DNA of 64,000 nt, taken from NCBI RefSeq assembly GCF_002104515.1, contig NZ_NBOE01000001.1, positions 930,001-994,000 of the forward strand, read 5' to 3'. The DNA is from Colwellia polaris (GTDB taxonomy: Bacteria > Pseudomonadota > Gammaproteobacteria > Enterobacterales > Alteromonadaceae). The notes under the pieces are model-generated. The model was not told where the DNA came from and searched no databases. It saw only the letters and a program-made list of their open reading frames with translations. The position numbers were made by a program, and so were the translations under genes. Shown piece by piece: positions 1 to 64,000 of this stretch (position 1 is its first letter; the number at the start of each line of letters is the position of its first letter).

Positions 1-1
1 T

Positions 2-781
<780 letters not shown>

Positions 782-946
782 TAAGAGCGGTAGAGTTATT
801 TAAATTAAGTTTGTATTCGGTGAGCACCTATTGACGAATGTTGAACAGGTACTTTGATCTGAACTTGAACTTAAATACTCTCAACGTTTTGTTGTTAGAA
901 AAATAAAACTGAAGATGATTTTTTACTCATCTAAAGAAATTCAAAT

Positions 947-983
947 AGGCTGAGCGCTATCTCATTTTGAGCAAGCTCAGCCT
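947..983 (+). promoter_or_regulatory. Perfect 9-bp inverted repeat in guaB-guaA gap
   Basis: AGGCTGAGC (947-955) pairs perfectly with GCTCAGCCT (975-983) around a 19-nt loop, followed by a weakly T-rich stretch and, 37 bp on, the guaA start codon. It may be a partial terminator or attenuator between guaB and guaA, or a processing hairpin. There is no clean U-run, so a strong intrinsic terminator is unlikely. Confidence 0.4.
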
Positions 984-1019
984 GTTCATTTTATAGTTAA
1001 ATAAAAGTAGGAAAACAAC

Positions 1020-2597
1020 ATGAGTAAAGACATTCATGATCACCGCATACTGATATTAGATTTTGGTTCGCAATACACTCAACTAATCGCTCGTCGTGTT
1101 CGAGAAATTGGTGTTTATTGTGAATTATGGGCTTGGGATGTTACTCAAGAACAAATTGAAGGTTTTAATCCTACTGGCATAATTTTAGCGGGCGGACCTG
1201 AGTCAGTTACCGAACAAAACTCTCCTCGTGCACCTGAATATGTATTTAATGCGGGTGTGCCAGTATTGGGTATTTGTTACGGCATGCAAACCATGGCTGA
1301 ACAATTAGGTGGCGGTGTAGAAGGTTCTGAACATAAAGAATTCGGCTATGCAGCGGTAGAAGTTATCGCAAAATCAGCACTCTTTAATGCTATTGAAGAT
1401 AATGTCAGTCAAAACGGCAATGCATTATTAGATGTGTGGATGAGCCATGGCGATAAAGTGTCAGCTATTCCTGAAGGTTTTGTTACTGTTGCCCAAACGC
1501 CAAGTTGTAAATACGCGGCAATGGCAAATGAAGACAAGCAATTCTACGGTGTACAATTTCATCCTGAAGTTACTCATACTAAGCAAGGCTTAAGAATTCT
1601 TGAGCATTTTGTTGTTGATATTTGTCAGTGTGAAAAGTTGTGGACACCAGCATCAATTATTGAAGATGCAATCGAGAAAATGAAAACACAAATCGGTGAT
1701 GACGAAGTTGTTCTTGGTTTGTCTGGTGGTGTTGACTCATCTGTTGTTGCTATGCTTTTGCATCGCGCAATTGGCGATAAGTTGACCTGTGTTTTTGTTG
1801 ATAACGGTTTGCTCCGTTTAAACGAAGGCCAGCAAGTAATGGATATGTTTGGTGACCATTTCGGTTTAAATATTATTCACGTTAACGCCGAGAATCGTTT
1901 CTTAGACCGACTAGCTGATGAGAACGATCCTGAGAAAAAGCGTAAAATTATTGGTAATGTTTTTGTTGAAATTTTTGACGAAGAAGCCGGTAAACTTAAG
2001 AATGCTAAATGGTTAGCCCAAGGTACTATTTACCCAGATGTTATTGAATCAGCTGCGTCTGCAACTGGCAAAGCCCATGTGATTAAATCGCACCATAATG
2101 TTGGCGGTTTACCTGAAGATATGGAGTTAGGCTTAGTAGAGCCCCTACGCGAATTGTTTAAAGATGAAGTGCGTAAAATTGGTTTAGAGCTTGGATTACC
2201 TTATGACATGCTTTATCGTCATCCTTTCCCAGGGCCAGGTTTAGGTGTTCGTATTTTAGGTGAAGTGAAAAAAGAATACGCAGACTTACTTCGCCGTGCC
2301 GACCATATTTTCATTGAAGAATTGCACAAACATGACTTATATAAAAAAGTTAGCCAAGCCTTCACGGTATTTTTACCTGTACGTTCAGTCGGTGTTATGG
2401 GCGATGCAAGAAAATATGACTGGGTTGTAAGCCTACGCTGTGTAGAAACTATCGACTTTATGACTGCACGCTGGTCACATTTACCTTACGATTTCTTAGG
2501 CTTAGTGTCTAACCGTATTATTAACGAAATTGATGGTATTTCTCGCGTTGTTTACGATATATCAGGGAAGCCGCCCGCAACAATTGAATGGGAGTAA
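1020..2597 (+). CDS. guaA: GMP synthase (glutamine-hydrolysing)
   Basis: Converts XMP to GMP using glutamine and ATP. The 525-residue length is typical. Residues about 1-205 form the class I glutamine amidotransferase domain, with nucleophile Cys86 in GICYGMQ and the His/Glu pair in QFHPEVTH near 181. The ATP pyrophosphatase domain follows, with its P-loop LSGGVDSSV near 235, and the C-terminal dimerisation domain ends in the characteristic PATIEWE. An AAGTAGGAAAAC ribosome-binding region precedes the ATG. It lies downstream of guaB and is followed by an unusual duplicated repeat and a terminator. Identity is certain. Confidence 0.99.
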
Positions 2598-2634
2598 CCC
2601 TACCTTAAGCTTGTTAGAACATCCAATTTCGGCG

Positions 2635-2814
2635 TTGGAAGTACTCACCTAGTAACCTAGGCTCCGTGCTACCGCCTTGAACTTGAATGTTCTACCTGCG
2701 CTTAAGCGTGAATTACGGTAACAATCGATTTGTCGATTGGAAGTACTCACCTAGTAACCTAGGCTCCGTGCTACCGCCTTGAACTTGAATGTTCTACCTG
2801 CGCTTAAGCGTGAA
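2635..2814. repeat. Two direct copies of a 78-bp structured intergenic repeat
   Basis: The same 78-bp sequence occurs at 2635-2712 and 2737-2814 (period 102 bp) with no visible difference. Each copy contains an interrupted palindrome, CCTAG-TAAC-CTAGG, inside a longer imperfect stem (AGTAC pairing with GTGCT), and ends in the perfect palindrome CGCTTAAGCG. Upstream of copy 1, CTTAAGC...TTAGAACAT (about 2604-2622) is complementary to ATGTTCTA...GCTTAAG inside the unit, so a larger fold is possible. The unit sits between the guaA stop and its terminator, so it would be part of the guaA 3' UTR. I recognise no named family; an in-frame stretch across it is unlikely to be translated. Confidence 0.8.
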
Positions 2815-2883
2815 GATAGTGTGAGTAGGCTTACGTGTTATTTTCAAGTGGCATTGCTGCTAAGTAATGAAGTTTATAAACTT

Positions 2884-2912
2884 AAAACCTGCTGTAATCA
2901 GCAGGTTTTTTT
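2884..2912 (+). terminator. Intrinsic terminator of guaA
   Basis: AACCTGCTG and CAGCAGGTT form a perfect stem with a TAAT loop, followed directly by a T-run. This is a strong rho-independent terminator. It lies 290 bp after the guaA stop, beyond the duplicated repeat, so the guaA transcript should include the repeats. Confidence 0.9.
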
Positions 2913-3086
2913 ATGGGCGATATTCAATATTAGTCACGACATTATATTACTTATTGGGTCTTAGCTGTTTTCATTAACGATTAGAGTTAATTATTGATAA
3001 TACGCAGAAAAATATGTACATTGTGCTCGTTAACTTTGTTAACAAAACTATAACAATTAAAAATAATAAATTGAAAGGGATTCACA

Positions 3087-3662
3087 GTGAAAACATACAT
3101 TCAAAGCATTGTAGTATTACTTGCGTTACTAATTACTGGTTGTGCGCATCAAATTGAAATTAACCCCGACATGGCAAATATTAAACAAGTAGAAAATAAA
3201 AGTGATAAAATAGTTGGTTATTTCATTTCAGAAGAAAACAAAAAGAAAAAAGTAACAACACCAGGCGGCGGTGGCGATAAAATTTCTTATCTGCCATATA
3301 GCGACTTAGAAAGCGCTTTTTATACTGCTCTATCAAATAAATACAAAGATGTTTACTCTGTAAAGTCACTAGATGAAAGTAGCTTTATTAAAGAGAAAGG
3401 TATTTCATTAATTTTTGTACCAGAAATAGAAACTGATTCAAGCTCCGATAGTATTATGACTTGGCCTGCCACTGACTTTTCAATCAAATTAACATGTAAA
3501 GCTATCTCTGCTAGTGGTGACTTAGTTTGGGAGAAAACCATTGAGTCTGCTGGTCATGCAGAGTTTGATGAGTTTAAGAGTGACTTTTCCTTATCAGCAC
3601 GCCGCGCTTCAGAACAAGCCATTAACTTGCTTGTTGAAGAGCTTAACAATATTACAGAATAA
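3087..3662 (+). CDS. Small lipoprotein of unknown function
   Basis: A 191-residue protein with a short basic start, a hydrophobic core and the lipobox LITGC, so Cys19 should be lipidated and the mature protein membrane-anchored in the envelope. A clear GAAAGGGA ribosome-binding site precedes the ATG. The mature part is mostly alpha/beta in look, with a Lys-rich stretch and a GGGGDK turn near residue 60. No catalytic motif is visible. A second small lipoprotein starts 12 bp after its stop, so the two form an operon ended by a terminator. I do not recognise the family with confidence. Confidence 0.85.
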   Translation: MKTYIQSIVVLLALLITGCAHQIEINPDMANIKQVENKSDKIVGYFISEENKKKKVTTPGGGGDKISYLPYSDLESAFYTALSNKYKDVYSVKSLDESSFIKEKGISLIFVPEIETDSSSDSIMTWPATDFSIKLTCKAISASGDLVWEKTIESAGHAEFDEFKSDFSLSARRASEQAINLLVEELNNITE

Positions 3663-3674
3663 TACTGAGGGATC

Positions 3675-4220
3675 ATGATGAAATATTTAGCCGTTTTGTT
3701 GGTGTTGTTACTATCTGCTTGTACTATGGTGTCACCGCCATATAAAAATTCAATGGATAATTTACAACATTTAAAGCGAAGTGCTATGCAAGAAGTCGCT
3801 GTTGGAAATATAGAAGATAGCAAAAAAGTAAATTCTATTTCTCTTCGTGGTTCTAGTTTAGTTTCCCCGAATAATAAATCTTTTGGAGATTATTTAGAGC
3901 TAGCACTAGAGAGTGAGTTGACTGCAGCTAAGCTTTATTCTGGTGTTTCTTCAATCGTTATTAATGGAAAACTCATTGAAAATGATATTGATGTTTCTGG
4001 TTTCTCAGTAGGTGAAGGTAACATGACCGTAGAGTTTGTTGTCTCAAATAAGGATAGCGTTATCTTTACAAAATCAATCTCGGTAACCCACGAATTTGAT
4101 TCATCATTTATTGGGAATATTGCTATTCCAAATGGCCAATTAAGCTATCCAGTATTGGTGCAAAAGCTTTGTGGTGCTTTATTTACCGATCCTGACTTTA
4201 TGAAAGCAACCCAACGTTAA
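3675..4220 (+). CDS. Small lipoprotein of unknown function, partner of preceding gene
   Basis: A 181-residue protein whose N-terminus MMKYLAVLLVLLLSAC is a classic lipoprotein signal with lipobox LLSAC (Cys16). The start could be either of two adjacent ATGs; AGGGATC lies just upstream. It follows the other lipoprotein gene by 12 bp and ends 20 bp before an intrinsic terminator, so the pair is a two-gene operon. The two proteins have similar size and architecture and may interact or be distant paralogues, but this is inference. No functional motif is recognised. Confidence 0.85.
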   Translation: MMKYLAVLLVLLLSACTMVSPPYKNSMDNLQHLKRSAMQEVAVGNIEDSKKVNSISLRGSSLVSPNNKSFGDYLELALESELTAAKLYSGVSSIVINGKLIENDIDVSGFSVGEGNMTVEFVVSNKDSVIFTKSISVTHEFDSSFIGNIAIPNGQLSYPVLVQKLCGALFTDPDFMKATQR

Positions 4221-4240
4221 TTATTAGTGTGAAAAATCAT

Positions 4241-4271
4241 AAGCCCTGTTAACATCTAACAGGGCTTTTTT
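4241..4271 (+). terminator. Intrinsic terminator of the lipoprotein pair
   Basis: AAGCCCTGTTA pairs with TAACAGGGCTT around a 5-nt loop and runs into a T-tract. It ends the two-gene lipoprotein operon 20 bp after the last stop and precedes the RidA-family gene. Confidence 0.92.
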
Positions 4272-4290
4272 ATATGTGAATGAAAATTAA

Positions 4291-4641
4291 ATGACTATTG
4301 AAAGATTAGAAACTAAACCTCGCATGAGCCGTATTGTTAAGCACAATGGTACGGTTTATTTATGTGGTCAAGTATGTGCAGATGCAACTAAAGATATAAC
4401 CGAGCAAACACAAACGATGTTAGACAAGGTTGAAACCTTATTGGCGCAAGCTGGCAGTTCAAAGCAACATATGCTTTCAGCAACTATTTATTTAAAAACT
4501 ATGGCTGACTTTTCGGCAATGAATGCGGTATGGGATGCATGGGTTCCAGATGGGCATGCACCAGCACGAGCTTGTGTTGAAGCTGCAATGGCGAGAGATG
4601 TACTGCTAGTCGAAATAAGTGTCGTTGCCGCTGAAATATAG
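4291..4641 (+). CDS. RidA/YjgF family protein, YoaB-like
   Basis: A 116-residue protein of the RidA superfamily, whose archetype hydrolyses reactive enamine/imine intermediates to protect PLP enzymes. It aligns by eye along its length with E. coli YoaB: an N-terminal strand [16 protein letters not shown], the segment [19 protein letters not shown] and a terminal VEISVVAA strand. The Arg in [10 protein letters not shown] sits at the family's substrate-carboxylate-binding position. It would be a cytosolic trimer. Monocistronic: a terminator lies just upstream and an AT-rich gap follows. Superfamily is sure; the exact substrate is not. Confidence 0.9.
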
Positions 4642-5026
4642 CGCCGTCCTTAATTTATTAATGCGATGGCTACTTTAAATAATAACGTACAATTAAGCAG
4701 TTTAATTTTCTTTTTGTTTTAAAATTTTTCGATTGCTGGTTTAGATTATCGAGTGTTCATTTATTTATTTTTAAATAGTGCGTTTTATGCTGCTCATTTT
4801 TTATCGTTTGTTATTTGAGCGCATTGTGGTTGTTTTTTGATCGTCATAATTATTGTAAGTCATTGCATTATATAGATAAAATTGTCAGGTTATTTTACAA
4901 GTCGGATCAGTTAGTTTTTGTATGGTAATGTAACTTGTTGTATTTTAAGTTTAATTTTATGTTGGCTTATTTTTTGCTCTTTGTTGTTTTGTACACATTT
5001 TTTATATATTTATTAAAGGAATAACA
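4642..5026. other. AT-rich gap without gene
   Basis: About 385 bp, strongly T-rich on the + strand, with no open frame of note and no clear terminator hairpin for the upstream gene. It should carry the promoter of the PEP-CTERM gene, but no confident -35/-10 pair can be chosen. AAAGGA at about 5016 is the ribosome-binding site of that gene. Confidence 0.6.
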
Positions 5027-5638
5027 ATGAAAAAACTTTTCGCTATTGCTCTTGCATTTGGACTATCAACCGCTGCTAACGCTGGTTTGATAACACAGTC
5101 TTTTACGGGTAATTTTGATGATAACGATGCGCGCTATTACATTACATTTGATGTAACCGTAGATAACACCGATGTTGAGTTAATTACTTTGGGTTATGCT
5201 GGTGGCGTAAACTTATTTGGTACAACGATTGAAGATGGTGGTTTTGATCCTCAATTATTCTTATTTAATTCAGCGGGTTCATTAATTGAAAGTGATGATG
5301 ATGGTTCAGGCGTGAGATCAGCGTCAAACGGTATTGCTTATGATTCTTTAATTGAACGTAGTTTAAATATAGGCTCGTACATTGCTGTATTAACACAGTA
5401 TGATAGTGATTATGAGTCAGGTGACTTATTTCAAGGTGAATGGAGTAACGCCGGCCAAGTAGACTTTGATGGCCGTACGTCTAATTACGCATTTGATATT
5501 TCAGGCGAAGATTTAGCAAATGTTAGAGGCCTTGGCTTCAATGTAACACAAACTACTAGTGTACCTGAGCCTGCATCTCTTGCCTTATTAGGTATGGCTT
5601 TGTTTGGTATTGTTGGCCGTCGTAAATTTAAAAAGTAA
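5027..5638 (+). CDS. Exported PEP-CTERM protein, DVUA0089-like
   Basis: A 203-residue secreted protein. Residues 1-19 are a signal peptide (MKKLFAIALAFGLSTAANA). The C-terminus is a PEP-CTERM sorting signal: VPEPASLALLGMALFGIVG then the basic tail RRKFKK. Such tails are processed by exosortase and usually accompany exopolysaccharide or floc formation. The middle (FDDNDARYYITFDV, FDPQLFLFNSAGSLIESDDDG, GSYIAVLTQYDSDY) resembles the DVUA0089/pre-peptidase C-terminal-like beta-sandwich domain with Asp-rich, possibly calcium-binding loops. Neighbours are unrelated and no exosortase gene is in the window. It is monocistronic, with its own terminator. Confidence 0.9.
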   Translation: MKKLFAIALAFGLSTAANAGLITQSFTGNFDDNDARYYITFDVTVDNTDVELITLGYAGGVNLFGTTIEDGGFDPQLFLFNSAGSLIESDDDGSGVRSASNGIAYDSLIERSLNIGSYIAVLTQYDSDYESGDLFQGEWSNAGQVDFDGRTSNYAFDISGEDLANVRGLGFNVTQTTSVPEPASLALLGMALFGIVGRRKFKK

Positions 5639-5669
5639 ATTTTTACTTATAATAAATTTTATCAGTAAT

Positions 5670-5697
5670 AAGCCTTACTTATGAGTAAGGCTTTTTT
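5670..5697 (+). terminator. Intrinsic terminator after PEP-CTERM gene
   Basis: AAGCCTTACT and AGTAAGGCTT form a stem with a 4-nt loop, followed by a T-run, 32 bp after the stop codon. Confidence 0.92.
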
Positions 5698-5803
5698 ATA
5701 TCTGTTATCTAAAGTTCGTATTCATAAAATAATTAATTGTAATATATGCTGTTATAAAATTTATTCGGTACACTAGTATAAAGAATAAATAATTAGGCTA
5801 GAT

Positions 5804-7759
5804 ATGTTGCCCCTTCAGCAATCGTTAAAAACACACTTCGGCTTTGATAGTTTTCGAATAGGTCAAGAACAAACTGTTCGGCAGTTGCTTAATGGCGAGT
5901 CATCACTTGCTATTTTTCCTACCGGCGCAGGTAAGTCGCTTTGTTATCAATTAGCGGCAATAAATTTACCGCATTTAACCTTAGTTGTATCACCTTTATT
6001 GGCCTTGATGAAAGACCAGTTAGCTTTTTTACACAGCAAAGGAATTGCCGCCGCTAGTATTGATTCCACTCTATCGTTCGAAGAAAGCCAGCAAGTTAAT
6101 CGTGATGTACGTTCGGGGAAAATTAAAATTCTAATGGTCTCGGTTGAGCGCTTTAAAAATGAACGTTTTCGTCAGTTTATTGAGTCAATTGCTATTTCAA
6201 TGCTAGTAGTCGACGAAGCACATTGTATTTCGGAGTGGGGGCATAACTTTCGCCCTGATTACTTAAAACTGCCACGTTATCGTCAAGAGCTTAATATTCC
6301 GTTAGTGCTTTTACTTACCGCAACAGCCACGAAACAAGTAAAACAGGATATGGCTGCTAAGTTTGCCATTAAGCCTGAGCATATAATACAAACTGGTTTT
6401 TATCGTAGTAACTTAGACTTATCGGTTTTACCTGTTGCAGAAGTAGTTAAAAATAAAACCCTAGTTGATTTAATTCAACATCACCAAGGCTGCGGTATTA
6501 TTTATGTTACCTTGCAGCAAAGTGCTGAAAAAGTAGCTGATTTTCTGCAACAACAAGGCATAGTTGCGAAGGCTTATCATGCCGGATTTCAAGATGATGT
6601 ACGTAAGCAGATTCAGCAAGATTTTATGCAAGGTAATACCCCGGTAATTGTAGCGACTATTGCTTTTGGAATGGGGATAGATAAATCTAATATTCGTTTT
6701 GTTATACATTACGATTTACCCAAGTCGATTGAAAACTATAGCCAAGAAATTGGCAGAGCAGGTCGAGATAGCAACAACTCAGCTTGCTATACATTGGCTA
6801 ATCTTGATGGAATACATACCGTAGAAAATTTTGTTTATGCCGATACCCCCGAAAAAAGCAGTATTGAGTATGTGCTAAACAATATTCGCAATGAAATGCA
6901 TAATGGGCAATGGGAGTTACAAGTACTCAGTCTGTCAAATGCTAGTAACATTAAGCAATTAGCACTAAAAACCTTGTTGGTGCAATTAGAGTTACTTGGT
7001 GTCATTAGTGCTAAGTTTAGTTATTTTGCTGACTTTAAGTTTAAATTCATCACGCCTAAAGAAAATATAATTCGCGCCTTTAATACCGAACGAAATACTT
7101 TTTTAACGCAAGTTTTTAGTGCTGCTAAAATGAAAAAAATCTGGGGAGAGCCAGATTTCGATGTAATGTTCAGCCGTTATCAAGCGCCTAGAAAACGAAT
7201 TGTTGCAGCATTAGAGTATTTAGCAGATCAACAGCATATTGTATTGGAAACGAAAAAGGCCACTGAAGTCTATAGTGTTGATACAACTGTATTAAATGAT
7301 AATACTTTAGCGAATAGGTTGTTTAATTATTTTCATGAAAAAGAGCAATCAGAAATTAAACGTATTGATAAGTTAGTGTCATTTTTTCAAAGTGAGCAGT
7401 GCTTAACGCAAGCGCTTTGTCATTACTTTGATGATCAGCAAGCGCCTAAAAACTGTGGCCATTGTTCGGTTTGTCGCGGGCAGATAGCAAAACTAGGTTA
7501 TTCAAACACTGTTCAAGCCGTAAGTTCAGAAACAATTGAACTTGCCATTAAGCAATTACAACAGCATTTTTCTACATTAAAAACCACTGTTCATGAGCAA
7601 CCTCAGCAAGTATCTATAGAAACAATATGTCGATTTTTATCAGGCATGTCGATACCGCTATTTACGCGTGCGAAAGTCAGGAAATTAAGTTATTTCGGTA
7701 TTTGTCAAACCATGCGCTATGCAGAGATAAAAAAAGAAGTTTTTAAGTTATTGCCTTAA
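5804..7759 (+). CDS. RecQ-family ATP-dependent DNA helicase
   Basis: A 651-residue superfamily 2 helicase, 3'-5' polarity by family. Visible motifs: FPTGAGKSLCYQ (Walker A), VVDEAHCISEWGHNFRPDY (DEAH box with the RecQ aromatic loop), LLTATATKQV (motif III) and QEIGRAGRD (motif VI). A RecQ-type zinc site follows near residue 560 (CHYF...CGHCSVC). The C-terminus is not a recognisable HRDC domain and differs from canonical E. coli RecQ, so this is probably a RecQ paralogue rather than the housekeeping gene; I therefore give no symbol. The ATG has only a weak ribosome-binding site. It converges on slyD across a palindromic element. Confidence 0.93.
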   Translation: MLPLQQSLKTHFGFDSFRIGQEQTVRQLLNGESSLAIFPTGAGKSLCYQLAAINLPHLTLVVSPLLALMKDQLAFLHSKGIAAASIDSTLSFEESQQVNRDVRSGKIKILMVSVERFKNERFRQFIESIAISMLVVDEAHCISEWGHNFRPDYLKLPRYRQELNIPLVLLLTATATKQVKQDMAAKFAIKPEHIIQTGFYRSNLDLSVLPVAEVVKNKTLVDLIQHHQGCGIIYVTLQQSAEKVADFLQQQGIVAKAYHAGFQDDVRKQIQQDFMQGNTPVIVATIAFGMGIDKSNIRFVIHYDLPKSIENYSQEIGRAGRDSNNSACYTLANLDGIHTVENFVYADTPEKSSIEYVLNNIRNEMHNGQWELQVLSLSNASNIKQLALKTLLVQLELLGVISAKFSYFADFKFKFITPKENIIRAFNTERNTFLTQVFSAAKMKKIWGEPDFDVMFSRYQAPRKRIVAALEYLADQQHIVLETKKATEVYSVDTTVLNDNTLANRLFNYFHEKEQSEIKRIDKLVSFFQSEQCLTQALCHYFDDQQAPKNCGHCSVCRGQIAKLGYSNTVQAVSSETIELAIKQLQQHFSTLKTTVHEQPQQVSIETICRFLSGMSIPLFTRAKVRKLSYFGICQTMRYAEIKKEVFKLLP

Positions 7760-7766
7760 AACAAAA

Positions 7767-7948
7767 AAGGCACCTAATACCAATTGATATAAACAATCGA
7801 TCATTCTAAAGCGGTTTAAATATCCAGTACCTACGTTGCTTTCAATCCCAATAGCCTGCTATTGCTCAATCAAGCGCCTTGCTACTGAAAATTTATCCTC
7901 GTTTAAAATTGATCGATTCATTAAATCAATTGGTATAATAGGTGCCTT
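7767..7948. repeat. MITE-like palindromic element between convergent genes
   Basis: Left arm AAGGCACCTAATACCAATTG (7767-7786, continuing inward) is matched by the reverse complement at 7925-7948 with a 2-nt insertion. The complementarity continues inward for about 44 bp in total (AATCGATCA near 7794-7802 against TGATCGATT near 7910-7918). The whole is a 182-bp non-coding palindrome with a unique centre. Because both ends carry A/T runs it could also act as a bidirectional terminator for the helicase gene (+) and slyD (-). No transposase is present; it looks like a non-autonomous repeat. Confidence 0.75.
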
Positions 7949-7973
7949 GATCTTCAAGTGTAGCGTAAACTAA

Positions 7974-8462
7974 TTAATGGCTATGGCCACAACCGCCTTC
8001 TGCATGGACATGACCATGAGCTAACTCTTCTTCAGTGGCATCTCGAACTTCTAAAATTTCAACATCAAACTTTAAATCAATGCCAGCTAACGGGTGGTTA
8101 CCGTCAACAGTAATTTCATCGTCTTGCACGTCAATTACTATCACCGTTTGTTCGCCATCATCGGTCGTTGCACGTAGTTGGCTACCCACATCTAGATCTT
8201 CAATACCACCAAACATTTCTTTTGGTACCGTTTGTACAAAACCGTCTTCACGTTGACCATAGGCATTGTCTGCGCTAACTTCAACTTCAAACTTATCGCC
8301 TGCTTGGTGATCAACTAATGCTTCTTCTAAACCAGGGATAAGATAATGTGAACCTTGAATTACCGCTAATGGGCTGTGATCGTATGAACTATCAATTAAG
8401 GTGTCTTCGCTATCAGAAACGGCGTAATGTAGTACAACCACTTTATTGTCGGTAATTTTCAT
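7974..8462 (-). CDS. slyD: FKBP-type peptidyl-prolyl isomerase SlyD
   Basis: A cytosolic cis-trans prolyl isomerase and chaperone that also serves as nickel carrier for metalloenzymes. At 162 residues it is shorter than E. coli SlyD because its metal-binding tail is brief. The split FKBP domain is clear (DSSYDHSPLAVIQGSHYLIPGLEEAL, then FDVEILEVRDAT), with the insert-in-flap chaperone domain between (NAYGQREDGFVQTVPKEMF...NHPLAGIDLKFDVEI). The tail HGHVHAEGGCGHSH is His/Cys-rich, as expected for Ni2+. Start is the ATG at 8462; ygfZ begins just upstream on the same strand (8-bp gap), so the two are probably cotranscribed. Confidence 0.96.
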   Translation of the reverse strand: MKITDNKVVVLHYAVSDSEDTLIDSSYDHSPLAVIQGSHYLIPGLEEALVDHQAGDKFEVEVSADNAYGQREDGFVQTVPKEMFGGIEDLDVGSQLRATTDDGEQTVIVIDVQDDEITVDGNHPLAGIDLKFDVEILEVRDATEEELAHGHVHAEGGCGHSH

Positions 8463-8470
8463 ATTGAGTC

Positions 8471-9448
8471 CTATGCTATGTCTGTGTTTGTTTTATATGG
8501 TAAAGGGAGTATGGCTAAATTTGAGCTCTGTTGTTTAATTCTTAATTCGGTATTTTCGTCAACATCGTTAGCTAACACACCTTGAATATAAGTTTGATTA
8601 TTACTTGCTTGATAAGCGGCTAATACATCACCAGCTTTACGCCAGTTCTCACCCAACTTCTTCTCTATAATATCACCTACATTGGCTTGAGTTGCTTCAC
8701 CTGATAACGCAAAAAGTGCCCGCTTATTTTTACCTAGATATTGCATACGGGCAACGGTTTCTTGACCTAAGTAACAGCCTTTTGTGAAACTAATACCGTT
8801 AATCGCCTGTAAGTTAAGCATTTGCGGCACATATTCAGCAATGGTTTGTTGAGCCAGTTGTGGGAAGCCTTCACTAATTTCAAGTAGGCTCCAAACAGCA
8901 TCATTATAAACAGTACAATCTAGTGTTGCTGTAAAAGTTGATAGTTTCGCCGCATTATCAATAATAAGGTAGCGATTCATATTGCCAGCGATATAAACTA
9001 ACGTTGTATTATCTTGATGAATAACAGGGGTTTGTGCATCAGGTACTTGCTGAAATAAAGCGGCCATTTTTGCGGGGGCTTGTTGCCCGGCAATTGCTAA
9101 GTAAGCTTGTTCAGTATCTTCAGCTATTTCAACTTTAGCGAAAACACCAAATTTTTTTAATTCAGCTAACGACTGTTGAATCGATGATTTAGGTTGAATA
9201 AGAAAAAATTTACCCTCGCGCTCAAGTAATCGAAATGCAGAAAAGACTTTACCTTTAGCATTGCAATGAGCACCAGTTAGCAACTTCTCTTGCTCTAAAT
9301 TAGCAACATCACAAGTTACTTGGCCCTGTAAGTATTTTATTTGCTCTTCACCCGTTAATGTTATGGCTCCAATACTATTGAGATTAATCGCAAATACTTC
9401 AGGTAATTCGTTATAACTTGGTAAGTTATTATTCATGATGATGTTCAT
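8471..9448 (-). CDS. ygfZ: tRNA-modifying / Fe-S cluster assembly protein YgfZ
   Basis: A folate-binding protein of the YgfZ/GcvT-like family (325 residues) that supports Fe-S enzymes such as MiaB. The diagnostic motif K-G-C-Y-x-G-Q-E is present (TKGCYLGQETVARM), along with the preceding NLQAINGISF. N-terminal folate-binding domain features ITLTGEEQIKYLQGQVTCDV are intact. Two in-frame ATGs 12 bp apart could start translation; neither has a strong ribosome-binding site. It is transcribed away from sdhE, and both functions relate to flavin or Fe-S enzyme maturation, a common neighbourhood in gammaproteobacteria. Confidence 0.95.
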   Translation of the reverse strand: MNIIMNNNLPSYNELPEVFAINLNSIGAITLTGEEQIKYLQGQVTCDVANLEQEKLLTGAHCNAKGKVFSAFRLLEREGKFFLIQPKSSIQQSLAELKKFGVFAKVEIAEDTEQAYLAIAGQQAPAKMAALFQQVPDAQTPVIHQDNTTLVYIAGNMNRYLIIDNAAKLSTFTATLDCTVYNDAVWSLLEISEGFPQLAQQTIAEYVPQMLNLQAINGISFTKGCYLGQETVARMQYLGKNKRALFALSGEATQANVGDIIEKKLGENWRKAGDVLAAYQASNNQTYIQGVLANDVDENTELRIKQQSSNLAILPLPYKTNTDIA

Positions 9449-9632
9449 CCGGCAATAAGGCTGAAAAAGTCTGTTAACAAGTAAAGTGAGGACATTTATT
9501 CAAATTACAACCACAGGTGTTATTTTTCTGCTATTTTGATAAGACATAGGATGAATTTAATGATCAATTCGTGGCTATTTTTACTGCGGATTTGTTAGAA
9601 TATATAAAAATATTTCCTAAGTAGAGTTATGT

Positions 9633-9884
9633 ATGACATTAACAGATAATAAACCTCGATTACGATGGGCTTGTCGACGCGGCATGCTAGAGTTAGATGT
9701 ACTATTTATGCCATTTGTTGAAGAAGCCTACGATGATCTCTCAGCTGAAAACAAAGCTATTTTCGAACGTTTATTAGTTTGCCAAGATCCTGAGTTGTTT
9801 GCTTGGTTTATGGGACACGAAATTTGTGAAGACAAAGAACTCAACGCCATGGTCCAAATTATATTACAGCGCGTTAAAGTATAA
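9633..9884 (+). CDS. sdhE: FAD assembly factor SdhE
   Basis: An 83-residue cytosolic protein that promotes covalent attachment of FAD to succinate dehydrogenase and fumarate reductase flavoproteins. The family's key RGxxE motif is visible as RRGMLELD near residues 15-22, followed by the helical bundle (FVEEAYDDLS, FERLLVCQDPELFAWFMG). Length is normal. It starts the sdhE-ygfX pair, facing away from ygfZ. Confidence 0.96.
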   Translation: MTLTDNKPRLRWACRRGMLELDVLFMPFVEEAYDDLSAENKAIFERLLVCQDPELFAWFMGHEICEDKELNAMVQIILQRVKV

Positions 9885-9885
9885 T

Positions 9886-10326
9886 ATTGAAGTATCGCCC
9901 TCTAAGCACAGGGCGATTTTTAATTGGTTATTTTATACGGTTTTTATCTATCTTACGATAACAGTGCTATTCGGCTTTTATCTTTGGTTAAGTCTTTTAT
10001 GCGTTAGCTGTTTAATTTTTCTTAATTATTTTCATCGCCAGATTTCTCTACTGCTTTCAAACCAACCAAGCTTGAGTCACAATACTTCAATTGATCATTC
10101 AATATTAGGCAACTTTTTTTTAACAGATACCGGTGAGTGCCAATTTAATAGCCAAGAAACTCTGCAAATATCAGCAAAATCTCAGATTAATTTATGGGGG
10201 TATTGGCTAGTATTTACAAAAAGTGATGCTGCCTTGAAAAAACATTTTGTTTTTAAAGACAGCATATCAAGACAAGATCAGGCACGTATTGCTCGTACCA
10301 TATTAAGGGTGAAGAAGTATGGCTAA
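9886..10326 (+). CDS. YgfX-like membrane protein (start uncertain)
   Basis: An inner-membrane protein of the YgfX (CptA) type that regularly follows sdhE. From IEVSPSKHRAIFNW onward it shows the family pattern: short polar start, two close membrane helices (about residues 15-55: FYTVFIYLTITVLFG, LSLLCVSCLIFL) and a cytoplasmic beta-rich tail ending ARTILRVKKYG. There is no ATG at the expected place. The family-like N-terminus begins at an ATT codon (9886) directly after the sdhE stop; the alternatives are in-frame TTG 9799 or GTG 9826 inside sdhE. I use 9886 (146 codons). Translation is probably coupled to sdhE. Confidence 0.7.
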   Translation: MEVSPSKHRAIFNWLFYTVFIYLTITVLFGFYLWLSLLCVSCLIFLNYFHRQISLLLSNQPSLSHNTSIDHSILGNFFLTDTGECQFNSQETLQISAKSQINLWGYWLVFTKSDAALKKHFVFKDSISRQDQARIARTILRVKKYG

Positions 10327-10410
10327 AAACAGTAGCGATGAAACAGTAGCGATGAAACAGTAGCGATGAAACAGTAGCGATGAAACAGTAGCGATGAAAC
10401 AGTAGCTATG
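10327..10410. repeat. Six tandem copies of a 14-bp unit
   Basis: The unit AAACAGTAGCGATG is repeated six times without spacer from 10327 to 10410; the last copy differs by one base (CTATG). It starts at the ygfX stop codon. The unit length is not a multiple of three, so it is not a coding repeat. It looks like slippage-generated sequence, which could vary in copy number between strains. Confidence 0.95.
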
Positions 10411-10463
10411 ACATTAAGTCTGAAAACACACTTGAATAAACTCAGCTAAAGCTAATCAACTAA

Positions 10464-12062
10464 TTACTCAGGTTTTAGAATCGTTACCTTAGCTTCTGCC
10501 TGTAAATCAGGGTAATCAAGCGTGTAGTGTAAGCCTCTGCTTTCTTTTCTTTCTAATGCAGAGCGTATAATTAACTCAGCTACCTGTACTAAGTTACGCA
10601 ACTCTAATAAATTGTTACTTACTCTGAAGTTACAATAATACTCTTCAATTTCACTTTGTAATAATTCAACGCGATGCAAGGCGCGTTCTAAACGTTTGGT
10701 TGTTCTTACGATGCCAACAAAATCCCACATAAATAATCGTAACTCGTGCCAATTATGTTGAATCACTACTTCTTCATCTGAGTTAGTTACGCGACTTTCA
10801 TCCCATGGCGGTAACTCAATGTTAGGTTTATTTAAATTAATGTTTTCTTCAATATCAATGGCGGCTGCACGAGCAAAAACAAGACATTCTAATAATGAGT
10901 TACTTGCCAAGCGATTTGCCCCATGTAAACCGGTGTAAGCAACTTCACCTATGGCATATAAATTTTCAATGTCTGTTTTACCTTGTTGGTTTATCATGAC
11001 ACCGCCACAAGTGTAATGCGCTGCAGGTACAACAGGCATAGGCTGCTTGGTAATATCAATACCTAATGCTAATGTTCTTTCATAAATGGTTGGAAAATGT
11101 TGCTTTATGAAGTCACTTGACTGGTGGCTTATATCTAAATACATACAGTCAGCGCCTAAGCGTTTCATTTCAAAATCGATTGCACGCGCTACGATATCTC
11201 TTGGTGCTAACTCTGCTCGTTCATCAAAACTAGGCATAAACCTAGTGCCATCAGGGCGAAGAAGCACTGCACCTTCACCGCGTAATGCTTCTGTTAACAA
11301 AAAGGTACCTGCTTTGGGGTGAAATAAGCAGGTAGGATGAAATTGGTTAAACTCCATGTTGGCAACACGACAACCGGCACGCCAAGCCATCGCAATACCG
11401 TCACCACTGGCCACATCTGGATTAGATGTGTATTGATAAACTTTACTTGCGCCACCAGTAGCTAAAATTGTTTTTCTGGCAAAAACACGCTCTACATGTT
11501 CGTCATTACGATTCCATACATAGGCGCCTATACATTCACGTTTTGCAATCGATTCATTATCTTGATAAACCAAGTCAATGGCATTGTAACGTTCAAATAT
11601 ACGTATTCTGCTATGATTTTTTACTTGAGAAACCAGCGTAGTTTGAATTGCTTGACCCGTTGCATCAGCAGAGTGCAAAATTCGTCGGTGGCTATGACCA
11701 CCCTCGCGGGTTAAATGATAATGAACATCTCCATTCTCACCAGGTTCGTCTTGATCAAAGTTTACACCTTTATCAATTAACCATTCTAAGCACTTTTTCG
11801 CATTTTCAGCAGTATATTGTACTGCGGTTTCATCACATAAACCTGCACCGGCAATTAAAGTGTCAGTAACATGAGAAGCCACACTGTCATTTTCATCGAA
11901 TACTGCGGCAACGCCTCCTTGAGCATAAAAGGTTGAACCATCATTTATTTGTCCTTTACTCAGTATGATAACATCAGCATTTTTTGCTAAATGAAGAGCT
12001 AATGATAGTCCTGCGGCGCCACTGCCAATAATTAAAACGTCACAATTGTGTTGTTGATTCAT
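10464..12062 (-). CDS. nadB: L-aspartate oxidase
   Basis: A flavoprotein that oxidises L-aspartate to iminoaspartate, the first step of de novo NAD synthesis. It is 532 residues, as usual. The N-terminal FAD-binding motif is [19 protein letters not shown]; the substrate/FAD segment [10 protein letters not shown]-type is seen as [14 protein letters not shown]; the catalytic Arg-rich region is [11 protein letters not shown]; and HYTCGGV with [21 protein letters not shown] marks the C-terminal FAD part. It is divergent from rpoE, with a 220-bp shared upstream region, the standard nadB/rpoE arrangement. Confidence 0.98.
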
Positions 12063-12177
12063 ATATTTTTGAAATTGAGGTACAATAATTGATAGCTCAA
12101 TATTAGCTTTTATTGCAGTTACAGAACAGCACTAAACTATTTTTATAAATAAAAATTAATTTTTTTCAATATTTATC

Positions 12178-12204
12178 GAACTTTTTAACACAAGGCTAGT
12201 CCTA
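12178..12204 (+). promoter_or_regulatory. Predicted sigma-E promoter of rpoE
   Basis: GAACTT (12178-12183), a 16-bp spacer, then TCCTA (12200-12204). This matches the known sigma-E consensus GAACTT-N16/17-TCTRA. It lies 78 bp upstream of the rpoE ATG and would give the usual autoregulation of the rpoE-rseABC operon. Confidence 0.75.
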
Positions 12205-12282
12205 CTTGTAGCGTTTGCCATGAGCCAGATGTAAACCAGTTGTAGATAAGTTAAATAATGGTGAGTAGGAGATACGGCTCAA

Positions 12283-12861
12283 ATGAGCGAACAGAACGTT
12301 GACCAAAAGTTGGTTGAGCGGGTGCAACGTGGTGATAAAAACGCATTTAACCTGCTGGTAACTAAGTACCAACATAAAGTAGCAAATTTGGTTTCACGCT
12401 ATGTTAAAAACCATAGTGATGTACCTGATATAGTACAAGAAGCATTTATTAAAGCTTATCGCGCCTTACCTAATTTTAGAGGCGACAGTGCCTTTTATAC
12501 TTGGCTTTATCGAATAGCGGTTAATTGTGCAAAGAATCATTTAGTCGCAGGAGGACGTAAACCTCCCGGCTCAGATATTGATGTTGAAGATGCAGAAATT
12601 TATGATTCAGGCGAAGCTTTACGAGAAAATGCCTCACCTGAGAAATTATTACTAACAGCTGAAATTAAGCAGGTTGTATTTAAAACCATTGAGCAATTGC
12701 CAGAAGATTTACGTACAGCAATTAACTTAAGAGAGTTGGAAGGCTTAAGTTATGAAGAAATTGCAACGATTATGGATTGTCCTGTTGGTACTGTGCGCTC
12801 AAGAATATTTAGAGCGCGTGATGCAGTAGATAAAAAAATTAGGCCGTTATTGCAAGAATAG
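12283..12861 (+). CDS. rpoE: RNA polymerase sigma-E factor
   Basis: The extracytoplasmic-function sigma factor for envelope stress, 192 residues. Region 2 (FNLLVTKYQHKVANLVSRYV, DVPDIVQEAFIKAYRALPNFRG, FYTWLYRIAVNCAKNHL) and region 4 (LPEDLRTAINLRELEGLSYEEIATIMDCPVGTVRSRIFRAR) are both complete and close to E. coli RpoE. A good GTAGGAGA ribosome-binding site precedes the ATG. It heads rpoE-rseA-rseB-rseC and has a sigma-E-type promoter upstream. Confidence 0.98.
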   Translation: MSEQNVDQKLVERVQRGDKNAFNLLVTKYQHKVANLVSRYVKNHSDVPDIVQEAFIKAYRALPNFRGDSAFYTWLYRIAVNCAKNHLVAGGRKPPGSDIDVEDAEIYDSGEALRENASPEKLLLTAEIKQVVFKTIEQLPEDLRTAINLRELEGLSYEEIATIMDCPVGTVRSRIFRARDAVDKKIRPLLQE

Positions 12862-12936
12862 CAAAGCAAGTACAAAGAGTATTACTCAATTATTTTTTTG
12901 AGTGATGAATGAAGTATTAGATTTTAAGGTATATTT

Positions 12937-13530
12937 ATGAGTGAAAATAAGTTTGAGAATGTATCGTCGGTTGTTGATAATTATCAGCAAACAGATGAAT
13001 TGTTTGATGAAATACTCAACGACTCACACTTGTCAGCAACCTGGCAGCGCTACCATTTAATGGGTGATGTTATGCGCGGTGATACTTCTGATGTTATTAA
13101 TCTTGATCTCTCTTCAACTATAGCTTCCGCTATTGCTGACGAACCAACAATTTTAGCACCTCGTGCAAATAATAATGTCGTTGATAAATTAAAGGCAAAA
13201 GTTGTACAGTTTGCTAAGCCTTTTGGTCAAATGGCCATTGCTGCTTCTGCGGCAGGTCTTATGGTTATGGGAGTTCAGCAAAACTCAGCAGACAACGATG
13301 TTTTATTACCAGAGACTCAAGTTGTAAAAACCATGCCATTTGGTGGCGTTGCAGAACCGGTAAGTTTAAACTTCCAACAAACCAGTCGTACAAGTGAAAA
13401 ACAAGCGTTTATTGAACAGCAAAGACGTTTTCAAGCGTTATTGTCTGATCATCATCAACAAGTTAAATTAAGCTCAGTTGATGTAAACTCAACAACTGAA
13501 CAAGATAAGGCTGCAGAATCAGCTAAATGA
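12937..13530 (+). CDS. rseA: Anti-sigma-E factor RseA
   Basis: An inner-membrane anti-sigma factor that holds sigma-E at the membrane and is degraded by DegS/RseP under stress. The cytoplasmic N-terminal domain shows the conserved ATWQRYHLMGDVMRGD near residues 37-52; a single hydrophobic segment (MAIAASAAGLMVMGV, about residues 98-112) is followed by a periplasmic Gln-rich part. It is 197 residues. The 75-bp gap to rpoE contains a 9-bp hairpin with a T-rich loop (12881-12906), which might tune the rpoE:rseA ratio. Its stop overlaps the rseB start by 4 bp. Confidence 0.93.
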   Translation: MSENKFENVSSVVDNYQQTDELFDEILNDSHLSATWQRYHLMGDVMRGDTSDVINLDLSSTIASAIADEPTILAPRANNNVVDKLKAKVVQFAKPFGQMAIAASAAGLMVMGVQQNSADNDVLLPETQVVKTMPFGGVAEPVSLNFQQTSRTSEKQAFIEQQRRFQALLSDHHQQVKLSSVDVNSTTEQDKAAESAK

Positions 13531-14489
13531 AATTAATATCAAGTCTGCTGCTATTGGTCACCATTAGCACATCAGTAGCAGCCAATGAAAATGAACAAGC
13601 AGAACCTTGGCTTGAACGCCTTGCACAATCCTTACAAACGCTAAACTTTAGTACTTCATTTGTTGTTGTTAAAAATAATCAAGCTGAGCCTTATCATTGG
13701 TTTCATGGTGTTGATGAAAGTGGCAACGAATTAGAAATATTGTCTTTATTAAATGGCCCTCGACGAGATGTATTACGTAAGCACAATACGGTAAGTTATA
13801 TTGAACCTGAAGCACCTCCATACTCAGTATCTTCACAACAAATAGCGGGTCCTATTCCAGCTGTTTTACGTGAAGGTGTTACACAACTGGCCAAAACTTA
13901 TGACTTTATTTCTGTAGGGCGTAGCCGTGTTTTAGGGCGACCAGCTCAATTAATTCGTATTGTTTCTAAAGACGTTTATCGATATGGTCATTGGCTTTGG
14001 TTAGATCAAAAAACCGGTATGTTATTGAAATTGGCCTTAGCAAACCGTACTGGGCAATTACTGGAACAAATTCAATTTACGCATTTAGATATTACCGATG
14101 ATTTAAGCGAAAGCTTAATGCAACTTCAGCAAACCGCCTTGCCTGCTGTGATTGAAATACCAGACGGTTATCAAGAACAAGTGCTTCAGTGGCAAGTGAA
14201 GTGGTTACCTGAGGGCTTCACGCGATTAAATGCGAACCGTCATCGTATGTCTTCGACTAAAAAGCCTGTTGAGTTTATGCTTTTTAATGATGGCTTAGTT
14301 GATGTTTCAGTTTATGTTAACCAGTCAGAAGAAAGACAAAGAGCAACCGATTACGTTATGGACGGCGCAACCGTTGTATTAAACCAAGTTATTAACGGTT
14401 TTGAAGTAAGCGTAGTGGGTAAAATTCCAGCCAAAACGGCAAAAGCGATTGCTGACTCTGTTATTTTCACGCCTAAAGAACTGCCATGA
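13527..14489 (+). CDS. rseB: Sigma-E regulatory protein RseB
   Basis: A periplasmic protein that binds RseA and shields it from proteolysis, releasing it when it senses mislocalised lipoprotein or LPS. It has 320 residues with a signal peptide MKLISSLLLLVTISTSVAANE. The large N-terminal LolA-like domain (WLERLAQSLQTLNFSTSFV, YRYGHWLWLDQKTGMLLKLAL) and the smaller C-terminal domain (LQWQVKWLPEGFTRL, EFMLFNDGLVDVSVYV) are both present. ATGA overlaps with rseA upstream and rseC downstream indicate coupled translation. Confidence 0.96.
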   Translation: MKLISSLLLLVTISTSVAANENEQAEPWLERLAQSLQTLNFSTSFVVVKNNQAEPYHWFHGVDESGNELEILSLLNGPRRDVLRKHNTVSYIEPEAPPYSVSSQQIAGPIPAVLREGVTQLAKTYDFISVGRSRVLGRPAQLIRIVSKDVYRYGHWLWLDQKTGMLLKLALANRTGQLLEQIQFTHLDITDDLSESLMQLQQTALPAVIEIPDGYQEQVLQWQVKWLPEGFTRLNANRHRMSSTKKPVEFMLFNDGLVDVSVYVNQSEERQRATDYVMDGATVVLNQVINGFEVSVVGKIPAKTAKAIADSVIFTPKELP

Positions 14490-14962
14490 TTGAAGAAAAG
14501 GCGACAGTAGTCGCCATCGATAATGATAACGTTACTGTCACTAGTTTAATCAAATCAGCTTGTGGTGGTTGTCAGCAAGTTGATAACTGCGGCAGTGGCC
14601 AGGTAGCGAAAGCATTTCCACAAAAAAAACTAACTTTAACGATAAAGTCACCCTTAGCACTCGCATTGGGTGACCATGTTATTTTAGGTTTGAATGAAAG
14701 TGCTTTATTACAATCAGCTTGGCAAGTTTATTTATGGCCACTGTTAGGCTTAATAATATCGTCTTGGTTTGGCCAGTGGTTAGTAAACAACGCCATTTTA
14801 CCTCATGAAATTTTCGCTATTATTTTTGGCTTTATTGGTGGTTATAGCGGATTTTTATTAGCTAAAAAGCAACAAATAAAAAGTGCTACCTGCGCAAAAC
14901 TAGCACCAAAAATAATCCGTAAAGAACCTCAAAACATCGCGATTACAGAAATCACTGATTGA
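14486..14962 (+). CDS. rseC: SoxR-reducing / sigma-E regulatory protein RseC
   Basis: An inner-membrane protein (158 residues) with an N-terminal cytoplasmic Cys cluster (SACGGCQQVDNCG, about residues 24-36) and two transmembrane helices (about 75-92 and 105-123). In relatives it contributes to positive modulation of sigma-E and, with the Rsx complex, to SoxR reduction. Last gene of the rpoE-rseABC operon, overlapping rseB by 4 bp; lepA starts 89 bp later. Confidence 0.94.
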   Translation: MIEEKATVVAIDNDNVTVTSLIKSACGGCQQVDNCGSGQVAKAFPQKKLTLTIKSPLALALGDHVILGLNESALLQSAWQVYLWPLLGLIISSWFGQWLVNNAILPHEIFAIIFGFIGGYSGFLLAKKQQIKSATCAKLAPKIIRKEPQNIAITEITD

Positions 14963-15050
14963 TTCGCAACAAAAGATAGCCCCAACGCGCTAAATTCGTT
15001 AAAATCTCGCCATAATTGAATTAACTACAAGCTTATTTGACTTCCCATTT

Positions 15051-16841
15051 ATGAAACATATTCGAAATTTTTCTATTATCGCCCATATTGATCACGGTAA
15101 ATCAACGCTATCAGATCGCCTAATACAACATTGTGGTGGTCTACAACAACGTGAAATGGCAGCTCAAGTACTTGATTCTATGGATATTGAGCGCGAGCGT
15201 GGTATTACCATTAAAGCGCAAAGTGTAACACTAGACTATAAAGCGAAGGATGGTGAAACTTACCAACTTAACTTTATCGATACGCCCGGCCATGTTGATT
15301 TTTCTTATGAAGTATCACGCTCTTTAGCCTCTTGTGAAGGTGCGCTATTAGTTGTAGATGCCGGTCAAGGTGTTGAAGCGCAAACGGTAGCGAATTGTTA
15401 TACCGCCATCGAAATGGAATTAGAAGTTATTCCAATCCTAAATAAAATTGATTTACCACAAGCCGATCCTGAGCGCGTTAGTGAAGAAATTGAAGACATT
15501 ATTGGTATTGATGCAACGGGTGCTGTGACTTGTTCAGCGAAAACAGGTTTAGGTATTGAAGATGTATTAGAAACTATAGTCGAAAATATACCACCGCCGG
15601 TAGGTGATTCAGACGCACCACTTCAAGCGCTTATTATCGACTCATGGTTCGATAATTACCAAGGGGTAGTGTCTTTAGTAAGAATCATGAATGGCCAGGT
15701 TAAAAAAGGCGATAAAATGGTGGTTATGTCGACAGGACAAAACCATATTATCGACAAAGTAGGTATTTTTACACCTAAGCAAACCGATACTGGTATCTTA
15801 AAAGCGGGTGAAGTTGGCTTTATCATTGCCGGTATTAAAGAAATACATGGTGCACCTGTAGGTGACACTATCACTATTCTTAAAAAAGAAGCTGATAAAG
15901 CTTTACCTGGATTTAAACGCGTTCAACCGCAAGTGTACGCAGGTATTTTCCCAATAAGCTCTGACGATTATGAAAATTTTCGTGATGCTTTGAATAAATT
16001 AAGTTTGAACGATGCCTCGTTATTTTTTGAACCTGAAAATTCATCAGCGCTTGGTTTTGGTTTCCGAATCGGCTTCCTGGGTATGCTGCACATGGAAATT
16101 ATTCAAGAGCGACTAGCTCGTGAATATGACCTTGACTTAATCACCACTGCGCCTACAGTAAATTATGAAATAGCCTGTACTAATGGTGACGTTATCTCTA
16201 TTGATAACCCAAGCGACATGCCAGCAACAAATAATATTGATGAAATACGTGAGCCAATTGTACAAGCGAATATTTTAGTGCCACAAGAACATTTAGGTAA
16301 TGTTATTACTTTATGTATTGAAAAACGTGGGGTACAAAAAGACATTATTTATCACGGCAATCAAGTTGCGGTAACTTATGAATTACCAATGGCTGAAGTA
16401 GTCATGGACTTTTTTGATAAGTTAAAATCAACCAGTCGCGGATACGCTTCATTAGATTATCATTTCGTACGTTTCCAAGCCGCTGACATGGTGCGTGTTG
16501 ATGTCATGATTAACGGTGATAGAGTTGATGCCTTAGCTATGATCACGCATCGCGCGAATTCAGTTCCTCGCGGTCGTATGTTAGTTGAGAAGCTAAAAGA
16601 ATTAATTCATCGACAAATGTTTGATATCGCTATTCAAGCGACTATTGGTAACAATGTTATCGCGCGTACAACCGTTAAGCAATTGCGTAAAAACGTAACC
16701 GCAAAATGTTACGGTGGTGATATCTCGCGTAAGAAAAAATTATTACAAAAACAAAAAGATGGTAAGAAACGCATGAAGCAAGTAGGTAATGTTGAAGTAC
16801 CTCAAGAAGCGTTTTTAGCTGTACTTAAACTGGATAAATAA
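15051..16841 (+). CDS. lepA: Elongation factor 4 (LepA)
   Basis: A ribosome-dependent GTPase of 596 residues, standard length. GTPase motifs: [15 protein letters not shown] (G1), [12 protein letters not shown] (G2), DTPGHVDF (G3), [10 protein letters not shown] (G4) and SAKTGLG (G5). The LepA-specific C-terminal domain is seen in [23 protein letters not shown] and the basic [29 protein letters not shown]. The gene follows rseC and precedes lepB, the classic lepA-lepB order. Confidence 0.99.
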
Positions 16842-16962
16842 TTAATCAAACCGGTGACTTACTAACATGACTTTTTTGCTACTTTACAGTGTTTAAAAGT
16901 AACCAAGTAAGTCATTTACTCATCAGTTTGATCTTAGTGAAGAACGAATAAATAGGAATAAT

Positions 16963-17883
16963 ATGGCAGTTTACTTTTCAATTTTTCTAGTCATTGTTAC
17001 CGTAGTTACTGGTATTGTATGGCTTGCGGATAAGTTTTATTTAGCACCGCAAAGGCAGCTTAAATTAGCAGCAACACAAGCACAATGTGATGGCGAATTA
17101 AGTGATGATGTTGTAAGAAAAATCGTAGAAGCACCTGCTTTTATTGATACGCCAGTACAAATATTTCCTGTTATTGCCTTTGTTTTAATACTACGTTCAT
17201 TTATTTACGAGCCATTCCAAATTCCGTCTGGTTCTATGATGCCAACCTTGCTTGATGGTGACTTTATTTTGGTCAATAAATTTAACTACGGTTTACGCGA
17301 TCCTGTGGCACGTAATAAGTTTGTTGAAGTAGGTTTGCCTGAGCGTGGCGATGTTGTGGTATTTAAATACCCACAAAACCCACAAATTGATTATATTAAG
17401 CGCGTAGTAGGCTTACCGGGTGATAGGGTAATTTATAAAAATAAAATTTTATACATTAAGCCTGCATGTACAGTGTCAGATGATAAATGTCCTGACTTTG
17501 AACAAGTAGAACAAACCTTTAAAAATAAAACTGATTATAACGACCAAGGCATGCCGTTATCACGTTACACCTCAACCATGGGTGAGAAAACGCATGACTT
17601 ATTAGTTAATGAGCAAATTTTACCGCGCGTTCAACACTATTTTAGACAAGGTGGCACTCAAAATAATGAATTTGTTGTTCCTAAAGGGCAATACTTTGTT
17701 ATGGGTGATAATCGTGATAATAGCTTAGATGGACGATTTTGGGGCTTTGTACCTGAAGAAAACCTAGTCGGAGAGGCTGTTGCTATCTGGATGAGCTTTG
17801 ATTTCGAGCGTTCAACAGACAGCTTTTTACCAAGTTGGATACCAACCAATGTGCGTTTTTCTCGAATCGGCGGAATTGAATAG
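16963..17883 (+). CDS. lepB: Signal peptidase I
   Basis: The membrane-bound serine protease that cleaves signal peptides of exported pre-proteins. It is 306 residues. The N-terminal membrane helix is [20 protein letters not shown]; a second hydrophobic segment is [14 protein letters not shown]-like near 68-80. The Ser/Lys dyad is visible: Ser91 in PSGSMMPTL and Lys146 in [11 protein letters not shown]; box E is [19 protein letters not shown] 9-bp inverted repeat (TGACTTACT 16855-16863 / 16906-16914) lies in the gap after lepA. rnc begins 2 bp after the stop. Confidence 0.98.
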
Positions 17884-17885
17884 CT

Positions 17886-18575
17886 GTGTTACTTAATCCT
17901 ACCGCGATTGCGCGGCTATCAAAAAAAATTGGCTATACTTTCAAAGAGCCTAACTTATTGGTGCAAGCGTTAACGCACCGAAGTGCTAAAGGTGCTCACA
18001 ATGAGCGCTTAGAGTTCTTAGGTGACTCAATTTTAGGTTTTGTTATTGCTGAATCTCTGTATCAAAAATTTCCAAAACAAGCTGAAGGCGATTTAACACG
18101 TATGCGCTCAAGCTTGGTAAAAGGCGTAACCTTAGCAGAAGTGGGTCGCTCCTTCGATTTAGGACAGTATTTAATCTTAGGTCCAGGCGAACTTAAAAGT
18201 GGTGGTCATCGTAGAGACTCTATTCTTGAAGATGCAATTGAAGCTATCCTTGGAGCTGTTTATTTAGATTCAGACTTACCAACCTGCCAAGCACTTATTT
18301 TAAGTTGGTTTGAGAAGCGATTAGCCGATATAAAACCAGGTAATGAGCAAAAAGACCCAAAAACGCGTTTGCAAGAATACTTGCAAGGGCGAAAAATTCC
18401 ATTGCCACAATATGATGTAATTAATACCACTGGGCAATCGCATAATCAGCAATTCACGGTTCGTTGCACAACCAGTGTGCTTGAAAATGAAGTAATTACA
18501 AAAGGCACTAGCCGTCGTAAAGCTGAGCAATCAGCGGCTTTGCAAGTGCTTACATTAATCGAAAAAGCTAAATAG
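17886..18575 (+). CDS. rnc: Ribonuclease III
   Basis: The double-strand-specific endoribonuclease of rRNA processing, 229 residues. The nuclease signature is [16 protein letters not shown] near residue 37, with a second acidic set in [18 protein letters not shown]. The C-terminal dsRNA-binding domain starts at [20 protein letters not shown] and ends with [14 protein letters not shown]. The start is a GTG just 2 bp after the lepB stop, so translation is likely coupled. era follows 31 bp later. Confidence 0.98.
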
Positions 18576-18606
18576 CTTTTTTGACAATAAAGTTGATAAT
18601 TTAATT

Positions 18607-19518
18607 ATGACTACAGAACAAACCCATTGCGGTCTTATCGCTATCGTTGGTCGACCAAATGTTGGTAAATCTACATTACTTAATACTTTGCTTGGTCAAA
18701 AGGTAAGTATTACCTCGCGTAAACCGCAAACGACACGCCATCGTATACTAGGTATATTAACTGAAGGTAATAACCAAGCTGTATTAGTTGATACTCCTGG
18801 ACTTCACTCAGAAGAAAAACGAGCCATTAACCGTTTAATGAACCGTGCAGCAAGCAGTACGTTAGCTGAAGTTGAAACCGTGGTATTTTTAGTTGAGGGG
18901 ACGCATTGGACTACAGACGATGAAATGGTACTCACTAAAATTAAAAACAGTGGTGCGCCATGTGTTTTAGTGGTGAACAAAATTGACAATATTCAAGATA
19001 GAGACACTTTGCTGCCACATTTACAAAAGTTAGGTGCTTTGCATGATTTTGCCGATATTGTGCCTATTTCCGCCAGTAAAGGTGACAACGTTGCTGCAAT
19101 TAAAGATATTTGTTTTAAAGCACTACCTGAAGGCGATTTCTGGTTCCCAGAAGATTATATTACCGACCGTTCAAGTCGTTTTATGGCATCAGAGATTGTT
19201 CGCGAGAAACTGATCCGCTTTACAGGTGATGAGTTACCTTACTCAACTACTGTTGAAATAGAACAGTTTAAGATTGATGATAAAGGTGTTTTGCATATTA
19301 ACGCCTTAATCTTAGTTGAGAGAGCAACCCAAAAACGCATGGTTATTGGTAATAAAGGCGAAAAATTAAAAGTTATTGGCCAAGAATCAAGACGCGATAT
19401 GGAAAACTTATTTGAACGTAAAGTTTTTTTAGAAACGTGGGTTAAAGTCAAATCAGGCTGGGCAGATGACGAACGAGCGTTAAGAAGTTTAGGTTACGGT
19501 GATGATTATTCAGGTTAG
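18607..19518 (+). CDS. era: GTPase Era
   Basis: A GTPase that binds the 3' end of 16S rRNA and assists 30S assembly; 303 residues. GTPase motifs [18 protein letters not shown] and NKID are clear, with the effector region [10 protein letters not shown]. The C-terminal KH domain contains [21 protein letters not shown]. It follows rnc in the lepB-rnc-era unit, and recO comes next after a 171-bp gap. Confidence 0.98.
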
Positions 19519-19582
19519 TTGTCAGAGACTAACCTAAGTTCGATAGCATAGATTAATAGTTTTTATTATCTCAGAACATTAG

Positions 19583-19619
19583 AGTTGCTTAGATCTGATC
19601 ATCAACGAAGCAACTTTTG
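19583..19619 (+). terminator. Possible terminator after era
   Basis: AGTTGCTT (19583-19590) and AAGCAACT (19608-19615) form a perfect 8-bp stem followed by TTTT. The 17-nt loop contains smaller palindromes. It lies 65 bp after the era stop. The stem is AT-rich, so efficiency is doubtful. Confidence 0.45.
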
Positions 19620-19689
19620 TGTTCAACTTCCATATTCTCACTGAGTAAATAGTTCGATAGCCTTGAACCAACTTAGATAGCAGATACTA

Positions 19690-20391
19690 ATGCAAGAAAT
19701 TACCCAATCAGCTTTTGTACTTCATACTCGGCCATATCGAGAAAACCAGTTATTGGTTGATTTATTGACTGAGCATGACGGTAAGCTGGCAGCATTAAGT
19801 TATATTGGGCACTCTGCTAAATCTAGTCGTAAAGCCTTGCTACAGCCATTTTTACCGATTAGCATAACCTTAAAAGGGCAGAGTAGCCTTAAAAATTTGC
19901 TCCGTGTAGAGCCGATTGGCAAGTCATACTTGTTAAAGCAAAATGCCTTATTTAGCGCATTTTATATCAATGAATTATTAGTGAAATTACTGGGCGATAA
20001 TATTGCTTGCGGCGATCTATTTCAGCAATATCAAACGAGTCTTCAGACTTTAGCCCAAACCAGCAATATTGAAGTTTGTTTGCGAGAGTTTGAGTTAACG
20101 CTAATGGAAGAATTAGGTGTTTCATTTGATTTTTCGTTAGTATTTGAACAAAGCGCTCAAGGTTTTTATTATTTACCCGACGAAGGTTTTATACCCGCTT
20201 ATACCGCTTTAAAACAAACCTGTTATAACCGTGAGCATTTAATCGCTATTGCTCAAAACGACTTGTCGTCACCTGAAATACTCAGTACATTTAAAGCCTT
20301 AATGAGGCAAGTTATAAATCACTTGCTCAATGGTGTACCTTTAAATAGTCGAAAACTATTTAGTAAAAAAATTACAAACCTGAATATGTAG
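19690..20391 (+). CDS. recO: DNA repair protein RecO
   Basis: A mediator of RecFOR-dependent RecA loading and strand annealing, 233 residues. The N-terminal OB-fold domain is recognisable (AFVLHTRPYRENQLLVDLLTEHDGKLAALS) followed by the helical domain (FYINELLVKLL, LREFELTLMEELG). The usual RecO zinc cysteines are largely absent, as in other gammaproteobacteria. Position between era and pdxJ is conserved and supports the call. Confidence 0.95.
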   Translation: MQEITQSAFVLHTRPYRENQLLVDLLTEHDGKLAALSYIGHSAKSSRKALLQPFLPISITLKGQSSLKNLLRVEPIGKSYLLKQNALFSAFYINELLVKLLGDNIACGDLFQQYQTSLQTLAQTSNIEVCLREFELTLMEELGVSFDFSLVFEQSAQGFYYLPDEGFIPAYTALKQTCYNREHLIAIAQNDLSSPEILSTFKALMRQVINHLLNGVPLNSRKLFSKKITNLNM

Positions 20392-20395
20392 ATAT

Positions 20396-20413
20396 AAAGC
20401 GCAAAGTGCTTTT
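20396..20413 (+). terminator. Weak terminator-like hairpin after recO
   Basis: AAAGCGC and GTGCTTT pair (one G-T) around an AAA loop, ending in TTTT just after the recO stop. Short but well placed; read-through into pdxJ is possible. Confidence 0.4.
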
Positions 20414-20515
20414 AAAATACTAATTAATATCAGCAGCATAAAGCAGTTTAGTTTTTAGAGCAGTTTTTAGAAAAGTAATCAGAACCGAATTCAGAATATT
20501 AAGAAGAGATTAAGC

Positions 20516-21253
20516 ATGAATGATATTTTATTAGGCGTAAACGTAGACCACATAGCCACCTTACGACAAGCCCGTGGCACAAACTATCCTGATCCTGTTT
20601 ATGCGGCTTCGGTTGCTGAGCATGCTGGTGCTGATGGCATTACGGTACATTTACGTGAAGACCGTCGCCATATTCAAGACAGAGATATTTATGTATTAAA
20701 ACAGACTTTGCATACTCGCATGAATTTTGAAATGGCCGTTACCGATGAAATGTTAGATATTGCCTGCGATGTAAAACCTGTTTTTTGTTGCTTAGTGCCT
20801 GAAAAACGCGAAGAGTTAACCACTGAAGGTGGCTTAGACGTTGCAGGTCAACAAGATAAAATTAATGCTGCGGTAGCACGTTTGGCTGACTCAGGTATTC
20901 AAACAAGTTTATTTATTGATGCCGATAAAAAGCAAATTGACGCGGCACTATTGAGTAAAGCGACTTATATTGAAATTCATACCGGGCAATATGCAGAAGC
21001 AGTAACTGAGCAAGAACAAAAGCTAGAGCTGGAACGTCTAATCGAAGGTATAGAATATGCCCATGGTTTAGGCTTAAAAGTGAATGCTGGCCATGGTCTT
21101 AATTACTTTAATGTAAAACCTATTGCAGCTATTCCTGAAATAATAGAGCTGAATATTGGCCATGCCATTATCGCCCGTGCGGTTATCGATGGTTTAGATA
21201 AAGCAATACGCGATATGAAGCGCCTAATGCTTGAAGCACGCGGTTTAGCTTAA
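20516..21253 (+). CDS. pdxJ: Pyridoxine 5'-phosphate synthase
   Basis: Makes pyridoxine 5'-phosphate from deoxyxylulose 5-phosphate and aminoacetone phosphate (vitamin B6 pathway). It has 245 residues and forms a TIM barrel. Diagnostic segments: [15 protein letters not shown] at the N-terminus, [53 protein letters not shown] and [11 protein letters not shown]. An AAGAAGAGA ribosome-binding site precedes the ATG. acpS follows after 24 bp, the usual pair. Confidence 0.98.
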
Positions 21254-21277
21254 ATTGGCACCATAGAGGGTTATAAT

Positions 21278-21658
21278 TTGTCAGTAGTTGGAATTGGTAA
21301 CGATATTGTTGATATTCGCCGTATTGCTAAAATGTCTAGCAATGCTCAGCAGCGTCTGGCAAATCGAATTTTAACGAAAAAAGAGTTTCAACATTATTTA
21401 ACTCTCAAACAGCCTGAACGTTTTCTTGCTAAACGTTGGGCTGGCAAAGAAGCGGTAGCTAAAGCATTAGGGACTGGAATTGCCAATGGTGTTTCATTTC
21501 AACATATTGAAATAGTATCTTTAGCATCAGGCCAACCTACTCTCGAACTTACTTCACAGGCGCTAACGTTAGCGAATGAGTTAGCTGCTACTTCTTGGCA
21601 TATATCACTTTCAGATGAAGTTAAATATGCTACTGCTTTCGTTGTTTTATCAAAATAG
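21278..21658 (+). CDS. acpS: Holo-[acyl-carrier-protein] synthase
   Basis: Transfers 4'-phosphopantetheine from CoA to acyl carrier protein. The 126-residue protein starts at a TTG preceded by AGAGGG (MSVVGIGNDIVDIRRI). Conserved metal-binding Asp is in GNDIVDI and the Glu in RWAGKEAVAKALGTG; GVSFQHIEI follows. It is cotranscribed with pdxJ (24-bp gap) and followed by a palindromic element. Confidence 0.97.
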   Translation: MSVVGIGNDIVDIRRIAKMSSNAQQRLANRILTKKEFQHYLTLKQPERFLAKRWAGKEAVAKALGTGIANGVSFQHIEIVSLASGQPTLELTSQALTLANELAATSWHISLSDEVKYATAFVVLSK

Positions 21659-21698
21659 CTTTTAAAAATAAGCCTCTTATAAAAGTATTTACTCTAGT

Positions 21699-21862
21699 TA
21701 ACCTGAACACTGGATAATGAGTACTTGATACTCAAGTGAACCAAAAGCTTAAAAGCTTAAGTGGTAAAGTAAATGCTATAGCAGGGTGAACATCACGAAT
21801 AGACATCATCAATGCTTCAAAGGGAGCATTGAGCAAGTGCTGCTTATCCAGCGTTCAGGTTA
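21699..21862. repeat. MITE-like element with 19-bp terminal inverted repeats
   Basis: TAACCTGAACACTGGATAA at 21699-21717 is matched by its reverse complement at 21844-21862 with one mismatch. The 126-bp interior holds smaller dyads (for example AAAAGCTT/AAGCTTAA and GCTTCAAAGGGAGCATTGAGC) and no coding frame. The size, symmetry and intergenic position after acpS suit a non-autonomous mobile repeat; no clear target-site duplication is seen. Confidence 0.75.
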
Positions 21863-21958
21863 TTTAATAATAAATTTAGTCTTTGTAAACATATATGTTC
21901 TATACTTGAATTACGCTGATTGATTTTTTGAATTGTTGCTGTTGATTCAGGAGTTGAA

Positions 21959-22204
21959 ATGGAAACGGAAAAATACCCAATCGTTGATAGACGAGAAGAG
22001 CCCCCTGAGCAATCAGTATGGTGGTATAAACTCTCGTTAGCGCAAAAGTTTTCCGCGAGCAGCCTTGGAAAATTTGGTTACGAATTATGTTTTGTTCGCA
22101 ATAATGAAGGGCATAGTTTAGCGGTACTCATGTGCAATTCCGGTATTGCTGTTATTACTGAAGATGGCGATATTAATACTTCACCAGATATTAAAGTTCG
22201 ATAA
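21959..22204 (+). CDS. Small conserved-looking hypothetical protein
   Basis: An 81-residue soluble protein with a GGAGTTGAA ribosome-binding region before the ATG. It starts with an acidic, Pro-rich part (IVDRREEPPEQSVWWYKLSL) and continues with a compact alpha/beta stretch (KFGYELCFVRNNEGHSLAVLMCNSGIAVITEDGDI). No signal peptide, membrane helix or catalytic motif is visible. It converges on barA. Codon use resembles its neighbours, which supports a real gene. I do not recognise the family. Confidence 0.7.
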   Translation: METEKYPIVDRREEPPEQSVWWYKLSLAQKFSASSLGKFGYELCFVRNNEGHSLAVLMCNSGIAVITEDGDINTSPDIKVR

Positions 22205-22210
22205 GGTTTA

Positions 22211-22249
22211 GTTGAATATTTCCGTTGAATATTTCCGTTGAATATTTCT
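22211..22249. repeat. Three tandem copies of a 13-bp unit
   Basis: GTTGAATATTTCC repeats three times (22211-22223, 22224-22236, 22237-22249; last base differs in copy 3) in the gap between the converging 81-aa gene and barA. Confidence 0.9.
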
Positions 22250-22255
22250 GGTTCT

Positions 22256-25030
22256 TTAAATCTTTTTGATAAACTCTTCAGCATCTTCTAGCACTAAATC
22301 TATTTGTTCAAAAAACTCAAAAAATTCTGGCTGTAAATCATCTAAGCCAATCCCTCGTTTTAATTCTGTTTCAAGTTCATGGGTTACTTTTCCTAAACTC
22401 GGCACGCCAGAGTAGCAGCACGCGCCATTAAGTTTATGGATGAGTACCTTCAGTTGTTCTATATCTTGAGATATAAGTGCTTCAGATATATTAACTTTAC
22501 TTTCAGGTAAGCTATTTACCAAACCAACAAACATATCTTTAGCTAACATTTGCTTTTGACCAGCGCGTTGCAGCGCTAATTTCCAGTCTATAATTTGGGG
22601 CCTATTACTCGCAATAGTTTCGATAAGCGGTAACTCTAGCTTTGGAGAACTGGCTAGTTGAGTTGAATCACAGTATTCATAAATACTATGATGTAACATA
22701 GCTTCATCTATGGGTTTGGTAATAAATGAATTAAAGCCATTACTGAGGATTTTATCTTTTTCTTCACCAAAAACATGCGCTGTTACAGCAATTATAGGCG
22801 TTTGCTCATTAAGTGTTTGTTGACGAATAATACCTAATGCAGAAATGCCATCAAGCACAGGCATTTGTATGTCCATAAAAATGAGATCAAACCTTTCATT
22901 TTGGCAAAGAGCAACAGCCTCAGCACCGTTTACTGCTGTACTAACATCAACGACTTGTTCGAGAAGTAATTCTTTTATTAATTTTAAGTTGGCCTCGTTA
23001 TCATCTACGGCGAGTACTTTGATCGGTACTTTTTGGTCTGATACTTCAATAATATGGCCACCTTGTATTGTTGCTGAAGGCACCAGTGTTTTACTCAGGC
23101 GTTGAACTGTAATGGGTTTACTAATACAAGTTTTAGCGCCACTTGAAATTAACGCTTCATGTAAACTAGGTGAATTACTATTAATCGCAAGATGCACTGA
23201 TGGGATAATATCTTTGAGCGTAAAGAGTAATTTTTTTGCTTCATTAAGGGCTACAGGCGTAACATCATGGCCTATTAATGCGAAGTCAAAAGAAGCTAAT
23301 GCGGCTTTATCCTGAAGAATTTCGTCTAAATCGCTACGTAATTGAACCGCTGTTGTTTGCATCTGCCAACTTGCTAATATTTCGCTGGTAGCTAAACGGC
23401 TTGCGGCATGCGGTTCGTAATAAAGTATTGATTTTCCAATTAAGCATTCAGGCGCTGATACTTGTATAGTTGGTATCGTGTTTAATTCACACTGAAAGGT
23501 AAACCAAAAGGTAGAGCCTTCACTTTCCATACTCTCAAAACCAATATTCCCCTGCATTTCTGACACTAAACGTTGTGATATAACTAAACCTAACCCCGTT
23601 CCGCCATAAATTCGCGTAACGCTTTTATCACCTTGACCAAAAGCTTCAAAAATTGAATTTTGTTGCGCTCCAGGAATACCAATACCCGTATCTTGTACTG
23701 TAACTCTGATTTTATAGAGATTATTTTCAGTAACATTTCCTTCAAGGTTAATATCAACCGCGCCTTTATCAGTAAACTTAATTGCGTTACTGGCTAGGTT
23801 AACCATGACTTGCTTTATACGCATAGCGTCGCCAATAAGTGAGTCTGGAATTTGTGGACTCACGCGCAATGAGAGTTCTATATTCTTTTTATGGGCACTC
23901 GGCGCGAGTAAGGTAAGTGTTTCTTCAACAGACTCACGGATTGAGAACGGAATGTTTTCAATAATCATTTTGCCAGCATCAAGCTTAGAGAAATCTAAAA
24001 TATCATTAATAATAGAAAGTAAACTCGCGGCAGAGCGCTCTATCGTTTGCAGATGATCACGTTGTGTATCGCTTAATGGCGTTTTTAAAACTTGGCGTGT
24101 AAAACCAATAACGCCATTAAGTGGCGTACGCAACTCGTGGCTCATATTGGCTAAGAATTCAGATTTAACCTTATTGGCATCTTGTGCCTTGCGCTTGGCA
24201 ATATCTAACTCAACGTTTTGAATTTCAAACTGCTCTAAACTTTCTCGTAAGTCGATAGTGGTTTGATCAATACTGCGTTGCATCTCGTCTTGGTAATCGC
24301 CAAGAGATTGCGCCATGGCATTAACACCATTTTTTAAAAAGTTTAGCTCGCCAACAAGTTGACCACTAATGCGGCTCTCGATTTTGCCTTCTCTAATACG
24401 ATCTATAGCTAACACCATTGAAGATATTGGCCGAGTAACGCTGTTAACCAGTTTAAAGGCAAAAAGAGCACTGATAATAAAACCAACGAGTAAAATAAAA
24501 AATACCGTTATAAGTAGCTGTTGTTGAGCATACTTAATGGTACTTGTGTCAATTTGAAGTGCAATATAACCGACAATATTCATATCAGATGTAATCGCTG
24601 AGTTTTCAGTTGAAAATTCGTCAATAATAGGCGCACGAAAGATAAGGTAATTACCTTGTTCATCAAACTGTATGCGTTTGGGTAAACCTTGCCCTGGTCT
24701 TATGCGTAAAGTATGCGTATCGCCATGATACGCACTCGTGACAAAAACTTGATTGTCTTTAGTAAATATCGCAATACTTTTGATAATGTCTGACTGACTG
24801 CGATGACTAAAGCCGATTAAGGTCCTTAAGTCATCTCTTTTTTTCTCTCTTAACGGTTCAGCACTACTAATAGCTAGCGGAGAAATAATACTGGTAGCAC
24901 GTTGGTAAATAAACTGGTCGAGTTCGCTATAGCGGCTATAAGACAGATAGCCGGCAATAATTAAACTGAGTATGACTGTCGGAAAGATGGTAAGTAAAAT
25001 TACCCACTCTTTCAGGCTTATTTTATGCAT
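22256..25030 (-). CDS. barA: Hybrid sensor histidine kinase BarA
   Basis: A tripartite sensor kinase of the BarA/UvrY(GacS/GacA) system, which controls Csr small RNAs and carbon flow. From the ATG at 25030 it has 924 residues, close to E. coli BarA; longer in-frame starts exist but would run into the rlmD start. Order: membrane helix (about 11-29), periplasmic region, second helix (172-194), HAMP, HisKA with His298 in ANMSHELRTPLNG, HATPase (GTGLGLVISQRL), a degenerate receiver, a full receiver (VDDNEANLKL, FMDIQMPVLDG) and a C-terminal Hpt with LIHKLNGACCYSG. rlmD is divergent 141 bp away, as in relatives. No uvrY/gacA is in the window. Confidence 0.95.
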   Translation of the reverse strand: MHKISLKEWVILLTIFPTVILSLIIAGYLSYSRYSELDQFIYQRATSIISPLAISSAEPLREKKRDDLRTLIGFSHRSQSDIIKSIAIFTKDNQVFVTSAYHGDTHTLRIRPGQGLPKRIQFDEQGNYLIFRAPIIDEFSTENSAITSDMNIVGYIALQIDTSTIKYAQQQLLITVFFILLVGFIISALFAFKLVNSVTRPISSMVLAIDRIREGKIESRISGQLVGELNFLKNGVNAMAQSLGDYQDEMQRSIDQTTIDLRESLEQFEIQNVELDIAKRKAQDANKVKSEFLANMSHELRTPLNGVIGFTRQVLKTPLSDTQRDHLQTIERSAASLLSIINDILDFSKLDAGKMIIENIPFSIRESVEETLTLLAPSAHKKNIELSLRVSPQIPDSLIGDAMRIKQVMVNLASNAIKFTDKGAVDINLEGNVTENNLYKIRVTVQDTGIGIPGAQQNSIFEAFGQGDKSVTRIYGGTGLGLVISQRLVSEMQGNIGFESMESEGSTFWFTFQCELNTIPTIQVSAPECLIGKSILYYEPHAASRLATSEILASWQMQTTAVQLRSDLDEILQDKAALASFDFALIGHDVTPVALNEAKKLLFTLKDIIPSVHLAINSNSPSLHEALISSGAKTCISKPITVQRLSKTLVPSATIQGGHIIEVSDQKVPIKVLAVDDNEANLKLIKELLLEQVVDVSTAVNGAEAVALCQNERFDLIFMDIQMPVLDGISALGIIRQQTLNEQTPIIAVTAHVFGEEKDKILSNGFNSFITKPIDEAMLHHSIYEYCDSTQLASSPKLELPLIETIASNRPQIIDWKLALQRAGQKQMLAKDMFVGLVNSLPESKVNISEALISQDIEQLKVLIHKLNGACCYSGVPSLGKVTHELETELKRGIGLDDLQPEFFEFFEQIDLVLEDAEEFIKKI

Positions 25031-25171
25031 TTTTTGCTGAACTTTAGTGTGAAATTTTCGGGTTAATAACGCTATAATGGCACAATTAAGATCAATACCA
25101 AATAGATAATCGTTTACTATAACAGCAAATGGGTAATTTATGCTTCTCATTGTTCGCAAACTAAGATAACT

Positions 25172-26488
25172 ATGGCAAATTTTTTTAAAGCAAGCCCCAA
25201 AAAAGTAACAGCTCAACCAAACTTAACGTTGAAAGTAAGCCATTTAGATCATCAAGGTTGTGGTGTTGCATTTCATAACAAAAAACCGGTTTTTATTGAT
25301 GGTGTATTGGTGAATGAAACGGTTGAAGTAAAAGTATTTGAGCAAAAAAGTAAATTCGCCAAAGCTAAGCTGCTCAAGGTTGTTTCGGCGAGTGATGATC
25401 GAACCGAGGTTAAGTGCCGGCATTTTTTCCAGTGCGGCGGGTGTAATTTACAGCATATGGTTTACCAGCAACAGCTGGTGTATAAGCAAGATAAAATAAC
25501 ACAGTTGTTTTCTCGTCAAGCACTCGAACAAAACTTACCATGGCAAGCACCTATTGTGAGTGAGCCATGGCATTATCGCCGTAAAGCAAGAATAGGGGTG
25601 CAATATAATAAACGAGGCGAACCTATTATTGGTTTTCGCCAACGTGAAAGTAACCATTTAACAGAAATTAAATCATGCGCTGTTCTTGTTAATGATTTTG
25701 ACCATGTTTTTGCCGAGTTAAAGAAAACCTTGCCTAAACTCTCAGGAAAAAATGCGGTTGGGCACATTGAAGTGATTTCAGCTAACGTTAATGTAGTTGT
25801 TATTCGACAGCTGGTTAACATTACAGCGGCAGACAGAAAGGTTTGGACTCACTTTGCCAGTAACAACCAATGGCAAGTCTATTTTGATGATGGAAAAAGC
25901 ATTTCGCCATTACTCGAAGATTTAGCCTTAAATTATGCCCTAACCGATACTTTAAATATTGGTTTTACCGTGCAAGATTTTATTCAAATAAACCATCACG
26001 TTAATCAAAAGATGATAGCGCAAGCTCAAGCTTGGTTAGCATTAAATGAAAATGACGTTGTACTCGATTTGTTTTGTGGATTAGGTAACTTTAGTTTGCC
26101 GATTGCTCAGCAAGTTAAGCGTGTTGTTGGCATTGAAGGTGTTAGCACTATGGTAGATAAGGCAGAAGAAAATGCCTTAAAAAATGGCATTACTAATTGT
26201 CGTTTCTATCAAGCAGACCTTAACAGTGATTGGCAGCAGCATGCCTGGGTAAAAGAAAAATATACCAAGGTTTTGCTTGATCCCGCGCGTGCAGGAGCTT
26301 ACGAAGCGTTAGTACAATTGCTTACTTTTAAAGTCGAAACAGTGTTATATGTTAGTTGCGATCCTGCTTCTTTAGCACGTGATGCAAAGTTATTGATTGA
26401 ACATGGTTATAAAATTGAAAAAATTGCCTTAATGGATATGTTTTCGCAAACAAAGCATGTTGAAACTATGGTAATGTTTAGCTTATAA
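25172..26488 (+). CDS. rlmD: 23S rRNA (uracil-1939-C5) methyltransferase
   Basis: An Fe-S, SAM-dependent RNA methyltransferase (formerly RumA), 438 residues. An N-terminal TRAM domain (LKVSHLDHQGCGVAFHNKKPVFIDG) precedes the 4Fe-4S ligands CRHFFQCGGC plus a later Cys in EIKSCAVL. The SAM site is VLDLFCGLGNFSLP and the catalytic Cys lies in LYVSCDPASLARD near the C-terminus. It is divergent from barA and followed by relA (36-bp gap), the common barA/rlmD-relA-mazG order. Confidence 0.97.
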   Translation: MANFFKASPKKVTAQPNLTLKVSHLDHQGCGVAFHNKKPVFIDGVLVNETVEVKVFEQKSKFAKAKLLKVVSASDDRTEVKCRHFFQCGGCNLQHMVYQQQLVYKQDKITQLFSRQALEQNLPWQAPIVSEPWHYRRKARIGVQYNKRGEPIIGFRQRESNHLTEIKSCAVLVNDFDHVFAELKKTLPKLSGKNAVGHIEVISANVNVVVIRQLVNITAADRKVWTHFASNNQWQVYFDDGKSISPLLEDLALNYALTDTLNIGFTVQDFIQINHHVNQKMIAQAQAWLALNENDVVLDLFCGLGNFSLPIAQQVKRVVGIEGVSTMVDKAEENALKNGITNCRFYQADLNSDWQQHAWVKEKYTKVLLDPARAGAYEALVQLLTFKVETVLYVSCDPASLARDAKLLIEHGYKIEKIALMDMFSQTKHVETMVMFSL

Positions 26489-26524
26489 AACGGATCTAAC
26501 ATTGAATCACAGGTAGGGAGTTTC

Positions 26525-28726
26525 ATGGTTTCTGTACGTAAGTCGCATCAAATGTCACAAGCAAGTTTTGAACAGTGGCTAGTTGCGCTTGAATTAGATA
26601 ATGACAAGAAAGCAGCATTAGAAAAATTGTATGCGAAAGTAAACGATTTATTTGATGCGAGTACTCCTTGCCAAACTAAATCTTTAGAGATGGTAGAAAT
26701 ACTGTCTGCTTTAAACCTTGATACCGATTCATTATGTGCCGCCTTTATTTGCCCTTTGTATGAATACAACTGTATTAGCTTAGAATATATAGAAGAAAAT
26801 TTTTCAAAAAAAATATATTTGCTTTGCAAGGGCGTAAGCCAAATGGAAGCAATTAAAGCGTTGAACCAATCACAATCTAGCCGAGTAAGTGCTAACCAAG
26901 TTGATAATGTGCGCCGTATGTTATTAGCCATGGTGGAAGATGTTCGTGCTGTGGTTATTAAATTGGCAGAACGTTTGTGCCATCTACGTTTAGTTAAAAA
27001 TAGTGATGAAGAAACCCGTGTGCTTGCTGCGAAAGAAACCAGTAATATTTATGCACCTTTAGCCAATCGTTTAGGTATTGGTCAGTTAAAGTGGGAGCTA
27101 GAAGATCTTTCTTTTCGCTATTTACACCCGAAAGTATATAAAAGCATTGCAAAACAGCTAGATGAAAAACGTCTCGACAGAGAGCAGTACATGACTGACT
27201 TTGTTGCTAATATTGCAGAACAGCTGAAGTCTAGCGGCATAAAAGGCTGCGTTTATGGCCGACCAAAACATATTTACAGCATCTGGAAAAAAATGCAGCA
27301 AAAGTCACTGGATTTTGAACAGTTATTTGACGTGCGAGCCGTACGTATTGTTGTTGATGAGTTACAGGGCTGTTATGGCGCATTAGGCTTAGTACATACC
27401 AGCTGGAATCATTTATCAAAAGAATTTGATGATTATGTCGCGACACCAAAAAGTAATGGTTATCAGTCAATTCATACTGTTGTTATTGGCCCTGAAGGTA
27501 AAACGATAGAGATCCAAATAAGAACCCAGCAAATGGATGACGATGCCGAATTGGGCGTTGCAGCCCATTGGCGCTACAAAGAAGGTAGTGCCAGTGGCAA
27601 AACTTCAGGTTTTGACGAAAAAGTAAGCTGGTTAAGAAAAATTCTACAGTGGCAAGATGATGTTTCAGAAAGTGGCGAGTTACTTGACGAGTTACGTAGC
27701 CAAGTGTTTGAAGACCGTATTTATGTTTTTACCCCAAGCGGCGACGTAGTCGATTTACCAAGCGGTTCTACACCGTTAGATTTTGCTTACTATATTCACT
27801 CAAACGTTGGCCACAGTTGTATTGGCGCAAAAGTATTTGGTCGAATTGTACCCTTTACGCATATATTACGTACTGGCGATAAAGTTGAAATTCTTCGCAG
27901 TAAAACCCTAAACCCAAGTCGAGACTGGTTAAACCCAAGTTTAAAGTATCTGCATACTTCGCGCGCTAGGGCAAAAGTTCAGCACTTTTTCCGATTACTT
28001 GACCGAGATAAAAACCTCGCTGCCGGTAAAGAAATGTTAGAAACCGCGTTAGGTAAATTACAACTGTCATTAGCAAAAGTTGATTTGTCAGTAGCAACAG
28101 AGCGTTTTAATTTAACCACTAATGATGATTTATTTGCAGCAATAGGCTCAGGCAATACCCGTTTGTTACAAGTGGTTCATTGTTTACAGCAGCAAGATGA
28201 AAAATCAAAACCTGAAGTAGAGATTGATCCGCAAAGCTTAATTCGTCAGCCACAACAAACTGATACGCAAACGGGCGATAGTAATGGTATTACAGTTTCT
28301 GGTGTCGGCAATTTATTAACCCACATGGCTAAATGCTGTCAGCCGGTGCCAGGTGATGAAATACTCGGTTTTATTACCCAAGGCCGCGGCATTTCTGTAC
28401 ACAGGGTTGATTGTGACCAACTTGCTAATTCGCTGAACCAGCAACCCGAGCGTGAAGTAGAAGTGCAATGGGGTGGTAGTAATAATAAAAGTTATCAAGT
28501 TAGCATTAATATTATCGGTGGCGATCGCCAAGGCCTACTCAGGGATATATCAACAATTATTTCTAATGAAAGAGTCAGTATTATTGGTATTGAAAGTAAC
28601 ACTGATAACGCCAAGCAAAGCATGAGCATGACCATCAAAGTAGAAATTGCTAACAATGAAGCTTTAACGCGATTATTAGCAAAACTTAAACAGTTAGATG
28701 ATGTTACTGAAGTTAAAAGATTATAG
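26525..28726 (+). CDS. relA: GTP pyrophosphokinase RelA
   Basis: Makes (p)ppGpp on stalled ribosomes during amino-acid starvation. It is 733 residues. The N-terminal HD domain is degenerate (YIEENFSKKIYLLCKGVSQM instead of a metal-binding HD), which separates it from SpoT. The synthetase domain holds GRPKHIYSIWKKMQ, FDVRAVRIVV and DDYVATPKSNGYQSIHTVVIG; then TGS (DRIYVFTPSGDVVDLPSGSTPLDFAY), a zinc-finger region (MAKCCQPVPGDEILGFI) and a C-terminal ACT domain. mazG follows by 17 bp. Confidence 0.98.
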   Translation: MVSVRKSHQMSQASFEQWLVALELDNDKKAALEKLYAKVNDLFDASTPCQTKSLEMVEILSALNLDTDSLCAAFICPLYEYNCISLEYIEENFSKKIYLLCKGVSQMEAIKALNQSQSSRVSANQVDNVRRMLLAMVEDVRAVVIKLAERLCHLRLVKNSDEETRVLAAKETSNIYAPLANRLGIGQLKWELEDLSFRYLHPKVYKSIAKQLDEKRLDREQYMTDFVANIAEQLKSSGIKGCVYGRPKHIYSIWKKMQQKSLDFEQLFDVRAVRIVVDELQGCYGALGLVHTSWNHLSKEFDDYVATPKSNGYQSIHTVVIGPEGKTIEIQIRTQQMDDDAELGVAAHWRYKEGSASGKTSGFDEKVSWLRKILQWQDDVSESGELLDELRSQVFEDRIYVFTPSGDVVDLPSGSTPLDFAYYIHSNVGHSCIGAKVFGRIVPFTHILRTGDKVEILRSKTLNPSRDWLNPSLKYLHTSRARAKVQHFFRLLDRDKNLAAGKEMLETALGKLQLSLAKVDLSVATERFNLTTNDDLFAAIGSGNTRLLQVVHCLQQQDEKSKPEVEIDPQSLIRQPQQTDTQTGDSNGITVSGVGNLLTHMAKCCQPVPGDEILGFITQGRGISVHRVDCDQLANSLNQQPEREVEVQWGGSNNKSYQVSINIIGGDRQGLLRDISTIISNERVSIIGIESNTDNAKQSMSMTIKVEIANNEALTRLLAKLKQLDDVTEVKRL

Positions 28727-28743
28727 GCGGAATATTTAAAATA

Positions 28744-29550
28744 ATGTTAAACGAAAAACCCTCAATAGATAAACTTCGTTGGATAATGGCAGAGTTACGT
28801 GACCCTGAAACTGGCTGTCCATGGGATTTAAAACAGACTTTTGCTTCTATTATTCCGCATACGATTGAAGAAGCTTACGAGGTTGTTGATGCCATTGAGC
28901 AAGAAGACTTTACTGAGCTTGAAAAAGAGCTAGGTGATTTACTGTTTCAAGTGGTGTTTTATAGCCAACTTGGCGCAGAAGAAAAGCGATTTGATTTCGA
29001 CAGCGTTGTAAGCGCCATTTGTGAAAAATTAATTCGCCGCCATCCTCATGTGTTTGCCAGTAGTGACTTTACATCTGATGCTGAAATTAAAGCCAATTGG
29101 GAAAATGAGAAAGCTAAAGAACGTCAAGACAAAAACAATGATAATAATTTAAGTATTTTGGCTGATATTCCACGTAATTTACCGGCATTATCGCAAGCGG
29201 CAAAAATTCAAAAACGCTGTGCACATGTTGGTTTTGATTGGCACAATATTGATGATGTTTTTGCGAAAGTAGAAGAAGAGGTTTTAGAGGTCAAGGCAGA
29301 GCTGCATCAAGATGATAGCGCTTTGGCAGAAGAGTTAGGTGACTTAATGTTTGCTGTAGTTAATTTATGTCGCCATGCTAAGCAAGATCCCGAAGTATTA
29401 TTACGCCAAGCGAATAACAAATTTACTAAGCGATTTCATGGTGTTGAAGCACAAGTAAATAATACTGATAAAAGTATGGAGCAACACACGCTAGATGAAC
29501 TTGAAGCATTTTGGCAACAAGTGAAAGTTTCTGAAAAACCATCGTATTAG
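28744..29550 (+). CDS. mazG: Nucleoside triphosphate pyrophosphohydrolase MazG
   Basis: An NTP pyrophosphatase of 268 residues that in E. coli also lowers ppGpp effects. Two MazG repeats are visible, the first with HTIEEAYEVVDAIEQED...ELGDLLFQVVF and the second with VEEEVLEVKAEL...ELGDLMFAVVNLCRH; each carries the EExxE...ExxD metal-binding pattern. The N-terminal motif LRDPETGCPWDLKQT is diagnostic. It lies 17 bp after relA, consistent with joint expression. Confidence 0.97.
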   Translation: MLNEKPSIDKLRWIMAELRDPETGCPWDLKQTFASIIPHTIEEAYEVVDAIEQEDFTELEKELGDLLFQVVFYSQLGAEEKRFDFDSVVSAICEKLIRRHPHVFASSDFTSDAEIKANWENEKAKERQDKNNDNNLSILADIPRNLPALSQAAKIQKRCAHVGFDWHNIDDVFAKVEEEVLEVKAELHQDDSALAEELGDLMFAVVNLCRHAKQDPEVLLRQANNKFTKRFHGVEAQVNNTDKSMEQHTLDELEAFWQQVKVSEKPSY

Positions 29551-29582
29551 CATCACTATTCAACCCACACCTTGAGGTAAAT

Positions 29583-30383
29583 ATGAATTCTGTACCTGAG
29601 TTAGTCGACAGCAAAATAACACTACATAATAAAGTTGTTACCTTAACTTTTAATCGCCACGATGTGCGAAATGCGTTAACGGGTACGACAATAGCAGATG
29701 ATATTGTAAACACAGTTGAATGGATTAATAAAACACCTGAAATAGCGGTATTGATTATAACTGGCGATGGCTCTGCTTTTTCTTCAGGTGGCAATATTAA
29801 AGATATGGCTGAACGTGCTGGCGACTTTGCTGGTGATGTACAAGCACTTGAGCGACGTTATCGAGAAGGTATTCAGCGTATACCTCTAGCGCTACATAAG
29901 TTAGAAGTGCCTGTTATTGCGGCGGTAAACGGACCAGCTATAGGCGCAGGTTTTGATATTGCCAATATGTGCGATATTAGAATTGCCTCAACTAAAGCTA
30001 AATTTGGCGAAACTTTTGTCAACTTAGGGATTATTCCTGGTGACGGTGGTGCCTGGTTTATGCAGCGCTTAATTGGTTATCAAAAAGCGGCTGAGTTAAC
30101 ATTTACCGGGCGTGTTATTAATGCCCAAGAAGCAAAAGAAATAGGTATTGTTTTAGAAGTTGTAGCGCCTGATGAATTAATCGAAAGAGTAAACCAACTC
30201 GCGAATGAAATGGCGGTGAAGCCTGTTGCTTCCTTACGGTTAACTAAGCGATTAATGAAATTAGCACAACGTACAGAGTTACCCGACTTTCTTGATATAT
30301 GCGCCGTATTTCAGGGCATGTGTCATAACAACCCTGAACATTTAACGGCTGTAAATACCATGATTGAGAAATTGGCTAAATAA
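29583..30383 (+). CDS. Enoyl-CoA hydratase/isomerase family protein
   Basis: A 266-residue crotonase-fold protein of probable acyl-CoA metabolism. The oxyanion-hole segments are ITGDGSAFSSGGNIKDM and AVNGPAIGAGFDIANMCDIRIA. In the second active-site region, ETFVNLGIIPGDGGAWFMQRLIG keeps a Glu-lacking variant, so the reaction may be isomerase- or hydratase-like; the substrate cannot be told. TTGAGGTAA precedes the ATG. It lies 32 bp after mazG and converges on a threonine aldolase gene. Confidence 0.9.
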   Translation: MNSVPELVDSKITLHNKVVTLTFNRHDVRNALTGTTIADDIVNTVEWINKTPEIAVLIITGDGSAFSSGGNIKDMAERAGDFAGDVQALERRYREGIQRIPLALHKLEVPVIAAVNGPAIGAGFDIANMCDIRIASTKAKFGETFVNLGIIPGDGGAWFMQRLIGYQKAAELTFTGRVINAQEAKEIGIVLEVVAPDELIERVNQLANEMAVKPVASLRLTKRLMKLAQRTELPDFLDICAVFQGMCHNNPEHLTAVNTMIEKLAK

Positions 30384-30523
30384 CTTAGTTAGACATATTA
30401 AACGCTATTAAAAGCTATTAAAAAATTATTTAAAAGGGACAGCTAGTCAGTTGCCGCTTTTAACCTGTATTAGTTTTGTAATGACTTAAAATGAGCTACT
30501 TATTGCGTTATCTAAGTTGTTCT

Positions 30524-31540
30524 TTAACTTGCTTTTAAAGCGTGGCTTAACTGCCGAATAAAGTTATCGATGTCAGTTTTATCAATATCTAAATGTGTCA
30601 CTAGTCGCATAGGATTACCTGGGGTTAGCAATATATCTTGGTGCTTTAATTTTTCCACTAAGCTCACTACATCGACTGCTGCTGCAAAAGTAGCAAAAAC
30701 CATGTTTGTTTCAACGTGCTCAAGGTTAACTGAAACATTAGGTAACTGGTTTAGAGCGTTAGCCAAATATTTTGCATTTTCGTGATCTAATACTAGTTTT
30801 TTCGGGTTTTGTTCTAAAGCTATTTTAGCTGCAGCGGCAATAATGCCTGCTTGGCGCATACCTCCACCAACAACTTTTCGCCAGCGTTTAGCACTTTTTA
30901 TTAACGCTTCTGAGCCTAATAGTATTGAGCCTATTGGTGCGCCAAGGCCTTTCGATAAACAAATAGACATTGAGTCTACATGTTGGCAAATCTCTGTAAT
31001 ATCTACATTTAATGCTGTGGCCGCATTATAAACACGCGCACCATCTAAATGTAATGCTAAGTTATGTTGCTGAGTAAAGGCGCGGGCTTTTGACATATAC
31101 TCTAAAGGTAACACTTTACCATTAATGGTATTTTCAATGCTGAGTAATGTAGTGCGAGCAAAATGAGCATCATCAGGTTTTATAGCGGCCGCCAGCTTCT
31201 TAAAACATAGTGCACCGTCTTTTTCATTGGCGATTGGTTGTGGCTGAATAGAGCCTAGTATCGCAGCACCGCCGCCTTCAAACATATAATTATGGGCTTG
31301 TTGGCCACAAAGGTATTCATCACCACGTTGGCAATGCGCCATTAGGGCTAATAAATTTGCTTGTGTACCTGAGCTACAAAACATAGCACTGGCAAAGCCG
31401 TGACGTTTAGCTGCCCAAGATTCAAGTTCGTTTACCGTAGGATCATCACCGTATACGTCATCGCCTACTTCTGCATTTGCCATAGCAGTTCGCATTGTTT
31501 TACTAGGGCGCGTTACGGTGTCAGAGCGAAAATCAATCAT
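30524..31540 (-). CDS. ltaE: Low-specificity L-threonine aldolase
   Basis: A PLP enzyme that splits L-threonine and L-allo-threonine to glycine and acetaldehyde. It has 338 residues. [40 protein letters not shown] is the family start (MxDxRSDTVTxP shown in short). The PLP-lysine motif is [17 protein letters not shown], and [15 protein letters not shown] holds the PLP-binding Asp. [13 protein letters not shown] follows. Monocistronic on the minus strand with an upstream gap to the YebC-like gene. Confidence 0.96.
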
Positions 31541-31642
31541 GGTGTACCTTTTTAATTAATTTGAAATAGACAGAGTATTAATGGCGTGCAGCAGCAAAAA
31601 ACTTCGTATTTATATGAACGCGCAATCCATTTTGTTCTTAAT

Positions 31643-31669
31643 ATAAAAAAGGCATCATATTGATGCCTT
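31643..31669 (-). terminator. Intrinsic terminator of the YebC-like gene
   Basis: AAGGCATCA and TGATGCCTT form a perfect 9-bp stem with a 3-nt loop. Read on the minus strand it is followed by a T-run, 24 bp after the stop of the YebC-like gene. Confidence 0.9.
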
Positions 31670-31692
31670 AGTTTTAGTCATTGATAATTTGC

Positions 31693-32421
31693 TTAGTCTT
31701 CTGGAAGCTCAGCATTGTGATAAATATTTTGTACGTCGTCACAATCTTCAAGCATGTTGATGAATTTTTCGAAGTTGGCTAAATCATCTTCACCTGAAAT
31801 TTCAGTATAAGTTTGTGGTACCCACGTAATTTCTTCTACTTCAAGCTCAACATCAGCCATGTTTTCTGCAAATTCAGTTTTTAGTTTAAAAAACTCAGTA
31901 TGCGGTGCATAAACGGTAATAATACCGTCTTCAAGTTCAACATCGGTTACGTCGATATCGGCCATCATTAGGTTTTCTAGTACAACTTCGTCATCTTCAC
32001 CTTTAAAAGCGAAAACAGCTTGGTGATCAAACATGTGAGAAACGGTGCCAGACGAACCAATTTTTGAATAAGTTTTGGTAAAACATTGACGAACATCTTT
32101 AATGGTACGATTGCCGTTATCGGTTAAGCAATCAATAATTACCATACAGTTACCAGGGCCAAAACCTTCGTAACGTGAGGCAACGTAATCTTCACCGCCA
32201 ACACCTGATGCTTTCTCAATTGCTTTTTCAATAACATGCGTTGGCACTTGATCTTTTTTAGCTTTTTCAATTGTACGACGCAATGAAAGGTTACTATCGG
32301 GGTCAACGCCACCATTTTTAGCTAATACGTAAATCTCTTTACCGTACTTTGAATAAACTTTAGTCTTTTGACCCGCAGTTTTGGCCATTGATAATTTACG
32401 GTTTTGGTATGCTCTGCCCAT
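31693..32421 (-). CDS. YebC/PmpR-family regulator, YeeN-like
   Basis: A 242-residue protein of the YebC family, whose members act as transcriptional regulators or translation factors for difficult peptide motifs. The family features are clear: an N-terminal [19 protein letters not shown], the helical domain [32 protein letters not shown], then [23 protein letters not shown] and an acidic C-terminal region. The start MGRAYQNRK (rather than MAGHSKW) places it with the YeeN paralogue group, not YebC itself. Monocistronic with its own terminator, divergent from the hydrolase gene. Confidence 0.92.
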
Positions 32422-32575
32422 CTGAATACGTCTCGTTGCTAATGATTAAAATTTCTATGCGCTAGATTCTAACGGGTAGTGTCGGCTATTTCTAGTGCTG
32501 AGCTCATTTGAGCTTTCAAATTTTATAATAACATGCAAATATTTACCTATTAGCCGTGCATATTTGAGTAATTAT

Positions 32576-33223
32576 TTGAATATTATATTTGTTGCCGATA
32601 TTTTTGGCCGTACAGAAGAATTTAAGGCGTTATGTCAGCAAATAACTTCTAATATTGAGCAAGTGCTTAACCTTAAAAACTCAGTTAATGTTGAATGCCA
32701 CTTAATAGGGCCATATCAAAAGCAACCTAAGCTGTTCAACTCTGAACAAGACGCTTATCAGTACTTTACAAAAACAGTGACTTTGCAAGGCTACGTTAAG
32801 CACCTAAAGACAGAACTTTCTAAAATATCAGGTATCAATTTCCTGGTGGGTTTTAGTGTTGGAGGCAGCGCTGTTTGGCAGTTATGTGCAGAAAATACTG
32901 CTAAGCAAAATGTGTTGGCTACTTGCTTTTATAGTAGTCAAATTAGACATATGATGCAGTTAACACCGAATATTGAGACTAGGCTTATTTTACCTATTAG
33001 TGAGGAACATTTCTCGGTTGCAGAAATGTGCAGCGTTTTACAAAAAAAACCAAACATTACTATTGAACAAAGCAGAAAGTTGCATGGTTTTATGAATGCG
33101 TTATCGCCGAACTATGATAGTAATGCGTATCAACATTACATTAAAAGGCTAACTGATTTATTATCAATAAAATATAACCAGTTCATCACAGAGCAATCAT
33201 CAACTTCAACCGCAGCCAAATAA
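32576..33223 (+). CDS. Putative alpha/beta hydrolase (dienelactone-hydrolase-like)
   Basis: A protein of about 216 residues from a TTG at 32576, where the sequence LNIIFVADIFGRTEEF matches the usual start of such hydrolases; a GTG at 32495 would add a poorly hydrolase-like extension. The nucleophile elbow is GFSVGGSAVW (G-x-S-x-G), typical of alpha/beta hydrolases, and a C-terminal KLHGFMNALSP could supply the catalytic His. No signal peptide is seen. The substrate is unknown. It precedes the M28 peptidase gene by 50 bp. Confidence 0.75.
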   Translation: MNIIFVADIFGRTEEFKALCQQITSNIEQVLNLKNSVNVECHLIGPYQKQPKLFNSEQDAYQYFTKTVTLQGYVKHLKTELSKISGINFLVGFSVGGSAVWQLCAENTAKQNVLATCFYSSQIRHMMQLTPNIETRLILPISEEHFSVAEMCSVLQKKPNITIEQSRKLHGFMNALSPNYDSNAYQHYIKRLTDLLSIKYNQFITEQSSTSTAAK

Positions 33224-33273
33224 TCTGTAAAGCTGTATTACCTAAAGTATCGACATTAACCATAGAGTAAATC

Positions 33274-34914
33274 ATGAAATTTAAAATCGTATTTCCCTTC
33301 GCTGTTTTGGCTTTGCTAGGATTGAGTGCTTGCGAACAAGCGAGTACCGAGATAACGCATACTGAGGTAGCGAATACCGAGGCAGCGAGTAGTGTAGAGG
33401 TTAACTTAAAGAACCTCCACCAAGATATTAAAATGCTAGCATCTGATGAGTTTGAAGGCCGTGGCCCACTCACTGCCGGCGAAAAATTAACCATTGAATA
33501 CTTAGCAAAACAATACCAGTCAATAGGGCTAGCACCTGGAAATAAAAACAGCTTCTATCAAGCAGTGCCTATGGCAAAAGTTACACCTGATCAAAATATG
33601 CAGTTGGTTATTGGTGAACATAGCTTTGTTGCCGGTCGAGATTTTACCGCACGAACAAAGCAAGTTAATGGCGATATTGTATTAGCCAATTCTGATGTGG
33701 TATTTGTTGGTTATGGTATTAACGCACCAGAATACCAATGGAATGACTATGAAAATGTTGATGTAAAAGGCAAAACTGTCGTGGTATTGGTTAATGATCC
33801 CGGCTTTGCAACCCAAGATAATGCGCTGTTCACCGGTAATGCAATGACATATTACGGCCGTTGGACTTATAAATACGAAGAAGCAGCTCGACAAGGTGCG
33901 AAGGCCGTTTTTATTATTCACGAAACAGCGCCAGCAGCATACCCTTGGAGCGTTGTTGAAAGTTCAAATACTGGCAGTAAATATAGCTTAGTAGATAACG
34001 AAAACAATGTCAGTAAGCTACCAGTTATGGGCTGGATACAACACGCTGTGGCCGATAAAATATTTACCTCAGCTGGTTTATCACTTGAAGACATGCAACT
34101 TTTTGCCCTAAATAAAAACTTTAAAGCGGTTAACTTGCAGCAAACCGCTAATTTAACGTTAAAAAGTGCAATCGAAAATGCTGAATCTAATAATGTTGTT
34201 GCAATGATTAAAGGTGAAAGCAGAGCTGATGAATATATTGTGATCAGCGCCCATTGGGATCATTTTGGCACTAAGCAAACAGCGGAAGGCCTGAAAATAT
34301 ATAATGGCGCAATTGATAACGCCACGGGCAGTGCTGCAACGGTTGAACTAGCACGTATTTTGATGAAGCAACACCAAATCAAACCGTTTCAGCGTTCGAT
34401 TTTATTTGTTAATTTCACCGCTGAAGAAACCGGAATGATCGGCTCAGAGTTATTTGCTTTAGGTACTATTGTTCCGACTAAAAATATGGTCGCCATGTTA
34501 AATATTGACGGTATGAACGCGTTAGACGCGGTTGATTATATTTTGCAATACGGTAAAGGCATGTCAGAAATGGAAGGCTATTTAGCTGATGCTGCTGCGA
34601 AACAACAGCGTGAAGTTAAAATGGACCCTCGACCGCAAAATGGTTTGTTTTTTCGCTCTGATCACTTTTCATTAGCAAAACAAGGTGTACCCAGTTTATT
34701 GTTTATGAGTTTAGGTGATACAGACCCAGACTATATAGCGCATCGTTATCATAAAGAAGAAGATGACTATTCTGCCTCATGGTCGTTGGGCGGCATGGAG
34801 CAAGACATAAAACTTATTGCTGATATTGCCAGTACATTGGCCAACAGTAATGACTGGCCTAAATGGCAAGCAGATTCTGATTTTAAAAAGCGAAGAATGC
34901 AAGATCAAAAGTAA
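33274..34914 (+). CDS. M28-family metallopeptidase lipoprotein
   Basis: A 546-residue exported zinc peptidase. The signal ends in lipobox LGLSAC (Cys20), followed by a Thr/Glu-rich linker with short imperfect repeats (TEITHTEVANTEAA), then the peptidase. A PA-type insert (ADEYIV region preceded by VVVLVNDPGFAT...AKAVFIIHETAP) splits the catalytic domain. Zinc-site motifs are SAHWDHFG, GAIDNATGSAATVEL, FTAEETGMIGSE, NIDGMN and the late His in RSDHFSLAKQGVPSLLFM. It probably acts as an envelope-anchored aminopeptidase supplying amino acids. Confidence 0.93.
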   Translation: MKFKIVFPFAVLALLGLSACEQASTEITHTEVANTEAASSVEVNLKNLHQDIKMLASDEFEGRGPLTAGEKLTIEYLAKQYQSIGLAPGNKNSFYQAVPMAKVTPDQNMQLVIGEHSFVAGRDFTARTKQVNGDIVLANSDVVFVGYGINAPEYQWNDYENVDVKGKTVVVLVNDPGFATQDNALFTGNAMTYYGRWTYKYEEAARQGAKAVFIIHETAPAAYPWSVVESSNTGSKYSLVDNENNVSKLPVMGWIQHAVADKIFTSAGLSLEDMQLFALNKNFKAVNLQQTANLTLKSAIENAESNNVVAMIKGESRADEYIVISAHWDHFGTKQTAEGLKIYNGAIDNATGSAATVELARILMKQHQIKPFQRSILFVNFTAEETGMIGSELFALGTIVPTKNMVAMLNIDGMNALDAVDYILQYGKGMSEMEGYLADAAAKQQREVKMDPRPQNGLFFRSDHFSLAKQGVPSLLFMSLGDTDPDYIAHRYHKEEDDYSASWSLGGMEQDIKLIADIASTLANSNDWPKWQADSDFKKRRMQDQK

Positions 34915-34946
34915 GTAGGTTAATTGCTGCAGGCCATTAAGGGTTT

Positions 34947-34976
34947 AAGTGCTAACAGACTATAGTTAGCACTTTA
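34947..34976 (+). terminator. Hairpin terminator after the M28 gene
   Basis: AAGTGCTAAC (34947-34956) and GTTAGCACTT (34965-34974) make a perfect 10-bp stem with an 8-nt loop, 32 bp after the stop. The T-run after it is short. Confidence 0.55.
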
Positions 34977-35093
34977 AGGTCAATTGATTTTAGCTTTTAA
35001 AATACTTATTACCTTTAAATACCTCGATTTTTATCAGTAATGTAAAGTCATAAAGCTGCACGCTAACTATAATTTAATCGGATGTTTAACGTG

Positions 35094-36026
35094 TTAGTGG
35101 TAAATAGATAAGCCCAATTCTTCAGCTAGGCTCGCCACTAAATTTGTACCGATAACAGAGTTGCCGAATGAATTTAAAGGCGGGCTCCAAGTACAAATAA
35201 CACCATAGTTAGGCACTATGGCAATAACACCTCCACCAACGCCACTTTTAGCGGGCAAACCAATAGAGAAAGCAAACTGCCCCGATTGGTCGTACATGCC
35301 GCTGGTTGATAATATCGCATTAACGCGGTGTGCATCTCTTGGGCTGCAAATAACTTTATTGGTTAGTGGGTCAACACCTTTATTGGCGAGAAAAAGCAAA
35401 CTAGTTGCTAGCTGTTCGCAACTCATTGCTACCGAGCATTGGGTAAAGTAATGGCTTAATAAGTCAGGTATTTCTGCTTGAATATTACCAAAACTTTTCA
35501 TCAAATAAGCCAATGCCGCGTTTCTGTTGCCGTGAGCCAATTCAGAATGAAAAACATGATTATCGATAAACACTGACTCGTCATGCGCTAATTTTCGCAT
35601 AAAACTTAAAAAGGCTAATTTACTGGCAGAAAAATGGCTAGTTAGCACATCAGCAACTAATAAAGCACCAGCGTTTATCACCGGATTTCTAGGAATACCT
35701 TTCTCCCATTCTAATTGAATAATAGAATTAAAGGGTTGCCCAGATGGTTCCATATTTACACGTTGCCATAAATCATCGCCAATGCGTTTCATTGCCATTA
35801 CTAAGGCAAAAACTTTAGAAATACTTTGTATCGAAAAAGGTTCTTGATAATCACCAGCGCCGGCTGTTTTACCGTCAATAGTTGTTACACAAACCCCCAT
35901 CTTTTTAGGGCTAACTTCCGCTAAAGCTGGAATGTAGTCGGCAACTTTTCCTTGAGTATAAAAACCCTGTTGTTCGGCAAGTAATGTTTGTAACTTTATC
36001 TGTAAATTAGAAATGTCTTTGATCAT
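35094..36026 (-). CDS. glsA: Glutaminase
   Basis: Hydrolyses glutamine to glutamate and ammonia; 310 residues, standard for the serine-dependent beta-lactamase-like glutaminases. The nucleophile motif is FSIQSISKVFAL (Ser-x-x-Lys, near residue 65). Other conserved parts are NAGALLVADVL, HSELAHGNRNAALAYLMKSFGN, SGMYDQSGQFAFSIGLPAKSGVGGGVIAIVPN. Function fits with nitrogen metabolism elsewhere in the window, but I find no sigma-54 promoter before it. Confidence 0.97.
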   Translation of the reverse strand: MIKDISNLQIKLQTLLAEQQGFYTQGKVADYIPALAEVSPKKMGVCVTTIDGKTAGAGDYQEPFSIQSISKVFALVMAMKRIGDDLWQRVNMEPSGQPFNSIIQLEWEKGIPRNPVINAGALLVADVLTSHFSASKLAFLSFMRKLAHDESVFIDNHVFHSELAHGNRNAALAYLMKSFGNIQAEIPDLLSHYFTQCSVAMSCEQLATSLLFLANKGVDPLTNKVICSPRDAHRVNAILSTSGMYDQSGQFAFSIGLPAKSGVGGGVIAIVPNYGVICTWSPPLNSFGNSVIGTNLVASLAEELGLSIYH

Positions 36027-36478
36027 AAATAGAACTTGTTTTGTCTTTATAAGCGCTGAAGTAAACTTGTAGGGACCTCATTATGCACAAAAAGACTTCA
36101 ATACCCAATGGTTTGTAAGTGCTGTGTTGCATGTAATGGAATCGCACATTCTTTTATTTATTCTGAAGTGATGAGGATTTAGCTGGTATGAATAGCGTTG
36201 CAACGCAATTAAATAAAAATTTATTGATGTTTACTTAACTGCGTTATTAATGAAAGGCAGCATTACTCATTAAACTGATGATAGCGTTACTGGCTATAAA
36301 AATGAGTAATGCGCTAGTGTTATTCAACGTCCCACTGACTAATTGAGATATGTTTTATTTCAATTAAGAAAGAGATGGTTTCGTTGATGGTGCTTGCTAT
36401 GTTACTAATCATGTAAAACTCCGTTTAGTTAAAAAGATAATTAAATTGATAGTTAAATTGATAGTTAATATAGACGTA
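36027..36478. other. Gap with a 12-bp dyad and a short duplication
   Basis: No gene is seen. GCATTACTCATT (36260-36271) and AATGAGTAATGC (36301-36312) are perfect inverted repeats, and the loop between holds a second stem, ATAGC/GCTAT, so the region can form a long hairpin; without a T-run it may be a weak terminator of the upstream minus-strand gene. TTAAATTGATAG is directly repeated at 36441-36464. Confidence 0.55.
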
Positions 36479-37000
36479 TTAATCAGCTAACTCTGCAATT
36501 GTCTCAACTTGTTCAAGTGGTAAAAGTTGCTTGATCTTTTGTAAGTTTTTAACTGTAATTTCATTGTCATCAATTTTTACAGCAAGTTCAAAGTCGCTTA
36601 ATGCAGCATCTAATTGGTTTTGTCTATATCGAGCAACACCACGGTTACTGTAATTTAATGCAGTTAAAAATTTCACCTTGTTACTTTGGCGTTTTACTGA
36701 CTCTAAGGTATTAATAGCGTCGGTACAGGCTGATTCAGACTTGTTGCTATGACTAAGATCAGATTGCAAGTAAGCCACACATAAATTCATTTTATTAGCA
36801 TAAAAGTCTTGAGTTTTTTCACTTGAGGTTAATTTCTTTATACCTGACTCTACTTTGCCTTCTGTTAAGTCAGTAGTACCTACAGCGCCTTTAACAACAG
36901 CTACTTGAAATATCGAGTTGCTGGCCAAAGTTGAGTAACTTGTACTTAATAACAAAGTGGCTAATAGTGTGCTTGTTAACATTGATTTTTTCATTTTCAT
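36479..37000 (-). CDS. Exported TPR-like protein
   Basis: A 173-residue periplasmic protein. Residues 1-26 are a signal peptide (hydrophobic LLATLLLSTSYSTLAS). Near 110-145 a TPR-type motif is visible: LNYSNRGVARYRQNQLDAALSDFELAVKID fits the 34-residue TPR consensus. A second, weaker repeat may lie before it (LCVAYLQSDLS). Start is MKMKKS with GAGA close upstream; a second ATG two codons on is possible. Function unknown; TPRs usually mediate protein binding. It stands alone. Confidence 0.8.
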   Translation of the reverse strand: MKMKKSMLTSTLLATLLLSTSYSTLASNSIFQVAVVKGAVGTTDLTEGKVESGIKKLTSSEKTQDFYANKMNLCVAYLQSDLSHSNKSESACTDAINTLESVKRQSNKVKFLTALNYSNRGVARYRQNQLDAALSDFELAVKIDDNEITVKNLQKIKQLLPLEQVETIAELAD

Positions 37001-37388
37001 TTCTCTATATTAGTTGCGTATCAAATCGATACAGCATCAATATAGAGTCCAGCCCCCTTACTGACAAACGATTAGATTACACCCATCAAGTGAATATAAT
37101 TCATCTGTACTTCAATAGCTTAAGAGAACAGGTTGAATGCTTTGTTTTGATGAAATAAACAACAATTTATTGATATGATTCATGGTAAAACCATAGGCTA
37201 TGAATAGTTATCTCGCTGACATAATGATTTTTCAGTGATCTAATAACCAATAAATAGAATTCACAAAAAAGTGTCGAAGCAAATGGCTACGTTTTTTTAA
37301 ACAGTTCTTGCGTAGCTTTAGATATCGAAAATAGGCAACATTTTAGTTATTATCATTAACGCTTTTTAAATACTCTATAAGTTAAATT
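37001..37388. other. Intergenic gap without recognised element
   Basis: 388 bp, AT-rich, between a minus-strand and a plus-strand gene; it must hold both promoters. I see no strong terminator or operator. A short palindrome ATGGT-AAA-ACCAT lies near 37181-37193. Confidence 0.5.
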
Positions 37389-38288
37389 ATGACACCTTTA
37401 GTATTTCACCCTATTTATAGCCAACTTGAATTACCTTTTAGACATAGGTTCCCAATAGAAAAATATGTTGGAATACGAAATGCACTTGCTGCTAATGGGG
37501 TTCCTAAAGATTGGTTTAAAAAACCAACACCGGTTAATACTGATAATGTAAAAACTGTTTATGATCCTACCTATATCCATCAGTTGATAAATAATCAATT
37601 AGATCCTAAAGCGATGCGAAGAATAGGTTTTCCTTGGTCTCAACAATTGATTGAACGAACGCTGACTGCTGTTGGAGGAACAATAATGACGGCACAGTTA
37701 GCCTTGCAACATGGGAAATCTCTAAATTTAACCGGAGGTTATCATCATGCTTTTGCTAACTTTGGCTCTGGGTTTTGCATGATTAACGATTTATATCTAG
37801 CCGCATTATCCATGTTACAAAATGATAATATCAACAAAGTACTTATATTTGATGCTGACGTACATCAGGGTGACGGAACAGCAAAGTTAGCATCAAATAA
37901 CCAGAATGTGTTTACAGTTTCAATTCATGGTGAAAAAAACTTCCCACACCGTAAACAAGTTTCAAATTTAGATTTTGCCTTGCCAAAAGGCACAACAGAT
38001 GCGCTTTATTTGGAAACAGTAGAAAATGCTTTGAACGAAGCCTTTACTAGCTTTAAGCCTGATGCAGTAATTTACGATGCAGGGGTAGACATTCACTGTA
38101 ATGATGATCTTGGTCATCTTGATATTTCTACCCAAGGTGTTTTAACACGTGACAAACTAGTATTTGATTACTGTGAGCGTAAGGGTATACCAATCGCTGC
38201 AGTTATTGGTGGTGGTTATCAAAGAGATATTGACGCATTAGTTAATGTGCACCTTCAACTTTTTATCGCTGCAGGTGTTATTAAATAG
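37389..38288 (+). CDS. Histone-deacetylase-family hydrolase
   Basis: A 299-residue member of the arginase/deacetylase fold, zinc-dependent. Diagnostic motifs: GGYHHAFANFGSGFCMIND (the two-His charge-relay region and substrate pocket), DADVHQGDGTA (zinc ligands Asp and His) and YDAGVDIHCNDDLGHL (third zinc Asp). Bacterial relatives act on acetylated small molecules, polyamines or protein lysines; the substrate cannot be deduced. No ribosome-binding site is obvious. Monocistronic. Confidence 0.92.
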   Translation: MTPLVFHPIYSQLELPFRHRFPIEKYVGIRNALAANGVPKDWFKKPTPVNTDNVKTVYDPTYIHQLINNQLDPKAMRRIGFPWSQQLIERTLTAVGGTIMTAQLALQHGKSLNLTGGYHHAFANFGSGFCMINDLYLAALSMLQNDNINKVLIFDADVHQGDGTAKLASNNQNVFTVSIHGEKNFPHRKQVSNLDFALPKGTTDALYLETVENALNEAFTSFKPDAVIYDAGVDIHCNDDLGHLDISTQGVLTRDKLVFDYCERKGIPIAAVIGGGYQRDIDALVNVHLQLFIAAGVIK

Positions 38289-38358
38289 GGTTCCAACTAT
38301 TCTGAGTAGCTCGATAAGAAATAATGTGTAGCTGACCTAATTTAATTTTTGACCCTAC

Positions 38359-38859
38359 TTAATATGGTAAATAGATTTTACCAGTGCTATGTTCAATTCC
38401 AACTAAACCTTCGACAGTTTCGAGTTCCACACCATAATCATCAATGTCTATAACACTACCCCAATGATAATGTGAACTTGTTGGCTTTAAAGAATCCATT
38501 GTATGAAGTAACTGACCCAATGTGTACTCTTTGACTAGTTTTCCATTTTTATAAATTGTAAGCATTACTTCTTGAGAGGTTACATCTTTATTTACTAAGT
38601 TTAATCCGGAGTATCCGATAGCGACATATCTCCCTGTCTGAGATATAAATATAGAGCGATGCCATCCAGGTATTTGGTATAGCTCCTTAATATTAAACTT
38701 ACCGTTAACAGCATAAATAGTAGTCTTTTTATCAACTTCACTATATGCACAAAAATTTATAAAAGTATCGCAAGTCCGATAACTTGAAGGTTCAGGCAAT
38801 GGCATATCAGCATGAGCTATAACAGAGGTAAAAATAAGAATAAATAATATGAATTTCAC
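38359..38859 (-). CDS. Exported hypothetical protein
   Basis: A protein of 166-167 residues. The GTG at 38859 is favoured because AGGAG lies 6 nt before it; a second GTG directly upstream would add one residue. The N-terminus KFILFILIFTSVIAHA is a cleavable signal peptide. The mature part is beta-rich with several repeated blade-like strands (GKFNIKELYQIPGWHRSIFISQTGRYVAIGYSG; LTIYKNGKLVKEYTL), reminiscent of a small beta-propeller fragment. Two Cys (CDTF, FCAY) could form a disulphide. Family unknown. Confidence 0.75.
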   Translation of the reverse strand: MKFILFILIFTSVIAHADMPLPEPSSYRTCDTFINFCAYSEVDKKTTIYAVNGKFNIKELYQIPGWHRSIFISQTGRYVAIGYSGLNLVNKDVTSQEVMLTIYKNGKLVKEYTLGQLLHTMDSLKPTSSHYHWGSVIDIDDYGVELETVEGLVGIEHSTGKIYLPY

Positions 38860-38967
38860 CACATTCTCCTGGAAGGCTATACAAGTTAAGGGGCTGATTA
38901 ATGGTTTGCTAAAATATGAAGCGAAGCAGAACCGAGAAAACTGTTAGTCCTTGTTGATTTTATTAGG

Positions 38968-39171
38968 TTAATCTAACTTCTTAAAACGCCTAGATAATAA
39001 AATAAGTAACCCACCCATAATACCTGTAGAGATACACCCAATGAGGCCAAGTGAGATGATGAATAGCTTTAAAATAAATAACGATAATACAAAATCAGCT
39101 ATAAATAAAATGGCAGCCACTTTAAAATTTATAAAAAATTTATACTGTTCGGAGCAATGAGGACACTTCAA
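38968..39171 (-). CDS. Small zinc-ribbon/membrane hypothetical protein
   Basis: A 67-residue protein with an N-terminal CPHC motif (half zinc ribbon) followed by two hydrophobic helices (about residues 15-37 and 39-58) and a basic tail SRRFKKLD, so probably a small inner-membrane protein with its tail in the cytosol. The strong ribosome-binding site AAGGGGGG just before the ATG supports translation. Function unknown. Confidence 0.65.
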   Translation of the reverse strand: MKCPHCSEQYKFFINFKVAAILFIADFVLSLFILKLFIISLGLIGCISTGIMGGLLILLSRRFKKLD

Positions 39172-39244
39172 TGTGCCCCCCTTATTAACCTGACGGTCGT
39201 TTAACTAACTGTTTTTGTTTTGTTTTAAGTGTATATCATGTGTG

Positions 39245-39595
39245 TTATGTATACCACTCTCCTAGTACATCTGAAGAAGAAAAGCCATGCATCATAATTT
39301 GATTAGGATCATCACCAAAGCCTAAAGCAAACTCATTTTTGTTATCTAAAGTTAGAAGCCAGCTATTTTTATTTTTAGCAATTGCCCAAACCTTACAATT
39401 TTTATACTTTTCAAAATCGCCATTCTTTGCGCACGTAGATACTACTTTTGCTTCTAGGGGATCTATAACATTTTCCAATAATTTTATTGATAGTCTTTCG
39501 ACATAATCTTCGTACGTCTCGCCCTTAGGCGTGATGACTTGAGCATCTCCTTTTAGCGAAGACTTTATTTTTGATAATGCTTCTGATTTATTCAT
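39245..39595 (-). CDS. Hypothetical protein, possibly immunity-like
   Basis: A soluble 116-residue protein without signal peptide. N-terminal half is helical and charged (MNKSEALSKIKSSLKGDAQV, YVERLSIKLLENVIDPLEA); the C-terminal half is beta-like (CKVWAIAKNKNSWLLTLDNKNEFALGFGDDP) and ends SSSDVLGEWYT. The layout (helical start, aromatic-rich sheet) resembles small SUKH/immunity-type proteins, but no toxin gene is adjacent, so this is only a guess. Together with its two minus-strand neighbours it forms a patch of unknown genes. Confidence 0.65.
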   Translation of the reverse strand: MNKSEALSKIKSSLKGDAQVITPKGETYEDYVERLSIKLLENVIDPLEAKVVSTCAKNGDFEKYKNCKVWAIAKNKNSWLLTLDNKNEFALGFGDDPNQIMMHGFSSSDVLGEWYT

Positions 39596-40118
39596 TCACA
39601 TTGCGCCCTAAGAGATAGTGCTGCCAGACTTATTTATATAACAGCATATTATGGCACGTTTTTAATAACGTAAGTCCCATAAAATTTGTTTAATTTACAT
39701 AATATTCCATAACTTCAGCGCTTTATAAACTAAAAAAACTTACTTTTATTAGAATTTGGATATTACTGAGTAGCTACATTTCTATCCTAATAGAAATGTC
39801 ATGCTAATTACTTAAATTTCAATCATTTAAAGTAAGTGTTTTACTGGTCGATTCGTTTTATTAAGACTGCTCAGTAATATGACACGCAAAATTCATGAGA
39901 AAATATAGGATAAAAATTTCAAGCAAATTTTACATTACGCATAAAGCTAGCATTATTCATTTAATGATGAAGAATCGCTTAGATAGCAAAACAGATTATT
40001 AAACTTTTAGACGAGTCTCAAACAGTAACTAATGCGTTAAATTACCCGATCGCTGACCCGTCTCTCTTTATTTATGGCGTTCAGTAGTTAGTTACTGAAT
40101 TGAGAATAGGCGTAAAAA
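39596..40118. repeat. Gap holding nested inverted repeats
   Basis: 523 bp without a gene. ATATTACTGAG (39760-39770) and CTCAGTAATAT (39870-39880) are perfect 11-bp inverted repeats bounding 121 bp; inside is a tight hairpin CATTTCTAT-CCTA-ATAGAAATG (about 39777-39798). Nearby, CAGTAACTA (40023-40031) pairs with TAGTTACTG (40089-40097). The first set looks like a small non-autonomous element or REP; the second may be a terminator of the LysR gene. Confidence 0.55.
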
Positions 40119-40997
40119 TTAAATCGAAAAGCTTTCTTTTACCCACTTGGCGAATAAGGTGAGTTCAGCATGGTTGTCCATATTTTCATGTTGAATAAGG
40201 TAATACTTGTCATTGGTATTTAATTCTTCGTCAAACAATTTTACTAATAGCTCTTCACTGAACCAGGCTTTACTCATTGGTAAAGGAACGAGTGCTATAC
40301 CCATGCCTTGTTGTGCAGCTCTTGCAACACCAAACATGCTATCAAACTGAATGATCTGCTTAGGATCAAAATCATCAATATTATTTTTATCAGCCCACTG
40401 ATGCCAAGACCATGGGCGAGATCTATGTAAAATTAATGGTGTAGTTTTTAAGGCGTCAAAACCAGAGTTCTTTAATTTTTTATACAGTTTTTTATTACAA
40501 GCAGGGGCATATCGAATAGGGAATAGCTCTTCCACTATTTTCGCGTTAGGTTTGCCATTAGCAAGTACGATAGATAAGTCTGCCGACTGTGAAGGCTCGC
40601 TGCCTGATTTTACCGTTTCTAGCTGTAAGTTAATGGTGGGGTTTTCTTCAGACCATTGTGATAACCGAGGAATAAATAATTCACTAGCAAAAAATTCCGG
40701 CAAACTAATCACAATAGTTTGGTTTTGTTGCTTTTGGGTGAACTCAGTTATAGTCGATTCTAACTGGGTAATAATGGGTTGAATAGATTGGTAAAATTGC
40801 TTTCCTGCACTGGTAAGCTCAATGGTGCGTGTACCTCGATTGAATAACACGATACCTAACTGTGTTTCGAGTTGTTTTATTTGATGACTAACAGCTGAAG
40901 GCGTTAAAAATAATTGTGATGCGGCATGTTTAAAGCTTAAGCATTTTGATGCTACGCAAAAAGAGCGAAGGCCACGTATAGGAGTTTGGATAGACAT
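40119..40997 (-). CDS. LysR-family regulator with sigma-54/NtrC-type promoter (Nac-like candidate)
   Basis: A 292-residue LysR-type transcription factor. The N-terminal winged helix-turn-helix is clear (LRSFCVASKCLSFKHAASQLFLTPSAVSHQIKQLETQLGIVLFNRGTRTIELTSAGKQFY) and the rest is the effector-binding domain; overall it looks GcvA-like. What sets it apart is its upstream region: a GG-N10-GC element 36-49 bp before the ATG and two GCAC-type dyads about 95-120 bp before the predicted start site. Nac, the known NtrC/sigma-54-controlled LysR of enterics, has this arrangement, so a role in relaying nitrogen limitation is inferred. The effector is unknown. Confidence 0.9.
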   Translation of the reverse strand: MSIQTPIRGLRSFCVASKCLSFKHAASQLFLTPSAVSHQIKQLETQLGIVLFNRGTRTIELTSAGKQFYQSIQPIITQLESTITEFTQKQQNQTIVISLPEFFASELFIPRLSQWSEENPTINLQLETVKSGSEPSQSADLSIVLANGKPNAKIVEELFPIRYAPACNKKLYKKLKNSGFDALKTTPLILHRSRPWSWHQWADKNNIDDFDPKQIIQFDSMFGVARAAQQGMGIALVPLPMSKAWFSEELLVKLFDEELNTNDKYYLIQHENMDNHAELTLFAKWVKESFSI

Positions 40998-41032
40998 AGT
41001 TAATATTTTTTAATGAAGACATGAATACAATT

Positions 41033-41046
41033 GCAAAACTCAAGCC
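41033..41046 (-). promoter_or_regulatory. Predicted sigma-54 promoter of the LysR gene
   Basis: On the minus strand CGGCTTGAGTTTTGCA carries GG (41046-41045) and GC (41034-41033) with exactly 10 bp between, and TTTGCA matches the -12 box TTGCA. The predicted start is about 41021, giving a 24-nt leader to the ATG at 40997. Confidence 0.6.
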
Positions 41047-41109
41047 GACTTTTAACTTGCTGTTTTTAAGGGTTTTATTTTATTGTTGTGCCTTTTTGAA
41101 GCTTTAGGG

Positions 41110-41148
41110 TGCACCATAATAGTGTGCTTGCACCAAAATGAAGGTGTA
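41110..41148. promoter_or_regulatory. Two NtrC-type binding sites upstream of the LysR gene
   Basis: TGCACCATAATAGTGTGC (41110-41127) and TGCACCAAAATGAAGGTGTA (41129-41148) both resemble the NtrC dyad (TGCAC...GGTGCA); the reverse of the first, CACTATTATGGTGCA, differs by one base from the enteric glnA site. Their centres lie about 97 and 117 bp upstream of the predicted sigma-54 start, right for enhancers, and 20 bp apart, close to two helical turns. Confidence 0.6.
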
Positions 41149-41192
41149 ATAGCGATTGAATTAAATACTTTAATTTAACTTACAAAAAGAAT

Positions 41193-41357
41193 AAAAAAAA
41201 GGACATCAAACGATGTCCTTAAAATGAAACAAAATTAACTATGTAAATTGCGTTTTGTAGAATCGGGGGAGACTCAAAAACAAGTTCATCTTAAGGGCAC
41301 TTCTCGTTCTCGGCAAACGAGATAATTTCATCTCATAGGTGAATTAAATTAATTTGT
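41193..41357 (-). ncRNA. Predicted small RNA, tandem array copy 1
   Basis: First unit (by coordinate) of a four-copy array with 304-bp period. On the minus strand it ends with the intrinsic terminator GGACATC-GTTT-GATGTCC plus eight T. A conserved TATGAT (41369-41364) can serve as -10 box, giving a start near 41357 and an RNA of about 165 nt; no good -35 is seen. It contains the C-rich segment TCTCCCCCGATTC, which could pair with Shine-Dalgarno regions. This copy has several substitutions relative to copies 2 and 3 (41229-41330 region). Confidence 0.55.
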
Positions 41358-41495
41358 CGATAAATCATACGATATTGTTTTTACGTTACTTTTTGCTTTT
41401 TTCTATATGAACGGAAAGCGAATAAGTTTCTTTTTTGTGATTTACTTATTGAATTTAAATGGTGATTTTTTTTGGTAAACATATAAAAAATACAT

Positions 41496-41661
41496 AAAAA
41501 AAAAGGACATCAAACGATGTCCTTAAAATGAAACAAAATTAACTATGTAAAGTGCGTTTTGTAGAATCGGGGGAGACTCAAAAACAAGTTCATCTTAAGG
41601 GCACTTTCCCTGCTCGGCAAACGAGATAATTTCATCTCATAGATGAATTAAATTAATTTGT
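41496..41661 (-). ncRNA. Predicted small RNA, tandem array copy 2
   Basis: Unit 2, nearly identical to copy 3. Terminator stem GGACATC/GATGTCC at 41505-41522 with nine T beyond it on the minus strand; TATGAT at 41673-41668. Inside, GCACTTT (near 41601-41607) pairs with AAAGTGC (near 41549-41555), placing the C-rich TCTCCCCCGATTC and GATGAACTTG in a large loop. TTCATCT-ATG-AGATGAA forms a small 5' hairpin. Length about 165 nt. Confidence 0.6.
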
Positions 41662-41799
41662 CGATAAATCATACGATATTGTTTTTACGTTAATTTTTGC
41701 TTTTTTCTATATGAGCGGAAAGCGGATAAGTTTCTTTTTTGTGATTTACTTATTGAATTTAAATGGTGATTTTTTTTGGTAAACATATAAAAAATACAT

Positions 41800-41965
41800 A
41801 AAAAAAAAGGACATCAAACGATGTCCTTAAAATGAAACAAAATTAACTATGTAAAGTGCGTTTTGTAGAATCGGGGGAGACTCAAAAACAAGTTCATCTT
41901 AAGGGCACTTTCCCGGCTCGGCAAACGAGATAATTTCATCTTATAGATGAATTAAATTAATTTGT
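41800..41965 (-). ncRNA. Predicted small RNA, tandem array copy 3
   Basis: Unit 3, differing from copy 2 by only a few bases (for example CCCGG for CCCTG and a loop change in the 5' hairpin). Terminator at 41809-41826 with a nine-T run; TATGAT at 41977-41972. It keeps the C-rich motif and the GCACTTT/AAAGTGC pairing. The upstream part (to about 42104) diverges from copies 1 and 2, so its promoter context differs beyond the -10 box. Confidence 0.6.
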
Positions 41966-42104
41966 CGATAAATCATACGATATTGTTTTTACGTTACTTT
42001 TTGCTTTGTTTATTTAGGGAAAATTAAACAGATAAGTTTTTTGGTGATTTATCTATTGAATTTAATTGGTTATTTTTTTGTGTGGGAACGTTAAAAAAAA
42101 GCAT

Positions 42105-42290
42105 AAAAAAAGGACACCAAACGGTGTCCTTGAAATGAAACAAATTAACTATGTAAAAACGTTGTGTCGAATCGGGGAAGATCCAAAAACAAGTTCATCT
42201 TAGAGTGATTTATTTCAAGCGGCAAACGAGATAAATTCATTTGACAGGTGAAAAAAATTCATCTAATTAAAAATAAAAACTCCCTTTAAT
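42105..42290 (-). ncRNA. Diverged array copy 4 in the 3' UTR of the acyl-CoA ligase gene
   Basis: The most diverged unit. Its terminator is GGACACC-AAAC-GGTGTCC (42112-42129): relative to the other copies one base pair has changed on both sides, a compensatory substitution that supports RNA folding. CCCCGATTC and AAGATGAACTTGTTTTTG are kept, but the TATGAT box is missing. It lies directly after the ligase stop (42321), so it may be released from that mRNA or simply terminate it. Homology fades near 42265-42290. Confidence 0.5.
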
Positions 42291-42320
42291 TTTCATCTTT
42301 AATCTTTGTTTTAAAACGCT

Positions 42321-43949
42321 TTACCTTAACTCTCTTCGTAATAATTTACCGACGGTAGACTTTGGTATTTCGTCAATAAATATTACATGCTTTGGTATTT
42401 TATAAGCGGTAAGACTTTGACGACAATGCGCAATAATATCCTCTTCAGTTATTTTTTTTTCCGCTTTTACGACAAAAAGCTTAACGGCTTCACCTGTTCT
42501 TTCATCAGGTACGCCAATACAAGCAGACTCTAACACGCCGGGCATTTTGGCAACCTCAGCTTCAATTTCATTTGGGTAAACATTAAAACCAGAAACATTA
42601 ATCATGTCTTTTTTACGATCAACAATGTGAAAGAAACCGTCATCATCAAGCATGGCAACATCGCCGGTTTTAAAGTAACCATCGGCTGTCATACATTCGG
42701 CAGTTGCAGTGGGGTTATTCCAATAACCTTGCATTACCTGTGGACCTTTAGCGCATAATTCACCTGACTCGCCATCGGCGACGATATTACCGTTGTCATC
42801 TCGAATCGAAATGTCAGTATTGGGCATCGGCACACCAATACCTGAAATATATTGACTTTGATCACTATTGCCAAAGTTTAAGGTGAGCACTGGTGAGGTT
42901 TCAGATAAGCCATAGCCTTCATATAGTCTAGCGCCAGTAACTTCTTGCCACTTATCTGCTACGGCTTGTTGAACTGCAGCACCGCCACCTACGCACACTT
43001 TTAAGGCTGAAAAATCGACTTGATCAAACCCTGGGGTATGTAGCAAACCGTTAAATAAAGTATTTACGCCTGTAAAGGTTGTCGCTCGGGTGTTTTTCCA
43101 AATTTCAACAAAACTTTCCATATCGCGAGGGTTAGTAACGAGTACATTTTTAGCCCCAAAACAGAAGTAAGCGAGTGTGTTCGCCATCAACGCGAAGATG
43201 TGATACATCGGGATCGCGGTAATAACAATGTCATTACCATGGTCGATATGTTTTTTAGTAAACTCTTGATATTGCAAAATGTTGGCAATTAAATTGCCAT
43301 GACTAAGCATAGCGCCTTTAGAAAGCCCTGTGGTTCCTCCAGTGTACTGAAGGAATAGTAAGTCACTATGTGTTATTGCTGGCGCTGTCAATTCAAGTTG
43401 TTCACCTTGTGTTAAGGCGTCAGTGAATTTAATGGTATTGGTTAAGCGTTCGTCGAGCGGAGCACAAGGTAAACATTTATCAACTAAATCATCTAAATTT
43501 ATCGTTATAACGTTGTTCACTTGGGTTTGATCAAGTATGTCAGCTAACATTTTGCTTGATTGAGAAAATATAATTATCGTATCAACTTGGGCATCGTTAA
43601 GTTGATGTGTTAACTCTCTAGCCGTGTATAAAGGGTTTACGTTAACTTGCACCGCACCAATGCGTATTATGCCCCACATAGCAATGGGGAAACATAGTGT
43701 GTTCGGACACATTAGAGCGACACGTTCACCTTTGGCAATAGCTAATTTATTTTGCAAGTAGGCGGCAAAATTACGTGAAAGTTCGTCAACTTGCTTGAAG
43801 GTAAGCTCAGTGCCAAAGTTACTGTAGGCGGTTTGCTGATCATACTTAGTGGTTGTTTTATGAAATAAGTCTAATAAAGAATCGTAACGCGATAAATCGA
43901 TTTCATGCGCTACGTTTTCTGGATAATTTTCCATCCAAGGTTTAGTCAT
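42321..43949 (-). CDS. AMP-forming acyl-CoA ligase (FadD-like)
   Basis: An adenylate-forming enzyme of 542 residues activating a carboxylic acid, probably a long-chain fatty acid, to acyl-CoA. Start is the ATG at 43949 (MTKPWMENYPENV), preceded by AAAGGAAATAAC; a longer frame lacks a good site. Motifs: LQYTGGTTGLSKGAMLSHGN (P-loop), YEGYGLSETSPVLTLN, YFKTGDVAMLDDDGFFHIVDRKKDMINVSGFNV (hinge and FadD signature) and the catalytic Lys in IPKSTVGKLLRREL. It follows an aldehyde dehydrogenase gene by 68 bp, so aldehyde to acid to CoA ester is a sensible route. Confidence 0.9.
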   Translation of the reverse strand: MTKPWMENYPENVAHEIDLSRYDSLLDLFHKTTTKYDQQTAYSNFGTELTFKQVDELSRNFAAYLQNKLAIAKGERVALMCPNTLCFPIAMWGIIRIGAVQVNVNPLYTARELTHQLNDAQVDTIIIFSQSSKMLADILDQTQVNNVITINLDDLVDKCLPCAPLDERLTNTIKFTDALTQGEQLELTAPAITHSDLLFLQYTGGTTGLSKGAMLSHGNLIANILQYQEFTKKHIDHGNDIVITAIPMYHIFALMANTLAYFCFGAKNVLVTNPRDMESFVEIWKNTRATTFTGVNTLFNGLLHTPGFDQVDFSALKVCVGGGAAVQQAVADKWQEVTGARLYEGYGLSETSPVLTLNFGNSDQSQYISGIGVPMPNTDISIRDDNGNIVADGESGELCAKGPQVMQGYWNNPTATAECMTADGYFKTGDVAMLDDDGFFHIVDRKKDMINVSGFNVYPNEIEAEVAKMPGVLESACIGVPDERTGEAVKLFVVKAEKKITEEDIIAHCRQSLTAYKIPKHVIFIDEIPKSTVGKLLRRELR

Positions 43950-44017
43950 GTTATTTCCTTTCGCAACGGGTTGCATTTAGGCTTGAAAACTAAAGTTAAA
44001 CAAGCAAAGTAAGTTAA

Positions 44018-45433
44018 TTAACGAATAAATAGTTTAAATAAAAGCTGGTGAATTTTATTACCAAATGGTGGGAATAATAATGACCCTAAGCTTATCTTTC
44101 CGCGTGAAAATACCGACTTGCCATGTGAGAACGTTTTAAAACCTTCATCACCATGATACTGCCCCATGCCTGATGCACCTATGCCACCAAAAGGTAAGTC
44201 GTCTACGGCAACATGAAACGCTGCTTCGTTAATACAAACCCCACCAGCATGGGTATTCAATAATATTTTTTGTTGAACAGACTTATTAAAACTACAAATA
44301 TATAAAGCCAGTGGACGTGGTTTGCTATTGATATAACTAATCACTTCGTCAAGGTCTTTATAGCTTATGATCGGTAATAGCGGACCAAATATTTCTTGCT
44401 GCATTACGGTCATATCGTCATTAACATCAGTCATTAGCGTTAAAGGCATTTTTCGGGGCATTTTGTCATTTGTGTTTGTAGCTAAAGGCATAACCTTTGC
44501 CCCTTGTGCTTTAGCGTCAGCTAATAAGCTATCTAAACGTGACTTTTGACCGTCATTGATTATGCAGCTGTAATCGTCGTTTTCGGCAATGTTTGGGTAC
44601 ATGCTTTGGTAAGCGGTTTTAAAAGCTTCGCTTAGTTCATCGACCTTGTTTTCTGGGCAGAAAATATAATCAGGTGCCACACAGGTTTGTCCTGCGTTTA
44701 ATACTTTTCCTAATATTAAACGGTTAACAGCGGTTTTTATATCAATGTCGTTATCAATAATTGTTGGTGATTTACCGCCTAATTCTAAAGTAACCGGTAC
44801 TAAGTTTTCAGCCGCGGCTTTCATCACTAATTTGCCTACGCCCGTAGAACCGGTGAAAAAAATGTGATCAAAACAGGTACTTGAAAAAGTCGCCGCCATA
44901 TCAGCTTCGCCACACACAATAGCGACCTTATGTTGGGGAAAAACCTCAGCCAATAAGGTGGCTAATAACGTATTGGTTTTTGGGGTATATTCACTCATTT
45001 TTATCATTGCCGTATTACCTGCGGCAAGTGCTGTGGTTAATGGCCCTAAGGTAAGAAAAATAGGATAGTTCCACGGCGCAATAATGCCGATAACGCCTTT
45101 AGGTTGATAAACTACTTCACCTTTAGCGGGCTGAAATAAAATACCGATATGTTTTTTCTCGGGCTTCATCCATTTTTTGAGTTTTTTAATCGCATAGTTA
45201 ATACCCATTACCGTGGTAAGAATATCGCCTATTCTTGAGTCTGTGGCGCTGCGATGACCAAAGTCTTGGCTCATGGCTTCAATAAAAGCCTCTTGGTTAT
45301 TTATCAGTAGTGCTTTTAATTTTTTTAAGTCGCTAATGCGAGTTTGGTAGCTTGGGTAAGTATTACTGGCAAAGTATTCTTTTTGTTGTAAAAAAGTATC
45401 TGTAAACGCTGTTTTTGTTATTATTTCGGTCAT
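44018..45433 (-). CDS. Aldehyde dehydrogenase, coniferyl-aldehyde-dehydrogenase type
   Basis: A 471-residue NAD(P)-dependent aldehyde dehydrogenase of the CalB/class 3-like branch, which acts on fatty and aromatic aldehydes. Visible: YQPKGVIGIIAPWNYPIFLTLGPL, the catalytic Glu in TLELGGKSPTIID, the nucleophile Cys in NAGQTCVAPDYIF and QQEIFGPLLPIISY. The hydrophobic, basic C-terminus (FPPFGNKIHQLLFKLFIR) suggests membrane association, as in fatty aldehyde dehydrogenases. AGGA lies 8 nt before the ATG. Probably cotranscribed with the acyl-CoA ligase gene. Confidence 0.92.
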   Translation of the reverse strand: MTEIITKTAFTDTFLQQKEYFASNTYPSYQTRISDLKKLKALLINNQEAFIEAMSQDFGHRSATDSRIGDILTTVMGINYAIKKLKKWMKPEKKHIGILFQPAKGEVVYQPKGVIGIIAPWNYPIFLTLGPLTTALAAGNTAMIKMSEYTPKTNTLLATLLAEVFPQHKVAIVCGEADMAATFSSTCFDHIFFTGSTGVGKLVMKAAAENLVPVTLELGGKSPTIIDNDIDIKTAVNRLILGKVLNAGQTCVAPDYIFCPENKVDELSEAFKTAYQSMYPNIAENDDYSCIINDGQKSRLDSLLADAKAQGAKVMPLATNTNDKMPRKMPLTLMTDVNDDMTVMQQEIFGPLLPIISYKDLDEVISYINSKPRPLALYICSFNKSVQQKILLNTHAGGVCINEAAFHVAVDDLPFGGIGASGMGQYHGDEGFKTFSHGKSVFSRGKISLGSLLFPPFGNKIHQLLFKLFIR

Positions 45434-46247
45434 TACTTTTTATCCTGTTTAGCACTTGTTTTGACTAGTTATGTATTAGCTATAAGTGTTATCGAGCCTA
45501 ACATTTTGTTAGGTATTACGAATTTTCCCGCCTAAATATCTTCTTAACTGAACTATAAATTCAAATAATGTCATTCATGCTTAAGCGCTGTTAGCGCAGT
45601 ATTGGAGATATTTACCTCGCACTTAAAATCTATACAAACTTTTATAGTCATATTTCAAATACATGTGGTGTTGATATGAATAACAATGCGGTTATTTCTA
45701 AAAGTTTTCAAGTAATTAATAACAATGGAATATATCTCAGCGAAAGTATTTTAGAGGCAGGTACTTTTAACGGCGATTTTATTGGCTGTTTCTGTATTGG
45801 TATTAGTTACTGTACTTAGCGAGGAAAGATTGCCGATATAGCTCAAATATAATATTTAGCTGTTATAACTTTATGCATATTGAGAGATGTTTTGCTGTTT
45901 TTATATTAAAGCGTTTAAAAATAATTTGAAATGATCAGATATATTTTGGCATTCAATTAAGGGGGTTGAGGTATAAGAAATGCGCTTCGTATACAAACTA
46001 AATTTTTGTAATATTAGGCGTTAAATCAATAAGCTAAGTTAGTTATGCTAATCTAACGTTTAAATGGCGCTAGATTAGCATTGCTAAAAAAAATATCAAA
46101 ACAGCATATATTGGTAAACTGCGGGTTATTATTTATCGGTTACTAAATTCCAGATAATTAATTAAGCAATATGCTTTTTTTAGCGCCTCAAAACCCCTTT
46201 TTATATAACACAGTAAACTGAGGCTAGATTAATGCTTTACTCTTTGA
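45434..46247. other. Long gap with a strong hairpin
   Basis: 814 bp with no convincing gene. Besides the palindrome at 45497, ATGCTAATCTA (46045-46055) and TAGATTAGCAT (46071-46081) form a perfect 11-bp stem around 15 nt, flanked by a further TTAG/CTAA pair, which may be a terminator remnant or REP-like unit. AGCATAT/ATATGCT near 46104 and 46167 may mark the end of the outer-membrane protein transcript. Confidence 0.45.
45497..45513. promoter_or_regulatory. 17-bp palindrome upstream of the aldehyde dehydrogenase gene
   Basis: CCTAACA-TTT-TGTTAGG is a perfect 7-bp dyad 64 bp before the start codon. Its size and position suit an operator, for example for a TetR- or MarR-type repressor, but no such regulator is adjacent. 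A hairpin role is less likely here. Confidence 0.45.
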
Positions 46248-47438
46248 TTAAAACTTAGCACCTACCCAAAGCCAAACTTTATCTGTATCAACTTTACCTG
46301 CGGTTGAGTCTCCTGCAGAATATGCGGCGTACTTTATACCTGCACTATATTTTTTCGCAAACTTCTTCGCGTAAACCGCATTAATTTCGGTGCCTAAATC
46401 ATCAACATTTTCTGTTGCCTCGTCAGCAGAAAAATCATGTACGGCAATTGTCCAGCCGCCACCAAATGCTTTGCCTGAAATTGAGGCATATAAATCGACT
46501 AAACCCTCTTTTGGTGTGCCTAAAAATTGATCTGACCAACCATTGAATTTATGCAAAGTCGCTAGAGGTGTTGAAAAACCGAACATTGCATCATCACTGC
46601 CCAGTATTTCAGCACCTAATTTAACGGTTACTGCATCAAAGCTGTAGCCGCCTTCAAGCGCCATATAGGTTGCAGAATAGTCTGTTGTGCTACTGTCAGC
46701 ATTTTGCGTAGCAATTTCAGCGTAGTATGAGAATTTATCTTTTTTGCCTTTAAAGTTAGCACCAAAAGTGTCTAAGCTGTTTGAGGTGCCATTATCAACT
46801 TCCAATAAGTAGCTGTATGCCGTTAATTGTCCGAGATCTGTTTTATAAGAAAGGTTTAGTAAATGATCTTTTGAATCTATATCTTTAACTTCGCCAAAAA
46901 TACGATTACGTTTAGTGAGGTAACTGTAGCTAGCTTTTAAATGCTTTGATGCCTTATAAACTATGGTTGCTGCATCAAAAGTTTGTCTATCTTGACGCCA
47001 TCCTACATGACCGACATAACGGTGATTGTCTAGGGTGATTACTTGGCGACCCACTTTAGCGGTTACTTTACCTTGTTTATACTGAATATAGGCTTGATCT
47101 AATTCAGTGGTTTCTGGATCGGCAACGACTGAGTATTGGGTATTATTGCCAGTGGCATCGTTATAGTTGTCTACACCAAAAACTTGGCGTGAATCTTCAA
47201 ACTCTACAACACCGGTAAAGCCATTGTAGCTAGCAGTGGTGTGGGTTAAACGCGTTCTTAATGTTAATGCGGAAGCGTCTTTTAATGCATTGTCTTGATC
47301 AACGGCTTCATAGCGTAAGTTTAAATCTAGGCTAGTGTTGGCTTCGGTTTCAGTCTCGCTATTTGCGTTAGCCGAAATGCTGGTGCTTGCCAATAAAATT
47401 AATAGGCTAATTTTTGAAAGTTTATCTGCTGATTGCAT
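46248..47438 (-). CDS. Outer-membrane beta-barrel, alginate-export/porin-like
   Basis: A 396-residue exported protein with a signal peptide ending near ANANS and alternating hydrophobic strands through to a terminal aromatic, KVWLWVGAKF, the usual barrel signature for Bam recognition. The pattern LNLRYEAVDQDNALKDASALTLRTRLTHTTASYNGFTGVVEFEDSR and VGRQVITLDNHRYVG is typical of the alginate-export-type barrels. AAGGG precedes the ATG. It lies 59 bp after nrtD on the same strand, so it is likely the outer-membrane entry for nitrate in this operon; that role is inference. Confidence 0.85.
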   Translation of the reverse strand: MQSADKLSKISLLILLASTSISANANSETETEANTSLDLNLRYEAVDQDNALKDASALTLRTRLTHTTASYNGFTGVVEFEDSRQVFGVDNYNDATGNNTQYSVVADPETTELDQAYIQYKQGKVTAKVGRQVITLDNHRYVGHVGWRQDRQTFDAATIVYKASKHLKASYSYLTKRNRIFGEVKDIDSKDHLLNLSYKTDLGQLTAYSYLLEVDNGTSNSLDTFGANFKGKKDKFSYYAEIATQNADSSTTDYSATYMALEGGYSFDAVTVKLGAEILGSDDAMFGFSTPLATLHKFNGWSDQFLGTPKEGLVDLYASISGKAFGGGWTIAVHDFSADEATENVDDLGTEINAVYAKKFAKKYSAGIKYAAYSAGDSTAGKVDTDKVWLWVGAKF

Positions 47439-47497
47439 GGTTTATCCCTTAATATTTTATTTTTAAATTGGTTTATTATTTTTTATTTTGCTGTTGT

Positions 47498-48367
47498 CTA
47501 CGCAACATTGGGTGTTTTTTCTTGGTCTTCTTCGGCTGTTGTAGTTGTCGGTATTACTTCAACTTTGCGTTGTTTTTCATATAAGAATTTTAAAACGGCG
47601 GAGCGAAGTCGGTTATATTCAGGGTTTTCGGCTAGTGCTAAACGGTTTCTTGGGTGCGGTAAATTAACCTCTAAAATTTCACCTATGGTTGCCTCTGGTC
47701 CGTTGGTCATCATCACAATGCGGTCAGATAATAAAACGGCTTCATCTACGTCATGGGTGATCATAATTACGGTATTGTTTAATTCCTTTTGAATTTCCAT
47801 TAACGAATCTTGCATGTGTGCACGGGTAAGCGCATCAAGAGCACCAAAGGGTTCATCCATCAGTAATACTTCAGGTTGCATTGCTAATGCTCTCGCAATA
47901 CCAACACGTTGTTTCATGCCTCCTGATATTTCATCTGGACGTTTATGCATGGCGTGATCCATGTGCACTAATTTTAAATTGTGTTCAATCCAATCTTTCT
48001 TCTCAGCCTTTGTCATGGTTTTACGAAAAACTTGGTCAACGGCTAGCTCAACGTTTTGATAAGATGTTAACCATGGCAATAATGAATGGTTTTGAAACAC
48101 GACGGCACGTTCAGGGCCCGGTTCATTCACTTCTTTATTTTTCAGTAATACTCCGCCTTTAGTGGCTTGGTGAATACCAGCAACAATATTTAAAACGGTA
48201 GATTTACCGCAGCCTGAATGGCCAATTAGTGAAATAAACTCGCCTTGTTTAATTTGAATATCAACATCTTTTAAGGCAGTAAAACTACCGCTTGGTGTCG
48301 GAAATTCCATATCAATACGGCTAATATTTAAAAAATGTTCTTCTGAATTGTGTGTTGTAGTCATCAT
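47498..48367 (-). CDS. nrtD: Nitrate ABC transporter, ATP-binding protein
   Basis: A 289-residue ABC ATPase of the nitrate/sulfonate/taurine family. Walker A is GHSGCGKSTVLNIVAG (near residue 40), Q-loop FQNHSLLPW, signature ISGGMKQRVGIARALAMQPEVLLMDEPFGALDALTR with Walker B, and H-loop MITHDVDEA. It has a single ATPase domain, not the fused NrtC type. The C-terminal extension (RKVEVIPTTTTAEEDQEK) is acidic. Follows nrtB by 7 bp. Confidence 0.93.
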   Translation of the reverse strand: MMTTTHNSEEHFLNISRIDMEFPTPSGSFTALKDVDIQIKQGEFISLIGHSGCGKSTVLNIVAGIHQATKGGVLLKNKEVNEPGPERAVVFQNHSLLPWLTSYQNVELAVDQVFRKTMTKAEKKDWIEHNLKLVHMDHAMHKRPDEISGGMKQRVGIARALAMQPEVLLMDEPFGALDALTRAHMQDSLMEIQKELNNTVIMITHDVDEAVLLSDRIVMMTNGPEATIGEILEVNLPHPRNRLALAENPEYNRLRSAVLKFLYEKQRKVEVIPTTTTAEEDQEKTPNVA

Positions 48368-48374
48368 AATTTCC

Positions 48375-49373
48375 TTAAACCGTTGCGCTTGATTTATCCC
48401 AAGATACTTTGCGTTGTAGCATCAGCATAATTCGGTCTAACAAGAAGCCGATAAAGCCAATAACGATTACTGCGGCCATAATGCGTGCTAGTGAATTTGA
48501 GCTGCCATTTTGGAATTCATCCCAAACAAATTTACCCAAACCAGGATTTTGTGCGAGCATTTCTGCCGCAATTAATACCATCCAAGCCACACCAAAAGAC
48601 AATCTCATGCCGGTAAAAATCATGGGCACTGAAGCAGGTAATACTATTTTTTTAATGTGCGTTAATGTCGGTAGACGTAAAACCTTACTGACATTAAGTA
48701 GATCACTGTCGATTGAAGAAACACCGATCGAGGTATTAATTACCATGGGCCATAAACTACATAAGCTAACGGTGATTAATGAGGTTAGAAATGATTTAGA
48801 TACTAAAGGGTCGTCTGAGACATAAAGCGCACTGACAACCATAGTGACCAGCGGTAACCAGGCTAGTGGTGAAACCGGTTTAAATATTTGTACTATAGGG
48901 TTCATGGCAGAGTTTAATTTGGCACTGAGTCCCATCCATATACCTAGCGGTATGGCAATAATTGCAGCAACTAAAAAACCACTGGTTACGGTAACTAAAC
49001 TGGTAAATATTTGGTCAACAAATGTTTCTTTACCTGTGTATGCTCTGATTTTTACAACAGCATCTGGGTTTTTTTCAAGTTTTTTCGCGTTGCGTTTTTC
49101 TTGTCTTTCATAGAAAGCTTCAGCTTTTTTTCTTTCAGCAATATGTTCGTCGTACAGTGTAGAAAATTGTTTAACAACGGCATTTGGGCCTGGGAATTCC
49201 CCTAAAGATGTATGGATACTTTGCGCTGTTATAGACCATAATGCTAAAAATATAGCAATACCGACAGCGGGTAAAAGTAGTGCGTTTGATACTGTGTTAA
49301 GTACGCCTTTTAAGGTTTTCATTATTTTCTCATTGACCGTTAAACGATTGATGGTTGCGGTTGTTAAACTCAT
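48375..49373 (-). CDS. nrtB: Nitrate ABC transporter, permease
   Basis: A 332-residue inner-membrane permease with about six to seven helices (first near 32-52, LLLPAVGIAIFLALWSI). The permease EAA-type loop is GIRLPTL-like in VLRLPTLTHIKKIVLPASVPMIFTGMRLSFGVAW. A charged periplasmic insert lies after helix 1 (EHIAERKKAEAFYERQEKRNAKKLEKN), unusual but seen in marine relatives. It sits between nrtA and nrtD in the same operon. Confidence 0.93.
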   Translation of the reverse strand: MSLTTATINRLTVNEKIMKTLKGVLNTVSNALLLPAVGIAIFLALWSITAQSIHTSLGEFPGPNAVVKQFSTLYDEHIAERKKAEAFYERQEKRNAKKLEKNPDAVVKIRAYTGKETFVDQIFTSLVTVTSGFLVAAIIAIPLGIWMGLSAKLNSAMNPIVQIFKPVSPLAWLPLVTMVVSALYVSDDPLVSKSFLTSLITVSLCSLWPMVINTSIGVSSIDSDLLNVSKVLRLPTLTHIKKIVLPASVPMIFTGMRLSFGVAWMVLIAAEMLAQNPGLGKFVWDEFQNGSSNSLARIMAAVIVIGFIGFLLDRIMLMLQRKVSWDKSSATV

Positions 49374-49448
49374 GTTTAATTCCTCTAAATACCTACGTTA
49401 AGTGTTGATGCTAACCATGAGTTTAATCAGGGTTAGCACACAAATGAC

Positions 49449-50846
49449 TTAAAGCTTGTCACCTTGCTTAAGACCAATTTTAAATTTTTCTAAGTAAGCA
49501 TTTGGCTTGTTACCGTCATATACAATGTCATCAATAAAGTGTTGTTGAGGTGGCTTAAAACCTGTTTCGGTAGCGAAGTTAGGAAACTCATTGGCAGGAA
49601 TTATTTTCTCAGCAATTAAAGATTTAGCCGCTTTTTCATAAATGTCGGGACGGTAAACTTTTGCAGCAAGGTCTTTGTACCATTGGTCACTTTTATCATC
49701 GCTAATTTGTCCCCAACGACGCATTTGCGTTAAGTACCAAATGGCATCTGAATAGTATGGGTAAGTTGCGTTGTAACGAAAGAACACGTTAAAGTCAGGC
49801 ACGGCACGTTTGTCGCCTTTTTCATATTCGAAAGTACCTGTCATTGAGTTAGCAATAACATCATAATCTGCACCAACATAGTTAGATTGAGATAATATTT
49901 TTACGGCAGCAGGGCGGTTAGCATTGCTGTTATCATCTAACCATTTAGCCGCTCGTATAAGTGCACGGGTTAAGCGAATAGTGGTATTGGGGTATTTTTC
50001 AGCGAATTTTTCAGTAATACCAAATACTTTTTCTGGGTTGTCTTTCCAGATCTCATAATCTGTAACAACAGGTACGCCGATATTTTTGAAAACAGCTTGT
50101 TGGTTCCAAGGTTCACCCACACAGTAACCATGAATAGTACCGGCTTCCATGGTTGATGGCATTTGCGGTGGCGGTGTTACAGAAAGCAATGCTTGTGCAT
50201 CAATTTGGCCTGATGTGTCACCTTTATGAGGTGCGTAGTAACCAGGGTGGATGCCACCAGCAGCTAACCAATAACGTAATTCATAGTTATGGGTAGAAAC
50301 CGGAAATACCATCCCCATTTTGAATGGTTTACCATCATCTTTAAGTGCTTCAATAACCGGCACTAATGAATCAGCTTTAATTGGGTGAACAGGTCTACCA
50401 TCAGCCATTTTAGGAATGTTTGGCTTCATTTTTGCCCAAATATCATTTGATACAGTAATCGCGTTACCGTTTAAATCCATTGAGAAAGGCGTAATAATAT
50501 TGGCTTTAGTACCATAACCCATGGTTGCCGCGATAGGTTGACCCGCCAGCATGTGCGCACCGTCTAAGGTGCCGTCGATAACACCATTTAACAATACCTT
50601 CCAGTTAGCTTGTGCTTCAATAGTTACGTATAAACCTTCATCTTCAAAGTAGCCGTTTTCATAAGCGATGGCTATGGGGGCCATATCTGTTAGCTTAATA
50701 AAACCAAATTTTAGTTCTTCTTTTTCTGGCTCGCCTAACTCTGCAGCTTGTATAGATGACGTTAATAATGCACCTGAGATACAAATACCTGCAATTACAG
50801 CATGGCATAACTTTTTATATTCATTTTTTATACGTACTTTCAACAT
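49449..50846 (-). CDS. nrtA: Nitrate ABC transporter, substrate-binding protein
   Basis: A 465-residue periplasmic nitrate-binding protein (NrtA/CmpA fold). The ATG at 50846 is chosen because GGAGA lies 5 nt before it; an upstream TTG overlaps that site. Signal peptide about residues 1-34. Typical segments: [100 protein letters not shown] in short motifs. First gene of nrtABD-porin, read from a sigma-54-type promoter through a terminator-bearing leader. Confidence 0.95.
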
Positions 50847-50860
50847 ACTTTTCTCCAAAT

Positions 50861-50903
50861 AAAAAAGCCCACAGCACTTCGGTACAATCCGAGTGCTGTG
50901 GGC
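50861..50903 (-). terminator. Leader terminator (attenuator) before nrtA
   Basis: On the minus strand GCCCACAGCACTCGG and CCGAAGTGCTGTGGGC (one bulged base) make a 15-bp GC-rich stem with a 6-nt loop, followed by six T. It lies only 15 bp before the nrtA start codon, inside the transcript from the predicted promoter at 51038-51051. A terminator this strong before the gene implies conditional antitermination. Confidence 0.92.
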
Positions 50904-50940
50904 TACAATGCCAAACTAATAATGACTACGCCGTTGCAGT
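50901..50940 (-). promoter_or_regulatory. ANTAR-type two-hairpin RNA target in the nrtA leader
   Basis: Hairpin P1, ACTGC-AACGGC-GTAGT (50940-50925), has a 5-bp stem and a hexaloop with A1 and G4. Hairpin P2, GGC-ATTGTA-GCC (50912-50901), again has a hexaloop with A1 and G4, and its 3' arm is the first 3 nt of the terminator stem, so P2 and the terminator exclude each other. This is the known ANTAR antiterminator target pattern; nasT, encoding an ANTAR protein, lies 1.4 kb upstream. P2's stem is short. Confidence 0.7.
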
Positions 50941-51037
50941 GCAATTAGTTTTAACGAAATTAGTTTTATAGGTTTTTACTTGTTTGTTAATACAACCGCT
51001 GTTGATTGCTTTAACGTAAAAACTCCATTTTTATAAA

Positions 51038-51051
51038 GCATATATAGTGCC
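51038..51051 (-). promoter_or_regulatory. Predicted sigma-54 promoter of nrtABD-porin
   Basis: Minus strand TGGCACTATATATGCT: GG (51051-51050), 10 bp, GC (51039-51038), with the full -24 box TGGCAC. Predicted start near 51026, giving a leader of about 180 nt that contains the hairpins and attenuator. Confidence 0.75.
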
Positions 51052-51145
51052 ACAAATTAATATTATTGAAAATCAATAGCTTAGGTTTTTGTTGGTTGGT
51101 GATTTTAATTTATAATCTAAAATTGACTCATTAATGTGAAACGAG

Positions 51146-51162
51146 TGCACAAGTTTGGTGAC
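51146..51162. promoter_or_regulatory. NtrC-type site upstream of nrtA
   Basis: TGCAC-AAGTTTG-GTGAC matches TGCAC-N7-GTGCA except for one base in the second arm. Its centre is about 128 bp upstream of the predicted sigma-54 start, typical for an enhancer. Confidence 0.6.
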
Positions 51163-51211
51163 TTTTTTACTATGCAGACTTCAAAGTGGCAGACTTCAAA
51201 ATGGATTATAT

Positions 51212-52291
51212 TCAATTGCATTTGGGCGAGTTAATCGCGCGCTCATATATATCTTTTCTAAAGATAGCGGCAATATTTAATTCAGCACGTTGTTGGCTAC
51301 TAATATGGCCAGACTCTTTCATTAAGTTGGCAATATTTTCCCCACTATATTGCCCAGGGTTGTTAAATTCTGCATCGCCTAAGGTAGAGAATTGATTATA
51401 AGTGGGTATCTTTCGCGGTGTTGTATTGTTAAAGGTTAAACAACTACCGAGTAACGAAGGTGCTATAACATCAATATTTGTGTCTAGGTAACATGAACGG
51501 CTTAATAATCTTGCTGCTTCAAACCGGTTGGGTATATTTTCAAGCCATTGGCATGCTTCATATAAAGCCGAAACCAAAGCTAACGTTGTTTGAGGGTGTT
51601 GCTGTTGCCAATTAGACATTAAGCCTAAAACTTTTTCTGGAGAGTTTTGGTATAAATCTGATGACGTTACACCTGTTATACCTACACCTTCGCGAACGGC
51701 TTTCGCATTCCATGGGCCACCAACACAAAAACCATCAAGGTCGCCAGACTGCATTGATGGCATCATGTCAGAAGGGGGGACTATTAATAAATTTATATCT
51801 GACAGTGCAATATTACTTCTGTTAAGCCATTCAATAAGTTGATAATAATGGCAGCTATAAGGAAAAACGACAGCAAAGGTTAATTTATTACCTTCTTTTT
51901 TGCGCTTTTCTATTTCATTAAGCAGAATATTTGCCGAAAAAGGCATGTCTATTTTCGTGGTGTTTTGTTGTGTTAATATTTTTTTATAAAGCTTCGTGGA
52001 TAAGGTGATGCCATTGCCGTTTCGGCTCAATATTATTGGGGTAATTACCTGAGATTTTTGACCATATAAACCCAATTGACTGGCTATAGGCATTGGAGCT
52101 AACATTTGTGCAGCATCGATAACCCCTAAATGTAATTTATCTCGTAATGTTGCCCAAGAGTTTTGCTTGTTTAAGCTTACGTTAAGCCCCCACTTTTTAA
52201 ACATGCCCATTTCATGGGCAATAATTACCGGTGCACTATCGGTTAATGGCATAAAGCCAAGCGTTATATTTTTCTTTTCAACATTAAACAT
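51212..52291 (-). CDS. nasS: Nitrate sensor NasS
   Basis: A 359-residue nitrate-binding protein related to NrtA but without a signal peptide (MFNVEKKNITLGFMPLTDSAPVIIAHEMGMF), hence cytosolic, as NasS must be. Shared segments: GVIDAAQMLAPMPIASQLGLYG, VVPPSDMMPSMQSGDLDGFCVGGPWNAKAV. In the known NasS-NasT system NasS holds NasT inactive and frees it when nitrate binds. It is encoded 11 bp downstream of nasT and just upstream of the nrtA promoter region. Confidence 0.92.
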   Translation of the reverse strand: MFNVEKKNITLGFMPLTDSAPVIIAHEMGMFKKWGLNVSLNKQNSWATLRDKLHLGVIDAAQMLAPMPIASQLGLYGQKSQVITPIILSRNGNGITLSTKLYKKILTQQNTTKIDMPFSANILLNEIEKRKKEGNKLTFAVVFPYSCHYYQLIEWLNRSNIALSDINLLIVPPSDMMPSMQSGDLDGFCVGGPWNAKAVREGVGITGVTSSDLYQNSPEKVLGLMSNWQQQHPQTTLALVSALYEACQWLENIPNRFEAARLLSRSCYLDTNIDVIAPSLLGSCLTFNNTTPRKIPTYNQFSTLGDAEFNNPGQYSGENIANLMKESGHISSQQRAELNIAAIFRKDIYERAINSPKCN

Positions 52292-52302
52292 CTTTTTTTT
52301 CT

Positions 52303-52944
52303 CTAAAATATACTGGCAACTGATAGGATATTCTTGGCAACATCATCCATTTTTTGACTGTTATCCATCGCTATTTTTCGGATAAAGTTATAGGCATCTA
52401 CTTCGGAAAGTTGTTTAGTTTCCATTAACCAGCGTTTCGCTTTATCGATATTTTTTTGACTGGATAATTTTTGTTTTGTATCTGCAAGCTCTTGTTTAAG
52501 GCCTTGAAAAACACCAAACCTGGCAATGGCTACTTCAACAACTGATTTCACTCTTTGTTGGCTAACTTCGCCAACTACATAGGCACTTACTCCAGATTTA
52601 ACTAACTGATTAATCGTAGGGTTTGGGTGCTGTTGCTCTGAAAAAACAATGATAGGTTTAGGCGCAAATTGAGATATTTTATTGAGATTTTCAAGCATGT
52701 CTCTGTCGGGAGACTCTATATCAATAATGATGATATCTGGGTTTAATTGCTCAACATCTTTTAATAGGGGAACACCAGAATGTGCAATATGGTGGATGTC
52801 ATATTCGGTATTGGTGAGGATACTGATTAATGCTTTAGCTTTTGCATGATTATTCTCTGCAAGTAATATTTTTAACTTTACAGTATTGTGCAAAATGTGA
52901 TCATGCTTAGTTAATGATAAAGTGCTTTTTTTCAACTCATTCAC
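52303..52944 (-). CDS. nasT: ANTAR-domain antiterminator NasT
   Basis: A two-domain protein: a receiver-like N-terminus from KLKILLAENNHAKAKAL with IIIIDIESPDRD, FSEQQHP and KSGVSAYVVG, a coiled-coil linker (FQGLKQELADTKQKLSSQKNI), and a C-terminal ANTAR domain (IDKAKRWLMETKQLSEVDAYNFIRKIAMDNSQKMDDVAKNIL in parts). It binds paired hexaloop hairpins to prevent termination; the nrtA leader has such hairpins. The start is unsure: an ATG at 52986 overlaps a possible sigma-54 -12 box, so I prefer the GTG at 52944; a TTG at 52893 also fits. No strong ribosome-binding site marks any. Confidence 0.9.
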   Translation of the reverse strand: MNELKKSTLSLTKHDHILHNTVKLKILLAENNHAKAKALISILTNTEYDIHHIAHSGVPLLKDVEQLNPDIIIIDIESPDRDMLENLNKISQFAPKPIIVFSEQQHPNPTINQLVKSGVSAYVVGEVSQQRVKSVVEVAIARFGVFQGLKQELADTKQKLSSQKNIDKAKRWLMETKQLSEVDAYNFIRKIAMDNSQKMDDVAKNILSVASIF

Positions 52945-52979
52945 ATTAAAATAAATACCCACGTAAACCGAAATATAGA

Positions 52980-52993
52980 GCAGCATTCATGCC
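52980..52993 (-). promoter_or_regulatory. Possible sigma-54 promoter of nasT-nasS
   Basis: Minus strand TGGCATGAATGCTGCT: GG (52993-52992), 10 bp, GC (52981-52980). The match is good, but it overlaps the first codons of the longest nasT frame and no GCAC-N7-GTGC dyad is found upstream, so this is tentative. Confidence 0.4.
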
Positions 52994-53244
52994 ACTATAT
53001 AAAGTTCTTTCATTTCAATGATTTGCTTTGTTTTCTTTTGTTTTGCTCTGGTTTTTAAGCGGTTTTTGTTAGTTTATGATGCAATGCTGCCCTAAAATAA
53101 TGTCTTTATCACTTGAGTGACTTTAAGGTTTTTTAAATATTTATTTAATTGAACACTTTTTAATTATGGACAACATAATGTTTAACTTATCAAATAACTT
53201 TTTATTTTGGTTATTGATTAGCTGTTTATATATTTGTTATCTAT

Positions 53245-53282
53245 AAAAAATCCCAATTTAGCCTCCTAACTTGGGATTTTTT
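53245..53282 (-). terminator. Intrinsic terminator of nirBD
   Basis: AAAAAATCCCAA (53245-53256) and TTGGGATTTTTT (53271-53282) form a perfect 12-bp stem with T-runs in both directions. It lies 38 bp after the nirD stop and separates nirBD from nasT; the remaining ~250 bp up to nasT is AT-rich with only a TCACT-TG-AGTGA palindrome near 53110. Confidence 0.88.
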
Positions 53283-53319
53283 TTCAGCAACAATTAAGGT
53301 AAATAATAGCGGTAACCAA

Positions 53320-53655
53320 TTAGCCTAATATTTCTAGTTCGCCATCAGTAATACGTGTTTCATAGGTTTTAATTGTATAAGCATCATCATCTAAACAAAC
53401 GCCAGAACTTAACATAAAACGTTGTTTTAATAACGGCGAAGCTACGTAAACATCGCCTTTGGTTTCGCCAATTAAACCGCGGTATAAAACGTTCGCTTTA
53501 CCGAAAGGGTCAAAGTTAGAAACGGCGTATATTTTGTCATTGCCAACTTGAAATAAAGCGACTTGCTCTTGGTTTGCTAATAACGCACAAACACCTGAAT
53601 TTTTTATTAAATCGCTTGTTGAGCAGATAGGTTGCCAGCTATGTTCTGTTGTCAT
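53320..53655 (-). CDS. nirD: Nitrite reductase (NADH) small subunit
   Basis: The 111-residue small subunit of the cytosolic assimilatory nitrite reductase. It has a Rieske-like beta fold but lacks the Cys-x-His cluster ligands (NFDPFGKANVLYRGLIG and VASPLLKQRFMLSSGVCL sit where they would be), as expected for NirD. Lies 28 bp after nirB and before a strong terminator. Confidence 0.95.
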   Translation of the reverse strand: MTTEHSWQPICSTSDLIKNSGVCALLANQEQVALFQVGNDKIYAVSNFDPFGKANVLYRGLIGETKGDVYVASPLLKQRFMLSSGVCLDDDAYTIKTYETRITDGELEILG

Positions 53656-53683
53656 GGTTTTGTCCTTTCTTGTTCGTAAACGT

Positions 53684-56227
53684 TTATGCAGGCGTTAAGT
53701 CAACTGCTTGAATTTTTACACCGTATTTTTTCTCTTCATCCTTAGCGGGACGAATTTGTTCGCGCTCGGTAACGAATTCAATGTTGCTATCGATGGCATC
53801 TGAGTTAACAAATTGGCGGAAACGCTTTAATTGCTCTTCGCTTTCAATGGTGGTTTTCCACTCACATTGATAAGTGTCGACAACATTTTGCATTTGTTTT
53901 TCTAGTTCAGCATTAATACCTAAATGATCATCTTTAACGATTTTTTCCATGTAAGCTAAACCGCCTTCCAAGTTTTCTAACCAAACTGAAGTACGGGTTA
54001 ATCTATCCGCGGTTCTTACGTAGAACATTAAGTAGCGATCAATATATTTTATCAGTGTTTCATCGTCTAAATCGGTGGCAAATAAATCGCCATGGCGTGG
54101 TTTCATACCCCCATTACCACTCACGTATAAGTTCCAGCCATTTTCGGTGGCTATTACGCCGATATCTTTACTCTGGGCTTCAGCACATTCGCGTGTACAT
54201 CCTGAAACCGCAAATTTAATTTTGTGTGGCGAGCGTAAGCCTTTGTAACGATCTTCTAAAAGAATCGCCATTGCCATACTGTCTTGTTGGCCGTATCTAC
54301 ACCAAGTGCTACCGACACAAGATTTAACCGTACGTAACGATTTACCATAAGCATGGCCAGTTTCCATACCTGCATCAATTAAGCGTTTCCAAATAGCGGG
54401 TAATTGGTCGACACGGGCACCAAATAAATCAATGCGTTGGCCGCCAGTTACCTTAGTGTAAAGGTTGTATTCTTTCGCTACTTCACCAATAACAATCAGC
54501 TTGTCAGGTGTTACTTCACCACCAGGCATACGTGGTACAACAGAGTAAGTACCATCTTTTTGCATGTTACCTAAGAAGATGTCGTTAGTATCTTGAAGCG
54601 ACACATGGTCTGGTTTTAAAATATAGTCGTTCCATACCGAAGCAAGAATAGAAGCGGCAGCGGGTTTACAAATTTCACAGCCTAAACCTGAGCCGTGTTT
54701 TTCTAGTAACAGGTCAAAACTTTTTATTTGTTCGGCTTGTACGATATGAAATAACTCAACGCGGCTATAAGCAAAATGTTCACAAATATCTGTACTGATT
54801 TCAACGCCGCGTTTTTCTAATTCGTGATCGGTAACTTTTTTCAATAAAGCCGCACAACCACCACAACCCGTACCAGCTTGTGTTGACGATTTAACTTGGC
54901 CAACATCAACAGCACCACAATCAATGGCAGCAACAATGTCGCCTTTGGTAACGTTTAAACATGAACATATAGTTGCGGTATCGGGTAAGGCGTCAACACC
55001 TAATGTTGGCTTTTCACCTGAACTTGGTAAAATTAACCCGTCAGGGTTTTCGGGTAATTCAATGCCATTTAAAGCATATTGCAGTAATGAGTCATACTCG
55101 CTGGTATCGCCAACTAAAACTGCACCGATTAATTCTTTACCATTTGGGCTAACGACAATTTTCTTATAAATTTGATCTGGCTGATTTGAATACACATAGC
55201 TTTTACAGCCTTCGGTTCTGGCATGTGCATCGCCAATTGAGCCAACATCCATGCCCATTAATTTTAACTTGGTGCTCATATCGGCACCGGTAAACTGTTG
55301 TTCACCACCAATAATGTTATCGGCCGCAACTTTTGCCATGGTGTAACCTGGGGCAACCAAACCGAAAATAAAGTTATTCCAAAGTGCACATTCACCAATG
55401 GCATAAATACTGTCGTCAGAAGTTTTACAGTTGTTATCAACTACAATACCGCCGCGTTCGCCAACGGTTAAATCAAATTCGCGTGCAAGGTTGTCGTATG
55501 GGCGAATACCCGCAGAAAATAAAATAACATCAGTTTCTAAATGCGAGCCATCAGCAAAGTTCATGCGATGAACACATTCTTCGCCATCAACAATTTCATT
55601 GGTTGCTTTTTGGGTGTGCACTTGTACGCCAATGCCTTCGATCATCGAGCGTAACAATGCGCCGCCGTCGGTGTCTAATTGCACGCCCATTAATTGTGGT
55701 GCAAATTCAACTACGTGTGTTTGTAAGCCCAGTTCTTTAAGTGCATTTGCAGCTTCTAAACCTAACAAACCACCACCAACCACAACGCCAACTTTGCCCG
55801 CTTTAGCTGATGCTTGAATGTCGTCTAAGTCTTGAATAGTGCGATAAACCAAACAATGCTCACGCTCTTTACCCGGAATAGGCGGAACAAATGGGTACGA
55901 ACCTGTCGCCATAACAAGCTTATCGTAAGCGTAGGTTTCACCCGACTCAGTGGTTACCTCTTTTGCTGCTTTATCAATATGAGTGACTTTCGCGTTGGTG
56001 AAAAAATTCACGCCAATTTCGTTGTAATAGGCTGGCGAAGTCATAGCTAAATCTTCAGCCGTTTTGCCAGAAAAATATTCTGATAAGTGAACACGGTCGT
56101 AAGCTAAGCGATCTTCTGCTGATAGTACGGTAATTTCATAGCCTTCATGCTTTGCCATTTCATCAACAAAGTGATGACCAACCATGCCATTACCAACGAC
56201 GACGATTTTTCGAGGTGCTGTGTTCAT
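53684..56227 (-). CDS. nirB: Nitrite reductase (NADH) large subunit
   Basis: An 847-residue enzyme reducing nitrite to ammonium with NADH. FAD-binding GNGMVGHHF is at residue 12 and the NADH-binding VVGGGLLGLEAA at 149. The [2Fe-2S] cluster ligands are Cys421, Cys423, Cys455 and Cys458 (CSCLN...GTGCGGC). The siroheme/[4Fe-4S] ligands are Cys637, Cys643, Cys677 and Cys681 (SCVGSTWCRYG...SGCTRECAEA). All are intact. nirD follows directly. Upstream lie a sigma-54-type promoter and an NtrC-type dyad. Confidence 0.98.
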   Translation of the reverse strand: MNTAPRKIVVVGNGMVGHHFVDEMAKHEGYEITVLSAEDRLAYDRVHLSEYFSGKTAEDLAMTSPAYYNEIGVNFFTNAKVTHIDKAAKEVTTESGETYAYDKLVMATGSYPFVPPIPGKEREHCLVYRTIQDLDDIQASAKAGKVGVVVGGGLLGLEAANALKELGLQTHVVEFAPQLMGVQLDTDGGALLRSMIEGIGVQVHTQKATNEIVDGEECVHRMNFADGSHLETDVILFSAGIRPYDNLAREFDLTVGERGGIVVDNNCKTSDDSIYAIGECALWNNFIFGLVAPGYTMAKVAADNIIGGEQQFTGADMSTKLKLMGMDVGSIGDAHARTEGCKSYVYSNQPDQIYKKIVVSPNGKELIGAVLVGDTSEYDSLLQYALNGIELPENPDGLILPSSGEKPTLGVDALPDTATICSCLNVTKGDIVAAIDCGAVDVGQVKSSTQAGTGCGGCAALLKKVTDHELEKRGVEISTDICEHFAYSRVELFHIVQAEQIKSFDLLLEKHGSGLGCEICKPAAASILASVWNDYILKPDHVSLQDTNDIFLGNMQKDGTYSVVPRMPGGEVTPDKLIVIGEVAKEYNLYTKVTGGQRIDLFGARVDQLPAIWKRLIDAGMETGHAYGKSLRTVKSCVGSTWCRYGQQDSMAMAILLEDRYKGLRSPHKIKFAVSGCTRECAEAQSKDIGVIATENGWNLYVSGNGGMKPRHGDLFATDLDDETLIKYIDRYLMFYVRTADRLTRTSVWLENLEGGLAYMEKIVKDDHLGINAELEKQMQNVVDTYQCEWKTTIESEEQLKRFRQFVNSDAIDSNIEFVTEREQIRPAKDEEKKYGVKIQAVDLTPA

Positions 56228-56303
56228 ATTTTACAGTCCTATTGCTTTTAATTAGCGCTATATTTAAGTAGCTAGATTTTTACTAGATATTATTTAGATA
56301 TTT

Positions 56304-56317
56304 GCAATAAACGAACC
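56304..56317 (-). promoter_or_regulatory. Predicted sigma-54 promoter of nirBD
   Basis: Minus strand CTGGTTCGTTTATTGCAA: GG (56317-56316), 10 bp, GC (56305-56304); the -12 box TTGCA is perfect, the -24 box is TGGTTC. Predicted start near 56292, a 65-nt leader. Confidence 0.65.
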
Positions 56318-56402
56318 AGTTAACTTTTTTCAATTAATTCAATTGGCTAAGTTTTTTGTAGCTTATTAAAAGTAGAGGTTTGCACTGTATTGAAGATGTT
56401 TA

Positions 56403-56419
56403 CGCACCAAGGGTGTGCG
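56403..56419. promoter_or_regulatory. NtrC-type site upstream of nirB
   Basis: CGCAC-CAAGGGT-GTGCG is a perfect 5-bp dyad with the N7 spacer of NtrC sites. Its centre is about 119 bp upstream of the predicted sigma-54 start, between nirB and the kinase gene's end. Confidence 0.65.
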
Positions 56420-56462
56420 CAAAAAAGTTTAAACTAATATTGATAAGTGGTGGGCAGAAAGC

Positions 56463-58235
56463 TTAGTGGAGTAACGCAAAAATTAGCCCAATAAATAATA
56501 AGGCTGATAATGATTGCCAAAATAAAATGGGGTTACGTTTTAATAACGGCTGACTGTTGTATTCTTCAACGGCATTTGTTTGTGGGTTACTTAAATCAGC
56601 AAAAAACTCTGAAAAAGCGTTATAGCGCAATTTAGGGTCAGCCTGGGTTGCTTTTTGTAAACTTAAATCTAACCATAAAGGTAATTCAGGTCGAAACTGT
56701 TTAATGCTGCGATATTGCATGCTGTTATAATCTTTAATCGTTACCTCAGCCCGCTGCATGGGTTTATAGGGGAGCTCGCCTGAGAGCATTTCATAACAAA
56801 TAACGCCTAAAGAAAATAAGTCACTTTGATTGTCTGCTCTCATGTGTAATAACGTTTCAGGCGCAATATAGTTTAAAGAGCCAAATGGCACTTCTTCTTT
56901 AATGGTTTCTTGGTTTTCATCGAGCGAAGCAACAAATACAGTGCCGTAATCAATCAATTTAATGTGGCCATATTGATCGATCATAATATTGTCGGGTTTT
57001 AAATCACGATGCACTAAATCTAAGCGCTGAAAGGCTCGTAATGCGCTAATAACTTGTTTCATAATATCGCGTACTTGGGCAATGCTCGGTTTAGGATTGT
57101 CGTGTAACCATTCACCTAGTGTTTGGCCTTGCAAGTATTCGCAAACGTGATACAAAAATTGGCTGTTTTTTCTGCCGGGCAGCACTCGCATTACATTACC
57201 GTGCTTAATACGTTCGCCAACCCAAGCTTCTCGCATAAACCCTTGTAAATAAATAGCATCTTCTGAAAAGTTAGCTGAAGGTGTTTTTAAAACATAAGGT
57301 TTATCTGTTTCCGTATCTATAACTAAATACAAATGTGATCGAATGCTAGCGTGGATCACTTTTTTGATCAGGTAGCCGTCTAGCTTCTGCCCAACTTTTA
57401 ATGCTGGTGGTATTACTTTTGTACTAAGATCACGCTGAATTTCAGCCAGTTTACGATTCGGTACGGCTTTAACATAAACTAATAAGCAGGTGAGGTTATC
57501 GTTACTACCTTGCTCAAGTGCCGTGTTAACTATTTCAATTGAGAGGGCTTCTAAATCACCTTTTTCTGGTGATACGGGTAAAGCATCAAACAGGGTTTTA
57601 AAAACCGGCTTTGTTATATGGTCATGAACGCCATCACAACTTAGCATGTATAAATCGCCCGATTGTAAATCAACCTGATGCACGTCAACTTCTAAACGGT
57701 TATCAGCACCCAAGGCACGGGTTAATAAAGCTTGTTGGCCAATTTGCTTGCGATTATGATCGCGTGTAATAACCTCTAATTGAAGATTACGATACTTGGT
57801 GATGCGAGTATCACCGACATGAAAAATATAGCCAGTGTTAGATTTAGCAATTAAGGCTGAAAACGTGGTAAGCCATTGCGGAGAATTCTCATCGGCTAAA
57901 CCCTCCACAAAATCACTTTGTGAATACAGCCAGTTATTTAAACTGGTTAATACTTTGGCAGCTGACTTTTGCGTTGACCAAGTTTCAGGGGTCGCGAGAT
58001 ATTCTTGAATAAATTGAGTAACAGCAAGTTGCGAGGCATCTGCCGCTTTATTAGCACTTGATAGCCCATCGGCAATAGCCGCAACAGCACCTTTAGCACG
58101 TAATTCGTGGCTTTGGGGCACAATAGCGGCGAAAGCGTCTTGGTTTTCGGCCTTTAAACCTTTTGAAGAAAATCCGCCAATGCACAATTGCAAATCTGCA
58201 ACCGTGCTTTGGTTTCGCTGGGTTTCATTACTCAT
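56463..58235 (-). CDS. Fused PP2C phosphatase / Ser-Thr protein kinase
   Basis: A 590-residue signalling protein. The N-terminal PP2C domain (about 1-245) shows GFSSKGLKAENQDAFAA, VAAIADGLSSA, VGDTRI and QGSNDNLTCLLV with the metal-binding Asps. The kinase domain (about 285-550) has LVHRDLKPDNIMIDQYGHIKLIDYG (catalytic HRD and DxG variant DYG) and APETLLHMRADNQSDLFSLGVICYEML. A C-terminal membrane helix (ILFWQSLSALLFIGLIFALL) anchors it. It lies 6 bp after narK and upstream of nirBD; in Pseudomonas a kinase of this type also neighbours nirB and the nitrate transporter. Its target is unknown. Confidence 0.92.
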   Translation of the reverse strand: MSNETQRNQSTVADLQLCIGGFSSKGLKAENQDAFAAIVPQSHELRAKGAVAAIADGLSSANKAADASQLAVTQFIQEYLATPETWSTQKSAAKVLTSLNNWLYSQSDFVEGLADENSPQWLTTFSALIAKSNTGYIFHVGDTRITKYRNLQLEVITRDHNRKQIGQQALLTRALGADNRLEVDVHQVDLQSGDLYMLSCDGVHDHITKPVFKTLFDALPVSPEKGDLEALSIEIVNTALEQGSNDNLTCLLVYVKAVPNRKLAEIQRDLSTKVIPPALKVGQKLDGYLIKKVIHASIRSHLYLVIDTETDKPYVLKTPSANFSEDAIYLQGFMREAWVGERIKHGNVMRVLPGRKNSQFLYHVCEYLQGQTLGEWLHDNPKPSIAQVRDIMKQVISALRAFQRLDLVHRDLKPDNIMIDQYGHIKLIDYGTVFVASLDENQETIKEEVPFGSLNYIAPETLLHMRADNQSDLFSLGVICYEMLSGELPYKPMQRAEVTIKDYNSMQYRSIKQFRPELPLWLDLSLQKATQADPKLRYNAFSEFFADLSNPQTNAVEEYNSQPLLKRNPILFWQSLSALLFIGLIFALLH

Positions 58236-58241
58236 ATTTTC

Positions 58242-59714
58242 TTAATGGCTGACATTAATTAACTCTACCGTACCATCTTCTCGTACTTCAGTAATAGTGC
58301 CTTTGGGCTCTTCCATAAAGAGTAACGTTGTGAACCCTAGCACTGCAGTAGCGGCTATCACCATAAAGAAGGTTGAATAATCAACCATGGTTAATACCGT
58401 TAAATAAACCACAGCCCCGACGTTACCATAAGCACCAGTCATACCCGCAATTTGCCCGGTTAACCTACGCTTAATTAGTGGTACGGCGGCAAATACGGCA
58501 CCTTCGCCTGCTTGTACGAAGAATGAACAAGCCATCGCTGTTACTACCGCTAACGCTAATGGCCATTCACCGGTGATTTCCGACATAGCAAAATAACCAA
58601 CAGCTAAACCCGCCGTTAAAATTAATAAGGTTTTTTTACGACCAAATTTATCAGACAACCAACCGCCACCAGGGCGAGACATTAAGTTCATAAAGGCATA
58701 AGTTGACGCCAACATCGCGGCATAAACCATACTTAGCTCAAAGGTTTCAGCGAAAAATAACGGTAGCATTGAAACAACAGCCAATTCTGAACCAAAAGTT
58801 GCAAAGTAAAGAATGTTTAATACCGCGACTTGTTTAAATTTATATTGGTGAATTTTTTCTACGGGCTTTGAAAATAAATGACCGTTTACTTTAATGGTTT
58901 GCTTAACTTCAATCGCAAATAAAACCACTAAACCAATATAAGCCAACAATGCACTTTGATCTGATAACAAATTCACGCCAGCCGGTGATAATTTCCAAGT
59001 AAGTAAAGCTAAAGCACCATACATTGGCACTTTCATAATTAATAACAGAAAGAAGTCGCCAGTTGACGTAACTTCCATTGCGCCAGTTTGTTTAGGTTTA
59101 AAGTAGGTTGAACCTTTTGGGGTATCGGTAACGTTTTTATACCAAATAATACTGAAAAGTAAGCTTAATGCTCCAGTAAAGGCAACAGCATATCTCCAGC
59201 CGTTTTCACCACCAAATACTAATGCCAGAGTCGGTAAAGTCATTGCCGCAGCAGCAGAGCCAAAATTACCCCAACCACCATAAATGCCTTCAGCAGTACC
59301 AAGTTCATTCGCCGGAAACCATTCAGATACCATTCGAATACCGATAACAAAGCCAGCGCCAATAAAGCCTAATAAGAATCGAGACAATGCCGCTTGTTCA
59401 AACGAGCTTGCAAAAGCAAACATAAAACAAGGGATGCTACATACGGCAAGTAATACGGCGAAGGTTAAGCGAGGGCCATATTTGTCGGTTAACATGCCGA
59501 TAATTACGCGGGCCGGAATAGTTAAGGCCACATTTAATAGCATTAAGGTTTTAATTTCCGCTTTAGATAAGCCGAGTGAGTCTGCAATAACCGACACTAA
59601 AGGCGCAAAATTAAACCAAACAGCAAAGGTGATAAAAAATGCTATCCAACTCATATGTAAGGTTTTCATTTTTCCTTTAAATGAAAAAATATTAAGACTA
59701 TCTTGACCGCTCAT
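58242..59714 (-). CDS. Nitrate/nitrite transporter, NarK-type MFS
   Basis: A 490-residue major facilitator of the nitrate-nitrite porter family with about twelve helices. The family's nitrate signature is seen in [13 protein letters not shown] (helix 5) and [15 protein letters not shown] (helix 11); the conserved substrate Arg lies in [22 protein letters not shown]. The loop DKYGPRLTF is the MFS A-motif. The C-terminus is acidic and cytosolic. The first gene of narK-kinase. A GGAG ribosome-binding site precedes the ATG. Assimilatory use is inferred from context; it may be called nasA or narK in relatives. Confidence 0.92.
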
Positions 59715-59854
59715 GCAACAACTCCTAAAAATTAAAATCTATGCTTTTTATTAACCAGAGACGCTTTTCTGTGTTAATAACAAATAATGGGTTGGTTATT
59801 TTTGTCATCAGACAGGCTTAATAGAGTGCCAATAACAGTAGTGAGCACTGAGTT

Positions 59855-59868
59855 GCAAATGCAATGCC
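59855..59868 (-). promoter_or_regulatory. Predicted sigma-54 promoter of narK-kinase
   Basis: Minus strand TGGCATTGCATTTGCA: GG (59868-59867), 10 bp, GC (59856-59855); both boxes are close to consensus (TGGCA, TTTGCA). Predicted start near 59843, leaving a leader of about 130 nt with no terminator hairpin. Confidence 0.7.
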
Positions 59869-59977
59869 AGACAATGCGGATATTACTATGGTGTTGTTTT
59901 AATTGTTTTTTAGTGTGTTTTATATAGCTAATTCTAAATGTTATTAGGTTATGACTGCACGATACAAAAGCGCCAAC

Positions 59978-59992
59978 GCACAGATTAAGTGC
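59978..59992. promoter_or_regulatory. NtrC-type site upstream of narK
   Basis: GCAC-AGATTAA-GTGC, a perfect 4-bp dyad with N7 spacer, centred about 142 bp upstream of the predicted narK start. A further TGCAC half-site lies at 59956-59960. Confidence 0.6.
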
Positions 59993-60010
59993 AGAAAAAA
60001 TGGTAAGCAA

Positions 60011-60270
60011 TGCGTAACAGGTAAAATGCGTAACAGGTAAAATAGGGGGTTAATGATGAACAGCTAAGATCTCAATTTTAATCTTATTATTTGTGGAAGT
60101 TATTTGTGGAAAGTATTTGTGGCAATGGTTTGCGCTTAGCCCGTTGTATTTACCTTGAATGCTGGCTTAAGTATTATGGAGTTTACTCATCTTATTCGTA
60201 AAAGCCTTTGCTTGGTAGTTTAAGACAAGTTACTTTAAGTCGAGGTACCTAACTCTAGTTACTTTAAGTT
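60011..60270. repeat. Cluster of short direct repeats between narK and the oxidoreductase gene
   Basis: TGCGTAACAGGTAAAA occurs twice in tandem (60011-60042); TATTTGTGG followed by purines occurs three times near 60088-60123; AGTTACTTTAAGT occurs twice (60228-60240 and 60257-60269). No gene is seen in this part of the 832-bp gap. Confidence 0.75.
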
Positions 60271-60312
60271 ATAAGTTACCCACCCCGCCTTTTTATAAAA
60301 CAATGCATGCCA

Positions 60313-60327
60313 GCACCATATCAGTGC
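60313..60327. promoter_or_regulatory. NtrC-type site upstream of the oxidoreductase-nasA genes
   Basis: GCAC-CATATCA-GTGC, a perfect 4-bp dyad with N7 spacer (extended by A on the right), centred about 141 bp upstream of the predicted sigma-54 start at about 60461. Confidence 0.65.
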
Positions 60328-60435
60328 ATAAACTTATATAAATATCAGCATAGTTATTATTATTTTGAACAATACTTTAAAGAAAATACTTTAATTACAA
60401 TAAGGTAAAGGGGAGTGCAGAATTAAAAATCTCAT

Positions 60436-60449
60436 GGCACATTACCTGC
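60436..60449 (+). promoter_or_regulatory. Predicted sigma-54 promoter of the oxidoreductase-nasA genes
   Basis: TGGCACATTACCTGCA: GG (60436-60437), 10 bp, GC (60448-60449), with the full -24 box TGGCAC. Predicted start near 60461, leader about 86 nt, no terminator hairpin in it. Confidence 0.75.
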
Positions 60450-60546
60450 ATTTAGCTCTATATAAAGTTTTTATAGTCACAAAAGAATGGCGAACTGAGT
60501 AACTTACCTTCGCTACGATGATAACGCGACAAATATAGGCAGTAAA

Positions 60547-61899
60547 ATGGCTAATACCGAAAAACCAATAATTAAGCGTTCAAGCAGCAAGCCTGTTCAG
60601 TCAGTTGTGCAAATAAAACCTGCATTGGTGATCGTTGGAAACGGTATGGCAACAGGTCGCCTGCTCGACGAAATAATCAAACGTACGCCGAATAAATACC
60701 AGATTACGGTGATCTCTAAAGAGCACTTTGGTAGCTACAACCGAATAATGTTATCAGCTGTTTTAGCAGGTGAAGCAACCATAGACAGTATTATGCAAAA
60801 ACCACCAGCATGGTACAAAGCGCATCATATTAATTTTTTAAGTGGCGGTGTTGTTAGTTATATCAATAAAGAAAAAAAGTACGTTGATTTAGCCTCAGGT
60901 GTGCAAATAGATTACGACGAACTTATTATCGCTACAGGCTCTCGCACCGCTAAAATTCCAGCCAAAAATCAAAATATTACCGGAATATTTAATTTTCGAA
61001 ATATTGCCGATACCGAAAAAATTCAAGCCTTCACCAAACAAAAGAGCATAAGTAAAAAGCAAGCGGTTGTGATTGGTGGTGGCTTGCTAGGATTAGAGGC
61101 TGCGTACGGATTAGCGCTTAGTGGTGTAGAAGTTACCTTGGTGCATCGTAACAAATGGTTGTTGAACAGGCAGCTTGATAAAGTGGCCGGCGTTATGCTG
61201 CAAACCATTATGGAGCAAAAAAATATTAACTTTGTTTTGGGCCATGAAGTTGCCGCTTTTGAAAGTAACATCGATAAAAGCGTAACACCTAATAATAAGA
61301 AAACTGAAATATTATCAGGTGTTACGTTAACTAATGGTGCGTTTATTTGTGCGCAAATGGCCGTTATTGCCACGGGCATTACGCCAAACAAAGAATTAGC
61401 TCAAACCAGTAATATTGAGGTTAATCGTGCCATATTAGTTAACGATTACATGCAAACCAGTGAACCTTCGATTAGCGCTTTAGGTGAGTGTTGTCAGCAT
61501 AAAGGAGCCACCTTTGGTTTGGTTGATCCTATTTGGGCACAGTGTATTACGCTTGCTGAGCGTTTGTGTAATAGCCTAGAAAAACCATTTTATAACGCTC
61601 CTGTAGCAACCAAATTGAAAGTGTCGGGTGTTCAGTTATTTTCAGCAGGTAATGTTGAAGTATCAGAAGACAGCCAATGCTTTACGCTATTAGATAAAAA
61701 AGCGCTTATTTACCGAAAAATCATCGTTAAAAACGGCAAAATAAGTGGTGTTGTGCTCTTTGGTGATGTGAGCTCTGGTATGGCTTATTTTGACCTAATG
61801 CAACAAGCAACAACAGTTACTCCTATGTTGCCAGAGCTTTTAATTGGCGAAGAGTTTGTCAGCCTAAGCGATGACGAAAAGCAAGTCAGTATCGCATAA
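60547..61899 (+). CDS. NAD(P)/FAD oxidoreductase, nitrate-reductase electron donor (NasB/NirB-N-like)
   Basis: A 450-residue flavoprotein resembling the N-terminal half of NirB. FAD site VIVGNGMATGRLLDEI near residue 29; GSYNRIMLSAVLAGE matches the NirB substrate-side segment; NAD site VVIGGGLLGLEAAYGLAL near 174; second FAD motif ISALGECCQHKGATFG. There is no siroheme domain and no BFD-type [2Fe-2S] cysteine set. It lies 155 bp before nasA on the same strand, so it most likely passes electrons from NAD(P)H to NasA. An N-terminal Lys/Ser-rich tail precedes the fold. Confidence 0.88.
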   Translation: MANTEKPIIKRSSSKPVQSVVQIKPALVIVGNGMATGRLLDEIIKRTPNKYQITVISKEHFGSYNRIMLSAVLAGEATIDSIMQKPPAWYKAHHINFLSGGVVSYINKEKKYVDLASGVQIDYDELIIATGSRTAKIPAKNQNITGIFNFRNIADTEKIQAFTKQKSISKKQAVVIGGGLLGLEAAYGLALSGVEVTLVHRNKWLLNRQLDKVAGVMLQTIMEQKNINFVLGHEVAAFESNIDKSVTPNNKKTEILSGVTLTNGAFICAQMAVIATGITPNKELAQTSNIEVNRAILVNDYMQTSEPSISALGECCQHKGATFGLVDPIWAQCITLAERLCNSLEKPFYNAPVATKLKVSGVQLFSAGNVEVSEDSQCFTLLDKKALIYRKIIVKNGKISGVVLFGDVSSGMAYFDLMQQATTVTPMLPELLIGEEFVSLSDDEKQVSIA

Positions 61900-62054
61900 C
61901 TTACTTTTGCAACATAAAGGCTAGTTTTGCTTTAGCTTAGCAGTAGCGCACACGACTTTGATATTAATAAGCCGCTTAATTTAAAATTTTACCAACGCAC
62001 TTTTTGCAAAAAACGAATAATAATTGCACTGGTGAGTTAACGTTTGAGAACTTC

Positions 62055-64000
62055 ATGACCGATATTATTTTTACCGATAAACAACCTTCAGCTTTAAACA
62101 ATCAACTCACCACAAATAAAACTAATTGCCCTTATTGTGGGGTAGGTTGCGGTATTGAAGCCACTGTTGAAAATAATAAGGTTATTGCCGTAAAAGGTAA
62201 TAAACTGCACCCTGCAAACTTAGGCCGATTATGCGTTAAAGGCTCTTCACTTCATGAAACACAAGGGGTAAAAAATCGAATCTTAAGTCCGCGTATTGAT
62301 GGCGAAGCTGTAAGTTGGGACCAAGCAACGTCTAAAATAGCCAAACATTTTCAAGAAACAATTGCGCAATACGGCCCAGACTCAGTCGCTTTTTATTTAT
62401 CAGGGCAGTTACTTACCGAAGACTATTATGTCGCCAATAAACTCATGAAAGGCTTTATTGGCTCAGCCAATGTCGATACCAACTCACGATTATGTATGGC
62501 GTCTGCCAGTACAGCTCACAAACGTGCCTTTGGCGAAGATATTGTGGCTGGCTGTTATGACGACTTAAGCGCCGCCGAAGCTATATTTATTATTGGCGCT
62601 AACCCCGCTTATGCTCATCCCATTGTTTATCAGCGCATGATTAAAGCGAGGGAAGAAAACCCAACACGTAAAATAGTGGTAATCGACCCACGTAAAACGG
62701 CTTCTGCGAAAGATGCCGACTTATATCTGGCGATAAAGCCTGGCAGCGATGCTTATTTCTATAACGGCTTGTTAATGTATTTGGCTGAGCAAGGGCATTT
62801 AAATAACGATTATATCGCCAAGCATTGTCAAGGCTTCGAACAAACATTACAAACCGCACAAAGCCAGTTTGCTGATATTTCAGCTGTAGCAAAAGCCTGT
62901 GATATTGAGCTTTCATTGTTGCTTGAGAGTTACCAAATTTTTGCCGAAACAGACAAAGTCGTTACTTTTTTCTCGCAAGGCATTAACCAATCATCAAGTG
63001 GTGTTGATAAAGGTAATGCCATTATTAATTGTCATTTAGCGACAGGGAAAATAGGGCGAGAAGGTGCTGCTGCGTTTTCAATTACCGGTCAACCCAATGC
63101 TATGGGGGGGCGCGAAGTAGGTGGCTTATCAACGCAGCTTGCCGCGCATTTACATTTTGAAAACCCCAATGAAATAGACTTAGTTAAACGTTTTTGGCAA
63201 GCCCCTAACATTGCGACTAAGCAAGGGTTAAAAGCGGTAGACTTATTCGACGCGGTAGACTCTGGAAAGATAAAAGCTATTTGGATCATGGCGACTAATC
63301 CTGTAGTTAGTATGCCTAATGCTAACCTTGTTAAACGCGCATTAAAAAAATGCCCTATGGTTGTGGTGAGCGAATGTTATGAAAACACTGACACGGTAGC
63401 TTATGCTGATGTGGTGTTACCCGCGAGTACTTGGGGTGAAAAACATGGCTCTGTAACCAACTCTGACCGAACCATTTCTGTGCACAAAAGCATGTTAAAA
63501 GCACCCGGTGAAGCAAGGCATGATTGGCAAATAATTACCGATGTTGCACATAAGTTAGGCTTTAAATCCGCGTTTAATTATCAACACCCTGTTGATATAT
63601 TCAAAGAACATGCTGCCTTGTCTGGTTTTGAAAACAGCCACCCTTATGCTGATAAAAGAGCTAAACATGATGTTTACCGCGTTTTTGATATTTCAGCTTT
63701 AGCTAACATTTCACAAGCTGATTACGAAAACTTTATACCCACGAAATGGCCGATTAATCAGGCAAACCCAAATGGTGTTAAGCGTTTATTTACCGATGGT
63801 GTGTTTGCGACAAAAAATCAAAAAGCTAATTTTATTCCCATTATTGCGCAACTGCCTAAAATATTACCAAGCTCTACTCAAGTAGTGATGAACTCGGGCC
63901 GAATTCGAGATCAATGGCACACCATGACCAGAACGGGTCGTGTGGCGAAATTAATGACACATTCAAACGAGCCATATATTGCTGTAAATCCAGAAGATGC
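62055..64000 (+). CDS. nasA: Assimilatory nitrate reductase catalytic subunit, 5' part (runs off window)
   Basis: A molybdopterin enzyme reducing nitrate to nitrite in the cytosol. The frame opens at ATG 62055 (GAGAA upstream) and stays open to the last base, 648 codons, with no stop. The [4Fe-4S] ligands are Cys25, Cys28, Cys32 and Cys60 (CPYCGVGC...LCVKG). Molybdopterin-binding segments: DSVAFYLSGQLLTEDYYVANKLMKGFIGSANVDTNSRLCM in parts, FIIGANPAYAHP, GQPNAMGGREVGGLS, ADVVLPASTWGEKHGSVTNSDR, and the C-terminal domain NSGRIRDQWHTMTRTGRV. No twin-arginine signal, as expected for the assimilatory type. The C-terminal end is missing. Confidence 0.97.
   Translation, partial: MTDIIFTDKQPSALNNQLTTNKTNCPYCGVGCGIEATVENNKVIAVKGNKLHPANLGRLCVKGSSLHETQGVKNRILSPRIDGEAVSWDQATSKIAKHFQETIAQYGPDSVAFYLSGQLLTEDYYVANKLMKGFIGSANVDTNSRLCMASASTAHKRAFGEDIVAGCYDDLSAAEAIFIIGANPAYAHPIVYQRMIKAREENPTRKIVVIDPRKTASAKDADLYLAIKPGSDAYFYNGLLMYLAEQGHLNNDYIAKHCQGFEQTLQTAQSQFADISAVAKACDIELSLLLESYQIFAETDKVVTFFSQGINQSSSGVDKGNAIINCHLATGKIGREGAAAFSITGQPNAMGGREVGGLSTQLAAHLHFENPNEIDLVKRFWQAPNIATKQGLKAVDLFDAVDSGKIKAIWIMATNPVVSMPNANLVKRALKKCPMVVVSECYENTDTVAYADVVLPASTWGEKHGSVTNSDRTISVHKSMLKAPGEARHDWQIITDVAHKLGFKSAFNYQHPVDIFKEHAALSGFENSHPYADKRAKHDVYRVFDISALANISQADYENFIPTKWPINQANPNGVKRLFTDGVFATKNQKANFIPIIAQLPKILPSSTQVVMNSGRIRDQWHTMTRTGRVAKLMTHSNEPYIAVNPED

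Follow-up and report, generated by a model that had tools for sequence, protein, structure and literature searches.

What is encoded by a unit repeated four times between two genes of Colwellia polaris, and what controls it? The window that we analyzed is a stretch of 64,000 nt of this genome, and the repeated units fill an intergenic region with a LysR-type gene (40119-40997) on one side and an acyl-CoA ligase gene (42321-43976) on the other, all on the minus strand. A sequence-only reading had described four tandem units of about 304 bp, each ending in an intrinsic terminator on the minus strand, and had taken them for sibling small RNA (sRNA) genes. We confirmed the array: Tandem Repeats Finder reports a repeat at 41193-42202 (period 304, 3.3 copies, 92% matches, score 1646), and BLAST of the C. 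polaris genome found four copies of the unit, all within the array. Compared to copy 1, the identity is 97% for copy 2, 96% for copy 3 and, over its aligned stretch, 81% for copy 4; CCCCGATTC and AAGATGAACTTGTTTTTG are common to all four. Minus-strand intrinsic terminators were predicted at the four expected places, compared to a mean of 0.7 in shuffled sequences. With a predicted promoter and terminator for each copy, the sequence also supports the reading as sibling sRNA genes on the minus strand. A covariance model of the RNA alone (R1), a step suggested in the same reading, recovers the RNA in relatives, with matches in 15 of 17 genomes of the genus; as the RNA is conserved in other species, the array is not a product of chance. 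The copies and their terminators are:

41193-41282, minus strand: sRNA copy 1, length about 90 nt, with the start placed to within about 3 nt (R1 match 41193-41285, 103.5 bits)
41497-41586, minus strand: sRNA copy 2 (R1 match 41497-41589)
41801-41890, minus strand: sRNA copy 3 (R1 match 41801-41893)
42104-42191, minus strand: sRNA copy 4, diverged (R1 match 42104-42194, 109.8 bits)
41199-41220, 41503-41524, 41807-41828 and 42110-42131, minus strand: terminator stems of copies 1-4, each a 9-bp stem followed by a T run

Two other readings of the array were rejected. For plus-strand transcription, three plus-strand promoters are predicted in copies 1-3 against a mean of 6.0 in shuffles, and the terminators of all four copies belong to the minus strand. 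For a short open reading frame, no ATG stands ahead of the terminator in copies 1-4, and a 14-codon TTG frame of copy 1 is not conserved owing to one-base indels among relatives. Elsewhere in the window (10327-10411) a 14-bp tandem repeat, AAACAGTAGCGATG, occurs in six copies with 98% matching.

The RNA would be considerably shorter than had been proposed. In 32 upstream sequences from named loci, anchored on the RNA start, a conserved block spans positions -72 to -26, little is conserved from -25 to -9, and a TAnnnT box at -8 to -3 is followed by the conserved sequence CTTGTTTT. We read this profile as an operator plus -35 region, a spacer of 17-18 nt and a -10 element, with the transcript start near the G of CTTG. 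Beyond an unconserved spacer of 17 nt, the conservation closes with this TAnnnT box, eight bases ahead of ACTTG; the start thus lies about 75 nt further downstream, and the length comes to about 90 nt instead of the earlier estimate of about 165 nt. Relatives show a TA(A/T)GAT -10 element, a variable spacer of about 17 nt and an operator of 47 bp whose T-N11-A dyad is near -65. The TATGAT that had been noticed is present in copies 1-3 and absent from copy 4 as described, and a role as promoter is not supported, as it lies upstream of the conserved operator and its position is not conserved in relatives. The -10 element and the hairpin discussed below are:

41288-41293, minus strand: -10 element TAAGAT of copy 1
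41260-41275, minus strand: C-loop hairpin of copy 1, GAGUC-UCCCCC-GAUUC (covariation, arms in each sequence, fold)
41564-41579, 41868-41883 and 42169-42184, minus strand: equivalent hairpins of copies 2-4

Two helices fit the RNA, namely a stem of mostly 5-7 bp with a C-rich loop and the terminator. In an alignment of 50 distinct sequences (A5), which was fitted to the covariance model and is hence biased towards it, 12 of 14 pairs show changes on both sides, and paired cells make up 92.5%, compared to 79.6% in shuffles and at most 60.8% in slid versions. All nine pairs of the terminator stem are changed on both sides in some sequence. Counted sequence by sequence and without a shuffle control, a C run lies between complementary arms in 48 of the 50 distinct RNAs, 40 of which have at least five pairs. 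Unconstrained RNAalifold on a second alignment (A2) recovered the terminator alone; by eye, MAFFT shifts the hairpin by 1-2 columns in five rows. The C-rich block, previously taken to be unstructured, is thus the loop of a covarying hairpin, and the idea that it is suited to pairing with Shine-Dalgarno sequences gains support from a C-rich loop kept across relatives. An AU-rich strand between hairpin and terminator may be of the type usually bound by Hfq. Rfam 15 gave no match in the window at gathering thresholds, and 11 matches up to E 10 in 41000-42330 were all far below their gathering scores, in line with the earlier statement that no named RNA family is present. Rfam contains models for LhrC and the alphaproteobacterial CCR RNAs; neither these nor the GcvB model matched in the window at threshold or in 41000-42330 up to E 10. 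The RNA family appears not to have been described before.

By BLAST, the unit occurs in 18 of 98 genomes of the relatives set, own genome included. R1 matched 38 of 246 genomes and 10 of 52 genera of the family, and 4 of 295 genomes drawn from the order, one of these outside the family (82% complete, 260 contigs); the strict filters applied to sets above 40 genomes miss diverged members. The family includes 58 genomes with the LysR-type gene (lysR) and no model match. We searched the stretch upstream of lysR in 19 of them, plus the RNA stretch of genome G218: ten of these 20 stretches gave E < 0.001, four were marginal (E 0.016-0.071) and six had no match; RNA and operator are visible by eye in all four marginal ones. 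Arrays reach five copies. With the operator matrix described below, five tandem operators were found at one Psychrosphaera locus (L187) and three at another (L170); behind each operator stands an RNA-like unit that has a UCCUC-type loop as well as a terminator. These diverged RNAs gave no covariance-model match at E 0.01. In G005, G006, G009 and G010 a second RNA copy lies 13 kb away. At the loci of G009 (L029) and G010 (L028) the two copies flank a 13-kb block encoding, among others, proteins of 835, 1114 and about 830 aa, which looks like an insertion that separated two array copies; the window has no counterpart between array and lysR.

Sequence comparison gives good support to the RNA, to its operator and to the linkage with lysR. 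The gene in the window is:

40119-40997, minus strand: LysR-type regulator, GcvA-like, proposed activator of the sRNAs (Pfam HTH_1 and LysR_substrate)

Its product scores 199.6 bits with the NCBIfam GcvA model, below the cut-off of 288; among the best 25 of 53 matching families, GcvA ranks first, followed by the choline-sulfate and DsdC regulators, and no Nac model is present. It is 69-96% identical to 14 other aligned proteins, the nearest relative in the LysR tree being that of Colwellia sp. BRX10-3 (94%). We checked 19 loci, drawn from 30 family loci with those of the own genus left out, and found a LysR gene after the RNA on the same strand within 1.5 kb in 17; it was not found at L053 (G218) and L058 (G047; a short stretch). 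A lysR orthologue (E up to 1e-60) is present in 36 of the 38 RNA-positive genomes, compared to 94 of the 246 family genomes overall. Across 80 named lysR loci, 820,920 bases in total, the model gave 54 matches, distributed over 40 loci; every one is on the lysR strand and at most 1.5 kb upstream of the gene. The RNA-positive genomes without a lysR match are G047 (80% complete) and G218; as the latter is 100% complete, the RNA can stand without lysR. G218 carries a clear orphan sRNA copy (L053/L116), with no lysR match nearby or in the genome search. Within the genus, G014 and G016 have no RNA, and G014 also has no lysR (the lysR search did not include G016). In the LysR tree a single supported set of 48 rows contains all 41 RNA-bearing rows, that of the window among them, and RNA presence needs 5 changes, compared to 27.5 in shuffles. 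Names on the RNA side include Colwellia, Cognaticolwellia, Pseudocolwellia, Litorilituus, Thalassotalea and Thalassomonas; at the Pseudoalteromonas and Rheinheimera loci, lysR is present and the RNA model has no match.

The sequence upstream of each copy suggests which regulator would read the array:

41311-41357, minus strand: operator of copy 1, LysR-type RBS and ABS with -35 region (weight matrix, conservation profile)
41615-41661, 41919-41965 and 42220-42266, minus strand: operators of copies 2-4 (weight matrix)
37062-37108, minus strand: fifth operator of the window, before the TPR gene (33.6 bits), followed by a -10 element TATATT at the right distance
36479-37000, minus strand: TPR-repeat protein with signal-like N-terminus (Pfam TPR_1 and TPR_2, below their cut-offs)

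Counted from the first model base, 44 of the 54 matches have the centre of a TGAA-N5-TTCA dyad (a T-N11-A motif) 61-62 nt upstream, which places it at about -65 from the likely transcript start. This is the usual dyad position of LysR-type activators, and with a second site near -35 the layout is that of a LysR-activated promoter. LysR-type proteins are described as binding a recognition site and an activation site, with T-N11-A as typical motif (PMC11739112). We trained an operator matrix on 32 of the 54 matches (one copy per named locus, dyad at -61), with which the four array operators score 52-54 bits each. In the 80 lysR loci an operator was found upstream of lysR in 44 and within 1.5 kb after lysR in 56, compared to 0 of 795 randomised regions; because of the training set the upstream scores are partly circular, and the sites in the window and those after lysR lie outside that set. 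Upstream operators occur at 40 of 47 Colwellia/Thalassotalea-type loci and at 4 of 33 other loci, operators after lysR at 34 of 47 and 22 of 33, respectively. With one mismatch at most, a short operator pattern matched nothing in the own genome but the four sRNA promoters; at up to three mismatches it gave 64 sites compared to 70 in the control, and the operator before the TPR gene was missed as well. Nine places in the own genome (e.g. C3:1799, C7:87571, C12:602790 and C24:64012) share the identical 18-mer AGGAAATATTCTCGTTTA, which is probably part of a repeated element.

After the fifth operator, the next best minus-strand score in the window is -3.2 bits, and the TPR protein is a likely second target of the LysR protein. 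Operators after lysR mostly precede a TPR homologue, although at several Pseudoalteromonas loci no homologue was detected. The TPR gene adjoins lysR in many species. The notion of the sRNAs as the dedicated target of the LysR protein was dropped as too strong, given the operator before the TPR gene. Because operators of this type go with lysR also at loci in which no RNA was found, the older circuit may be that of lysR and the target downstream of it.

From this we consider that the neighbouring LysR protein probably activates the sRNAs. That the sRNAs are real and a different regulator binding near lysR is their activator, such as another LysR-type protein or a response regulator, seems unlikely to us. 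A spacing of 22 bp between TGAA half-sites would also suit a response regulator; however, a T-N11-A dyad near -65 with a second half-site is a LysR layout, and in several genera the operator is found on both sides of lysR, also at loci that gave no RNA match.

The gene lysR itself looks nitrogen-controlled. Upstream of it we found:

41032-41047, minus strand: sigma-54-type promoter element of lysR, CGGCTTGAGTTTTGCA
41108-41139, minus strand: NtrC-like sites, two TGGTGCA half-sites

A sigma-54 element of the form GG-N8-YTGC (GG-N10-GC type) lies 40-95 bp before lysR in 77 of 79 scorable named loci, compared to 57 of 3950 controls, and at least two NtrC-type half-sites lie further upstream in 53 of 79, compared to 2 of 3950 (one locus at a contig end, L125, was excluded from these counts). 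The half-site test was passed by 34 of 40 RNA-bearing loci and by 19 of 39 loci without model match, and it failed in 17 of 27 Pseudoalteromonas loci. NtrC scored over its cut-off in all six genomes tested, and the window contains nitrate and glutamine genes coding for ABC transporter proteins, an ANTAR regulator, a nitrite-reductase-like protein and a glutaminase. From the elements at lysR, the presence of NtrC and these nearby genes we infer that the RNAs respond to nitrogen; with lysR read from a sigma-54 promoter with NtrC-like sites, they should rise when nitrogen is short. A gene at 56463-58235 (minus strand), between an MFS transporter gene and a nitrite-reductase-like gene, combines PP2C-type phosphatase and protein-kinase domains.

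The position of the array could also mean that the units are repeated segments of a 5' leader, a cis-acting leader or attenuator whose terminators control read-through into lysR; at the loci examined, the last unit is on the same strand as lysR and precedes it by roughly 150-550 bp. We regard this as very unlikely, since between the last terminator and lysR there is a conserved sigma-54 element for lysR itself, every unit has its own promoter and terminator, the second copy in G005, G006, G009 and G010 is 13 kb away, and no unit was found at Pseudoalteromonas lysR genes.

As trans-acting RNAs, the transcripts would carry a UCCCC loop beside a 5' GUUUUG tail, a combination that suits masking of Shine-Dalgarno sequences of the GGGGA type. 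GGGGAGA occurs near ATG at 25 sites of the own genome (control 11) and at 111 sites in eight relatives (control 64), although some excess of Shine-Dalgarno sequences is to be expected in any case. We grouped 110 of the 111 sites in relatives (one G001 site was left out) with the 25 own sites; 127 of these 135 were parsed and 62 had an ORF of at least 40 aa. The groups that recur among the nine genomes are a DUF1302 protein (9/9), a lipase (7/9, a further site being cut by a contig end) and a FadD-type ligase (7/9), the first two named by Pfam and the third by eye from similarity to acyl-CoA ligases. A thioesterase-like group (5/9) has a site that looks internal to a longer frame, and ETF-QO, AtpG-like and one other group reach 2/9 each. 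The DUF1302 gene keeps GGGGAGA in all 16 genomes having the gene, including the RNA-less G014 and G016. The FadD-type site is present in 11 of 14 best copies in RNA-bearing genomes and in neither best copy of G014 and G016, a comparison that leans towards targeting by the RNA but is confounded with paralogues; GGGGA was found in 11 of 15 best FadD copies (L379-L393), all from RNA-bearing genomes, and in 0 of the 15 other copies listed. Duplex energies are modestly better than those of shuffled RNAs (7 to 116 of 300 shuffles as good). These lipid and fatty-acid genes are a lead only.

A protein-binding decoy, i.e. a sponge for CsrA or Hfq instead of a base-pairing RNA, would likewise explain multiple copies, as multi-copy sponges exist, among them the Csr RNAs of Pseudoalteromonas, which carry many GGA motifs according to the available part of PMC11882849. 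The copies read here have one or two GGA motifs per RNA, one of them within the terminator stem, which makes a decoy highly improbable. A functionless repeat, mobile debris or an attC-like array is hardly credible, even though copies 1-3 are tandem and nearly identical, given the constant position beside lysR across genera, the covarying stems, the conserved operator and the finding of no recombinase or transposase among the ten plus five proteins scanned in the window itself.

Taken together, our findings are best explained by sibling trans-acting sRNAs activated by a LysR protein whose gene is itself under sigma-54 and NtrC, and we hold this explanation as a whole to be probable. Nitrogen stress would act through NtrC on the sigma-54 promoter of lysR, and the GcvA-like LysR protein would activate all copies by binding the dyad near -65 and a second half-site reaching the -35 region; comparison between genomes shows the promoter layout, the operator, the linkage and the sigma-54 element, from which control by NtrC and binding by this LysR protein are suggested. 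Each copy, from its own promoter to its own terminator, would give an RNA of about 90 nt with a 5' tail GUUUUUG, a small hairpin with a UCCCC(C) loop, an AU-rich single strand for Hfq and the terminator, a structure equally shown by comparison. The loop would pair with G-rich Shine-Dalgarno sequences and block translation, and tandem copies would raise the RNA dose; Hfq, repression, its anti-Shine-Dalgarno mode and the targets are what we infer. Colwellia and Thalassotalea relatives are common cold-ocean heterotrophs. A more far-reaching and rather doubtful proposal is a nitrogen-response RNA arm in marine Colwelliaceae, in which NtrC and sigma-54 act on a GcvA-like LysR and this on a gene-dosage array of anti-Shine-Dalgarno RNAs. 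Under growth limitation by nitrogen, not by carbon, these RNAs might switch off the genes for taking up and oxidising lipids and fatty acids (DUF1302 protein, lipase, FadD-type ligase); the LysR/TPR circuit would have come first, and the array would have been added in some branches and amplified several times. The findings provide a defined RNA family together with its likely activator and a matrix for the operator, and they point to a physiological condition for tests; the natural copy-number series (1 to 5) can be used to ask for what reason sRNA genes are multiplied in bacteria.

No paper on this RNA was among the literature matches listed for sRNAs of Colwellia, Thalassotalea or Alteromonadales, for sibling or multicopy sRNAs and for small RNAs with LysR or NtrC, a coverage with subscription journals mostly outside it. 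GcvB is about 200 nt long, compared to about 90 nt for the array RNA. The nearest published arrangement that we found is GcvA/GcvB of Enterobacteriaceae and relatives, where gcvA is divergent from gcvB and GcvA raises a gcvB fusion about 400-fold, as given in the accessible part of PMC1557403. In both systems an sRNA gene lies beside a LysR-type gene whose product activates the RNA, as proposed here. However, the array is on the same strand as lysR, consists of tandem copies and differs in RNA sequence and structure; the LysR protein is below the GcvA cut-off, and its gene has sigma-54/NtrC elements. Since no Rfam model matched, GcvB included, and the LysR protein fails the GcvA cut-off, we file the RNA as a family of its own that would work like GcvA/GcvB and kin. 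In Listeria LhrC and Neisseria NgncR_162/163, C-rich segments pair with Shine-Dalgarno sequences. Like the array RNAs, these are multicopy, near-identical siblings (PMC4132741, PMC9973317, as far as the accessible parts go); LhrC is linked there to the two-component system LisRK, whereas the array RNA is without Rfam match. NrsZ is a nitrogen-responsive sRNA directly under NtrC and sigma-54. GlnZ derives from the glnA 3'UTR and represses sucA under nitrogen limitation (PMC9731577, in the part available). As with GlnZ and NrsZ, nitrogen control would be linked to carbon metabolism, but in the array system a LysR step would be interposed. Nac is a LysR-type nitrogen regulator whose gene is under NtrC and sigma-54; the lysR of the window resembles it in its sigma-54/NtrC elements and differs in that its product scores best with GcvA.
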